Part shown: positions 1 to 44,043 of the stretch, piece by piece
How the letters are laid out: each line of letters begins with the position of its first letter
Position numbering within the stretch: the first letter of the stretch is position 1
Assembly (NCBI RefSeq): GCF_000761485.1
Contig: NZ_JPMX01000002.1
Coordinates: 1 to 44,043 of the forward strand
Direction of reading: 5' to 3'
From: Modestobacter caceresii
GTDB lineage: Bacteria; Actinomycetota; Actinomycetes; Mycobacteriales; Geodermatophilaceae
DNA length: 44,043 nucleotides
Notes under the pieces: model-generated
What the model saw: the letters and a program-made list of their open reading frames with translations, nothing else
Told to the model about the DNA's origin: nothing
Databases searched by the model: none
Position numbers and translations under genes: made by a program

Positions 1-501
1 GCGGCTGCGCGCCCGATCGACCCGGCGGCCCGACCCGACCCCGCGCGCCCCACGGCCAGGCCGGCATCCCGGCCGGCCGGCCAGGGCGCCGGTCGGGCCC
101 CCTCCGGCAAGGCCCGCGGCGCCGTCAACCGTGGCCCGCGTCGGGCCCGGCTGCAGCTGCGCCACATCGACACCTGGTCGGCGCTGAAGATCTCACTCGT
201 CCTCTCGATCGCCCTGTTCTTCGTGTGGATGGTCGCGGTCGGCATCCTGTACGGGGTGCTCAGCAGCCTGGGCGTCTTCGACACGGTCAACGACCTGATC
301 GGGCAGCTGGCCACCACCACCGAGACCACGGACGGGGGCGGTGAGGTGATCACCGCCGGCGTCGTCTTCGGTGGCGCTGCGGTGATCGGGGCGATCAACA
401 TCGTGCTGCTCACGGCGCTGTGCACCGTGGGGACGTTCGTCTACAACCTCTGCTCCGACCTGGTCGGCGGTCTCGAGGTCACCCTCGCCGAGCGCGACTG
501 A
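1..501 (+). CDS. DUF3566 domain membrane protein (5' end outside window)
   Basis: The reading frame is open from base 1 to the TGA at 499-501, so the gene begins before the window. The visible part has a Pro/Ala/Arg-rich cytoplasmic tail (about residues 1-45), then the conserved DUF3566 entry region (RRARLQLRHIDTWSALKIS), a first membrane helix, a short outer loop around the VFDTVNDLIGQL-like segment, and a second helix ending in LCSDLVGGLEVTLAERD. This family sits directly after gyrA in actinobacteria (Rv0007 in M. tuberculosis), so gyrA should lie just to the left. Its molecular role is not known; a membrane function near the division or replication machinery is inferred only from position. 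Confidence 0.9.
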   Translation, partial: AAARPIDPAARPDPARPTARPASRPAGQGAGRAPSGKARGAVNRGPRRARLQLRHIDTWSALKISLVLSIALFFVWMVAVGILYGVLSSLGVFDTVNDLIGQLATTTETTDGGGEVITAGVVFGGAAVIGAINIVLLTALCTVGTFVYNLCSDLVGGLEVTLAERD

Positions 502-514
502 GCGAGCCACACCC

Positions 515-545
515 GCTGAGGCCCCCCGGGTCGGAGGGCCTCAGC
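515..545 (+). terminator. Hairpin terminator after the DUF3566 gene
   Basis: A 10-bp perfect stem (GCTGAGGCCC at 515-524 with GGGCCTCAGC at 536-545) and an 11-base loop lie 14 bases after the stop codon and before the tRNA. There is no U-tract, as is usual for high-GC actinobacterial terminators. Confidence 0.6.
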
Positions 546-573
546 CGGGCAGGTAAGCTGTTCACCGGTCCAC

Positions 574-647
574 GGGCCTGTAGCTCAGACGGTTAGAGCG
601 CATCCCTGATAAGGATGAGGCCGGAGGTTCAAGTCCTCCCAGGCCCA
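574..647 (+). tRNA. tRNA-Ile (GAT)
   Basis: The acceptor stem GGGCCTG (574-580) pairs with CAGGCCC (640-646), and A647 is the discriminator base. The anticodon stem CATCC/GGATG encloses loop CTGATAA, giving anticodon GAT at 608-610. The T-arm carries GGTTCAAGTCC. CCA is not encoded. Its position after the gyrA/DUF3566 pair and before tRNA-Ala matches ileT of other actinobacteria. Confidence 0.97.
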
Positions 648-763
648 CCCGTGCACCGACGGCGGGCGGCAGCGATCTCCACGGGGATCACGGTCGCCCG
701 CCGCTGGGTCCCGGCAGCGGTCACCGGCACCGCGGTGGCCCACACCGTTCGAGGAGGTCCCGC

Positions 764-904
764 GTGCTGAAGAAGCTGGCGATGGCAGCGCTCGCGGCCG
801 GTGCCCTGGCGGCCGTGCGCAAGCGCAGCTCCGGCAAGGGCGAGACCGACCTGTGGGCCGAGGCGACCCGCGGCCCGGGTTCGGTCAGCACGCCCGGCGC
901 CTGA
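764..904 (+). CDS. DLW-39 family small protein (46 aa)
   Basis: A GTG start at 764 follows the ribosome binding site GAGGAGG at 750-756. The 46-residue product starts with a basic-hydrophobic segment (MLKKLAMAALAAGALAAVRK) and carries the diagnostic Asp-Leu-Trp motif in ETDLWAEAT at about residues 27-35. The DLW-39 family comprises very small actinobacterial proteins named for this motif, regularly located between tRNA-Ile and tRNA-Ala near gyrA, as here. The function is unknown. The N-terminal stretch could be a short membrane anchor, but this is an inference. The gene is easily missed because of its size. Confidence 0.88.
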   Translation: MLKKLAMAALAAGALAAVRKRSSGKGETDLWAEATRGPGSVSTPGA

Positions 905-941
905 TCCCGCGACTGCGGTCGACCGACCACCGCAGTCCCCC

Positions 942-1014
942 GGGGACGTAGCTCAATTGGCAGAGCACCGCCTTTGCAAGGCGGGGGTTAGGGGTTCGAT
1001 TCCCCTCGTCTCCA
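942..1014 (+). tRNA. tRNA-Ala (TGC)
   Basis: The acceptor stem GGGGACG (942-948) pairs with CGTCTCC (1007-1013) through one G-U pair; A1014 is the discriminator. The anticodon stem CCGCC/GGCGG holds loop TTTGCAA with anticodon TGC at 975-977. The T-arm has the GGTTCGATTCC pattern. CCA is not encoded. It is the second member of the Ile/Ala pair usual at this origin-proximal locus. Confidence 0.97.
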
Positions 1015-1120
1015 CTCCGGGCCCGCCAGGGCCCTCGAGGACCTTCGCCGGCCGCCGGGCACAGCCCGGACGCACCGGGCGCCCAGCGGCCTCCCGGTCG
1101 GCAGTGGGAGAGTGGTCGTC

Positions 1121-1657
1121 GTGACTGAACAGACCTCCGCCGCACGGCGCGCCGTCCTGCACACCAACCACGGCGACATCACCGTCGACCTGTTCCCCGA
1201 CCACGCCCCCAAGACGGTCGCGAACTTCACCGAGCTCGCCGAGGGCAGCCGCGAGTGGATCGACCCGCGTACCCGGGAGAAGACCACGGCCAAGCTCTAC
1301 GACGGCACGGTGTTCCACCGGGTCATCCAGGGCTTCATGATCCAGGGTGGCGACCCGCTGGGTCAGGGCACCGGTGGCCCCGGCTACCGCTTCGGCGACG
1401 AGTTCCACCCCGACCTGTCGTTCAACCGCCCCTACCTGCTGGCCATGGCCAACGCGGGCCCCGGCACGAACGGCTCCCAATTCTTCATCACCGTCACCAA
1501 CACCCCGCACCTGAACAACAAGCACACGATCTTCGGTGAGGTGGCCGACGACGCCAGCCGCCAGGTCGTCGACGCGATCGCCACCGCCCCGACCGCCCGC
1601 GGCGACCGCCCGGTCGAGGACATCGTGATCAACTCCGTCGAGGTGCAGCGCAGCTGA
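1121..1657 (+). CDS. ppiA: Peptidyl-prolyl cis-trans isomerase (cyclophilin type)
   Basis: This 178-residue cytoplasmic cyclophilin catalyses proline isomerisation during protein folding. Family motifs are clear: the strand [20 protein letters not shown], then [21 protein letters not shown] (catalytic Arg and Phe of FHRVI, Gln of MIQGGD), then [16 protein letters not shown] (active-site region), then [11 protein letters not shown]. There is no signal peptide. I chose GTG at 1121 because GGGAG at 1106-1110 lies 10 bases upstream; an in-frame GTG at 1112 would leave only one base of spacing. The stop overlaps the CTG proposed as start of the rhomboid gene. The position matches Rv0009. Confidence 0.93.
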
Positions 1658-2532
1658 GCACCCCCGAGGGCAGCGGGGGCGCCGGCGCGGAGCCGCAGCC
1701 GGCGCCCCCTGCCACCTGCTACCGGCACCCGGACCGGCCCACCGGGGTCCGCTGCGCCCGCTGCAGCCGGCCCATCTGCCCGGAGTGCATGAACCCGGCC
1801 GCGGTCGGCTTCCAGTGCCCGGACGACGTGCGGGCCGGCAACGCCACCGTCCGCCGTCCCAAGCGCACCACCGGGCTGCGCAGCGCAGCCCGGCGGTGGG
1901 GGGCAGCCACCCTCTCCCTCATCGCGCTGAACCTGCTGGTCGCCCTCGCGACCGCCGGCTCGGCGATCAGCGTCGGCGTCAACCCGCTGCGCAGCTTCCG
2001 CTCGCCGCTGCAGGACGACTTCGCGATCGTCCCCTACCTGGTCGACGCCGGTGAGTGGTGGCGGGTGGTCACCAGCGCCTTCACCCACGTCGGGCCGGTG
2101 CACCTGGCGCTGAACATGCTCGCCCTGCTGCTGTTCGGCTCCGAACTCGAACGCCAGCTGGGTCGGGGCCGCTTCCTGACCGTCTACCTGGTCTCCGCGC
2201 TGGGCGGCGTGGCCGCCCTGCAGCTGTTCGGCAACTACCTCGGTGCGGTGGTCGGCGCATCGGCGGCGATCTACGGCCTGCTGGGCGCCTTCGGCGTGGT
2301 CCTGCTGAAGCAGAAGCAGGACCTCCGCGGGCTCCTCACCCTGCTGGTGATCAACCTGGCGATCAGCTTCCTGCCCGGGGTCTCCCTGCTCGGGCACCTC
2401 GGCGGGCTCGTCGTCGGCGCACTGACGGCCGGCATCCTCGTCCTGGGCGGCCGCCGGCGGCCGGTCGTGGTCGGCGGGGTCGCCGTCCTGGTGGTCGTGC
2501 TGCTGGTGCTGGTGTTCGGCGGGCTGCGCTAG
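1654..2532 (+). CDS. Rhomboid family intramembrane serine protease with N-terminal zinc-binding motif
   Basis: Rhomboids cleave transmembrane substrates inside the membrane. The core is complete: HLALNML in the second helix region, the catalytic serine in GASAAIYG (about residue 203) and the partner histidine in LLGHLGG (about residue 248). The frame also encodes a cysteine-rich N-terminus before any ATG, GTG or TTG: C22, H25, C34-A-R-C37, C42-P-E-C45 and C55, resembling a B-box-like zinc finger. The only possible NTG start is CTG at 1654, overlapping the ppiA stop as CTGA, with AGGTG at 1641-1645 as ribosome binding site. The ATG at 1789 would remove the zinc motif. The family is certain; the CTG start is an inference. 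Substrate unknown. Confidence 0.85.
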
Positions 2533-2930
2533 CGCCCTGCGCCGGCGGCGTGCAGGTCCCGGGCGACCGCGTCCGGGTCCTGACCCAGCTCCCGGCGGCC
2601 CAGCACGACCAGGACGGCGTCGTCCGTGACGTCCTCCAGCTCCAGCGTGCGGGCGCGCAACCCCCACCGTCGTGACGTCCGCACCCGGGCGCGCAGCGCC
2701 GGCCAGGCGATCGTCGTCCCGCCGCTGATCGCCCGCACCGTCACGCCGTGGGCGTCGGCGCGGAGCCGGGGGCGCAGCAGCAGGTCGCGGGCGGCCAGGC
2801 CCAGCAGCAGGACGGCGCCGCCACCGACGAGGACCCGCCCGACCGGGTCGACCAGCAGGGTGGCCAGCGCGAGGGCCACGCCGGCGGCGGCCATCGCCAC
2901 CGCCTCGCCGATCCGGGGCGACCAGTGCAC
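2529..2930 (-). CDS. PH domain-containing membrane protein
   Basis: This 133-residue protein has two adjacent membrane helices (about residues 8-28 and 30-52), then a small soluble domain from about residue 53 with the strand pattern RLRADAHGVTVRAISGGTTI and WPALRARVRTSRR, typical of the bacterial PH-like domain family. It corresponds in position to Rv0010c of M. tuberculosis. No catalytic residues are visible; a structural or regulatory role at the membrane is inferred. It converges on the rhomboid gene, and the two stop codons share the CTAG palindrome at 2529-2532. Confidence 0.8.
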   Translation of the reverse strand: MHWSPRIGEAVAMAAAGVALALATLLVDPVGRVLVGGGAVLLLGLAARDLLLRPRLRADAHGVTVRAISGGTTIAWPALRARVRTSRRWGLRARTLELEDVTDDAVLVVLGRRELGQDPDAVARDLHAAGAGR

Positions 2931-3029
2931 GGGGCCAGCTTGTCAGCACCGGCTGCGGACCTGTACGCGGCGCCTAGCATCGGGGAACCGGACGTCTGAG
3001 ACGTCACCGTCTGCGATGAGGAGTGGTCC

Positions 3030-4190
3030 ATGCGCGATGCCGTCATCTGTGCCGCCGTCCGCACACCGGTGGGGAAGCGGGGCGGCGGGCTGTCCGGCGT
3101 GCACGCCGCCGACCTGTCCGCCACGGTGCTCCGTGTCCTGGTGGAGCGCACCGGCCTGGACCCGGCCGTCGTCGACGACGTCTTCTGGGGCTGCGTGAGC
3201 CAGGTCGGTGAGCAGACCAGCAACATCGGCCGGGTCGCGGCACTGGCGGCCGGCTGGCCGGAGACGGTGCCCGGCACGACCATCGACCGGCAGTGCGGCT
3301 CCTCCCAGCAGGCGGTCGCCTTCGCCGCCGCGACCGTCATCAGCGGTCAGGCGGACGTCGTGGTGGCTGGTGGGGTCGAGTCGATGAGCCGGGTGCCGAT
3401 GGGCTCCTCGGCCGGTGACGGGTCGGCCGGCCGCCCGCTGGGGCCGCAGTACCTGGCCCGCTACGGCGGGGTCGCGCCCAACCAGGGGGTCGGGGCGGAG
3501 ATGATCGCGGCGCGGTGGGGCCTGTCCCGGGCCGAGCTCGACGAGTTCGCGCTGGGCTCGCACGAGCGGGCGGCCAAGGCCCAGGCCGACGGGGCCTTCG
3601 ACACGCAGCTCGTCCCGGTCCACACCCCCGAGGGCGCCGTGGTGACCGCCGATGAGGGCATCCGCACCGGCGGCACGCTCGAGGCGCTCGGGGCGCTCAA
3701 GACCCCCTTCCAGGCCGACGGCGTGATCAGTGCCGGCAACGCCAGCCAGATCTCCGACGGATCGGCCGCGCTCCTGGTCACCACCTCCGAACGGGCCCGC
3801 GAGCTGGGGCTCACCCCTGTGGTCCGGGTGCACACGACGGTCGTCGCCGGTGACGACCCGGTGATCATGCTGACCGCCCCCATCTCGGCCACCCGCAAGG
3901 TGCTGGACCGCTCCGGGCTGGCGCTGGCCGACATCGGGGTCTTCGAGGTGAACGAGGCGTTCGCCCCGGTGCCGCTCGCCTGGCGCCGGGAGATCGGCGC
4001 CGCCGCCGAGGCGGTCAACCCCCTGGGTGGCGCGATCGCGCTCGGGCACCCCCTGGGCGCCTCGGGCGCACGCATCATGACCACGCTGGTGCACCACATG
4101 CAGGCCACCGGCACCCGGTACGGGCTGCAGACGATGTGCGAGGGCGGTGGCATGGCCAACGCGACGATCCTGGAGCTCCTCGACCGCTGA
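3030..4190 (+). CDS. Thiolase (acetyl-CoA C-acyltransferase)
   Basis: This 386-residue thiolase carries out thiolytic cleavage of 3-ketoacyl-CoA or the reverse condensation. The nucleophilic cysteine is in DRQCGSS (about C89). The C-terminal catalytic pair is present as GHPLGASGARI (about H340) and MCEGGGMANA (about C370), and NEAFAPV is also conserved. Full length for the family. The start is ATG at 3030 behind AGGAG (3019-3023). It interrupts the otherwise conserved gyrA-crgA gene order, stands alone and ends at a strong hairpin, so it is probably monocistronic. A catabolic role (fatty acid, steroid or aromatic degradation) is likely, but the chain-length preference cannot be read from sequence. 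Confidence 0.93.
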   Translation: MRDAVICAAVRTPVGKRGGGLSGVHAADLSATVLRVLVERTGLDPAVVDDVFWGCVSQVGEQTSNIGRVAALAAGWPETVPGTTIDRQCGSSQQAVAFAAATVISGQADVVVAGGVESMSRVPMGSSAGDGSAGRPLGPQYLARYGGVAPNQGVGAEMIAARWGLSRAELDEFALGSHERAAKAQADGAFDTQLVPVHTPEGAVVTADEGIRTGGTLEALGALKTPFQADGVISAGNASQISDGSAALLVTTSERARELGLTPVVRVHTTVVAGDDPVIMLTAPISATRKVLDRSGLALADIGVFEVNEAFAPVPLAWRREIGAAAEAVNPLGGAIALGHPLGASGARIMTTLVHHMQATGTRYGLQTMCEGGGMANATILELLDR

Positions 4191-4205
4191 CCGACCCGGT
4201 CCCGG

Positions 4206-4640
4206 TCGTCCACAGCCCCCGTCCACGCGGACGGGGGCTGTGCTGTCCCGGCGACCGTCCACCGGGGTGGGGATGTCGACAACTCGCCCGGACACGCGCG
4301 GGAACGGCCCGTCACGCTGCTGGTTTGCGCTTCGGGGAGTCGGGTAGTAAGCGCCTGATCGCCTTCGGGAGAAGGATCAGAGCGACCGGTTTTCCCACAG
4401 GTGTGTACACAGCTGGGGACGGAGTTCCACGGGTGTAGTTACCCCTGTGCCGTTTCCGCCCCAGTGGTCACATCGCAGGCATTCCCGCAGGTCAGCCCAG
4501 GGTCCCTCGGTCCGGGCAACCCACAGATCGTGGACAACCCGGTGGATGGCGGAGCAGCCTGCCTGTGGACGGAGCGGCCCGCTGTGCACAGACGATCTTC
4601 CGGCGAGCCCCTGACCTGCACGTTGACCGTTTGTCGACCC
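4206..4640. promoter_or_regulatory. Non-coding stretch with clustered DnaA-box-like 9-mers
   Basis: Between the thiolase and crgA there are about 590 bases without a convincing gene. Compared with the high-GC consensus TTGTCCACA, one-mismatch 9-mers occur at 4206-4214 (plus), 4274-4282 (minus) and 4529-4537 (minus). Two-mismatch versions occur near 4391-4399, 4403-4411, 4564-4572, 4582-4590 and 4631-4639. The stretch also has a promoter-like TTTGCG (4323-4328) with TAGTAA (4345-4350) at 16-base spacing, followed by a bulged hairpin (CTGATC/GATCAG, 4355-4380). This could be an auxiliary DnaA-binding region; the main oriC is expected next to dnaA, outside the window. The word matches are seen; the function is inferred. 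Confidence 0.35.
4211..4242 (+). terminator. Strong hairpin terminator after the thiolase gene
   Basis: A perfect 14-bp stem (4211-4224 with 4229-4242) around the tetraloop ACGC lies 20 bases after the stop codon. It lacks a U-tract. Confidence 0.75.
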
Positions 4641-4730
4641 AGCGGGCCGGTGACGGCTCGCTGTGCACTGGTCACCGAGCGGAGTACCGACCGGTCAGCG
4701 TCCCCTCGGGGGACGAGGCCCACACGACGA

Positions 4731-4759
4731 AGGCCCCCGTCCCGGAGGGACGAGGGCCT
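4731..4759 (-). terminator. Hairpin terminator of crgA
   Basis: A 13-bp stem with one mismatch (4731-4743 with 4747-4759) and loop GGA lies 23 bases beyond the crgA stop codon on the minus strand. Confidence 0.6.
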
Positions 4760-4782
4760 GTCGGTCGAGCCGTGCGCGGGCG

Positions 4783-5055
4783 TCAGCGCCAGCGCATCGA
4801 CATGATCAGCCCGGCGACCATGGCGCCGAAACCGATGGCGAAGTTCCACGGGCCCAGCGTCGTCATGAGCGGGATCCGGTCGCCTGCCACGTAGTAGACG
4901 ACGATCCACAGCAGACCGAGCAACATCAGCGCGACCATCACCGGCGCGTACCACCGCGGGCTCGGCTGCGCGGCCTGGGCCCGGGCCGCGCTCGCGGGCA
5001 GCACGCCCTCCGGCGGCGTGTAGACCGACTTCTTGCGCACCTTCGACTTGGGCAC
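4783..5055 (-). CDS. crgA: Cell division protein CrgA
   Basis: This 90-residue protein starts [15 protein letters not shown], has a basic cytoplasmic N-terminus and two membrane helices (about residues 36-57 and 69-87) and ends MSMRWR, a signature typical of CrgA. In actinobacteria CrgA binds FtsZ and FtsI and helps to coordinate septum assembly and peptidoglycan synthesis at the membrane. The location between the PH-domain gene and the DUF881 gene is the conserved one (Rv0011c). It is transcribed away from the DUF881 gene and ends in its own hairpin. Confidence 0.95.
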
Positions 5056-5205
5056 CTGGCGGACTCCCTCCCGGGCCGGTGGCCTGACGCCCCGGCGTGA
5101 ACGCCTACCAGCCTAAGCTGAGACGGCCAGCAGTCCCGCCCCGTCGCGCGGTGGCGTCACCCCTGTTCGCCCCTCCGGGGTGGGCGCCGACACCAGGAGG
5201 TGTGC

Positions 5206-5952
5206 ATGACCCGCATCGGGCGCCCCCGCCGGTTCGACCCGTGGGTCGGGCTCGTGCCCGTCGTCGCCCTGGCCGCCGGTCTGCTGTTCGCCACCTCCAG
5301 CACGACGGCGCAGGGCACCGACCTGCGGGGTGGGGAGGTCACCGAGCTGTCCGCGCTGATCGAGGAGCGTGACTCCACCGTCGCCGGTCAGCAGGCCGAG
5401 CTGGCCGCCCTGCAGCAGCAGGTGCAGGCGCTCACCGACCTGGCGGCCTCGCGGAACGGGGAGGTCGCCGCCGTGCAGCAGGAGGCCGCCCCCGGGGTCG
5501 GCTCCGCCGGGCTCGCGGAGCTCACCGGGCCGGGGCTGGCCATCGCGCTGGACGACGCCCCGCGCACGTCCGCCGGCACCACGCCGACCGAGGGCAACCC
5601 GGACAACCTGGTGATCCACCAGTCCGACGTCCAGGCGGTGGTGAACGCGCTGTGGGCCGCCGGTGCCGACGGCGTGGCCATCATGGGGCAGCGGCTGATC
5701 TCCACCAGCGCCGTCATCTGCGTCGGCCCCACCCTGCTGCTGCACGGCCGTACGTACTCACCGCCGTACGTGGTCACCGCGGTCGGGGACGCCGACGAGA
5801 TGCGGGACGAGCTCGCCGCCTCCCCGGGGGTGCAGGTCTTCCAGGAGGCGGCCGACGCCTACGGGCTGACCTTCGACGTCGAGGAGCAGGACAAGCTGAC
5901 CCTGCCGGCCTATGACGGGGCCCTGGACATGCAGTACGCCAGGGTCGGCTGA
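5206..5952 (+). CDS. DUF881 family membrane-anchored protein
   Basis: The product (248 residues) has one N-terminal membrane helix (LVPVVALAAGLLFATSS), then an extracytoplasmic coiled coil (about residues 42-88, rich in Glu/Gln/Ala/Leu), then the DUF881 fold, with TGPGLAIALDD, VNALWAAGADGVAIMGQRL and CVGPTLLLHG. These proteins resemble Bacillus YlxW/YlxX and sit next to division genes in actinobacteria (Rv0012); the exact role is unknown. ATG at 5206 was chosen because AGGAGG at 5195-5200 gives 5-base spacing, while the in-frame GTG at 5200 overlaps the ribosome binding site. A class E sortase gene often found after DUF881 in relatives is absent here. Confidence 0.9.
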   Translation: MTRIGRPRRFDPWVGLVPVVALAAGLLFATSSTTAQGTDLRGGEVTELSALIEERDSTVAGQQAELAALQQQVQALTDLAASRNGEVAAVQQEAAPGVGSAGLAELTGPGLAIALDDAPRTSAGTTPTEGNPDNLVIHQSDVQAVVNALWAAGADGVAIMGQRLISTSAVICVGPTLLLHGRTYSPPYVVTAVGDADEMRDELAASPGVQVFQEAADAYGLTFDVEEQDKLTLPAYDGALDMQYARVG

Positions 5953-6094
5953 CCGTCTGCGCCCGACCGTCCCGATCGTGGTGACGGCGCACTCCTCCGT
6001 GTACACCTGAGACCGTGGGGGCCCACCCGGCCGCCCGACACCGCCCTCTGGAGATCGAGCCCCTCGTGTCCCGCACCGACGTGAGTGTCCAGCG

Positions 6095-6757
6095 ATGAGC
6101 CTGCCCGCCGTCCGGCCGGTGCTCGTCGTCGACAACTTCGACAGCTTCGTCTACAACCTCGTCCAGTACCTGGGCCAGCTCGGGGTGCCCAGCGTGGTGC
6201 GCCGCAACGACGCGGTGACCGTCGACGAGCTCACCGACCTCGACCTCGCCGGGGTGTTGCTCTCCCCCGGCCCCGGCACACCGGTCGACGCCGGCGTGAC
6301 CGTGCCGATGGTGCGGGCCGCCGCCGATGCCGGGCTGCCGGTCCTCGGGGTCTGCCTGGGGCACCAGGCCATCGCCGAGGCCTTCGGTGGCGTCGTGGGC
6401 CGGGCGCCCGAGCTGCTGCACGGCAAGACCAGCCAGGTCGTGCACGAGGGCGTGGGCGTGCTGGCCGGGCTGGACAGCCCGTTCACCGCCACCCGGTACC
6501 ACTCGCTCGCGGTGGAGTCCGACAGCGTCCCGGCCGAGCTGGAGGTCACCGGCCGCACGCCGTCGGGCATCGTGATGGCGCTGCGGCACCGGGAGCTGCC
6601 CATCGAGGGGGTGCAGTTCCACCCCGAGTCGGTGCTCACCGAGGGCGGGCACCGGTTGCTGGCGAACTGGCTGTCCAGTTGTGGACTGGCACCGGATCCC
6701 GCCCGGGTCGAGGCGGCGGCAGCCACCGCCCGCCGGCTCACCACCGTCACGATCTGA
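6095..6757 (+). CDS. Anthranilate/aminodeoxychorismate synthase glutamine amidotransferase subunit
   Basis: This 220-residue class I glutamine amidotransferase supplies ammonia from glutamine to a chorismate-using partner. The catalytic triad is visible: Cys in GVCLGHQA (about C87) and His/Glu in QFHPESV (about H176 and E178). The N-terminus VVDNFDSFVYNLVQYL is the TrpG/PabA signature. It corresponds to Rv0013, usually called trpG, but a single such subunit can serve tryptophan and folate synthesis, so trpG versus pabA cannot be settled here. No synthase subunit (trpE/pabB) lies nearby. The gene is followed by a short bidirectional hairpin against pknB. Confidence 0.92.
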   Translation: MSLPAVRPVLVVDNFDSFVYNLVQYLGQLGVPSVVRRNDAVTVDELTDLDLAGVLLSPGPGTPVDAGVTVPMVRAAADAGLPVLGVCLGHQAIAEAFGGVVGRAPELLHGKTSQVVHEGVGVLAGLDSPFTATRYHSLAVESDSVPAELEVTGRTPSGIVMALRHRELPIEGVQFHPESVLTEGGHRLLANWLSSCGLAPDPARVEAAAATARRLTTVTI

Positions 6758-6760
6758 ACC

Positions 6761-6780
6761 GGCCACCCCGCCGGGTGGCC
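6761..6780. terminator. Short bidirectional hairpin between the amidotransferase gene and pknB
   Basis: An 8-bp perfect stem (GGCCACCC/GGGTGGCC) with loop CGCC lies 3 bases after the plus-strand stop and 5 bases beyond the pknB stop, so it could end both transcripts. Confidence 0.6.
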
Positions 6781-6785
6781 CGCGC

Positions 6786-8567
6786 TCAGCTGGTGGGCTG
6801 CGCCGGTGGGGTGGTCTCTTCCGTCGGCGGAGCCGCCGGGGTGGTCGGGGTGGGCGTCGGCGTGGGGGTCGGGGTGGGCTGAGCAGGCGTCGGGACGGCG
6901 ATCAGCAGCGTCACCGTCTCGCCGGCCGAGACGGAGGCCCGCGGCCCCGGGTCGGTGTCGACGACCGTGCCCGGCGTGGCGTCGTCCCGCTCGACGTTGT
7001 TCGGCACGATGACGCCGTTGTCGAGCCCCGCGTCCACGAGGGCCTCCCGGGCGGCGGGCTCGGTGAGCCTGCGGACGTCGGGCAGGGTGATCGAGCCGGT
7101 GGAGATGCTCAGCCGGAACGACACGTCCGGGGCGGCCTGGCTGCCCGGCGCGGGGTCGAGGCCCACGACGGTGCCGGCGGGCTGCAGGCTGTCGACCTGA
7201 TCGGTGCTGGTGCTCCCGGTGAAGCCGGCGCCCTCCAGCCGGTCGATCGCCTCGTCCTGGTCGTCGCCCAGCACGTTGGGTACGGCGATGGTGTTGGGGC
7301 CGCCGCCGACGACCAGGTCCACCGGCTCCTGCGGGTCCAGCTGGGTGCCCGCGGCCGGGCTGGAGCTGAGCACGGTGTCCTCCTGGGCCTGGGTGCTCGG
7401 CTCGCGGGTGACCGTGCCGACCTGCAGGCCCGCGGCCAGGATCTCGGCCTCGGCGGCGGCCTGCGGGTCACCGACGAGGTCGGGCACCGCGACCTGCTCG
7501 ACCACGGGGGCCGTGGGTTCGTCGCCCCCGGAGGTCAGGGCCAGTGCCAGGCCGACGCCGCCGGCGATCAGCACGACGACGGCGACGACGATGGCGATGA
7601 TCCGGTTGCGCCGGCGCTTGTCGTCGGCCTGCCCGTCGTCCCACTCGTCGTTGCCGTACCCGCCGGGGGTCACGCCGATGATCGTGGTCTTCTCGGCGTC
7701 GCTCATCACCGGTGTCGCCTCGACCCGTTGGCCGGCGACGGCGCGCAGCAGGTCCGCGCGCATGTCGGCGGCGGACTGGTAGCGGTTCGCCGGGTTCTTG
7801 CTCATCGCCTTGAGCAGGATGGCGTCGAGCTCCGGGGTGATCTCCGGGTTGATCGACGACGGCGTCCGGGGGTCTTCCCGCACGTGCTGGTAGGCGACGG
7901 CGACGGGGGAGTCGCCGGTGAAGGGCGGGGCGCCGGTGACCAGCTCGTAGAGCAGGCACCCGGCGGAGTAGACGTCGGAGCGGGCGTCGACGCCCTCGCC
8001 GCGGGCCTGCTCGGGGGAGAGGTACTGGGCGGTGCCGATCACGGCGGCCGTCGAGGTCATCGTCGCGGCGGAGTCGGAGACCGCGCGGGCGATGCCGAAG
8101 TCCATCACCTTCACGGTGCCCTGCGGCGTGATCATGACGTTGCCGGGCTTCACGTCCCGGTGCACGATGCCGTTGCGGTGGCTGAAGTCCAGCGCGGCGC
8201 AGATGTCGGCGGTGAGCGACATGGCGCGCTCGGGGGGGAGGCGCCGCTCGCGGCGGAGCACGTCGCGCAGGGTGTCGCCCTCGACGTACTCCATGACGAT
8301 GTAGGGGGTAGCGCCGGTGGCGGTGCGGTCCTCCCCCGTGTCGTAGACCGCGACGATCGCCGGGTGGTTCAGCGACGCGCTGGCCTGGGCCTCGCGGCGG
8401 AACCGGACCTGGGACGACGGGTCACGGGCGAGGTCCTGACGCAGCACCTTGACCGCGACCTCCCGGCCCAGCCGGAGGTCGCGCCCCCGGTGCACCTCCG
8501 CCATGCCGCCGCGGCCGAGCACCCCGCCGATCTCGTAGCGCTCGCCGAGCACCTGGGGGGTGGTCAT
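6786..8567 (-). CDS. pknB: Serine/threonine protein kinase PknB with three PASTA domains
   Basis: This 593-residue receptor kinase controls cell growth and wall synthesis in actinobacteria. The kinase domain (about 11-275) has GRGGMAEV, Lys40, HRDVKPGN with Asp138, MDFG with Asp156, and activation-loop Thr171/Thr173 at the same numbers as M. tuberculosis PknB. A basic juxtamembrane segment and one helix (about 325-350) follow. Three extracellular PASTA repeats are visible (starting VAVPDLVG, IAVPNVLG and ITLPDVRR); mycobacterial PknB has four. The tail is a Pro/Thr-rich repeat. It is the last gene of the fhaA-to-pknB cluster, separated by 136 bases from pknA. The start has GAGAGGA upstream. 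Muropeptide or lipid II sensing is inferred from the family. Confidence 0.95.
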   Translation of the reverse strand: MTTPQVLGERYEIGGVLGRGGMAEVHRGRDLRLGREVAVKVLRQDLARDPSSQVRFRREAQASASLNHPAIVAVYDTGEDRTATGATPYIVMEYVEGDTLRDVLRRERRLPPERAMSLTADICAALDFSHRNGIVHRDVKPGNVMITPQGTVKVMDFGIARAVSDSAATMTSTAAVIGTAQYLSPEQARGEGVDARSDVYSAGCLLYELVTGAPPFTGDSPVAVAYQHVREDPRTPSSINPEITPELDAILLKAMSKNPANRYQSAADMRADLLRAVAGQRVEATPVMSDAEKTTIIGVTPGGYGNDEWDDGQADDKRRRNRIIAIVVAVVVLIAGGVGLALALTSGGDEPTAPVVEQVAVPDLVGDPQAAAEAEILAAGLQVGTVTREPSTQAQEDTVLSSSPAAGTQLDPQEPVDLVVGGGPNTIAVPNVLGDDQDEAIDRLEGAGFTGSTSTDQVDSLQPAGTVVGLDPAPGSQAAPDVSFRLSISTGSITLPDVRRLTEPAAREALVDAGLDNGVIVPNNVERDDATPGTVVDTDPGPRASVSAGETVTLLIAVPTPAQPTPTPTPTPTPTTPAAPPTEETTPPAQPTS

Positions 8568-8703
8568 CGGTGGTCCTCTCGGGTGGTGCGGTGCGGCGGT
8601 CGCGGCTCCGGGGTGGCTGGACCGGGGAGCGGTACGCCGTCGCGGAGCCTAATCGCTGGCGGGCTCGCGGCAGGCGCGACGCGAGCGCCTCGGGACGCGT
8701 GTG

Positions 8704-10431
8704 TCACTGGTTGCCTGAGATGCTGCCCGCTGACGGTGCGTCCGCGTTCGGGGAGACAGAGGCGGCCGGAGACGAAGACGGGGCCGGGTCGACGGGCTCG
8801 CTGGTCGGTGTGTTGGTCGGGGTGTTGGTGGGGGTGTTGGTCGACGTGTTGGCGCTGGTCGAGCTCCGCTGGGTCACCGTCGCGGTCACCGTGGCGGTCG
8901 TCGGGGTGGTGGGCCCGCCGTCCTCGCCCTCGTCGTCCCCGTCGTCGGGTGCGGGTGCCGCCGGCGGCGGCGCACTGCTCTCCTCGGCGTCCCCGGCGTC
9001 CCCGGGGGCGTAGGCCTGGGCGGCCACGGCAAGCGTGATCGTCGCCCCCTCCGCGAGGGGACCGCGCGCGGGGGAGGCGGTCACGACGGCGTTCTCGGCC
9101 AGCGCGATCCCGGCCTCCTCCAGCTCGTCCGCAGTGGCTTCCTCCTGCCGCACCGTGAAGCCCTGGCCCACGAGTTGGGCGCTGACGAGATCGGCGTCGT
9201 CCCCGACGTAGTCGGCCACGTCGAACGCGATGGCCCCGGAGGCACTGGTGGACGCCGATGCGGATGCCGAGGGGGAGCTGGCGCCACCCGGCGCCGCCGA
9301 ACTGTCCGGGTCGTCGGACCTGGAGAGGACGAGGAACACCCCGGCGGCGACCAGCCCGACGAGGGCCAGCGCCGCCGCGGCCCACAGCAGCCGGGTGCGG
9401 CGGAGGTCCTGCGGGTCGGCCTCGTCACCGGTCCAGCTGCTCGCACCGTCGCCGTCGACCGGGGGGCCGTGCAGCGGGGGCATGGTGCGGGGCGCGGTCG
9501 AGGGGTTCACGGTGGTGCCCGGACCGGTCGCCGGCAACATCGTGGTCGCCGTGCCGTCGTCCCCGACCACCTGGGTCATCGCGGTGGCGGCCGGCACGGT
9601 GCCACCGGCCGCCACCTGCCGCACCGCGGCGGCGAAGGCCGCGCCGTCGGGGAAGCGTGCCGCCGGGTCCTTGGCCAGGGCGCGCTCGATCAGCGCCCGC
9701 ACCTGCCATGGCACGTCCGCGGGCATGGGGGGCGGAGGTCGGTTTATCTGCGCCAGCGCGATCGCCACCTGCGACTCGCCGTCGAAGGGACGCACCCCCG
9801 CGATGCACTCGTACCCGAGCACGCCGAGCGAGTAGACGTCGGAGGCGGCGGTCACCACGTGCCCCTGGGCCTGCTCGGGGGAGAGGTACTGCGCGGTGCC
9901 GACCACCATCCCGGTGCGCGTGAGCGGGGCGGCGTCGCGGGCGTAGGCGATGCCGAAGTCGGTCAGCTTGACCACGCCGTCCGGCCGCACGAGCAGGTTC
10001 CCGGGCTTGATGTCCCGGTGCACCATGCCGGCGTCGTGCGCGGCGGAGAGGCCGTCGCCGGCCTGCCCGAGGACGTCGAGGGTCTGCTCGGCGGTGAGCC
10101 GCCCGCGCTCGGCCAGGATGGTGACCAGCGGCTTGCCCTCGACGAACTCCATGATCAGGTAGGCCAGGCGCTGGCCGTCCTGGGTGGTCTCGCCGTAGTC
10201 GTAGACCGAGGCGATGTTCGGGTGCGACAGGGCGGCGGTGTGCCTGGCCTCGTTCCGGAACCGGATGAGGAAGCTCGAGTCGCCGGTGTACTCGCTGCGC
10301 AGCACCTTGACCGCGATGATCCGGCCGAGGGTGCGGTCGCGGGCCTGCCAGACCTCCCCCATCCCACCGGTGGCGATCGGGGCGGTGATCTCGTAGCGGC
10401 CGGCCAGCTGGCTGCCCACGCGGACGGCCAT
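8704..10431 (-). CDS. pknA: Serine/threonine protein kinase PknA
   Basis: This 575-residue kinase has the catalytic domain at about 13-270 (GGMGEVW, Lys42, HRDIKPGN, TDFG, GTAQYLSPEQ), a Pro/Thr-rich juxtamembrane part, one membrane helix (about 352-370) and an extracellular region with a single PASTA-like repeat (DVADYVGDDADLVSAQLVGQ to the TITLAVAAQ region). M. tuberculosis PknA lacks this repeat. The tail is low-complexity, with repeated NTPT units. PknA phosphorylates division and wall proteins and works with PknB. Its ATG shares one base with the pbpA stop (TGATG), so translation is probably coupled. Confidence 0.93.
   Translation of the reverse strand: MAVRVGSQLAGRYEITAPIATGGMGEVWQARDRTLGRIIAVKVLRSEYTGDSSFLIRFRNEARHTAALSHPNIASVYDYGETTQDGQRLAYLIMEFVEGKPLVTILAERGRLTAEQTLDVLGQAGDGLSAAHDAGMVHRDIKPGNLLVRPDGVVKLTDFGIAYARDAAPLTRTGMVVGTAQYLSPEQAQGHVVTAASDVYSLGVLGYECIAGVRPFDGESQVAIALAQINRPPPPMPADVPWQVRALIERALAKDPAARFPDGAAFAAAVRQVAAGGTVPAATAMTQVVGDDGTATTMLPATGPGTTVNPSTAPRTMPPLHGPPVDGDGASSWTGDEADPQDLRRTRLLWAAAALALVGLVAAGVFLVLSRSDDPDSSAAPGGASSPSASASASTSASGAIAFDVADYVGDDADLVSAQLVGQGFTVRQEEATADELEEAGIALAENAVVTASPARGPLAEGATITLAVAAQAYAPGDAGDAEESSAPPPAAPAPDDGDDEGEDGGPTTPTTATVTATVTQRSSTSANTSTNTPTNTPTNTPTSEPVDPAPSSSPAASVSPNADAPSAGSISGNQ
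8809..8856. repeat. Short tandem repeat encoding the Asn-Thr-Pro-Thr tail of PknA
   Basis: About four copies of a 12-base unit (plus strand gtgttggtcggg and variants) encode successive N-T-P-T and N-T-S-T tetrapeptides at the extracellular C-terminus of PknA. Such an in-frame repeat can change copy number without breaking the gene. Confidence 0.6.
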
Positions 10432-11870
10432 CAGCCGCCGCCCTGCAGGTGGGCCTCGATGACCGAGCGCGCGATCGGGGCGGAGATGTCCCCGCCGGTG
10501 CCGCCGCCGTTGCGGATGAAGACGGCCACCGCGATGCTCGGGTCGTCCGCGGGGGCGAAGCCGATGAACCAGTTGTGGTCGGGGCCGGCGTTCTCCGCGG
10601 TGCCGGTCTTGCCGGCCACCTCGATGCCGCTGATCCGGGCACGCCGGCCGGTGCCCTCGTCGACGACGTTGGTCATCATCGCGGTGAGCTGGTCGGCGAC
10701 CTCCTCCGAGAAGGGCTCCGACAGCTGCTCGGGCTCGGTCTGGTCGAGCACCGAGAGGTCCGGGGCCTGGATCGACTCGACCAGGTACGGGTTCATCAGG
10801 TCGCCGTCGTTGGCGACCGCGGCGGCGATCATCGCGGCCTGCATCGGGGTCAGGGCGACGTCCCGCTGTCCGATCGAGGTCTGCCCCAGCGCGGCGTCGC
10901 TCTCGATGTCGCCGATCGTGCTGCCCTGCACGGTCAGCGGGATCTCGAAGCGCTCCCCGTCGATGCCGAACGCCTCGGCCATCTCCCGGACGGCCTCCTC
11001 ACCCAGGTCGATCCCGAGCTGGGCGAAGGCGGTGTTGCAGGAGATGGTGAGCGCGTCGATCAGCGGCTGTTCACCGGACGGGCTGCACGGCTCGTTGCCG
11101 AAGTTCTGCAGGTCGGTCGAGGTGCCCGGCAGGACGTAGTCCTGCGGGGCCGGGACGACCGTCTCCGGCGTGTAGTCGCCGCTGGCCAGCGCTGCGGCGG
11201 CGACTACGACCTTGAAGATCGAGCCGGCCGGGTAGCGCTCGGAGATGGCCTGGTTGGTCCGCGGGTCGGTCTCCATCGCGTCCAGCTGCTCGGCGTAGGC
11301 GCGGACCGCGGTGGTGTCGCTGCCGGCCAACTGGCCCGGGTCGTACGTGGGCGTGCTGGCCAGGCCGAGGACCGCCCCGGTGGACGGGTCGAGGGCGACG
11401 ACGGCGCCGACGTGACCCGCCAGGCCGGCCATCGCCGCCTCCTGGACGGCCGGGTCCAGGGTGAGCTCGACGTTGCCGCCGGAGGGGTCCCGGCCGGTGA
11501 ACAGGTCGGCCAGCCGCCGGCCGAAGAGCCGGTCGTCGGTGCCACGCAGGACGTCGTTCTCGACCCGCTCGATCCCGCGGTTGCCGAACAGCACCGAGTA
11601 GTACCCGGTGGCCGCTGCGTACAGCGGCCCGTTGGCGTAGGTGCGCTGGTACCGCAGGGTGCTGTCGGTCTCGACGGAGGAGGCGATCTCGTTGCCGTCG
11701 ACGACGATCGCCCCGCGCTCCCGGCCGTACTCCTCGGTGAGGACGCGGGTGTTGCGGGCGTCCGCGCGCAGGTCGTCGGCGCGGAGCACCTGGATCACGT
11801 TGACGTTGACGATCAGCAGGGTGAACAGCACCAGCACGCTGATCGCCACCTTGCGGAGCGGGGCGTTCAC
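10431..11870 (-). CDS. pbpA: Penicillin-binding protein PbpA (class B transpeptidase)
   Basis: This 479-residue class B transpeptidase cross-links peptidoglycan with its partner glycosyltransferase RodA. It has an N-terminal signal anchor (about residues 8-28) facing the periplasm-like space. The three active-site motifs are intact: SxxK as GSIFK, SxN as ISCNTAF, and KTG as VAGKTGTAEN. It overlaps rodA upstream by 4 bases (ATGA) and pknA downstream by one base, placing it in one transcription unit with its kinases. In mycobacteria PbpA activity and localisation depend on PknB phosphorylation; the same is only inferred here. Confidence 0.95.
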   Translation of the reverse strand: MNAPLRKVAISVLVLFTLLIVNVNVIQVLRADDLRADARNTRVLTEEYGRERGAIVVDGNEIASSVETDSTLRYQRTYANGPLYAAATGYYSVLFGNRGIERVENDVLRGTDDRLFGRRLADLFTGRDPSGGNVELTLDPAVQEAAMAGLAGHVGAVVALDPSTGAVLGLASTPTYDPGQLAGSDTTAVRAYAEQLDAMETDPRTNQAISERYPAGSIFKVVVAAAALASGDYTPETVVPAPQDYVLPGTSTDLQNFGNEPCSPSGEQPLIDALTISCNTAFAQLGIDLGEEAVREMAEAFGIDGERFEIPLTVQGSTIGDIESDAALGQTSIGQRDVALTPMQAAMIAAAVANDGDLMNPYLVESIQAPDLSVLDQTEPEQLSEPFSEEVADQLTAMMTNVVDEGTGRRARISGIEVAGKTGTAENAGPDHNWFIGFAPADDPSIAVAVFIRNGGGTGGDISAPIARSVIEAHLQGGG

Positions 11871-13294
11871 GGCTGGACCACCTCGGTCGGGGCATCGGTG
11901 AGCCTCGGCGGCGTGGTCGCGGCCGTGGCGGCCGGCCGGCGGGCGGCGTCGCTGATCCGCACCAGCAGCGCCACCAGCCCGAAGTTCGCGACCAGGGACG
12001 ATCCGCCGTAGGCGAGGAAGGGCGTGGTCAACCCGGTGAGCGGGAGCAGCCCGGTGACCCCGCCCAGGACGACGAAGACCTGCCAGGCGAGGGAGAAGGC
12101 CAGCCCGGCGGCCAGCAGCTTGCCGAAGCCGTCGCGGACCACCAGGGAGGTGCGCAGCCCCCGCTCGACCAGGACCAGGTAGATCACGATCATCGCGACC
12201 AGGCCGAAGAGACCCAGCTCCTCACCGATGGCGGCGGCGATGAAGTCGCTCTTGGCGACCGGCACCTGGTCCGGCCGCCCGCCGCCGAGGCCGGCACCGA
12301 ACAGACCGCCGGTGCCGAGGCTGAAGAGCGACTGGACCACCTGGTAGCCGCCGGTGTCGGCGTAGGCGAAGGGGTCCAGCCAGGTGTCCACCCGCACCCG
12401 GACGTGACTGAAGAGCTGGTAGGCGACGAACGCACCGCCGGCGAACAGCAGCAGGCCGATGACCAGCCAGCTCGCGCGCTCGGTGGCGACGTAGAGCATC
12501 ACCACGAAGATGCCGAACAGCAGCAGCGAGCTGCCCAGGTCGCGCTCGAAGACCAGCACCAGGATCGAGGCGACCCACGCCAGCAGCACCGGGCCGAGGT
12601 CGCGGCCGCGCGGCAGCTCCAGGCGGAGCACCCGGCGGCTGGCCAGCGCCAGCACGTCGCGCTTGTCGACCAGGTAGGCGGCGAAGAAGACGATCAGGCA
12701 GATCTTGGCGAACTCACCGGGCTGGATGGAGAAGCCGCCGAACCGGATCCACAGCTTGGCACCGTTGATCTCCGAGTTCGGCAGCACCGCGGGGAGCGCC
12801 AGCAGCACCAGCCCGATGAGGGCGAGGGTGTAGGCGAAGCGGGCGAGCGCCCGGTGGTCGCGCACGATCACCAGGACGGCGATGAACAGCACCAGCCCGA
12901 CCGTGGCCCACACCAACTGGACCGGGGCGTCCACGCTCGCGGAACTGCTGCCGCCGAGCTGGGTACCGGCGATGTCCAGCCGGTGGATCATCGACAGGCC
13001 CAGCCCGGACAGCACCGCGACGCAGGGCAGCAGCAGCGGGTCGGCGTAGGGCGCGAACCGCCGGACGACGACGTGCGCGACGACCCACAGCGCGGAGAAC
13101 CAGATGCCGAAGGTGACCAGCTCGGTGCCCGGGGACCCGGTGACGGTGATGTCGATGATCAGGTGCGCGGCCAGTGTGATGAGCACCGCGAAGCCGAGCA
13201 GGAGCAGTTCGGTGCCCCGTCGGGTGGGGATGGCCGTGCCGGGGGCGATGGCAGCGCGCGGGTCGGTGCCGGGGCCGTTGACCGGCGCAGCCAC
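11867..13294 (-). CDS. rodA: FtsW/RodA/SpoVE family glycosyltransferase RodA
   Basis: This 475-residue polytopic protein has about 10-12 hydrophobic helices and SEDS family motifs: FGGFSIQPGEFAKICLI, FERDLGSSLLLFGIF and the C-terminal YGGSSLVANFGLVALL. SEDS proteins polymerise lipid II into glycan strands and pair with a class B penicillin-binding protein, here the adjacent pbpA. The GTG start at 13294 shares one base with the pstP stop (TAGTG). The N-terminal 25 residues are cytoplasmic and Pro/Ala-rich. Confidence 0.94.
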   Translation of the reverse strand: MAAPVNGPGTDPRAAIAPGTAIPTRRGTELLLLGFAVLITLAAHLIIDITVTGSPGTELVTFGIWFSALWVVAHVVVRRFAPYADPLLLPCVAVLSGLGLSMIHRLDIAGTQLGGSSSASVDAPVQLVWATVGLVLFIAVLVIVRDHRALARFAYTLALIGLVLLALPAVLPNSEINGAKLWIRFGGFSIQPGEFAKICLIVFFAAYLVDKRDVLALASRRVLRLELPRGRDLGPVLLAWVASILVLVFERDLGSSLLLFGIFVVMLYVATERASWLVIGLLLFAGGAFVAYQLFSHVRVRVDTWLDPFAYADTGGYQVVQSLFSLGTGGLFGAGLGGGRPDQVPVAKSDFIAAAIGEELGLFGLVAMIVIYLVLVERGLRTSLVVRDGFGKLLAAGLAFSLAWQVFVVLGGVTGLLPLTGLTTPFLAYGGSSLVANFGLVALLVRISDAARRPAATAATTPPRLTDAPTEVVQP

Positions 13295-14709
13295 TAGTCG
13301 GCCTCCCGGCAGTCCACTCCCGGCTCACCGGAACGGGACAGCGCCGAGGTCGTCGGCTCGGTGGCGTCCGTGCCGGGCACGGTCGTGGTGACGGTCGTCG
13401 TGGCGGCGGCGGCGTCCGGTTGCCCCGGGACGGGGGCGGGCTCCGCCGGAGGGGCCGGGGTGGGGGACGGGGTGCCGGTGGCCAGCGCGGACGTCGTCCG
13501 GCACAGCGGCAGCTGCTGGCCGCGGAGGTTGGACAGTATCCGCGCGGCGTCGTCCGGGTCGTCGGCGGGGATCCCGTCGCTGACCCGGTTACGGGCGGCC
13601 TGGGTGAGGTCGGTGGTGGCCAGCGCCGTCGCCTCGTCCAGGCGGTAGAGGTCCAGCCCGACGACGGAGGCGTTGAGTCCGCGGAACACCCCGACCCGGT
13701 CGCCGTCGGCGGTCTCGGCGACCCCGACGAACCAGTGGCCCATCACGAACAGGTAGGCGCCGATCGTCGCGGCCCCCAGCACCACGACGGCAGCCAGCGC
13801 GAACAGCGCGGTGCGCAGCGGCCGGCGACGGCGCGGCGGTGGGGAGCTGGTGGTCAGCGCGGTGGACTGCCCGGTGGCCTGTGGGTCGGCGAGCGCGGCG
13901 CGACCGGCGGCCGACCGGGGGTCGACCTCCCGCTGGCCCACGTGGTCGCCGGCGGCGCCGTCGACGACCGGCTCGACGAGCACGCCACGGCCGTCGTCCT
14001 CGACGACGTCGGCCACGATGCAGGTGATGTTGTCCGGGCCGCCGCTGCGCAGCGCGAGCTCGATCAACCGGTCGGCGGTCGCCTGGGCGTCCGGTTCATG
14101 CAGCGCGCCGGCGAGCGTCTCGTGGCTGACCACGCCGGAGAGGCCGTCGGAGCACAGCATGTAGCGGTCGCCGGCGCGGGCGTCGCGCATCGACAGGTCC
14201 GGCTCGACGTCCTGGCCGTTGAGGGCGCGCAGCAGCAGCGAGCGCTGCGGGTGGCTGTTGGCCTCCTCCTCGGTGATCCGGCCGTCGTCGATCAGCGTCT
14301 GGACGAAGGTGTCGTCGTGGGTGATCTGGTGCAGCTCGCCGTCGCGCATCAGGTAGGCGCGGGAGTCACCGACGTGGCACAGCCCCAACCGGCCACCGGC
14401 GAAGAGGACGGCGGTCAGCGTCGTCCCCATGCCCTCCAGCTGCGGGGACTCCCGGATCACCTCGCGCAGGTGCTCGCTGCCCTCGAACACCGCGTGACGC
14501 AGCGCCTGGAGCAGGTCGCCGGAGGGGGCGTCCTCGTCGAGGTGCTCCAGCGCCGCGATGACGACCTTGCTGGCGACGTCGCCCGCCGCGTGCCCGCCCA
14601 TGCCGTCCGCGACGGCCAGCAACCGGGGCCCGGCGTACACCGAGTCCTGGTTGGTGCCGCGGATCAGACCGCGGTCGGAACGCGCCGCATAGCGGAGGAC
14701 CAAGCTCAT
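13294..14709 (-). CDS. pstP: PP2C-type serine/threonine phosphatase PstP
   Basis: This 471-residue metal-dependent phosphatase reverses the action of PknA and PknB. The catalytic domain (about 1-240) has RGTNQDSV, ADGMGGHAAGD, GDSRAYL, CSDGLSG and GGPDNIT, including the metal-binding aspartates. A linker, one membrane helix (about 305-330) and an extracellular Pro/Thr-rich tail follow. The start is ATG at 14709 (MSLVLRYAARSD); the frame is open further upstream, but that part is fhaB read out of frame. The start overlaps the fhaB stop as ATGA. Confidence 0.95.
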   Translation of the reverse strand: MSLVLRYAARSDRGLIRGTNQDSVYAGPRLLAVADGMGGHAAGDVASKVVIAALEHLDEDAPSGDLLQALRHAVFEGSEHLREVIRESPQLEGMGTTLTAVLFAGGRLGLCHVGDSRAYLMRDGELHQITHDDTFVQTLIDDGRITEEEANSHPQRSLLLRALNGQDVEPDLSMRDARAGDRYMLCSDGLSGVVSHETLAGALHEPDAQATADRLIELALRSGGPDNITCIVADVVEDDGRGVLVEPVVDGAAGDHVGQREVDPRSAAGRAALADPQATGQSTALTTSSPPPRRRRPLRTALFALAAVVVLGAATIGAYLFVMGHWFVGVAETADGDRVGVFRGLNASVVGLDLYRLDEATALATTDLTQAARNRVSDGIPADDPDDAARILSNLRGQQLPLCRTTSALATGTPSPTPAPPAEPAPVPGQPDAAAATTTVTTTVPGTDATEPTTSALSRSGEPGVDCREAD

Positions 14710-15167
14710 GAACGCAGCTCCAGGACGGTCTGCCCGATCCGGATCGGCTGACCGGGGGCCACCAGCAGCGGGCCCTGCACCCGCTGCTGGTCGAGGTAGG
14801 TGCCGTTGGTGGACCCGAGGTCCTCCACGTACCACTGGCCGCCGCGGTTGGTCAGCCGCGCGTGCCGGGAGGAGGCGAAGTCGTCGGTGAGCACCAGGGT
14901 CGAGTCGTCGGCGCGGCCGATCAGGATGGCCTGTTCCCCCAGGGTGATCCGGGTGCCCGACAGCGGGCCGGCGGTGACGACGAGGTGGCGGGGTCCGCGG
15001 CCGCCGCGCTTGCGGGCGGCGGCGGCGCGGGGCGGCACCGAGGCCACCCGGCCGGCCCGGCCCCCGAACAGGTCGGCGCGGACCACCCGGAAGGCGGCGA
15101 AGACGAACAGCCAGAGCAGGATCAGGAACCCGAAGCGGAAGGCCTGCAGCACGATCTCAGCCGGCAC
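14706..15167 (-). CDS. fhaB: FHA domain protein FhaB
   Basis: This 153-residue protein has an N-terminal membrane helix (about residues 8-28), a basic linker and one FHA domain (about 65-150) with the phosphothreonine-binding residues in ILIGRADDS, SSRHARL and DLGSTNGTYL. FHA domains bind phosphothreonine peptides, so FhaB (also called FipA) is expected to read PknA/PknB-phosphorylated partners; in mycobacteria it helps septal assembly. It lies 21 bases after fhaA and overlaps pstP by 4 bases. Confidence 0.94.
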   Translation of the reverse strand: MPAEIVLQAFRFGFLILLWLFVFAAFRVVRADLFGGRAGRVASVPPRAAAARKRGGRGPRHLVVTAGPLSGTRITLGEQAILIGRADDSTLVLTDDFASSRHARLTNRGGQWYVEDLGSTNGTYLDQQRVQGPLLVAPGQPIRIGQTVLELRS

Positions 15168-15188
15168 AGCGACCCCCGGGGACCGCGC

Positions 15189-15986
15189 TCACGCGCCGTC
15201 CTGTCGGTACACCAGCACCGAGTGACCGATGCGGAGGACGTCGCCGTCGGCCAGCTCCTGGCGCCCCACCCGGCGACCGTTCACCAGCGTGCCGTTGGTC
15301 GAGCCGAGGTCCTCGACGACGACCGCGCCACCGACGAGCTGGACGTCGGCGTGCTTGCGGCTCACCCCGGTGTCGGGCAGCCGGACGTCGGCCTCGGTGC
15401 CGCGACCCAGCACGTTGCTGCCCTGTTCGAGCACGTGCTTGGTGCCCGGGCCGTCGACGACCAGGACGTGGCTGACCCGCTGGCCGGGGCGGCCCACGAC
15501 CGAGGGTTCCTGGGCGCCGGTGTCGGTGGCCCCCATGGCGGCGCCGGGCAGCCGCGGCAGCGGGGGCAGGCCGGGTGGGGGTGGCGGTGGCGCGGCCGGC
15601 GAGCGCTGCGAGGCCCCGCCGGTGACGTGCGAGCCGACCTCGAAGACCCCGGTGCGCAGCTCCTCGTCGAGCTCCAGCCGGACCTCGATGTCGCCGAAGG
15701 TCTGGTAGCCCTCGCGCTGGATGTGCTCGGCGACCATGTCGGCGAGCTCAGCGGCCAGCTGCTCGGACCACTCGACCAGGTTCTCGTGGTCGGTGGGGCC
15801 GAGGGTCACGACGAAGACGTTCGGGGCGAGCACCCGGTCACCACTGAGCACCGAGCGCTGCTCATCGGCCTCGCGCTGGAGGGCGTGGGCGATCTCGGCG
15901 GGGTGCACCTTCCCCTTGAACACCCGGGCGAAGGCCAGCCCGACCATGCCCTCGAGGCGTCGTTCGAAGCGCTGCAGCGCACCCAC
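15189..15986 (-). CDS. fhaA: DUF3662 and FHA domain protein FhaA
   Basis: The product is 265 residues. The N-terminal DUF3662 domain (about 1-120) starts ALQRFERRLEGMVGLAFARV and includes VHPAEIAHALQREAD and FVVTLGP. A Pro-rich linker and a C-terminal FHA domain (about 185-263) follow, with LGRGTEADV, VSRKHADV and DLGSTNGTLV. In mycobacteria the FHA domain binds phosphorylated MviN/MurJ and limits peptidoglycan export. The GTG at 15986 was chosen since the ribosome binding site GGGAG lies just upstream and the DUF3662 domain begins there; an in-frame extension to 16112 is unlike the family. It is the first gene of the seven-gene minus-strand cluster. Confidence 0.93.
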   Translation of the reverse strand: MGALQRFERRLEGMVGLAFARVFKGKVHPAEIAHALQREADEQRSVLSGDRVLAPNVFVVTLGPTDHENLVEWSEQLAAELADMVAEHIQREGYQTFGDIEVRLELDEELRTGVFEVGSHVTGGASQRSPAAPPPPPPGLPPLPRLPGAAMGATDTGAQEPSVVGRPGQRVSHVLVVDGPGTKHVLEQGSNVLGRGTEADVRLPDTGVSRKHADVQLVGGAVVVEDLGSTNGTLVNGRRVGRQELADGDVLRIGHSVLVYRQDGA

Positions 15987-16209
15987 AGTCGCTCCCTTGC
16001 GCTCGGTCGACCTCCCACTGCCCTGAGTGCCGATCGTAACCGGGGGAGGGTCGCCGGAACGGTCGGGAAGCACAGGACGCCCCGGACGATCTCGTCCGTG
16101 CCGTGTCGACACACCGTTCTACCAGCGCGCCGCCGGCGATGGTCGGTGCCGTGCCGAGCGGGGGGCTGCGAGAGGCGGCGCCGGGGGCTGCTACTGTTCT
16201 TCCTCGCCA

Positions 16210-16292
16210 GGGCAAGTGGCGGAATGGCAGACGCGCACGGTTCAGGTCCGTGTGTCCGAGAGGACGTGGGGGTTCAACTCCCCCCTTGCCCA
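16210..16292 (+). tRNA. tRNA-Leu (CAG)
   Basis: A class II tRNA: acceptor stem GGGCAAG (16210-16216) pairs with CTTGCCC (16285-16291), discriminator A16292. The anticodon stem CACGG/CCGTG holds loop TTCAGGT, giving CAG at 16243-16245. A long variable arm precedes the T-arm GGTTCAACTCC. CCA is not encoded. leuT occupies the equivalent place after fhaA in M. tuberculosis. The 223 bases between fhaA and this gene should hold two divergent promoters. Confidence 0.97.
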
Positions 16293-16296
16293 CAGT

Positions 16297-16331
16297 CGAA
16301 GGCCCCCACCCGATCCGGGTGGGGGCCTTCG
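16297..16331. terminator. Strong hairpin between tRNA-Leu and the convergent gene
   Basis: A perfect 16-bp stem (16297-16312 with 16316-16331) and 3-base loop ATC start 5 bases after the tRNA and end 7 bases before the 3' end of the convergent gene, so it probably terminates both strands. Confidence 0.8.
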
Positions 16332-16337
16332 TCGTGG

Positions 16338-17387
16338 TCAGGGGCGGTGGGTCACCTGCTCGGCGAACTCGAGCACCTGCTCCTGGGTGAAGGCGTCGGG
16401 CACCTGCAGGGTGAACGTCGTCCCGTCGGTGAACTGCGCCTGCAGGAACCAGCCGCGCTGGTCCAGGTACCCGGTGTCGACCAGCACCAGCTGGGCCGGC
16501 CGGCCGTGCACGACCACGTCCAGCTGGGGGCCGATCGGCCCCATGATGCTGCTGCGCACCTGGTCGGCCGGGGCCACGTCCTCCGGCAGCGGGACGTGGA
16601 CGGTGATCTCCTGCTGCTCGTACGCGTCGTTGACCAGCGTCAGCACCCGGCCCGTCTTGAAGAACTGCACCGACCAGCCGGCCGGTGCCAGCCCGATGTC
16701 CAGGGTCGCGGGCTGCGGACGGTCGACCAGTGACCGCGCGATGGCCAGCACCTGCTCGGACGTCCGGTACCGGCCGTGGGCCTCGATCGTCACCCACTGG
16801 TCCTCCGACCGTTCCCAGGTCAGCCAGGTGAACGCGCGGCGACCGCAGTCCTCGCCCAGGCCGTCGCCGGTGCACCAGTCCTGGGACCAGCGGACCAGTT
16901 CGGCGTCGCGTCCGTCGACGCTGACCTCCTCCACCGCCGCGACCTCGACGCCGGCCACGTCCTCGTCGGGCCGCGGGGACTCGTCGTCGCCCACGTACAG
17001 GGTGAAGCCGTGCTCGCCGGTGGGGTCGTCGTAGGCGGCGATCGAGGCACCGTCGCCGTCCCCGTCGAAGGCCGGACGGAGCCCGTCGGGGACCGGGTCG
17101 AGCGAGAGCGGGAACGTCGGCATCGTGAAGTCGACGAGCGTGACGCTGTCGGCCGGTGTCCCCGGACCGTCCGGCGCGGCGATGACGACGGCCGCCGTCC
17201 AGGCCGCGGCGACGGCGACCCCCGCGGCACCCAGCCGCAGCGTCGTCCGCCGGCTGGGCTTGCGACGGCGGGCCGGGGCCGGGCCGTCGATCTCCGCCAG
17301 CAGGGCGGCCCGGGCGGCGGAGCGAGCGGCGGAGGAGAGGGCCGGCGCCTCGGGGCCGGCCTCGCGGAGTGCGGTCAGCTCGTTCAT
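16338..17387 (-). CDS. Membrane-anchored protein paired with an ECF sigma factor (CU044_5270-like)
   Basis: The product (349 residues) has a cytoplasmic N-terminus typical of this group (LTALREAGPEAPALSSAARS, about 4-23), a basic stretch with RRRKPSRRTTLRL, one membrane helix (about 55-75) and an extracytoplasmic domain of about 270 residues with no enzyme motif that I recognise. Its ATG overlaps the sigma-factor stop as ATGA, so the two are translated together. That suggests an anti-sigma or sigma-linked sensor role, but no zinc-binding anti-sigma motif (HxxxCxxC) is present, so this is inference only. The long open frame further upstream is the sigma gene read out of frame. Confidence 0.75.
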   Translation of the reverse strand: MNELTALREAGPEAPALSSAARSAARAALLAEIDGPAPARRRKPSRRTTLRLGAAGVAVAAAWTAAVVIAAPDGPGTPADSVTLVDFTMPTFPLSLDPVPDGLRPAFDGDGDGASIAAYDDPTGEHGFTLYVGDDESPRPDEDVAGVEVAAVEEVSVDGRDAELVRWSQDWCTGDGLGEDCGRRAFTWLTWERSEDQWVTIEAHGRYRTSEQVLAIARSLVDRPQPATLDIGLAPAGWSVQFFKTGRVLTLVNDAYEQQEITVHVPLPEDVAPADQVRSSIMGPIGPQLDVVVHGRPAQLVLVDTGYLDQRGWFLQAQFTDGTTFTLQVPDAFTQEQVLEFAEQVTHRP

Positions 17388-18073
17388 CGGGTCTCCTCCG
17401 GGGTGTCGCTGGACGGGGAGACGTCCCCGAGCGCGGTGCGGGTCTGCCGGCGGGCGCGGTGCAGCCGGGAGCGGACCGTCCCGACCGGGACGTCGAGGAC
17501 GGCGGCGATCTCCGCATAGCTCAGGTCGCCCCAGGCGAGCAGGAGCAGCGCGTCCCGGTCCCGGGGCTCCAGCGCCGCCAGCGCGCCGGCCAGCGGGCCG
17601 CGCAAGGCCTGGGCGTCGATCCGGTCGGCTGCTTCGGCAGGATCGGCGGCGTGCTCCTCCGGCTGCCCGGCGGCCTTGGCCAGCGTCCGGTAGCGGCGCC
17701 GCTCGGTGCGCTCGTGCCCGTGCACGACGTGGGTGGCGATGCCCAGCAGCCAGGGGCGGACCTCGACGTGCTGCGGGCGGTACGCCGCGCGCCGGCGGAA
17801 CGCGATGAGGAACGTCTCGCTGAGCAGGTCGTCGGCGAGGTCGCCCACGCGCCGGCCGAGGTAGCGGTGCACGGCGGCGGCGTGCCGGTCGAACAGTGCG
17901 GTGAACTGCTCCGGCTCGGACGTCGAGCGGGCGATCAGCTCGGCGTCGGTGGGCAGCGCCGAGGGGAGGGCCCACAACGGAACCGGATCCGGCGGAGGGT
18001 CGATCGACCGGTGCGCGGAGCGGAGTCCGACCACGGGTGGTGATTCTCCGGCAGCGGAGGGTGGGCTCGTCAC
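17384..18073 (-). CDS. ECF-type RNA polymerase sigma factor
   Basis: This 229-residue sigma-70 family protein has region 2 (about 50-115: FTALFDRHAAAVHRYLGRRV, DDLLSETFLIAFRRR, VRPWLLGIATHVV) and region 4 (about 155-212: LEPRDRDALLLLAWGDLSYA, IAAVLDVPVGTVRSRLHRAR), with no region 3, as in ECF sigmas. The long linker between them is Glu/Ala-rich. The GTG at 18073 is the furthest plausible start; the first ~40 residues are poorly conserved in character, so the true start may lie downstream. It is coupled to the downstream membrane protein. Target promoters are unknown. Confidence 0.9.
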   Translation of the reverse strand: MTSPPSAAGESPPVVGLRSAHRSIDPPPDPVPLWALPSALPTDAELIARSTSEPEQFTALFDRHAAAVHRYLGRRVGDLADDLLSETFLIAFRRRAAYRPQHVEVRPWLLGIATHVVHGHERTERRRYRTLAKAAGQPEEHAADPAEAADRIDAQALRGPLAGALAALEPRDRDALLLLAWGDLSYAEIAAVLDVPVGTVRSRLHRARRQTRTALGDVSPSSDTPEETR

Positions 18074-18179
18074 ACCCCTTCATGGCCGGACCCGGCGATC
18101 CGGTTCACGGGCGACCGCCGTCGGTACCGCAGCGCCCCGGCGGCCCGCCGGTCACCGGAGCGCTGCTGTGCTGCCGAGG

Positions 18180-18557
18180 TCAGGCGGTGCCGCTGCGGCC
18201 CTGGATGAAGGCGGCCGAGTCGTAGTACGTGCGGACGCCGGACAGCTCCTCCTCGTCGCCCTCGATCAGGGTGACCCCGCGGTAGGTGAACGGCTTCCCG
18301 TCGCGCAGGGTGCCGGTGGAGGTCCACTCCAGCGCCGCGCTCGACTCACCGACCACGGTGTGCGTGAACGTCGTCTCGATCTCGTCGAAGACGTCGCGGT
18401 AGTCGGTCCAGAACGTCTGCGCGCCCTCCCGGCCCCGGGTCTCGTGGTGCTCGTCGAGCTTGACCAGCTGGGTGTCCTCCCCGGCGAGCTCGACGAGGGG
18501 GCCGGGGTCGCGGTCGGCGTCCAGCCGGTGCAGTGCATCGGCGAAACGGTCGGTCAT
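18180..18557 (-). CDS. NTF2-like (SnoaL-type) small protein
   Basis: This 125-residue protein has the NTF2-like fold pattern: an N-terminal helix (DRFADALHRLD), a Trp-containing helix FWTDYRDVFDEIETTF, then strands AALEWTSTGTL, FTYRGVTLIEG and LSGVRTYYDSAAF. The family includes ketosteroid-isomerase-like enzymes and non-enzymatic ligand binders; no specific activity can be assigned. The start is ATG at 18557 with GGAGGA 12 bases upstream; an in-frame GTG at 18566 has 3-base spacing, so the start is uncertain by three codons. Confidence 0.8.
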   Translation of the reverse strand: MTDRFADALHRLDADRDPGPLVELAGEDTQLVKLDEHHETRGREGAQTFWTDYRDVFDEIETTFTHTVVGESSAALEWTSTGTLRDGKPFTYRGVTLIEGDEEELSGVRTYYDSAAFIQGRSGTA

Positions 18558-18642
18558 GGTGTGCACGGGTCCTCCGGAGGTCCTGGGCTCGGACCCGTCC
18601 GCTACCCCCACCGTCGCCGGCTGACGCGGGACACGCCGGGGT

Positions 18643-19164
18643 TCAGCCCCGGCCGCCGTGCGGCAGCCGGCGCTGGTCGTCGCAGCCGGTCCCGCGCTGC
18701 CCGCCGACGGTCTGGGCGAGCAGGACCAGCCCCCACGGCCCGATCACCCAGATCGGCCACGGGTAGAGCCACCCGTCGCTGGCCAGCGAGGTGATCAGCC
18801 AGATGCCCACCACGATCACCGCGGTGCTCAGCCAGCTCGCCCAGGCCGCCCGCATGCTCGCGCCGCCGGCCCAGGGGACGGAACTGCCGTACCAGCCGTG
18901 GGCCGCCCAGGGGCCCCCGCCGGCCGGGCCGGCCGGCGGGCCGGCGACGGCGGGGGCCTCGGGGGCGCGGCTCCCGGCCGGCTCGGCGGTGGGGAGGTCG
19001 GTGGTCAGCTCGGCGAGCTCGCCGTAGGTGCGGGCCGCGTAGGCCCGGGCCAGCCGGTCGTCGTACTCGGCGACGGTGAGCCGGCCGGCGGACATGTGCC
19101 GGCCGAGGACCTCGGCGACCGCCGTCCGGTCGGCATCGGCGGCGCGCAGGTGGGGCTCGGGCAT
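18643..19164 (-). CDS. DUF1707 (SHOCT-like) domain membrane protein
   Basis: The product is 173 residues. The N-terminal DUF1707 domain (about 3-55) is clear: LRAADADRTAVAEVLGRHMS, AGRLTVAEYDDRLARAYAA, RTYGELAELTTDLP. A Pro/Gly-rich linker, two membrane helices (about 108-128 and 135-150) and a short tail follow. DUF1707 is common in actinobacterial membrane proteins and may mediate interaction or oligomerisation; its function is not established. The ATG at 19164 has GAGGAG upstream. Confidence 0.85.
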   Translation of the reverse strand: MPEPHLRAADADRTAVAEVLGRHMSAGRLTVAEYDDRLARAYAARTYGELAELTTDLPTAEPAGSRAPEAPAVAGPPAGPAGGGPWAAHGWYGSSVPWAGGASMRAAWASWLSTAVIVVGIWLITSLASDGWLYPWPIWVIGPWGLVLLAQTVGGQRGTGCDDQRRLPHGGRG

Positions 19165-19267
19165 CGGGGGCTCCTCGTCGTCGGTGCCCGTCCAGTCTGT
19201 CGCCGCACGGCCCGCCGAGGCCACTGACGTCTGTCACGACCCGTCGGTGACCTGGGTCAGGCGGCAG

Positions 19268-19281
19268 GTTCCACGTGGAAC
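19268..19281. promoter_or_regulatory. parS-like ParB-binding palindrome (site 1)
   Basis: The perfect 14-bp palindrome GTTCCACGTGGAAC lies between the divergent DUF1707 and aldose-epimerase genes. The actinobacterial parS consensus is close to GTTTCACGTGGAAC. The same palindrome recurs at 41541 and, with one change, at 30728. Confidence 0.75.
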
Positions 19282-19336
19282 GGCGACGTCTGCGCTGTGG
19301 TGAGCTGTCCGCGAACCGTCTCCCCGGGAGGACCGC

Positions 19337-20272
19337 ATGCCGCTCGAGCCCTCGTCCACCGACCTCCGCTGGCCGGCCACCGAACCGCGCGACGTCGAGG
19401 TGACCGCCGGCCCCGCCCGGTTGGCCGTGGACCTCCGCGGCGGAGCCCTGCGCGAGCTCGTCGTCGGTGACTGGCACGTGCTGGACGGCTATGCGTCCGG
19501 CACCGTCCCGGCCGGCCGGCGCGGCGGCGTCCTGCTGCCCTGGCCCAACCGGCTCCGCGGTGGGCGCTGGTCCTGGCGTGGCCGGGAGCTCCAGCTGGAC
19601 GTGGTCAGCGAGTCCTCCCCGAACGCGGTGCACGGGCTGGTCACCGCCCAGCCCTGGCACGTGCTGGCCCAGCGCGCGGACGCCGTCACGGTCGGGACGA
19701 CGATCGAGCCGCGCACCGGCTGGCCCTTCCGACTGGCCGCCGCCATCGACCACACGCTGACGGCCGACCAGCTCACCGTGACCGTGCGGGTGCGCAACGC
19801 CGGGGACGAGGACGCGCCGTTCGGGGCGGGCATGCACCCCTACTTCTCGGTCGGCGCGCCGACCCCGGGCGACGTGGCCGCGGCCGAGCTGACCGTGCCG
19901 GCCCGCACCGCTCTCGTGCTCGACGGCGGCCTGCCCACCGGTGAGCGGCGGCCCTACGACGGCGCGGTCGGCCGGATCGGGGACCAGTCGATCGACACCG
20001 CGGTGACCGACCTGGTCCGGGACGACGACGGCTGGGCGCGCACCCGGCTCAGCGGGCCGGCCGGTGCGCTGGAGGTGGCCGTGGACCCGACCTGGCCCTG
20101 GCTCCAGGTCTACACCGGTGACACCCTCCCCCCGGACCAGCGGCGGCGCAGCGTGGCCGTGGAGCCGATGACCTGCCCGCCGAACGCGCTGGCCGACGAC
20201 GTGGACGTGCTGGTGCTCGCGCCGGGGGAGAGCTGGTCGGGGACCTGGACCGTCGGGTGGACCCCGGCCTGA
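19337..20272 (+). CDS. Aldose 1-epimerase family protein
   Basis: This 311-residue galactose-mutarotase-like protein interconverts anomers of free sugars, or acts on hexose-6-phosphates in related subfamilies. Family features are the beta-sandwich with WPNRLRGGRWSW, the catalytic histidine region AVHGLVTAQPWHV, the second histidine motif GAGMHPYFSVG, and the acidic C-terminal region with AVEPMTCPPNALAD. It is cytoplasmic. The ATG at 19337 follows GGGAGGA. It is likely co-transcribed with the S4 gene 60 bases downstream. The natural substrate is not predictable. Confidence 0.9.
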   Translation: MPLEPSSTDLRWPATEPRDVEVTAGPARLAVDLRGGALRELVVGDWHVLDGYASGTVPAGRRGGVLLPWPNRLRGGRWSWRGRELQLDVVSESSPNAVHGLVTAQPWHVLAQRADAVTVGTTIEPRTGWPFRLAAAIDHTLTADQLTVTVRVRNAGDEDAPFGAGMHPYFSVGAPTPGDVAAAELTVPARTALVLDGGLPTGERRPYDGAVGRIGDQSIDTAVTDLVRDDDGWARTRLSGPAGALEVAVDPTWPWLQVYTGDTLPPDQRRRSVAVEPMTCPPNALADDVDVLVLAPGESWSGTWTVGWTPA

Positions 20273-20331
20273 GCAGCGACGCACGGTGGGCGATGTGCCG
20301 ACCCCGGCGTGCGGCGGGGAGGATCAGCGTC

Positions 20332-20547
20332 GTGCGCACCATCGAACTCCGCTCCGGCGAGGACACCATCCGGCTGGGTCAGCTGCTCAAGCTGGTCGAC
20401 GCCGTCCCCACCGGCGCCCAGGTCAAGGACGTGCTGGTCGCCGGGGACGTGCAGGTGAACGGTGAGCCGGAGGAGCGTCGCGGCCGCCAGCTGCACCGCG
20501 GCGACGTCGTCTCGGTGGCCGGGCAGGACGACGTGCGGATCGGCTGA
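20332..20547 (+). CDS. Small S4-domain RNA-binding protein
   Basis: This 71-residue protein is essentially one S4 domain: IRLGQLLKLVDAVPTGAQVK, DVLVAGDVQVNGEPEERRGR and LHRGDVVSV. It resembles the YaaA/YlmH-type small S4 proteins that bind structured RNA, often ribosomal or tRNA. The GTG at 20332 follows GGGGAGGA at 20316-20323. No catalytic domain is fused. Confidence 0.88.
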   Translation: MRTIELRSGEDTIRLGQLLKLVDAVPTGAQVKDVLVAGDVQVNGEPEERRGRQLHRGDVVSVAGQDDVRIG

Positions 20548-20668
20548 CCTGCCGATCGGGTGCGTGCCCGTGCGCGTGCGGTCACCCTGCGCGGGCGGTC
20601 GGGTGAGTTAACGCAGATGTCATACAACTCGCGTGCACCCGGTCGGGATGCGGGGCATGAGGTCACTG

Positions 20669-20702
20669 CCCGGGCGGCGGTGCCGCGAACCCGCCGCCCG
20701 GG
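20669..20702. terminator. Bidirectional hairpin between the S4 gene and the convergent endonuclease gene
   Basis: A 12-bp perfect stem (CCCGGGCGGCGG at 20669-20680 with CCGCCGCCCGGG at 20691-20702) and 10-base loop lie between two converging genes. Confidence 0.65.
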
Positions 20703-20719
20703 ACACTCCGTCCCTCCGG

Positions 20720-21703
20720 TCAGCTGAGCGCCGGCAGCCGCAGGTCCGCGACGAGGGCCCGGTGGTCGGTGCCGGGCACGTGCACCACCTGCAGGTCGTC
20801 CACCGCGATCCGGGGGTCGACCAGGACGTGGTCCAGGGTGAGCCGTGGCTGGGACACCCGCATCGGCCACCAGGTGGCCCGCCGGGGCGCGCCGACCGCT
20901 GCCGCGGCGTCCACCCAGCCCCGGCGCAGCAGCCGTCGGAAGGCGGCGTGGTCGGGGGTGGCGTTGAAGTCGCCGGCCAGCACCCGCAGCACCCCCGGCT
21001 CCGGGTCGGGCAGCAGTCGCAGGTCCCCTGCCCAGCTGGCGACCTGAGCGGGGGAGCTGGTCGGCGGGTCCGTGTGCACCGCGGTCAGCTCGACGTCGGG
21101 CGCACCGGGCACGACCAGCCGGGCCGCGGGCTGCCCGAAGCGTCCCGGCACCACCGTGCGCCCCCGGATCTCCAGCCGGGTCCAGAGCGCCCCGCCGGCG
21201 CCGGCGGGCTGGCCCTCGCCGGCGGGCACCACGTGTCCGGCGGGCAGCAGGTCGGCCACCCCGGCCGCGAGCAGGCCGGAGACCGCCTCGGGCGTGACCT
21301 CCATCAGGGCCAGCACATCGGCCTCCTGGTCGGCCGCGAGGGCCACCAGGGCGGCTGGATCGGCCCGGCCGTGCAGCATGTTGGCCGAGACGACCCGCAG
21401 CCGTGGCCCCAATGGCCGTCGCGCCGGGGCGGCGGGCGCCGTCGGCCGGAGCACCGCGGCCGCCAGCCCCGTGGCTGCGGCGGCCGACAACGCAGTGGCA
21501 CCGCGTGAACGGGACACCAGCGCGGCGGTCAGCGGCAGCACGCTGGTGGCCGCGACGTACGGCGTGAAGGCCAGTGCGGGCACGAGGGGGAAGCCGCGTT
21601 CGGTGCCGGTCAGCCGGAGCGTCGCCGCCACGGCCCACGGGACCGCGAAGACGGTGGGGGTCCATCGACGGCGCGCGGGAGGTCGGCGGGGCACGGGGTC
21701 CAT
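20720..21703 (-). CDS. Endonuclease/exonuclease/phosphatase family membrane protein
   Basis: The product is 327 residues. The N-terminus has two or three membrane helices (about 18-85), then the EEP hydrolase domain: VVSANMLHG (Asn), LALMEVTPEA (metal-binding Glu), the TAVHTDPPTS strand, LAGDFNATPDH (catalytic Asp/Asn), LTLDHVLVD and TDHRALVADL (final Asp/His). The family hydrolyses phosphodiesters or phosphomonoesters of nucleic acids, lipids or sugar phosphates, so the substrate is open. The start is ATG at 21703; the frame stays open much further upstream through the antisense of CYTH-CHAD, which is not coding on this strand. Confidence 0.88.
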   Translation of the reverse strand: MDPVPRRPPARRRWTPTVFAVPWAVAATLRLTGTERGFPLVPALAFTPYVAATSVLPLTAALVSRSRGATALSAAAATGLAAAVLRPTAPAAPARRPLGPRLRVVSANMLHGRADPAALVALAADQEADVLALMEVTPEAVSGLLAAGVADLLPAGHVVPAGEGQPAGAGGALWTRLEIRGRTVVPGRFGQPAARLVVPGAPDVELTAVHTDPPTSSPAQVASWAGDLRLLPDPEPGVLRVLAGDFNATPDHAAFRRLLRRGWVDAAAAVGAPRRATWWPMRVSQPRLTLDHVLVDPRIAVDDLQVVHVPGTDHRALVADLRLPALS

Positions 21704-21823
21704 GGTGCCCAGCGCGGGACGGTGATCACCGCCGGGTGCGCTGTTCACCCGCGTGCGGTAGGACGGAGGGCTCACAACGGGGCGCCCAGCAGAGGGTGGC
21801 CCGGTGCAGGAGGAGTGACGCCG

Positions 21824-23401
21824 GTGGCTGTCGAGCATGTGGAGATCGAGCGGAAGTTCGACGTCGACGAGGCGTTCGAACTGCCCGACCTCGGCGGTGC
21901 GCCGGGCGTGGTCGAGGTCCGCGAGCCGGTCGAGCACGCGCTGGAGGCCGCCTACTACGACACCACCGACCTGCGGCTGGCCCGGGCCCGGGTCACGATG
22001 CGGCGGCGCACCGGCGGCCCGGACGCCGGCTGGCACGTGAAGCTGCCGGCCGTCGCCGGCGCGCGCCGGGAGCTGCACTCCCCCCTCGGCAGGGCCACCA
22101 AGACCCCGCCCAAGGCCGTGCTGGAGCCGGTGCTGGGCATCGTCCGCCGCGCTCCGGCGGCCCAGGTGGCCTCGCTGCGCACCCGCCGGGTGGTCCGTGA
22201 GCTCGTCGACGCCGACGGCCGGGTGCTGGTCGAGGTCGCCGACGACCACGTCACGGGCACCGCGCTGCCGGCCGCGCCGGGGGAGGCCGCCGTGGTCACC
22301 ACCTGGCGCGAGGTCGAGGTGGAGCTGGTCGACGGCGACGAGCAGCTGCTCGCCGACGTCGCCGGGCTGCTCGTCACGGCCGGCGCCCGGCCGGCGTCCT
22401 CGCCGGCCAAGCTGACCCGCGTGCTCGCCCACCGGCTGGCGGACGCCGACGGAGCGGTCGAGCCGCCCGCCGCGGCCCCGGAGCGGGCCGGGAAGAAGAA
22501 GGGCAAGAAGAAGAAGCACCGGCACGCGCCGGGCACGCCCGCCGGCGACGTCGTCCGTGCCGCGCTGGCCGCGCAGGTCCGGGCGCTGCAGGACGCCGAC
22601 CTGATGGTCCGCACCGGGCAGCCCGACGGCGTCCACCAGGTCCGGGTCGCCTGCCGTCGGCTGCGCAGCACGCTCGCCGCCTTCCGCCCGGTGCTCGACC
22701 GCACGCAGACGGACCCGCTGCGCGAGGAGCTCGCGCAGGTCGGGTCGGCGCTGTCCCCCAGCCGGGACGGCGAGGTGGCGGTCGCCCACCTGCGGGACCT
22801 GGTCGACGCCGAGCCGGCCGAGCTGGTGCTCGGCCCGGTGGTCGCCCGGCTGCAGCAGGAGGCGGTCCGGGACGAGCAGGCCGGTGACGCGCAGGCGCGC
22901 AAGGCGCTGAACACACCCGCCTACCTGCAGCTGCGCGAGGACCTCGACGCGCTGGTCGAGGCGCCACCGCTCACCGAGGCCGCGGCCCGGCCGGCGGAGG
23001 AGGTGCTCCGCGAGGTCGTCGCGCGCACCGGCCGCCGGTTGCGGCGCAGCGTCGAGGCGGCCCATGACAGCGACGAGGCCGAGGCCCTGCACGACGTGCG
23101 CAAGGCCGCCAAGCGCCTGCGCTACACCGCCGAGGCGGCGGTGCCGGTGCTGGGCGCACCGGTGGCCGAGCTGGTGTCGACGCTGAAGGGCGTCCAGGAG
23201 GTGCTCGGCGACCGGCAGGACACCTTCATCACCCGGCCGCTCTGCGTCCAGCTCGGCCGGGCGGCGTTCGCAGCCGGTGAGAACGCCTTCACCTGGGGCC
23301 GCCTGCACGCCCTCGAGGAGGCCCGGTGCCAGCAGGCGGAGCGGGACTTCTGGCTGCGCTGGCCGGAGCTGCGCACGGTGCTGAAGACCCAGTCGACGTA
23401 G
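21824..23401 (+). CDS. CYTH and CHAD domain protein
   Basis: This 525-residue protein joins a CYTH domain (about 1-205; signature EIERKFDVD, then YYDTTDLRLARARVTMRRR and WHVKLP) with a CHAD helical domain (about 235-515; QVRVACRRLRSTLAAFRPVL, LHDVRKAAKRLRYTAEA with conserved basic residues), separated by a Lys-rich linker with GKKKGKKKKHRH. CYTH enzymes act on triphosphates, and CHAD domains bind polyphosphate, so a role in inorganic polyphosphate metabolism is likely. The start is GTG at 21824 with AGGAGGAG at 21808-21815. The metallophosphoesterase gene follows after 36 bases and may be in the same operon. Confidence 0.92.
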   Translation: MAVEHVEIERKFDVDEAFELPDLGGAPGVVEVREPVEHALEAAYYDTTDLRLARARVTMRRRTGGPDAGWHVKLPAVAGARRELHSPLGRATKTPPKAVLEPVLGIVRRAPAAQVASLRTRRVVRELVDADGRVLVEVADDHVTGTALPAAPGEAAVVTTWREVEVELVDGDEQLLADVAGLLVTAGARPASSPAKLTRVLAHRLADADGAVEPPAAAPERAGKKKGKKKKHRHAPGTPAGDVVRAALAAQVRALQDADLMVRTGQPDGVHQVRVACRRLRSTLAAFRPVLDRTQTDPLREELAQVGSALSPSRDGEVAVAHLRDLVDAEPAELVLGPVVARLQQEAVRDEQAGDAQARKALNTPAYLQLREDLDALVEAPPLTEAAARPAEEVLREVVARTGRRLRRSVEAAHDSDEAEALHDVRKAAKRLRYTAEAAVPVLGAPVAELVSTLKGVQEVLGDRQDTFITRPLCVQLGRAAFAAGENAFTWGRLHALEEARCQQAERDFWLRWPELRTVLKTQST

Positions 23402-23437
23402 CGTCGGGCGCACCACCCCGACCCCAGGAGCGCGCCG

Positions 23438-24661
23438 GTGTCCCTGATCGGCCTGCTCGGCTTCGGCCTGACCGTGCTGCTCGTCATGGTCCTGCTGCAC
23501 GGCTACCTCTGGTGGCGGTTGGTGCGCAGCACCACCCGGCCCGGGCGCGTCCGGCGCCGGCTGACGGTGCTGCTCGTCGTCCTGGCCGTGCTGCCGGTGC
23601 TCGTCGTGCTGTTGCGCGGCCGCCTCTCGGTGGGGGACGGGGTGCTGGACTGGGTCGGGTACACCTGGCTGGGCCTGGCGTTCTACCTGTTCCTCGCCAC
23701 GCTGGCGACCGAGCCGATCCGCGTGGTCGCCCGGCTGGTGCAGCGTCGACGCCGGTCCGAGCCGTTCGACGAGGCGGCTCCGCCGGAGCCGGGCACAGCG
23801 TCGGGCGGCGGTGCGGTCCGGGCGGACCGCCCCGTGCAGGACCCCTCCCGCCGGCTGTTCCTGGCCCGCTCGCTGGTGGTCGGGGCGGGTGCGGTCGCGG
23901 TCGGGACGGCGGGCACCGGCGTCGTCCTGGCCAACTCGGCCCCGGTCGTCCGCCGCGTGCCGATCCGGATCCCGCGGCTGGACCCGGCCATGGCCGGGCT
24001 CCGGATCGTCACCTTCTCCGACGGGCACCTGTCCTCCACCTACGGCGGGCGGCGCTTCGAGCGGCTCGTGGAGACGGTCAACGCCCAGCGCCCCGACGTG
24101 GTGGCGATCGTCGGGGACCTGGTCGACGGCGAGGTGAGCGAGCTGCGCGAGGACGTCGCCCCGCTGGCCGACCTGGTCAGCGACCAGGGCGTCTACTTCG
24201 TGACCGGCAACCACGAGTACTTCGTCGACACCGGGCAGTGGCTGCGGCACCTGTCCACCCTCGGGGTCGACGTGCTGCGCAACGAGCGGGTGTCCATCGG
24301 CCGCGGGGGCGCGACGGTGGACCTGGCCGGCATCGACGACCGGACGGCGGCCGCCTCCGGGCTGCCCGGTCACGGCGCCGACCTGGACGCCGCGCTGGAC
24401 GGCCGGGACGACGCCGTCCCCGTGGTCCTGCTGGCGCACCAGCCGGTGCAGGTGGAGCAGGCGCGCGCCGCCGGGGTCGACCTGCAGCTGTCCGGGCACA
24501 CCCACGGCGGCCAGCTCTGGCCCTTCGACTACGCCGTCCTGCTGGACCAGCCGGTGGTCGAGGGCTGGTCGCAGCAGGGGGACACCCAGCTGTACGTCTC
24601 CTCCGGAGCCGGCTACTGGGGGCCGCCGATGCGCGTGGGCGCGCGCCCGGAGGTCACGTGA
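23438..24661 (+). CDS. Membrane-anchored metallophosphoesterase
   Basis: This 407-residue protein has three N-terminal membrane helices (about 3-25, 45-62, 70-90), a further hydrophobic Ala/Gly-rich segment (about 148-170), then a calcineurin-like phosphoesterase domain (about 185-405). Metal-binding motifs are complete: FSDGHLSSTY, AIVGDLVDG, TGNHEYF and LSGHTHGGQLWP. The first is SDGH where many relatives have SDLH. It resembles YkuE-type enzymes that act on phosphodiester or lipid pyrophosphate substrates at the outer membrane face; the substrate is unknown. The start is GTG with AGGAG upstream. Confidence 0.92.
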   Translation: MSLIGLLGFGLTVLLVMVLLHGYLWWRLVRSTTRPGRVRRRLTVLLVVLAVLPVLVVLLRGRLSVGDGVLDWVGYTWLGLAFYLFLATLATEPIRVVARLVQRRRRSEPFDEAAPPEPGTASGGGAVRADRPVQDPSRRLFLARSLVVGAGAVAVGTAGTGVVLANSAPVVRRVPIRIPRLDPAMAGLRIVTFSDGHLSSTYGGRRFERLVETVNAQRPDVVAIVGDLVDGEVSELREDVAPLADLVSDQGVYFVTGNHEYFVDTGQWLRHLSTLGVDVLRNERVSIGRGGATVDLAGIDDRTAAASGLPGHGADLDAALDGRDDAVPVVLLAHQPVQVEQARAAGVDLQLSGHTHGGQLWPFDYAVLLDQPVVEGWSQQGDTQLYVSSGAGYWGPPMRVGARPEVT

Positions 24662-24721
24662 TCGAGCTGCTGCCCGGCGAGCCGACCGCCCCGCGCCGCT
24701 GAGGCCCGGGCCGCCCGCATG

Positions 24722-24781
24722 GCACGCTCTCCGCGCGCTGTGCACGTGCTGCGGCACGAGCAGAGCGCACGGAGAGCGTGC
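24722..24781. terminator. Large inverted repeat between convergent genes
   Basis: Two 18-base arms (24722-24739 and 24764-24781) match at 17 of 18 positions, enclosing a 24-base loop that itself contains an inner GTGC/GCAC pairing. It lies 61 bases after the metallophosphoesterase stop and 19 bases beyond the pfkA stop, so it is likely a bidirectional terminator. The length also allows a mobile palindromic repeat. Confidence 0.6.
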
Positions 24782-24799
24782 GAACAGGGGCGGTGGCCG

Positions 24800-25828
24800 C
24801 TAGCCGGTGAAGGCGGTGGTCTCGCCCAGCCGCGACGGGGGCACGGTCTTCAGTCGCGCCACGGCATCGGCCAGCGGGACCAGCCCGATCTCGGTGCCCT
24901 GCAACGCGACCATCTGCCCGGTGTGCCCCTCGTGGGCGGCGATCGTGGCGTGCAGGCCGAAGCGGGTGGCCAGCACCCGGTCGAAGGACGTCGGTGTGCC
25001 GCCGCGCTGCACGTGGCCGAGCACCGTCGTCCGCACCTCCTTGCCGGTGCGCCGCTCCAACTCCTCGCCCAGCTGCTGGGCGACCCCGGTGAACCGCCGG
25101 TGGCCGAACTCGTCCAGCCCGCCGTCGCGCAGCGGCATCGTGCCCGGCTTGGGCGTGGCGCCCTCGCTGATCACCCCGATGACGTGCCGGTGGCCCCGCT
25201 CGAACCGGGCGGTGACCATCTCGCAGACCGCCTCGATGTCGAAGGGCTCCTCGGGGGTGATCACCAGGTGCGCGCCCGCGGCCATCCCGGAGTTCAGCGC
25301 GATCCAGCCGGCGTGCCGGCCCATCACCTCGACCAGCAGGACGCGCTGGTGGGACTCGGCGGTCGTGTGCAGCCGGTCGATCATCTCGGTGGCGATGCTG
25401 ACCGCGGTGTCGAAGCCGAAGGTGAGGTCGGTGCCGTCGATGTCGTTGTCGATCGTCTTCGGGACGCCGACCACCGGCACACCCTCGGACGACAGCCACG
25501 CCGCAGCGGTGAGCGTGCCCTCGCCGCCGATGGGCACCAGCACGTCCACCCCGTGGGCGTCGAGCACCTCGCGCATCCGGCCCAGCCCGTCGTGCAGCTT
25601 CTGCGGCGCCACCCGGGCGGAGCCGAGGATCGTGCCGCCCCGGGTCAGCAGGTTGTGGACCATGGGCCGGTCCAGCGGCATCGCGTCGTTGTCGAGCAGG
25701 CCGCGCCAGCCGTTGCGGAACCCCACGACGTCACTGCCGTACTGCTTCTCCGCGGTGCGGACCACCGCCCGGAGGACGGCGTTGAGGCCGGGGCAGTCTC
25801 CGCCGCCGGTCAGGACTCCGATGCGCAC
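24800..25828 (-). CDS. pfkA: 6-phosphofructokinase
   Basis: This 342-residue enzyme phosphorylates fructose 6-phosphate to the 1,6-bisphosphate, the committed step of glycolysis. Motifs: LTGGGDCPGLNAV (phosphate loop), IGGEGTLTAA, PKTIDNDIDGTD (catalytic Asp), MGRHAGWIA, and the substrate loop LGHVQRGGTPTSFDR. Gly in GGEGT suggests ATP use, whereas Lys in PKTID is the residue usual in PPi-dependent enzymes; this mix is known in actinobacterial group III PFKs. The start is GTG at 25828 with GGAGGAGA upstream. It is divergent from a GntR regulator gene, with an operator-like palindrome between them. Confidence 0.94.
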   Translation of the reverse strand: MRIGVLTGGGDCPGLNAVLRAVVRTAEKQYGSDVVGFRNGWRGLLDNDAMPLDRPMVHNLLTRGGTILGSARVAPQKLHDGLGRMREVLDAHGVDVLVPIGGEGTLTAAAWLSSEGVPVVGVPKTIDNDIDGTDLTFGFDTAVSIATEMIDRLHTTAESHQRVLLVEVMGRHAGWIALNSGMAAGAHLVITPEEPFDIEAVCEMVTARFERGHRHVIGVISEGATPKPGTMPLRDGGLDEFGHRRFTGVAQQLGEELERRTGKEVRTTVLGHVQRGGTPTSFDRVLATRFGLHATIAAHEGHTGQMVALQGTEIGLVPLADAVARLKTVPPSRLGETTAFTG

Positions 25829-25875
25829 GTGCTCTCCTCCGGACGAGGGGGTCGGGCGGGTGAACCGTACGTCAT

Positions 25876-25889
25876 GACGTCTAGACGTC
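25876..25889. promoter_or_regulatory. Palindromic operator with GTCTAGAC core (HutC-type GntR site)
   Basis: GACGTCTAGACGTC is a perfect 14-bp palindrome containing GTCTAGAC at 25879-25886, the core bound by HutC-subfamily GntR regulators such as DasR. It lies 24 bases before the GntR gene start and 47 bases before the divergent pfkA start, so it could control both. Binding by the adjacent regulator is inferred. Confidence 0.65.
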
Positions 25890-25913
25890 TCATGGTGCAG
25901 TACCTTTCTGGGC

Positions 25914-26654
25914 GTGGCGAGTTCGGAGGCGGGGCCCAAGTACCTCGCCGTGCGCGAGGCGTTGCGGCGACGCGCGTCCGCGCTGCCGGAACACACCCTC
26001 CTCCCTCCCGAACCGGTGTTGTGCGCCGAGTACGGCGTCAGCCGGATCACCTTGCGCCGGGCGGTCGACGGGCTCGTCGCCGACGGACACCTGATCCGCG
26101 AGCAGGGTCGCGGCACCTTCGTCAGCCGGCCCGGCATCCGGCACGAGTACCGCGAGAGCTTCGTGCACCGGATCGCCGGCTTCCACTCGGTGATGACCGA
26201 GCAGGGCGCCCAGGTGGGCACCTCGGTGCTCACCCAGCGCGTCGTCCCGGCCGCTCCGCCGATCGCCACCGAGCTGGGGGTGGGCACCGCCGACGACGTC
26301 GTGGAGCTGGTCCGGCTGCGCAGCGTCGACGGGCTCCCCAACCACGTCGTCCGCAGCTTCCTGCCGGCCACCCGCTACCCGAAGGCGGCCACCGAGGACT
26401 TCAGCCACGGCTCGCTCTACGAGTTCCTGCGCCGGGAGTACTCCGCCGATCTGGCGCACGCCCGGATCTTCGTCGACGTCGGGACGGCGGCCGCGGACGA
26501 GGCCGACGTGCTGCAGGTGACCGCGGGCTCGCCGCTGCTCGTCGTGCGCACCACCGTCCGGGACACGTCGGGGCACCCGCTGGTGCACTCGTTCAGCCGG
26601 CTGCGGCCCGACGTGAGCCAGGTCGAGTTCGAGGTGTCCGTCGGCGGTCGCTGA
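25914..26654 (+). CDS. GntR family (HutC subfamily) transcriptional regulator
   Basis: The product is 246 residues. The N-terminal winged helix-turn-helix (about 8-75) has KYLAVREALRRR, LPPEPVLCAEYGVSRITLRR, AVDGLVADGHLIREQGRGTF, and the C-terminal UTRA ligand-binding domain (about 92-240) follows. HutC members sense amino acids or sugar phosphates and usually repress. The start is GTG at 25914; there is no strong ribosome binding site, so a short or leaderless transcript is possible. The GTCTAGAC palindrome just upstream suggests autoregulation and perhaps control of pfkA. The ligand is unknown; a sugar phosphate would fit the neighbour. Confidence 0.92.
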   Translation: MASSEAGPKYLAVREALRRRASALPEHTLLPPEPVLCAEYGVSRITLRRAVDGLVADGHLIREQGRGTFVSRPGIRHEYRESFVHRIAGFHSVMTEQGAQVGTSVLTQRVVPAAPPIATELGVGTADDVVELVRLRSVDGLPNHVVRSFLPATRYPKAATEDFSHGSLYEFLRREYSADLAHARIFVDVGTAAADEADVLQVTAGSPLLVVRTTVRDTSGHPLVHSFSRLRPDVSQVEFEVSVGGR

Positions 26655-26665
26655 GCCGGGCCGGG

Positions 26666-27781
26666 TCAGGCCTGGGCCGGCCCCGGCGGCAGCTCGGCCA
26701 GCCGCAGCCGCTGGTCGCGCAGCAGCACCCGGTCCAGTGCGTGGCCGACCGGCCGGGCCAGGTCGGTGACGACGGCCCGCACCGGTGCGTCCAGCCTGCG
26801 GGGCTGTCGCCAGCCGACCAGCAGCGCTGCGTCGGAGTGGTGCTGACCGAGCGGCAGGTGGACGGCGAGGACCGGACCCGCACCGGGCAGCTCGAGCAGC
26901 CCCGGGAAGGCCCCGGCCTCCTCCGGGGTCGCGACCGCCACGAGGTGCCGTTCGCGCATCGCCGCCGCCAGTGGGTGGGCGTCGTCCACCCGTAGGCACG
27001 CGACGGGGCCGGTGCCCCGCGGTGCCCTGGACGCCGTCGACCAGACCTGCAGTTCCGGGGCACCGACCTCGGCCACCCCGAGCAGCACGGTCGTGGCGCC
27101 GAGCGGGGACCGGACCAGCCGGTCCACCGTGTGCAACAGCTCGGGGAGCGTCTCCGCCGGCAGCAGCGCGGTGCTGAGCCGGGCGACCACCCGGGCCCGG
27201 TCGGCATCGGCCTCGGCCAGCACGAACGCGGCGCGCGCCGCCTCGGCGGCGCTCTGGGCGGCGCTGTCGTCCCGGACGGCGACCGCGTGCGCCTCCTGCT
27301 CGGCCAGCTCGATCACCCGGAACCGCAGCTGCCGGGAGCTGTCGTCGGCCATCCGGTGCAGCGCCGCGAGCTCGGGCTCGGTCCAGTCCCGGGGGCTGGT
27401 GTCGATGACGCACAGCACGCCGATGGGCTGCCCGTGCACGCCCCACAGCGGCATCCCGGCGTAGGCGACGGCGTCCAGCTCCTGGACGGAGGGGCCGGTG
27501 GCGAACTCGGCGTGCTCCCGGGCGTCGCGCAGCGCGAGCGGGCTGCCGCTGGTGGCCACCCACTTGCTCATCGAGTGGCTCAACGGCATCGAACGGCGGC
27601 TGGCCCACGGCTCGGGCAGCCCGAAGGCGCCCGGGAAGACCTGCCCGGCCTTGCTGACCAGGACCACCAGTGCGCGGGGGGCGCGCAGCGCCTCGGCCGC
27701 CGACCGGGCGAGCCGGTCGAAGGTCGCGTCGGCCCGGGCCGGCAGGACGGCCCAGGTCGGCAGTTGGTACGCAGCGCTCAC
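26666..27781 (-). CDS. Tandem GAF domain protein
   Basis: The product is 371 residues. The first GAF domain (about 20-155) has RALVVLVSKAGQVFPGAFGL, PLSHSMSKWVATSGSPLALR and MPLWGVHGQPIGVLCVIDTS. After a helical linker (about 160-200), a second, more divergent GAF-like domain (about 200-355) has LGATTVLLGVAEV, HLVAVAT and VLAVHLPLG. There is no catalytic, kinase or DNA-binding domain, so it is a stand-alone sensor or adaptor with unknown ligand. It is convergent with the GntR gene and divergent from the EAL gene, sharing a 69-base promoter region with the latter. Confidence 0.82.
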   Translation of the reverse strand: MSAAYQLPTWAVLPARADATFDRLARSAAEALRAPRALVVLVSKAGQVFPGAFGLPEPWASRRSMPLSHSMSKWVATSGSPLALRDAREHAEFATGPSVQELDAVAYAGMPLWGVHGQPIGVLCVIDTSPRDWTEPELAALHRMADDSSRQLRFRVIELAEQEAHAVAVRDDSAAQSAAEAARAAFVLAEADADRARVVARLSTALLPAETLPELLHTVDRLVRSPLGATTVLLGVAEVGAPELQVWSTASRAPRGTGPVACLRVDDAHPLAAAMRERHLVAVATPEEAGAFPGLLELPGAGPVLAVHLPLGQHHSDAALLVGWRQPRRLDAPVRAVVTDLARPVGHALDRVLLRDQRLRLAELPPGPAQA

Positions 27782-27850
27782 CGCGCCCCCTCTCGCCTGC
27801 GGCCTGTCCGGTGACGCCCACCGGTGTGCTCACCCGTCCGGAGCACGACG

Positions 27851-28555
27851 ATGCTGTCAGACTCCAGGGGTCGATGCCCGGCTCCGATGGGGGACGACGT
27901 GGCGCAGTTCGGGGAGCAGCGGACGACCGACATCCGTGCGGTGATCGCGGACCGTGCGGTCCGGAGCGTGTTCCAGCCGATCGTCGAGCTGGACAGCGGA
28001 CGGGTGGTCGCCTACGAGGCGCTCGCCCGCGGCCCGGAGGGCCCGTTCGAGGCGCCGGACGCGCTGTTCGCCGCCGCGCGCGACGCGGGCTGCCTCACCG
28101 AGCTGGACCAGGCGTGCCGGGCCGCCGCACTGCGCGGCGCGGTGGCGCAGGGGTTGCTGGCTCCCTCGACCGTCTTCGTCAACGTCGAGCCCGAGGTCCT
28201 CGACGACGCCCCCGTGGCGGCGCTGTTCGACCCGGAGCTGCCCGTGCCCGGGGACCTGCGGGTGGTCCTGGAGATCACCGAGCGCGCGCTGGCCGCCCGG
28301 CCGGCGGAACTGTTGCGGACCGTCGAGCGGGTGCGGGAGTTCGGCTGGGCGATCGCCCTGGACGACGTCGGTGCCGAGTCCCTCTCGCTGGCCTTCATGC
28401 CGTTGCTGCGGCCCGACGTCGTCAAGCTCGACCTGCGCCTGGTGCAGGAACGTCCGGGCCCGGCCATCGCGGAGATCATGAACGCGGTCAACGCCTACGC
28501 CGAGTCGACCGGGGCGCTCGTGCTCGCCGAGGGCATCGAGAAGGCACGCACCTGA
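27851..28555 (+). pseudogene. EAL domain c-di-GMP phosphodiesterase, 5' part of a frame-split gene
   Basis: This 234-residue frame encodes nearly all of an EAL domain: YEALARGP (EAL motif), FVNVEPEVL, LEITERAL, ALDDVGAES, VVKLDLRLV and LVLAEGIEK, so the metal-binding residues are present. It then meets TGA at 28553-28555 just where family members continue into HLxMARALGA and the LGQG motif. That continuation lies in the next frame (from codon 28543 on), together with DICT and LOV domains. A one-base loss near 28543-28545 explains this. Start candidates: ATG 27851 (GGAG, 7-base spacing), ATG 27887, GTG 27899. Alternatives are a sequencing error, or two polypeptides coupled across TGA-CC-ATG. 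Confidence 0.8.
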
Positions 28556-28557
28556 CC

Positions 28558-29766
28558 ATGGCGCGGGCGCTGGGGGCGACGCTGGGGCAGGGCTGGCTGT
28601 TCGGTCGCCCGGGGCCCGGTGCCGCCTCGGGTGCTCGACCGGGCACGCTCCGGCTGCCCGCCGTCCAGCCCGCCGACCCACGCGGCGAGCTGGTGTCCCC
28701 GTTCGCCTGCCTGCCGGCGCGCGTACCGGTCCGGGAGGCGCCCAAGGCGCTGTTGATCGAGCTCAGCAAGCAACTGGAACGGCAGGCCCTGCGACTGGGG
28801 GAGACCTGCGTGGTCGCCTCGACGTTCCAGGAGGCGCGGCACGTGACGCCGGCGACCCGGCTCCGCTACCGGGACCTGGTCGAGCGGGTCGGGTTCGTCG
28901 CCGCCCTGGGCGAGGACCTGCCGGTGGAGCCGATGCCCGGCCTCCGCGGCGCGGACCTGGCGGCCGGTGACCCGGTGCGCGGCGAGTGGGACGTCGTGGT
29001 GCTCAGCCCGCACTTCAGCGCCGCGCTGCTGGCCCGCGACCTCGGGGACGACGGCCCGGACATGGCGCGCCGGTTCGCCTTCGCCCTCACCTACGAGCGT
29101 GACACGGTGGTGCGGGCCGCCCGGGCGCTGCTCTCCCGGGTGGCGCCGAACACCCTGCGGCGTGCGTCCACGGAGGACGGCGAGGTGCCAGCGGTCCCGG
29201 CCGGCGTGGTCTCGCTGCTCACCGGGCGCTCCGCCGGCGATCCGGGGGAGGCGCTTCTGCACCGGGCGCTGGCCGCGGTCGGCACCGGCGTCACGATCGT
29301 GGACCTGCGGCTGCCCGACCAGCCGCTGGTCTACGTCAACCCCGCGTTCGAGCGGCTGGCCGGCCAGCCCGCCGCCGAGCTGCTGGGCCGCAACTGCCGC
29401 TTCCTGCAGGACCCCGACACCGACCCGGCCGCCGTGGGCCGCATGCGCGCGGCGATCGCGGCCGGTGCCGAGTGCCGGGAGGTCCTGCTCAACCGGCGGG
29501 CCGACGGCAGCACCTGGTGGAACGAGTGCACGCTGACCCCGGTGACGGACGAGACCGGCGCCGTCGTCCAGTACATCGGGATCCAGACCGATGTCACCGA
29601 CCAGGTGGAGACCGAGCGCGCGCTGCTCACCGAGCGGGACCGGGTGCGGCGCTACGCGGCCCGGATCGCCGAGCTGGACCCGCGGGTCGGGGTGCCGCTG
29701 TCCCTCGCACCGCCGGCCGACGGGCCTCAGGCCTCGACGGACTCCCCGGGGGCCAGGCGCGCGTAG
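28558..29766 (+). pseudogene. EAL C-terminus, DICT and LOV domains: 3' part of the frame-split gene
   Basis: From the ATG at 28558 this 402-residue frame has the end of the EAL domain (MARALGATLGQGWLFGRP), a DICT sensory domain (about 47-205: KALLIELSKQLERQALRLGE, VASTFQEARHVTPATRLRY, EWDVVVLSPHFSAALLA) and a PAS domain of LOV type (about 235-345). The LOV signature GRNCRFLQ holds the photoactive Cys (codon 29395-29397, about residue 280), followed by NRRADGSTWWNECTLTPV and YIGIQTDVTDQ, including the flavin-contacting Gln. Joined to the 5' part this makes a blue-light-responsive c-di-GMP phosphodiesterase of about 640 residues. The last 40 bases overlap the convergent MBL gene. Confidence 0.8.
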
Positions 29767-30365
29767 GGCACCGGCTGGCCGGGGCCACGCTCACCGAGCA
29801 ACCCGGCCACGAGACCGAGGCCGGTGTCGTTGAGCAGGCCGTCGTGCACGGCCAGCGCCCGCTCGGCGCGCACCTCGCGCAGGTAGTCGATCAGCTCGCC
29901 GGTCTTGGACCACGGGGCGTGCGCCGGCAGCAGGAGCGTGGGGACGGCGGCCTGCGGCACGGTGAGCGCGTCGCCGGGGTGGAAGACCCGCTCCTCGACG
30001 AGGAACCCGACGTTGCGGACCCGTGGGAGGTCCGGGTGGATCACGGCGTGCCACTCCCCGTGCACGGTGACCCCGAACCCCGCGGCGGTGAACGCGTCGC
30101 CGGCACCGACCACGTGCACCCGCGGGCCCGCGCCGGCCAGCTGCTCGGCCACCGCCGAGTTCGTCCACACCTCCAGCGCCGGGTCGGCGTCCAGCGCCGC
30201 GCGGACCCGGTCGGGCAGGAAGTGGTCGGGGTGCTGGTGGGTGACCAGCAGGGCCGAGGCGCCGTGCCAGGCGTCGTCGGCGGTGAACGCACCCGGGTCG
30301 ACGACCAGCCGTCGGTCGCCGTCGGACAGGACCACACAGGCGTGTCCGTGCTTGGTCAGCTGCAC
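29727..30365 (-). CDS. MBL fold metallo-hydrolase
   Basis: This 212-residue metallo-beta-lactamase-fold protein has the di-metal motif HQHPDH (H43, H45, D47, H48), then the HGEWHAVI region, VFHPGDAL (metal-bridging Asp) and LLLPAHAPWSK (final His). It resembles small cytoplasmic MBL proteins of the UlaG-like group; the substrate is unknown. The GTG at 30365 (MQLTKHGHACV) was chosen because GAGGAG lies 6 bases upstream and the family starts there; the frame is open further 5'. Its 3' end overlaps the LOV-domain frame tail to tail by 40 bases. Confidence 0.9.
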   Translation of the reverse strand: MQLTKHGHACVVLSDGDRRLVVDPGAFTADDAWHGASALLVTHQHPDHFLPDRVRAALDADPALEVWTNSAVAEQLAGAGPRVHVVGAGDAFTAAGFGVTVHGEWHAVIHPDLPRVRNVGFLVEERVFHPGDALTVPQAAVPTLLLPAHAPWSKTGELIDYLREVRAERALAVHDGLLNDTGLGLVAGLLGERGPGQPVPYARLAPGESVEA

Positions 30366-30509
30366 CAGGGTCTCCTCGCAGGCGGTGGGACGTCGCCGTG
30401 CACGCTGCCACGCCGGGTCCACACCTGGGCACCGGGCCGGGTCATCCGATGGGGTGAGCCGGCGGCGGAGCCCCTGCACCGGCAGGCCGGTGCTGCCGAC
30501 GACCCAGGG

Positions 30510-31025
30510 GTGACCACGCAGACGCTGACGTTCGCCGCCGCCCGCAGCCGTGCGCACGGGCCGGCCGCCGCGCTCTGGCACGCCGTGGAGGTGCACCGGG
30601 CCCCCGCCGACCTGGACGGCGCCTGCGAGCTCACCGTCTGCGGCACCCTGGCCCGGGTGACCACCGAGGCGCACTGGCCGGTGTCCGGCGTCGACGTCTG
30701 CTCAGCCTGCACCGCCGCCAGCCAGCGGTCCCACGTGGAACCCGGGCCCCTCCAGGGAGGGGGCCTCGATCCATCAGCGGCCGGTGAAGACCGCCGGTCG
30801 CTTGCCCAGGAACGCCTCGACGGCCTCGCGGTGGTCGGCGGTCGCCCCGAGGTCGGTCTGCAGGCTGGCCTCCAGCGCCAGGGTGTCCTCGAGGCTGTCG
30901 GTGGCCGCCGTCGCCAGCACCGTCTTGACCGCCCGGTAGGCCCGGGTCGGCCCGGCAGCGAGCCGGGTGGCGAGCGCGGTCGCCTCGGCGAGCACGTCCG
31001 CGGCCGGGACGACGCGGTGCACTAG
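30510..31025 (+). CDS. Hypothetical Cys-containing small protein (doubtful, 3' end uncertain)
   Basis: From GTG 30510 the first ~70 residues look protein-like: TQTLTFAAARSRAHGPAAAL, WHAVEVHRAPADLDGACELT, VCGTLARVTTEAHWP, then VDVCSACTAAS with four cysteines that could bind metal. The frame does not stop there; it runs over a parS-like site and 250 bases antisense to the enoyl-CoA hydratase gene before TGA at 31025. The N-terminal part may be a real short gene that has lost its stop, or the whole may be chance in high-GC DNA. If it is not a gene, 30366-30773 is non-coding apart from the parS-like site. I do not recognise the family. Confidence 0.35.
   Translation: MTTQTLTFAAARSRAHGPAAALWHAVEVHRAPADLDGACELTVCGTLARVTTEAHWPVSGVDVCSACTAASQRSHVEPGPLQGGGLDPSAAGEDRRSLAQERLDGLAVVGGRPEVGLQAGLQRQGVLEAVGGRRRQHRLDRPVGPGRPGSEPGGERGRLGEHVRGRDDAVH
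30728..30741. promoter_or_regulatory. parS-like ParB-binding palindrome (site 2, one mismatch)
   Basis: GTCCCACGTGGAAC differs by one base from the perfect palindrome found at 19268 and 41541. It lies 33 bases beyond the enoyl-CoA hydratase stop codon. Confidence 0.6.
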
Positions 31026-31574
31026 CCCCCACTCGGCGGCGGTCTCGGCGAGGAACGGCTCGGGGAGCAGCAGCAGCTCCGTGGCACGGGACCCGCCGAC
31101 GCAGTGCACCAGCCGCGAGGCCAGCGCGGAGTCGCTGGACAGCCCGATGCCGGTGAACGCGGTGGTGAACTTGGCGCCGGCGGCCGCGACCCGCAGGTCG
31201 CCGGCGAGCGCGATGCCCAGGCCCGCTCCGGCGCAGGCGCCGTTGACCCCCACGACGAGGGGGACGCGCAGTGCCGCCAGGGCCAGCATCAGCGGGTTGT
31301 ACTCGGCTTCGACCACCGACAGCGACGGCCCGGCGTCCGGACGCTCGGAGCGGAGCTCCTCGACGTGCTCGGCGAGGTCCTGGCCGACGCAGAAGGCCCG
31401 ACCGCTGCCGGTGAGCAGCACGGCGCGCACCGATTCGTCCGCGGCCACGTCCCGCACGTGCGCGAGCAGCTCGGTGCGCAGCCGGTGGGACAGCGCCGGT
31501 CGCTGCAGGGTCAGCGTGGCGACGCCGTCGGCGTCGGCGCGGGTGACGGTGGGCTCGGAGCCGGGTGTGGACAT
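30774..31574 (-). CDS. Enoyl-CoA hydratase/isomerase family protein (PaaG-like)
   Basis: This 266-residue crotonase-fold enzyme has LTGSGRAFCVGQDLAEHVEE (oxyanion-hole region), VVGVNGACAGAGLGIALAGD (second oxyanion Gly), and FTTAFTGIGLSSDSALASRL with an Asp at the acid/base position. FCxGQDL and the following residues resemble PaaG (1,2-epoxyphenylacetyl-CoA isomerase) more than standard FadB hydratases. ATG at 31574, with GAGGAC upstream. Ten bases separate it from the 3-hydroxyacyl-CoA dehydrogenase gene, so the two form an operon for successive beta-oxidation-like steps. No paaABCDE genes are in the window, so the phenylacetate role is only probable. Confidence 0.88.
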   Translation of the reverse strand: MSTPGSEPTVTRADADGVATLTLQRPALSHRLRTELLAHVRDVAADESVRAVLLTGSGRAFCVGQDLAEHVEELRSERPDAGPSLSVVEAEYNPLMLALAALRVPLVVGVNGACAGAGLGIALAGDLRVAAAGAKFTTAFTGIGLSSDSALASRLVHCVGGSRATELLLLPEPFLAETAAEWGLVHRVVPAADVLAEATALATRLAAGPTRAYRAVKTVLATAATDSLEDTLALEASLQTDLGATADHREAVEAFLGKRPAVFTGR

Positions 31575-31584
31575 CGTCGTCCTC

Positions 31585-32484
31585 TCAGTCCTCTGCGTAG
31601 TCGTGGAAGCCGCGACCGGTCTTGCGGCCCAGCTCTCCGGCGGCCACCTTGTCACGCAGCAACTGGGGTGGGGTGAAGCGCTCGCCCAGGGTGCCGGCGA
31701 GGTACTCGGCGATCGCGAGGCGCACGTCCAGACCGACGAGGTCGGTCGAGCGCAGCGGGCCCATCGGGTGCCGGTAGCCCAGCTCCATCGCCGCGTCGAT
31801 CGCCTCGGCGTCGGCGACACCCTCCTCCAGCATCCGGATCGCCTCCAGACCGAGCAGCACGCCCAGCCGGGACGACGCGAAGCCGGGGGAGTCGCGGACG
31901 ACCACGTCGGTCTTGCCCAGCGCCCGCACCCAGTCGCGGGAGGCCGCGACGACGTCCTCGGCGGTCTCCGGCGCGACGACCACCTCGACCAGCTTCGAGG
32001 CCGGCACCGGGTTGAAGAAGTGCAGGCCCAGGAAGCGCGCCGGCCGCTGCAGCGCTGCGGCCAGCTCGGTGACCGAGAGCGAGGAGGTGTTGGTCGCCAG
32101 GACGGCGTCCGGCCCCAGCACCGCCTCCGCGGCGGTGAGCACGGCGACCTTGAGATCGGCGCGCTCGGGCACCGCCTCCACCACCAGGCCGGCGTCCTCG
32201 GTCAGCTCGGCGGGTGAGTCGACCAGGGTCAGCCGGTCGAGGACCTCGGCGACCTCAGCGGTCAGCTTGCCGCGCCGGGCGGCCTCCTCGAGGCCGGCCG
32301 ACACCCGGCCGCGGGCGGCCTCGGCTGCCTCGTCACCGGCCTCGACCACCTCGACCCGTGCCCCGGCGACCAGGAACGCCTGGGCGATCCCGGCGCCCAT
32401 CCGACCGCCGCCGATCACCCCGACCTGCTCCGGCAGTGCGGTGCTGGTCCGTTCGCTGGTCGACGGCGTGTCCTGGGGGTGCAT
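31585..32484 (-). CDS. 3-hydroxyacyl-CoA dehydrogenase (PaaH/HbdA-like)
   Basis: This 299-residue enzyme oxidises 3-hydroxyacyl-CoA with NAD+. The Rossmann domain has VGVIGGGRMGAGIAQAFLVA, VVEAVPE and TNTSSLSVTEL; the active-site His and Glu are in FLGLHFFNPVPASKLVEVV; the dimerisation domain has DSPGFASSRLGVLLGLEAI and GYRHPMGPLRSTDLVGLDV. Length is normal for the single-domain enzyme. The ATG at 32484 follows GAGGAG. It is the first gene of the two-gene operon with the PaaG-like hydratase, acting on that enzyme's product or a related 3-hydroxyacyl-CoA. Confidence 0.92.
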   Translation of the reverse strand: MHPQDTPSTSERTSTALPEQVGVIGGGRMGAGIAQAFLVAGARVEVVEAGDEAAEAARGRVSAGLEEAARRGKLTAEVAEVLDRLTLVDSPAELTEDAGLVVEAVPERADLKVAVLTAAEAVLGPDAVLATNTSSLSVTELAAALQRPARFLGLHFFNPVPASKLVEVVVAPETAEDVVAASRDWVRALGKTDVVVRDSPGFASSRLGVLLGLEAIRMLEEGVADAEAIDAAMELGYRHPMGPLRSTDLVGLDVRLAIAEYLAGTLGERFTPPQLLRDKVAAGELGRKTGRGFHDYAED

Positions 32485-32681
32485 CGACAGCTCCTCTGCT
32501 GACGGCGTTCCGGGCGCGGCCCATTCTGCTGGTACGGCAGTTCCCGCGCCGCGAGCCGGGGCACCGCGCGGCAGCAGGCCGAGTCGACCCCGTCGACCCG
32601 GCGGCGCGCCCGCGGACCTCCTACGTCCTCCCGAGTCCCCCGACCGGATTCAGGCGCGGCTGACCGTGTGGTGACCGGTGC

Positions 32682-32720
32682 GCTAGTGCTCTGGTTGCAC
32701 TGGTGCACCAGAGCACTAGC
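32682..32720. terminator. 14-bp inverted repeat in the 32485-32870 intergenic stretch
   Basis: GCTAGTGCTCTGGT (32682-32695) and ACCAGAGCACTAGC (32707-32720) form a perfect stem with an 11-base loop. It lies about 150 bases beyond the stop of the convergent-side small gene at 32871 and about 200 bases before the paaH-like start, so it could be a terminator for the former or an operator for the latter. Apart from this and the tandem repeat I see nothing else in this 386-base stretch. Confidence 0.5.
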
Positions 32721-32790
32721 CACGCAGGTCGACCTGTCCGGCACGGCGCCGACGCCGACGCCGACGACGCCTGCGCGAGGTCGGGTCGGC

Positions 32791-32880
32791 TCGGGTCAGG
32801 CCGAGTCGGGTCAGGCCGGGTCAGGCCGGGTCAGGCCGGGTCAGGCCGGGTCAGGCCGGGTCAGACTGGGTCAGGCCGGG
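32791..32880. repeat. 10-bp tandem repeat (TCAGGCCGGG)
   Basis: Five perfect consecutive units of TCAGGCCGGG occupy 32811-32860; a variant TCAGACTGGG (32861-32870) and one more perfect unit (32871-32880) follow. Upstream, 32791-32810 carries degenerate copies with GGGTC spacing. On the minus strand each unit is CCCGGCCTGA, and the final unit supplies the TGA stop of the neighbouring gene. Confidence 0.85.
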
Positions 32881-33254
32881 CGGGCCAGGGCCTGGTGCGC
32901 GTCCCGGCGGGCCAGCACGTCCAGCAGCGCGGTGATGTCGCTGATCGTCCCGGCCGAGCCCGGCCCCAGGGGCAGTGCGGCCCACATCTGCTCCAGGTAG
33001 CCCCGGCTGACCGGTCGGCCGGTGGGCAGCAGCCCGGTCAGCCGATCCCGGGCGACGGCGGAGGCGACGGCCGGCACCAGCTCGCGACCGTCGGCCCGCT
33101 CGCCGTCCGCGGTCAGCTGCACGCCGGTCGCCTCGGCGAGCAGCGCGCGGTCCTCGGCGGTGAGGGCGGCGAGGGCGTTCCGCCGCCAGCGCGCCGGTGC
33201 GGCGCTCACGGTGAGGGGTCGCAGTGCCCGGGCGGGGGTGGCGGACGTGGACAT
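32871..33254 (-). CDS. Hypothetical small protein
   Basis: The product is 127 residues with Ala/Arg/Leu-rich helices: LRPLTVSAAPARWRRNALAA, LTAEDRALLAEATGVQL, LVPAVASAVARDRLTGLLP, SRGYLEQMWAALPLG and TISDITALLDVLARRDAHQA. There is no signal peptide, membrane helix or known motif; I do not recognise the family. The pattern suggests a soluble helical protein. The start is ATG at 33254; another ATG at 33266 is in frame, and neither has a clear ribosome binding site. Its stop codon lies inside the terminal unit of the tandem repeat. Confidence 0.65.
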   Translation of the reverse strand: MSTSATPARALRPLTVSAAPARWRRNALAALTAEDRALLAEATGVQLTADGERADGRELVPAVASAVARDRLTGLLPTGRPVSRGYLEQMWAALPLGPGSAGTISDITALLDVLARRDAHQALARPA

Positions 33255-33456
33255 GGCACCGATCATCGGACCTGCACTCCTGGTCGTGGACTTGCGCGAG
33301 CGGCCGTCGCGGTCCTCCTCGGCAGTTCCCGGGCCGATCGGTACCGGCTGGCGGCACGTTCCTCGCCGGCCCGACCCACCCGGCTTGCCGCCCGCCCCCG
33401 GCACCGGCGAGGCTGCCGGTCATGTGGTGCGGCGACGACGGCGACGGTGACCGAGG

Positions 33457-34560
33457 GTGACCCGGGTGGTGATCGCCCCCGACTCGTTCAAGGGCACGCT
33501 CGGTGCGGCGGCGGCCGCGGAGGCGCTGGCCGCCGGCTGGCGCCGGGTACGGCCGGACGACGAACTGGTCGCCGTCCCCCTCGCCGACGGCGGTGAGGGC
33601 ACGCTCGAGGCGCTCGGGCACGACCTGCCGGCCGCCTGCTGGCGCAGTGCGCCGGTGACCGGGCCGGACGGGCGCCCGGTGGACGCCGCCTGGCTGCTGC
33701 TCCCCGACGGGACGGCGGTGGTGGAGATGGCCCGGGCGGCCGGGTTGCCGCTGCTCGAGCAGCCCGACCCGCTGGGCGCCACCACCCGGGGGCTGGGGCA
33801 GCTGCTGGCAGCCGTGCTCGCCGACCCGGCCGTGCACCGGGTGATGCTCACCCTGGGCGGCTCCGCCACCACCGACGGCGGCACCGGTGCGCTGGCTGCG
33901 CTGGGTGCCCGCTTCCTGGACGCCGACGGGGCGCCGTTGCCCCCCGGCGGCGGCGCCCTGTCCCGGCTCGCCCGGGTCGACCTGGCCGGGCTGGTCCCGC
34001 CGCCGGCCGGGGGCGTGCAGTGCCTGGTCGACGTCACCGCACCGCTGCTCGGGCCGCTGGGCGCCGCCGGCCAGTTCGGGCCCCAGAAGGGCGCGGACCC
34101 CACGCAGGTGTCCGAGCTCGACGCGGCGCTGGCCCGGCTGGCCGACCTGCTCGGGGGCGACCGGGAGGCGCCGGGGGCCGGGGCGGCCGGCGGCACCGCC
34201 TACGGCTTCGCGGCCTGCTGGGGGGCGGAGTTCGTCAGCGGCGCGCAGGCGGTGGCCGCCGCCGCGGGTCTGGACGAGGCCCTGCGGGGGGCGGCTCTCG
34301 TGGTGACCGGCGAGGGGCAGTTCGATGCCCAGTCGCTGCGGGGCAAGGTGGTGGGCGACCTGGTCGAGCGGGCACGCGGTGCGGCGGTGCCGGTGGCGGT
34401 GGTCGCCGGCCGCGTCGTGGCGGCAGACGAGCTGCCGGTGGCCCGTGCGCTCTCGCTCACCGAGCTGGCCGGTTCGGTCGAGGGCGCCATGGCCGACCCG
34501 GCCCACTGGCTGGCTGCCGCAGGGGAGCGTCTCGCGCGGGAACGGTCCGTCTCGACCTGA
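33457..34560 (+). CDS. Glycerate kinase
   Basis: This 367-residue enzyme of the GarK/GlxK family phosphorylates glycerate (usually to 2-phosphoglycerate), feeding lower glycolysis. Motifs: VVIAPDSFKGTLGAAAAAEA at the N-terminus, PLADGGEGTLEAL, MLTLGGSATTDGGTGALAAL, and VTGEGQFDAQSLRGKVVGDL near the C-terminus. Length is typical. The start is GTG at 33457, with only a weak purine run before it. It stands alone between a divergent hypothetical gene and a kinase gene. The product isomer cannot be proven from sequence. Confidence 0.93.
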   Translation: MTRVVIAPDSFKGTLGAAAAAEALAAGWRRVRPDDELVAVPLADGGEGTLEALGHDLPAACWRSAPVTGPDGRPVDAAWLLLPDGTAVVEMARAAGLPLLEQPDPLGATTRGLGQLLAAVLADPAVHRVMLTLGGSATTDGGTGALAALGARFLDADGAPLPPGGGALSRLARVDLAGLVPPPAGGVQCLVDVTAPLLGPLGAAGQFGPQKGADPTQVSELDAALARLADLLGGDREAPGAGAAGGTAYGFAACWGAEFVSGAQAVAAAAGLDEALRGAALVVTGEGQFDAQSLRGKVVGDLVERARGAAVPVAVVAGRVVAADELPVARALSLTELAGSVEGAMADPAHWLAAAGERLARERSVST

Positions 34561-34708
34561 CGTTGCTCACCTCGGCCGACGAGCCGGTCGCCGGCATGTG
34601 TAGGAACGCTCCGGCGGGGCATCCACCCCTTCGGTGCGTCCAGCCCGCCAGCGCCGGCCGGCTGGGGTTCGCACGTGATGACGACGCAGGACGAGGGGAC
34701 GGCGCACG

Positions 34709-36406
34709 GTGGTGGAGCCCACGAGGAGGAGCCTCGGGAACCGCTACGAGTTGGCGACCCTGCTGGCCTCCGGCGGCATGGGCCAGGTGTGGCGCGCGCA
34801 CGACCAGCTGCTCGACCGGACCGTCGCGGTCAAGGTGCTGCGCAGCGAGTACACCGGTGACGAGCTGTTCCTGGCCCGCTTCCGCGCCGAGGCGCACCAC
34901 GCGGCCGCGCTGAGCCACCCGAACATCGCCGCCGTCTACGACTACGGCGAGGAGTCGGCGGTCGACGGCTCCGGCGAGCACCTGGCCTACCTGGTCATGG
35001 AGCTGGTCGAGGGCCAGTCGCTGTCGACCGTGCTGGCCCGCGAGGAGCGCCTGTCGCCGGACCGGACGCTCGACGTGCTCCGGCAGACCGCCTCCGCGTT
35101 GGCGGCCGCCCACGCTGCCGGGGTGGTGCACCGGGACGTCAAGCCGGGGAACGTGCTGGTCCGGTGGGACGGCACCGTCAAGATCACCGACTTCGGCATC
35201 GCCTGGTCGGCCGGGAGCGTGCCGCTCACCCAGACCGGCCAGGTGGTCGGCACCGCGTCCTACCTCTCCCCGGAGCAGGCCGCGGGTGCCCACGCCACGG
35301 CGGCCAGCGACGTCTACGCCCTGGGCATGGTCGGCTACGAGTGCCTGACCGGCGCGCGCGCCTTCGACGGTGACAACTCGGTGACCATCGCGTTGCGCCA
35401 CCTGCGCGACCAGCCCGCCCCGCTCCCCGCGGAGCTGCCCGAGGGCGTGCGACGGCTGGTCGAGCGCGCCATCGTCAAGGACCCTGCCCAGCGCTACCCC
35501 GACGGCGAAGCCGTCGTCGCGGCGATCGACGAGGTGCTCGCCGGGCGACAGCTGCCGGCGGTGCAGCGCACCGACACCCAGAGCTTCTGGCTGCTGCCGG
35601 ACGCGGCTGCGCTGGCCGGGGCGTCGTCGGCCACCGAGGGCTCCACCCGCCGTCCCGCTCCGCAGGGCGGCCTGGGCCGGCTGCTGGTCCCGCTCGTCGC
35701 GCTGCTGGTGGGGGCCGGCATGGCGGCCGTCGTGCTCCAGGCCTTCGCCCCGACCGGGACGACGCCGATCGCGGCCGCCGTGGAGGTCCCCGGGGAGGTG
35801 GTGGCCTCCCCGGCCACCGTGGTCCTGGACGCCGCTGACTACCTGGGCCGCCCGGTCGACGCCGTCCGTGCCCAGCTGGAGGCCCTCGACCTGGTCGTCG
35901 AGGCGCAGCCCACGGAGACCGACTCCGCCGACCCCGGCACGGTCGTCGACGTGGCGCCGCTGGCGACGGAGCTCCGCGCGGGTGAGACGGTCCTGGTCAG
36001 CTACGCCGTCGCCCCCAGCGACACCCCGGCGCCGGTCCGGCCGAGCCGGGAGCGGACGGTCGACACCGTGGTCCAGCAGCCGGCTCCCGCCCCGGCGACC
36101 ACCGCCGCCCCCGAGCCGACCCAGGCCCCGACCCCGACGCCCACCGCGACGACCGGCGAGACGGTCGAGGAGGGACCGGCCGAGGGAGGTGAGTCGGCAG
36201 AGGGCGGCGAGACCGAGGTGCCCGGCACCCAGGAGCCGGCCGAGGACGAGACGGACGACGGCGCGACCACCCCCGACCCGGAGACGTCCGCCCCGCCCAC
36301 CGGCAACGGGAACGGCAACGGCGCGGGGAACGGCAACGGGAACGGCAACGGGAACGGCAACGGCGCGGGGAACGGCAACGGGAACGGCAAGCCCAGCAAG
36401 GACTGA
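34709..36406 (+). CDS. PknA-like serine/threonine protein kinase with Gly-Asn repeat tail
   Basis: This 565-residue kinase has the catalytic domain at about 13-270: GGMGQVW, Lys42 in VAVKVLRSEYTGD, HRDVKPGN, TDFG and GTASYLSPEQ. Segments such as KVLRSEYTGD and ALSHPNIA are shared with PknA at 8704-10431, so it is a likely paralog. A membrane helix follows (about 328-350), then one PASTA-like repeat (about 370-430; DAADYLGRPVDAVRAQLEAL), a Pro/Thr/Glu-rich stalk and an extracellular tail of repeated Gly-Asn units. GTG at 34709 (or the next GTG at 34712), with GAGGGGAC upstream. It neighbours a SpoIIE-type phosphatase; targets are unknown. Confidence 0.92.
   Translation: MVEPTRRSLGNRYELATLLASGGMGQVWRAHDQLLDRTVAVKVLRSEYTGDELFLARFRAEAHHAAALSHPNIAAVYDYGEESAVDGSGEHLAYLVMELVEGQSLSTVLAREERLSPDRTLDVLRQTASALAAAHAAGVVHRDVKPGNVLVRWDGTVKITDFGIAWSAGSVPLTQTGQVVGTASYLSPEQAAGAHATAASDVYALGMVGYECLTGARAFDGDNSVTIALRHLRDQPAPLPAELPEGVRRLVERAIVKDPAQRYPDGEAVVAAIDEVLAGRQLPAVQRTDTQSFWLLPDAAALAGASSATEGSTRRPAPQGGLGRLLVPLVALLVGAGMAAVVLQAFAPTGTTPIAAAVEVPGEVVASPATVVLDAADYLGRPVDAVRAQLEALDLVVEAQPTETDSADPGTVVDVAPLATELRAGETVLVSYAVAPSDTPAPVRPSRERTVDTVVQQPAPAPATTAAPEPTQAPTPTPTATTGETVEEGPAEGGESAEGGETEVPGTQEPAEDETDDGATTPDPETSAPPTGNGNGNGAGNGNGNGNGNGNGAGNGNGNGKPSKD
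36302..36390. repeat. Tandem 12-base repeat encoding Gly-Asn units
   Basis: Repeats of ggcaacgggaac, interrupted twice by gcgggg, encode alternating Gly-Asn at the extracellular C-terminus of the kinase. The unit is a multiple of three, so copy number can vary without frameshift. Confidence 0.8.
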
Positions 36407-36498
36407 GCGAGGCGCCCCCCGGCGAGGTCCCGCGCCGGTATGTTGCCCGCCACAGGCCCGGTCCGACGAGGCAGTGGCCATGGGGGGCATCCAGGGTC

Positions 36499-38331
36499 AT
36501 GAGCGCGGGGGCGAACAGGTCGGACCACCCGATCGGCAACGGGGGTCCTGGCGCGCACCTGGCGGTGTCGTCCCCTGATCACGCGGCGCTCTTCGCCGCG
36601 ATGCCCACCCCCTACCTGGTGCTGACGCCGCAGCTGGTCATCGTCGACGCCAACCCGGCCTACCTGGCCAACACCGGTCGGACCCTGGCCGAGTTGGTCG
36701 GGCGGCCGGTCTTCGAGGCGTTCCCCGGCAACCCCGACTCGACCGCCCCCGACGCCAGTGGCAGCCGCATCCGGGCGTCCCTGGAGCGGGCCCGGGACAC
36801 CTGCCGCCCGCAGACCCTGCCCGTCCAGGAGTTCGACATCCCCGACGGCTCCGGTGGCTTCACCAAGCGGTTCTGGAGCCTGATCAGCGTCCCGGTGCCG
36901 GACGACGAGGGGCGTTGCCGGCACCTGCTCCAGCGGGTCGAGGACATCACCGACTACGTGCGCCAGCAGGCCATGTCCGACCACCCCAGCGGCCGGGGGC
37001 AGCGCTGGCACCGCCGGGTGCTGGAGGTGGAGAGCGACCTCTTCGCCCGCGGCGCCGAGCTCCGCGCCGCCCGGCAGGCCGAGGCGGACACCGCGCGCCG
37101 ACTCGCCGCCCTCTCCGGCGTGGCGTTGGCCCTGGGGCGGGCGGAGACCCTCGACGACCTCGCCCGGGTGGTCAACGAGCGCGGCCTGGTCGTGCTGGGC
37201 GCCCACGGCGGCGTGCTCGGGGTCTGCGACGGCGAGGGCCGGTTGCGGCTGGTGCTCACCGACGGCATCGCCCCGGTCGGCGTCGGCCCGGAGACGGTGC
37301 TGCCCTTGGACGGGCCCTACCCCAGCTGCGTGGCGGCCCGCACGGGGGCGCGGGTGGTCCTGCCCGACCGCGCGGCCACCGAGGCGTTCTCGCCCGAGCT
37401 GGCCCGGCTGTCCGCGGCGACCGGCGTCCAGGCCTGGGCCGCGGTGCCGTTGGAGAGCGGTTCCCGGCGGATCGGGTCGCTGAGCGTGGGCTGGATGCAC
37501 CCCCCGGCACTGGCGCAGAGCGACCTCGAGCTGCTGCACGCGCTGGCCGCCCAGTCCGCGCTGGCGCTGGAGCGGATCCGGGCCCGGGCGGACGAGCGGG
37601 CCCAGCACGCCGTGGTCGAGGGCATGGCGGAGGCGCTGCAGCGCAGCCTGCTCACCGAGCCGCCCGAGGCCGACGACCTGCAGGTCGCCGTCCGGTACCT
37701 GCCGGCGGCGTCGCTGGCCCAGGTGGGCGGGGACTGGTACGACGCCTTCCTGCTGGGCGACGGCCGGCTCGCCCTGGTGATCGGGGACGTCACCGGGCAC
37801 GACCGGCACGCGGCGGCGGCGATGGCGCAGGTCCGCAACGTGCTCCGGGGCGTCGCGCACAGCCGGCGCGGCGCCCCCGGTGCGGTGCTCAGCGCGCTGG
37901 ACCGGGCGCTGCAGGACCTGCAGGTGGCCACCCTCGCCACCGGCGTCCTGGCCACGGTCGAGGAGGTGGGCACCGGCGACCGGCTGCTGCGCTGGAGCAA
38001 CGCGGGGCACCCACCGCCGCTGCTGCTCGAGCCCGACGGCACGGTCACCGTGCTCGAGCGTGAGCCGGACCTGCTGCTGGGCGTCGACCCGTCCGTCCTG
38101 CGCAGCGACCACACCCAGCTGCTCGTGCCCGGTTCGACGGTCGTCCTCTACACCGACGGGCTGGTGGAGCGCCGGGGCGCCGTGCTGGACGACGGCACGG
38201 CCTGGCTGGCCCAGGCGCTCGCCCAGTGGGCGCACCTCCCGCTGGAGGAGCTGTGCGATCGGCTGCTCGCGGAGCTCGACGGCTCCGTGGACGACGACGT
38301 CGCGGTGCTGGCGGTGCGGGTGCGCGGGTAG
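36499..38331 (+). CDS. PAS-GAF-SpoIIE protein phosphatase
   Basis: This 610-residue signalling protein has a PAS domain (about 30-150: VLTPQLVIVDANPAYLANTG, RTLAELVGRPVFEAFPGNP), a GAF domain (about 205-360: AGATLDDLARVV-like start, PLDGPYPSCVAARTGARVVL, AAVPLESGSRRIGSLSVGW) and a SpoIIE-type PP2C domain (about 380-608: LPAASLAQVGGDWYDAFLL, VIGDVTGHDRHAAAAMAQVR, NAGHPPPLLL, VLYTDGLVERR, DDDVAVLAVRV), with metal-binding aspartates present. Such proteins dephosphorylate anti-sigma antagonists in response to a signal sensed by PAS/GAF. No anti-sigma partner gene lies adjacent. The start is ATG at 36499. Confidence 0.93.
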   Translation: MSAGANRSDHPIGNGGPGAHLAVSSPDHAALFAAMPTPYLVLTPQLVIVDANPAYLANTGRTLAELVGRPVFEAFPGNPDSTAPDASGSRIRASLERARDTCRPQTLPVQEFDIPDGSGGFTKRFWSLISVPVPDDEGRCRHLLQRVEDITDYVRQQAMSDHPSGRGQRWHRRVLEVESDLFARGAELRAARQAEADTARRLAALSGVALALGRAETLDDLARVVNERGLVVLGAHGGVLGVCDGEGRLRLVLTDGIAPVGVGPETVLPLDGPYPSCVAARTGARVVLPDRAATEAFSPELARLSAATGVQAWAAVPLESGSRRIGSLSVGWMHPPALAQSDLELLHALAAQSALALERIRARADERAQHAVVEGMAEALQRSLLTEPPEADDLQVAVRYLPAASLAQVGGDWYDAFLLGDGRLALVIGDVTGHDRHAAAAMAQVRNVLRGVAHSRRGAPGAVLSALDRALQDLQVATLATGVLATVEEVGTGDRLLRWSNAGHPPPLLLEPDGTVTVLEREPDLLLGVDPSVLRSDHTQLLVPGSTVVLYTDGLVERRGAVLDDGTAWLAQALAQWAHLPLEELCDRLLAELDGSVDDDVAVLAVRVRG

Positions 38332-38340
38332 TGCCCGTGC

Positions 38341-38676
38341 TCAGCCCGCCGTGCCCCCGGCCCACCGGGACGGGACCAGGCGGTGCCCGGCGGCCCGGCA
38401 GCCGAGGACCAGGCAGGTCGCTGCGGCGGCCAGTGCGACCCGGCCGGACGACGCGTCGACCCCGCCGAGCAGCAGCCCGACGCCGGCGGCGGCGAGCGCG
38501 GCGGTGAGCCACTGGTCCTGCCGGCGGCGCAGCCCCACCACCGCCAGGGCCAGGGCAGCGAGGACGGCGACCCGCGCCGGGTGCCCGGCACCGGACAGCT
38601 GCCCGGCCCACGGCAACCCCAACGAGGCGAGGGCCAGCACCCCGGCGCCGAGGAACCAGCCGCGGCCCCGGGTCAC
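38341..38676 (-). CDS. Small polytopic membrane protein
   Basis: This 111-residue protein has about four hydrophobic segments (GWFLGAGVLALASLGLPW, VAVLAALALAVVGL, WLTAALAAAGVGLLLGGV, VALAAAATCLVLGC) and no recognised motif. Its GTG overlaps the stop of the upstream gene as GTGA, so the two are translated together, and its helices resemble those of that neighbour in style. Function unknown. Confidence 0.75.
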   Translation of the reverse strand: MTRGRGWFLGAGVLALASLGLPWAGQLSGAGHPARVAVLAALALAVVGLRRRQDQWLTAALAAAGVGLLLGGVDASSGRVALAAAATCLVLGCRAAGHRLVPSRWAGGTAG

Positions 38677-39518
38677 TCGGGACGGCCCGGGGCCAGCACC
38701 ACCGCGGCGCCCGTGGCGGCCAGGGCGGCGGTGAGCCAGAAGCCGCGGTCGCTGGCGACGAGCGGGAGGGCGATCAGCACCCAGAAGGCGGCGAGGGCGA
38801 CCAGGCCACCGGCCCCGACCCGCCACGCCGTCCGGGCGGACTCCCGCCGCCCGGCCAGGGCGACGGCTGAGGGCACCAGCGCGACGAGGGCGGCGACGGT
38901 GGCGAACGCCGACCACGTGGGCACGACGTCCCACAGCGACTGGTTGACGAAGTCGAGGTTGAGCCCCAGTTCGAGCAGTGCGAGCCCGAGCACGCCGAGC
39001 AGGAGGGCCACCAGCTCCTTGCCGGGCCGGCCCGAGGAGCGGACGGCGGCGAGGCGGGAACGGACCGAGGACGACGAGGACCCGCCGTCCTGCGCGCCTG
39101 CTGACGGGGTGCCGGGTGCGGCGCCGGGGGTGGTGGCCGGGCCCGGGACCGGTGGCGGGGTGGCTGTGGACCCGGGGCCGACGTCGACCGCGCCGGTCCC
39201 GTGCACGGCGGTCGGCGGGTCGTAGGAGGGGTGGTACGGCGGGTGGCTGCCGTGCGCTCCGGCGTCCGGCTGCTCCGGCTCGACCGTCTGGCGCTGGCTG
39301 GGCGGCAGCAGGATCGACTGGGTGCGTGGATCGTCGGTCGTGCCGGTCACCGCGGGCTCGGTGGCCGGGTGCTCGGTGACGGCGTGCTCGGTGACGGGGT
39401 GCCCGGTGGTGGCGTGCTGGTCCCCGGCCGGCTCGTCGGCGGGGTGCCGGGTCGCGCCGGTCGGTGCCGGCCCCGGCTGTGGCTGTGGCTCGGGGATCGG
39501 CGGGTGCGGCTGGCTCAC
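38673..39518 (-). CDS. Membrane protein with long Pro/Thr/His-rich N-terminus
   Basis: The product is 281 residues. The first ~160 residues are disordered and rich in Pro, Thr, Glu and His, with a repeated TEHAVTEHPATEPAVT-type pattern (about 42-58). Four hydrophobic segments follow (about 168-185, 200-222, 232-255, 258-276). No enzymatic motif is visible. The start is GTG at 39518, preceded by GAGGAGG. It forms an operon with the small membrane protein downstream. I do not recognise a named family. Confidence 0.78.
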   Translation of the reverse strand: MSQPHPPIPEPQPQPGPAPTGATRHPADEPAGDQHATTGHPVTEHAVTEHPATEPAVTGTTDDPRTQSILLPPSQRQTVEPEQPDAGAHGSHPPYHPSYDPPTAVHGTGAVDVGPGSTATPPPVPGPATTPGAAPGTPSAGAQDGGSSSSSVRSRLAAVRSSGRPGKELVALLLGVLGLALLELGLNLDFVNQSLWDVVPTWSAFATVAALVALVPSAVALAGRRESARTAWRVGAGGLVALAAFWVLIALPLVASDRGFWLTAALAATGAAVVLAPGRPE

Positions 39519-39668
39519 GTGTCCTCCTCGTGGGGTGCGCCGAGGCGCCGACGGCCTGGTCGGACCGGGCTGGACGGCGGGGCAGGGCGCTGGACACCGT
39601 AGCCGCGGAGGGCCACCGGGAGCCTGCCCCCGCGCCGTGGTCCGGCCGCCCCCCCTAGGGTCGGTCCC

Positions 39669-40952
39669 GTGGCAGCACGCGCGGGCATCGTCGTCACCGG
39701 CACCGAGGTGCTCACCGGCCGGGTGGCCGACCGCAACGGGCCGTGGCTGGCCGAGGCGCTGCGCGCCCGAGGCGTCGACGTCGGCTCGGTCGTCGTCGTC
39801 GGGGACCGGCCCGAGGACCTGCGGGCCGCCCTCGGCTTCCTGGCCGGCGCCGGCACCGACCTGGTGATCACCACCGGCGGGCTGGGGCCGACGGCCGACG
39901 ACCTGACCGCCGCCCTGGTCGGTGACTTCCAGGGCCGGCCCTCGGCGCTGGACCCGGCCCTGGAGCAGCGGATCGCCGAGGCGGTCGCCCGGCTCAGCGC
40001 CCGCCGCGGCTGGCGGATGGACCCGGCGTCGACCGCGGCCGGGGTCGCCAAGCAGGCGCAGGTCCCGGCGGGCGCCACCGTGCTGGAGCCGGTCGGCACG
40101 GCGCCGGGCCTCGTCGTCCCGGTGGCCGACGGCCGGACCGGGCCCCCGGTGCTGGTGCTGCCCGGGCCGCCGTCGGAGCTGCAGGGCATGTGGCCGGCGG
40201 CGCTGGCGGCCGAGCCGGTGCGCCGGGCGCTGGCCGGGGCCACCGAGCTGCGCCAGTCGACGCTGCGGTTGTGGGGCACGCCGGAGTCGGAGCTGGCGGC
40301 CGCCCTGCGCCGGGTCGAGGACCAGCTGATCGGCCTGGAGGTCACCACCTGCCTGCGGGACGGCGAGCTGGAGATCGTGACCCGGTACGGCCCGGACGCC
40401 GAGCCGGCGCAGCAGCGGCTGGTGCAGGCGGTCACCGCCGACTTCGGCGACACGCTGTTCAGCGACGGACCCACGGTGGACGAGCTGGTCGCCGCTGCGC
40501 TGGACGAGCGTGGGTGGACGGTGGGCATCGGCGAGTCGTGCACCGGCGGGCTGCTCACCGCGCGGTTCACCGCGCCGCCGGGCTCGTCGCGCCGGGTGCT
40601 CGGCGGGGTGGCGGCCTACGCCGACGACGCCAAGACGCAGCTGCTCGACGTGCCGGCCGGCATGCTGGCCGCCGCGGGTGCGGTCAGCCCGGAGGTCGCC
40701 GCCGCGCTCGCCGAGGGCGCCCGGCGCCGGTTCGGCGCCGACGTCGGGGTGGGCGTCACCGGGATCGCGGGTCCGGGTGGCGGTACGGCGGAGAAGCCGG
40801 TCGGCACCGTCCACCTGGCCGCCGCCGGCCCGGACGGCGCGGCCGCCCGCTCGCTGACCCTGCTCGGGTCACGGGAGGCGGTGCGCCAGCGGACGACGAC
40901 GCTGGCCCTGCACCTGCTGCGCCAGCTTCTGCTCGGCGGCCCCGCGGCCTGA
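39669..40952 (+). CDS. cinA: Competence/damage-inducible protein A (CinA)
   Basis: This 427-residue two-domain protein has an N-terminal MoaB/Mog-like domain (about 4-170: GIVVTGTEVLTGRVADRNGP, DLVITTGGLGPTADDLTAAL) and a C-terminal PncC-type amidase domain (about 265-420: VGIGESCTGGLLTARFTAPP with the catalytic Ser, VLGGVAAYADDAK, GVTGIAGPGGGTAEKPVGTV). Family members act as ADP-ribose pyrophosphatase and nicotinamide mononucleotide deamidase in pyridine nucleotide recycling. GTG start at 39669. It stands alone; the recA neighbour seen in some relatives is absent. Confidence 0.94.
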   Translation: MAARAGIVVTGTEVLTGRVADRNGPWLAEALRARGVDVGSVVVVGDRPEDLRAALGFLAGAGTDLVITTGGLGPTADDLTAALVGDFQGRPSALDPALEQRIAEAVARLSARRGWRMDPASTAAGVAKQAQVPAGATVLEPVGTAPGLVVPVADGRTGPPVLVLPGPPSELQGMWPAALAAEPVRRALAGATELRQSTLRLWGTPESELAAALRRVEDQLIGLEVTTCLRDGELEIVTRYGPDAEPAQQRLVQAVTADFGDTLFSDGPTVDELVAAALDERGWTVGIGESCTGGLLTARFTAPPGSSRRVLGGVAAYADDAKTQLLDVPAGMLAAAGAVSPEVAAALAEGARRRFGADVGVGVTGIAGPGGGTAEKPVGTVHLAAAGPDGAAARSLTLLGSREAVRQRTTTLALHLLRQLLLGGPAA

Positions 40953-40959
40953 CGGCGGG

Positions 40960-41499
40960 TCAGGCCGGGTCGCCGTCCCGGCCCACCACCCGGCTGCGGC
41001 GCTCGAGGAACAGCACGTCGTGCCAGCTCGCCCGCCCGTCGACGACCCGGCGGCCGATCCGTTCACGACGGCCCACCACCCGGAACCCGAGCCGCTCGTG
41101 CAGCGCGAGGCTCGCCGTGTTGGCGGGGAACACCCCGGCCCGGATCGTCCAGATGCCGTCGGCCTCGGTCGAGTCGATCAGCCGCTGCAGCAGCATTCGC
41201 CCGATGCCCCGGCCGGCTGCGTGCGGTGCGACGTAGACCGAGTGGTCGACCACGCCGGCGTAGGCCGCCCGCGGCGACTCGCGGGTGCACGCCACCCAGC
41301 CGAGGACCGTGCCGCTGCCGTCGGTGGCCACGTGCCGGTGACCGGGCAGGCGGGAGGAGTCGAAGGCCGCCCAGGTCGGTGGCCCGGTCTCGAAGGTGGC
41401 GAGGCCGGTGGCGATGCCGGCGGCGTGGATGTCGCGGACGGCGGGCCAGTCGTCCGCCGTCATCGCGCGGAGGACCGGTGAGGGGGAGGGCCCGGGCAC
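40960..41499 (-). CDS. GNAT family N-acetyltransferase (phosphinothricin acetyltransferase-like)
   Basis: This 179-residue acetyltransferase has LRAMTADDWPAVRDIHAAGI at the N-terminus, SVYVAPHAAGRGIGRMLLQR (acetyl-CoA pyrophosphate loop, Q/RxxGxG/A type) and ANTASLALHERLGFRVVGRR. The pattern of TGLATFETGPPTW and the end of the domain resemble the Pat/Bar-like group that acetylates phosphinothricin, methionine sulfoximine or similar amines; the substrate is unproven. The start is GTG at 41499 with GAGGA 7 bases upstream; ATG at 41463 is an alternative. It converges on cinA with only 7 bases between stops. Confidence 0.9.
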   Translation of the reverse strand: MPGPSPSPVLRAMTADDWPAVRDIHAAGIATGLATFETGPPTWAAFDSSRLPGHRHVATDGSGTVLGWVACTRESPRAAYAGVVDHSVYVAPHAAGRGIGRMLLQRLIDSTEADGIWTIRAGVFPANTASLALHERLGFRVVGRRERIGRRVVDGRASWHDVLFLERRSRVVGRDGDPA

Positions 41500-41540
41500 G
41501 CCGCCATCCTCGCGTCCGGCCCGGGCGGCGCCGAGCGGGG

Positions 41541-41554
41541 GTTCCACGTGGAAC
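41541..41554. promoter_or_regulatory. parS-like ParB-binding palindrome (site 3)
   Basis: A second perfect copy of GTTCCACGTGGAAC, intergenic between the GNAT gene and the SRPBCC gene, which are divergently transcribed. Confidence 0.75.
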
Positions 41555-41689
41555 CTGACCTGCGCGGTGGGCGGGCGCGGGGCATGCTGGTCGGGCGCGG
41601 ATGGACCGGCCTGGGTCACTCTCGGGGGCGGACCCCGGTCGTCAGCCCGCCCGGGTGTCAGTCGGCAGCTGGGCGGGCACCCGTCCGGG

Positions 41690-42085
41690 GTGACCACAGT
41701 GACCCTGCACGCCACCGGCCCGGTCGACCCCGGCGAGGTGTGGGACCGCTTCGTGCACCCCGCCCGCTGGCCGGAGTGGTCCCCGCAGATCAGCCGGGTG
41801 GAGGCCACCGCCCCCCGGATCGCCCAGGGCGTCACCGGCCGGGTGCACGACCCGCTGCGCACCTCCGTCCCGTTCGTCGTCGACGAGGTGTCCGACGCGG
41901 CGCGGTGGTGGAGCTGGCAGGTCACCGTCGGGCCGACCCGGCTGGGGCTGGCGCACTGGGTGAGCGCGGGCCCGGACGGCGGGACGACGACCGGCCTGCG
42001 GATCAGCGGCTTTGCGCCCCTGGTGTTCGGCTACGCCCCGCTGGCCCTGCTGGCGATCAAGCGGTTGGTGACCATCCCGACCTGA
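41690..42085 (+). CDS. SRPBCC family protein
   Basis: This 131-residue START/polyketide-cyclase-like protein has the N-terminal strand VTLHATGPVDPGEVWDRFVH, the PARWPEWSPQISRVEA helix-loop typical of SRPBCC lipid or ligand binders, and strands GRVHDPLRTSVPFVVDEV, WWSWQVTVGPTRLGLAHWV and GTTTGLRISGFAPL. It may bind a hydrophobic ligand; no catalytic residue can be assigned. The start is GTG at 41690 or 41699; neither has a strong ribosome binding site. Confidence 0.82.
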   Translation: MTTVTLHATGPVDPGEVWDRFVHPARWPEWSPQISRVEATAPRIAQGVTGRVHDPLRTSVPFVVDEVSDAARWWSWQVTVGPTRLGLAHWVSAGPDGGTTTGLRISGFAPLVFGYAPLALLAIKRLVTIPT

Positions 42086-42263
42086 GCGTCCGGTGCGTCT
42101 CGTACGGTGCCGGGGTGAGCTGGTCGCGGTGCTGTCGTCGGTGCGTCGGAGCGGCCCGTTGACCGGCCGCCGTCGGCGTCGGGCGACGGCCCCGGGCGGC
42201 ACGCCCACCGCGGTCGTGCGCCCACCGGTCCCGCCGGTGGACCCCGACCGGCAGACTGGGCCG

Positions 42264-42962
42264 ATGACCGAGATCCTCGACGACGCGACCGGATCGGTGG
42301 ACGGGCACGAGGGGTTCTCGTCCGAGGGGCCGCGCCCGTCGCTGGACCTGCTGGTGTGGGACGCACCGAACATCGACATGACCTTGGCGAACGTGATCGG
42401 CGCGCGCCCGACCGCGGCGTCCCGGCCGCGGTTCGACGCGATCGCCGCGTGGTTCGTCGAGGGCGCCGAGGAGCTCGGGGCGGTACAGCCGCCGGAGGTC
42501 GAGGCCTGCGTCTTCGCCAACGTGCCGCCGCAGCACGCCACCTCCCTGCAGCGCTGGGTGGAGGCGCTGCGCAGCTTCGGCTACGCCGTCTTCGCCCGGC
42601 CCAAGCTCCAGCCCGACGACGACATCGACCAGTCGATGCTCGACCACATCAGCGTGCGGGCGCACAGCCACCAGCTGCGCCGCCTGGTCGTCTTCTCCGG
42701 TGACGGCCGGAACTTCGCCGAGCCGCTCGAGGACCTGGCGCGCGCGGGCACCGAGGTGGTCGTCGTCGCGTTCAGCGAGGTCGCCGGCTACGCGATCAGC
42801 TCCGAGCTGCTGCAGTTCGTCGACATCGAGGACGTGCCCGGGGCGTTCGTCGAGCCGCTGGACCGCGTCCGGCTGGACGCCCTGCCGACGGACGGCGCCT
42901 GGCTGCGCCCGACCAAGAGCCTGCGGGACGCCGCCGGTCTCTTCGCCGCCCGCCGAGGCTGA
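42264..42962 (+). CDS. NYN domain protein (putative RNase)
   Basis: This 232-residue NYN/PIN-like protein has the first acidic motif in LDLLVWDAPNIDMTLANVIG (about 30-49), then ACVFANVPP, DQSMLDHISVRAHSHQLRR (acidic residues) and VVFSGDGRNFAEPLEDLARA, the position of the usual SGDxDF motif. The NYN fold is a metal-dependent nuclease fold, so RNA cleavage is plausible. This version has SGDGRNF where others have SGDSDF, and function may differ. ATG at 42264 with a weak CTGGG before it; the frame is open upstream with no better start. Confidence 0.85.
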   Translation: MTEILDDATGSVDGHEGFSSEGPRPSLDLLVWDAPNIDMTLANVIGARPTAASRPRFDAIAAWFVEGAEELGAVQPPEVEACVFANVPPQHATSLQRWVEALRSFGYAVFARPKLQPDDDIDQSMLDHISVRAHSHQLRRLVVFSGDGRNFAEPLEDLARAGTEVVVVAFSEVAGYAISSELLQFVDIEDVPGAFVEPLDRVRLDALPTDGAWLRPTKSLRDAAGLFAARRG

Positions 42963-42972
42963 CGGAGGCCGG

Positions 42973-43818
42973 TCAGGCCGCGCGGGTGCCGCCGATCCCG
43001 GTGTCGTCGCCGAACTCCGAGACGCCCGGGGCCGTGGCGGTGGTGCGCGCAGCGTCATCGGGCCGACCTCGACCACCGCGGTCCGCAGCCTCGTCCAGCC
43101 GCGTGGCGGCGCTCTCGGCCGGTACGTCGACGACGCTCATCCGGGAGTTGGCGTAGGTGGTCACGGCGTAGAGGAAGACGACCACGCCGAGCATCTCGAG
43201 CACCTCTTCGGCCGTGGTGGCCAGGACGTACGGAGCGGACAGCATCCCGCGGTCGTCGGCCAGCCAGCTGCCCACCACCTCCATGCCGATGGCGCCGCCG
43301 ACGTAGAGGGTCCCCGCCACGACGATGAGGAGCCCGATCCGTCCGGGGAGCCCGCGGAGGAAGCGGACGTACGCGGCGGCGAAGACGACCACCAGCGGGG
43401 CGGCCAGCACCCACCAGCCGAAGGTGAAGACCCCGCTCGTCTCCACGACCTTGCCCACCTGGTGGTTGGCGCGCTCGTGCAACCGCAGCAGCTCGTCGAC
43501 CGAGAGGTAGCAGAACGCCGCGGCGAGGACCGTCCAGTGCCACCGCCAGCGGTCGCGGGTCCGGTGGGCCCACGCGGCCACTCCGGCCGCCGATGCAGCG
43601 GCCGCCAGCAGCAGGGCCGAGGAGAACCACGTCGGGAGGTTCGCCTCCCGGTTGACGCTGAGCAGGTCGAGCACCCCGGAGCGCATCCCCGCCGCCAGCT
43701 GGCCCGGCGTGTCGGCGCCGAGCACGACGAGGTTCAGCACGAGGCTGACGGCTCCCAGCAGGAGGCTCACCCCGGCCAGGACCACGAGCAGACGCCGCGG
43801 CCGGATGACGGTGAGCAT
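42973..43818 (-). CDS. Multi-pass membrane protein
   Basis: The product is 281 residues with six or seven hydrophobic segments (starting RLLVVLAGVSLLLGAVSLVL, then ALLLAAAASAAGVAAW, WTVLAAAFCYLSVDELLRLH, VFTFGWWVLAAPLVVVFAAA, RIGLLIVVAGTLYVGGAIGM, VLEMLGVVVFLYAVTTYA) and an Asp/Arg-rich cytoplasmic tail. Conserved-looking charged residues lie inside or next to helices: DELLRLHER, and AEEVLEMLG near the end. I do not recognise the family. The start is ATG at 43818 with AGGGA 6 bases upstream; an in-frame extension to 43902 lacks a ribosome binding site. Confidence 0.82.
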   Translation of the reverse strand: MLTVIRPRRLLVVLAGVSLLLGAVSLVLNLVVLGADTPGQLAAGMRSGVLDLLSVNREANLPTWFSSALLLAAAASAAGVAAWAHRTRDRWRWHWTVLAAAFCYLSVDELLRLHERANHQVGKVVETSGVFTFGWWVLAAPLVVVFAAAYVRFLRGLPGRIGLLIVVAGTLYVGGAIGMEVVGSWLADDRGMLSAPYVLATTAEEVLEMLGVVVFLYAVTTYANSRMSVVDVPAESAATRLDEAADRGGRGRPDDAARTTATAPGVSEFGDDTGIGGTRAA

Positions 43819-43990
43819 GGTGGGTCCCTGCAGTCGACGCCCCGATCGCAGCGGCGACCCAGGTCCCCGAGCACAGTAGGTCGGTCGACGAACAGTTGAC
43901 AACTGGGGGACTTCTGCGTGAACAGGAGGTGACCAACCGGTGCTGGGGCAGTAGCGGCGGACCGCACCGGCGTCCCGGTCGGTACGGCTA

Positions 43991-44043
43991 GGGCGTGTCT
44001 CCTAACCGCTGGCGGTTGGGGGCGGCAGGCTGGCAGCGTGTCT
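43991..44043. mobile_element. Possible left edge of an insertion sequence
   Basis: After a CTAG tetranucleotide (43988-43991) the sequence GGCGTGTCTCCTAACC begins, which looks like the terminal inverted repeat of an actinobacterial IS5-type element; that group often inserts at CTAG. The window ends after 50 bases, so neither a transposase nor the right end can be seen. The preceding 43819-43990 stretch holds the upstream region of the membrane protein gene and no gene that I can support. Confidence 0.3.

Follow-up and report, generated by a model that had tools for sequence, protein, structure and literature searches.

Organisation of the split EAL-DICT-LOV gene

The window analysed here, a stretch of 44,043 nucleotides on contig C2 of Modestobacter caceresii (genome G000; a draft assembly of 139 contigs), carries the domains of an EAL-DICT-LOV protein in two frames of the forward strand. 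The first frame (27824–28555) begins at either GTG 27824 or the in-frame ATG 27851 and ends EGIEKART-TGA, with the TGA (28553–28555) falling inside the Pfam EAL match (E 9.3e-33; profile positions 6 to 214–217 of 236). Judged by what we take to be the catalytic motifs of EAL domains, this frame does not encode a complete domain; it stops after EGIE and has neither the final stretch of the domain nor its QGW motif. In the intact orthologue L002 the EAL match reaches profile position 236 and every motif looked for is present.

ORF reading and Pfam place the remainder in the next frame (28543–29766, forward strand), which reads GTHLTMARALGATLGQGW and encodes the final part of EAL (HLTMARALGATLGQGW), a DICT domain (PF10069; 28741–29040; E 3.3e-9; 37.2 bits against a curated cut-off of 23.8), a LOV-type PAS_9 domain (29311–29601; E 1.5e-19) and a short tail. 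The LOV motif GxNCRFLQ reads GRNCRFLQ, with the photoactive Cys encoded at 29395–29397; its G, R, N, C, R and Q are invariant in all 19 aligned rows. The segments LLN, WWN and IGIQTDV supply the expected Asn, Asn and Gln, which presumably contact the flavin. The preliminary description of this DNA, in which EAL motifs up to EGIEK were assigned to one frame and DICT and LOV to the next, was correct in its coordinates and motifs, and the arrangement is confirmed in the assembly. All domains of the family are therefore present and syntenic, in two frames rather than the one uninterrupted frame that typifies it. A possible re-initiation codon, ATG 28558, lies two bases past the TGA.

Upstream lies a divergent GAF-domain gene (26666–27781, reverse strand), identified by Pfam and neighbour comparison. 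A convergent gene of metallo-beta-lactamase fold follows (29727–30674, reverse strand; ORF list and neighbour comparison), and it shares 40 bases (29727–29766) with the LOV frame, the two overlapping at their 3' ends on opposite strands; the ORF start of the reverse-strand gene is probably too far upstream. The tail of the LOV frame inside this overlap, TDSPGARRA, is conserved in most orthologues.

A one-base frameshift absent from related loci

Comparison with close relatives, proposed as a check in the preliminary description, was carried out with loci L002–L020, of which L015 begins at a contig end and covers part of the aligned stretch; L126 was excluded from the alignments because of a frame mismatch. 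In a DNA alignment over 27930–28660, each of the 15 relatives has one more base than the window gene at 28540–28546, which bears out a one-base break. A single further gap changes the frame in this alignment, that of a paralogue from the same genome (L021). In 18 of the 19 related loci an open frame runs unbroken from EAL to LOV; the 19th, L015, was not counted among them. Over 407 residues the downstream frame shares 95% identity with the closest relative and so is more than a chance reading; as had been argued from its good conservation, the break is recent or artefactual. A frameshift within EAL is in itself a disabling mutation, as expected of a pseudogene.

Orthology was supported by synteny, the GAF gene upstream and the metallo-beta-lactamase-fold gene downstream being found at 13 of 13 loci (L002–L014) and at none of five other loci tested. 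No GGDEF motif follows LOV in 12 of these 13 orthologues. The exception, L012 (genome G016), is orthologous by its neighbours yet still has GGDEF behind LOV, and this sequence suggests that GGDEF was lost within Modestobacter. In a second orthologue, L008 (genome G015), which is in one frame, EGIE reads AGIE; the replacement of this catalytic-motif Glu could represent another loss of phosphodiesterase activity.

Two conserved halves that abut at a break could also be joined into one protein by programmed frameshifting, and slippage had been offered as a way past the stop. By eye, no X XXY YYZ heptamer was seen at GAG AAG GCA, the RNA fold z-score of −0.25 indicated no unusual structure, and the relatives read straight through without a shift; with slippery site, stimulating structure and conserved shift all missing from the site, we rejected this explanation, which we consider highly improbable. 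Phase variation by simple repeats was likewise rejected, there being no repeat array at the break site.

A regular architecture of the Geodermatophilaceae

The combination of EAL with DICT and LOV had been described as unusual; the domain assignment stands, the rarity does not. A search with the intact orthologue of the sister genome G019 found matches at E ≤ 1e-60 in 88 of the 112 genomes of the Geodermatophilaceae, the match spanning EAL-DICT only in five of them (G004, G024, G064, G072 and G074). Pfam analysis of representatives returned EAL-DICT-LOV, EAL-DICT-LOV-GGDEF, EAL-DICT and EAL-DICT-GGDEF, and GGDEF is often found behind LOV. Three DICT genes are present in each of G000, G019 and the related genome G014. 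By these domain matches, a protein combining EAL, DICT and LOV is nothing unusual in the Geodermatophilaceae, which corrects the picture of a single unusual architecture with a single unusual break. Beyond the family, Quadrisphaera sp. INWT6 and Cellulomonas aerilata each have EAL, LOV and GGDEF motifs in one frame with a match to DICT-LOV. A literature search on EAL-DICT-LOV found none among the titles and abstract openings listed.

The nearest counterparts of the window gene are proteins of the same motif order from Geodermatophilus saharensis (L085), Blastococcus haudaquaticus (L086), Quadrisphaera sp. (L087) and Cellulomonas aerilata (L088), with 58–64% identity to the DICT-LOV frame; unlike the window gene, these proteins retain a GGDEF motif at the C terminus and have EAL in the same frame. 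Among solved structures, the best sequence match was PDB 6hmj, a 'Putative PAS/PAC sensor protein' in which LOV is likewise C-terminal (residues 236–360 of 373). We take 6hmj to be the PAL receptor, whose effector, unlike that of the window family, is not EAL.

The intact gene product is predicted from its domains to be a soluble EAL c-di-GMP phosphodiesterase controlled by a C-terminal blue-light LOV domain, with DICT between them. By analogy with the families concerned, blue light would bond the Cys of LOV to the flavin, and the signal would pass through DICT and alter c-di-GMP hydrolysis by EAL. A parallel is SL2 of Synechococcus elongatus (LOV, GGDEF, EAL), described in a passage of PMC8846402 as a blue-light phosphodiesterase activated by light, in which LOV with a photoactive Cys also controls EAL within one chain. 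By comparison with SL2, the window family has EAL first, LOV after it and DICT between, and 12 of 13 orthologues have no GGDEF; the window gene is in addition frameshifted. DICT itself is listed among domains without discernible purpose (passage of PMC8846402), and a link of DICT to light has been predicted (passage of PMC8612252). DICT proteins that also contain GGDEF and EAL are described in c-di-GMP and heliorhodopsin contexts in these two sources; unlike the EAL-DICT-LOV proteins described here, the passages concerned mention no LOV fusion and no shown DICT function. The family offers a good system for asking how a LOV domain at the C terminus controls an EAL domain at the N terminus across an intervening DICT.

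A second frameshift in the closest paralogue

The closest paralogue in G000 (G000:C62:48352–50077; loci L021 and L037) is an EAL-DICT-LOV-GGDEF gene, 65% identical over DICT-LOV. It contains one extra base inside the EAL domain, after DALFAA, and its downstream frame is open through most of EAL, DICT, LOV and GGDEF; its counterparts in G019, G014, G001 and G005 are in one frame. This frameshift is new, having been absent from the preliminary description. The third DICT gene of G000, on contig C91, retains its EAL motifs and encodes EAL, DICT, LOV and GGDEF in a single frame.

The product of the first frame of the window gene would end before the last part of EAL and, without QGW and the domain end, is expected to be inactive or unstable. 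DICT-LOV might still be made by re-initiation, without enzyme output. With one-base frameshifts arising separately inside the EAL domains of the window gene and the C62 paralogue, the net effect would be loss of the EAL part in two of three DICT genes, with the DICT-LOV (and GGDEF) frames left open.

Sequencing or assembly error, with the genes of the strain intact, would be consistent with the draft state of the assembly, the local G+C of 76% and the intact relatives. A second one-base frameshift in the closest paralogue makes a lone error less likely, and two errors in two paralogues would have to be supposed. Other domains of the same kinds were scanned. Two of the 21 EAL domains in G000 are broken, both in DICT genes (the window gene and C62), and 19 are unbroken; no row was broken within the domain in G019 (0/23) or G014 (0/22). 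None of 30 GGDEF rows in G000 is split, one being partial there and likewise in both relatives. The absence of breaks from the other 19 EAL domains and the GGDEF rows argues against error. G019 has a broken gene of its own, a short GGDEF gene split between frames that looks degenerate (L207, G019:C1:1068213–1068618).

Frameshifts in the surrounding genome

A nucleotide walk compared about 480 kb of fetched stretches, together with the window, with stretches of G019 (374,798 aligned columns). It was used in place of a first phase test and a tblastn detector, both of which missed the C62 break and whose hits, including C91:8968, proved to be gene edges and not breaks. The sample of 262 G019 ORFs lying at least 90% inside one alignment was picked by codon G+C and includes some spurious ORFs; it was not a blind sample, as the C62 stretch was chosen because the paralogue lies on it, and the walk is blind to breaks near ORF ends. 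Twenty of the 262 ORFs were flagged. Two were clear internal frameshifts, the window gene and the C62 paralogue; a third held a run of N; a fourth was ambiguous (G019 C11 88560, with five mismatches on one side); and 16 were dismissed, eight on viewing the alignment and eight because one side had no third-position excess, several of these eight resting on only 3 to 7 mismatches. That no clear internal frameshift was found in the other 260 ORFs compared counts against error. The reciprocal walk gave 23 raw flags for breaks in G019, one of them lying ahead of EAL in the third DICT gene. These flags and the broken G019 GGDEF gene indicate that breaks are not unique to the EAL-DICT-LOV family.

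Age of the breaks

Substitutions were polarised with three outgroups and counted (nonsynonymous/synonymous) on the G000 branch and on the sister branch. The EAL part of the window gene gave 0/4 on the G000 branch and 3/9 on the sister branch, and DICT-LOV gave 11/18 and 7/9, respectively. For the C62 paralogue, the counts were 5/14 and 8/15 over the main part and 1/1 and 0/2 over the first 48 codons. There was thus no clear nonsynonymous rise on the G000 branch in either gene, such as relaxed selection on a pseudogene would produce; the breaks are then very recent, or errors. The lack of relaxation in both halves would equally be expected of a sequencing error, and it counts in favour of that explanation.

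Split copies across the family

Copies of the EAL-DICT-LOV family were counted by hand among matches at E ≤ 1e-60, and a frame change was found in seven of 122. The other 115 are in one piece, mostly as judged from the match listing, a few being cut by contig ends and some being EAL-DICT only. The split copies comprise the window gene (G000:C2) and the C62 paralogue (G000:C62; L021, L037), both broken in EAL; G108 (L166) and G062:C3 (L206), also broken in EAL; G003 (L164), broken in the EAL-DICT linker; G101 (L165), broken in DICT; and G113 (L167), in which an out-of-frame deletion begins at the end of EAL and takes in DICT.

Two controls were drawn from the same genomes. None of 98 full gyrB rows changes frame (five partial rows excluded), and neither does any of 104 assessable CHAD-CYTH copies, eight of which hold one stop inside the match and were taken as listed (19 partial rows excluded, 12 of them with stops). 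Against both controls together (0/202) the Fisher p was 0.001, or 0.0026 without the window gene and 0.007 without G000; against gyrB alone the values were 0.018, 0.034 and 0.066, respectively.

The ORF walk and the counts for family and controls favour real loss over error, and the presence of split copies in five other genomes also speaks against error. The family count of 7/122 supports real loss while the broken G019 GGDEF gene weighs in the opposite direction, so that together they left our assessment unchanged. We consider it probable that both paralogues of this strain have suffered recent, real loss-of-function mutations, in nature or in culture; sequencing or assembly error is a rather unlikely explanation, if the most serious competitor.

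The positions of the seven breaks are too few for any pattern to be provable. This also bears on whether the split might be useful, with EAL dead, DICT-LOV re-initiated as a stand-alone sensor from the window gene and DICT-LOV-GGDEF as a cyclase from the paralogue, shifting light control from c-di-GMP breakdown towards synthesis. Such an arrangement would fit the ATG two bases after the TGA and the open, conserved downstream frames of both genes, but the Met of ATG 28558 is not conserved in the family, the upstream GAGAAGG is rather far from the ATG, and no pattern among the seven breaks lends it weight. Coupled re-initiation, raised in the preliminary description, does not appear to have evolved here, as several relatives have another residue in place of the Met of HLTM, and we regard a useful split as very doubtful.

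Returning to recent loss of function, if the paired breaks are real, then light-controlled c-di-GMP turnover is being repeatedly lost by these bacteria. Laboratory evolution is known to have produced parallel changes in c-di-GMP circuits (PMC4395868 and PMC9600634). We tentatively suggest, as an idea with somewhat less than even chances, that loss has repeatedly targeted the blue-light control of c-di-GMP breakdown in these actinobacteria, in a manner resembling that parallel evolution: two G000 paralogues were independently broken in EAL with their light-sensor (and cyclase) frames open, and split copies occur in five other species.

Outside the Geodermatophilaceae, the EAL-DICT match in Paractinoplanes polyasparticus (L095) continues beyond the end of the open frame, and by its sequence this is possibly another broken copy.
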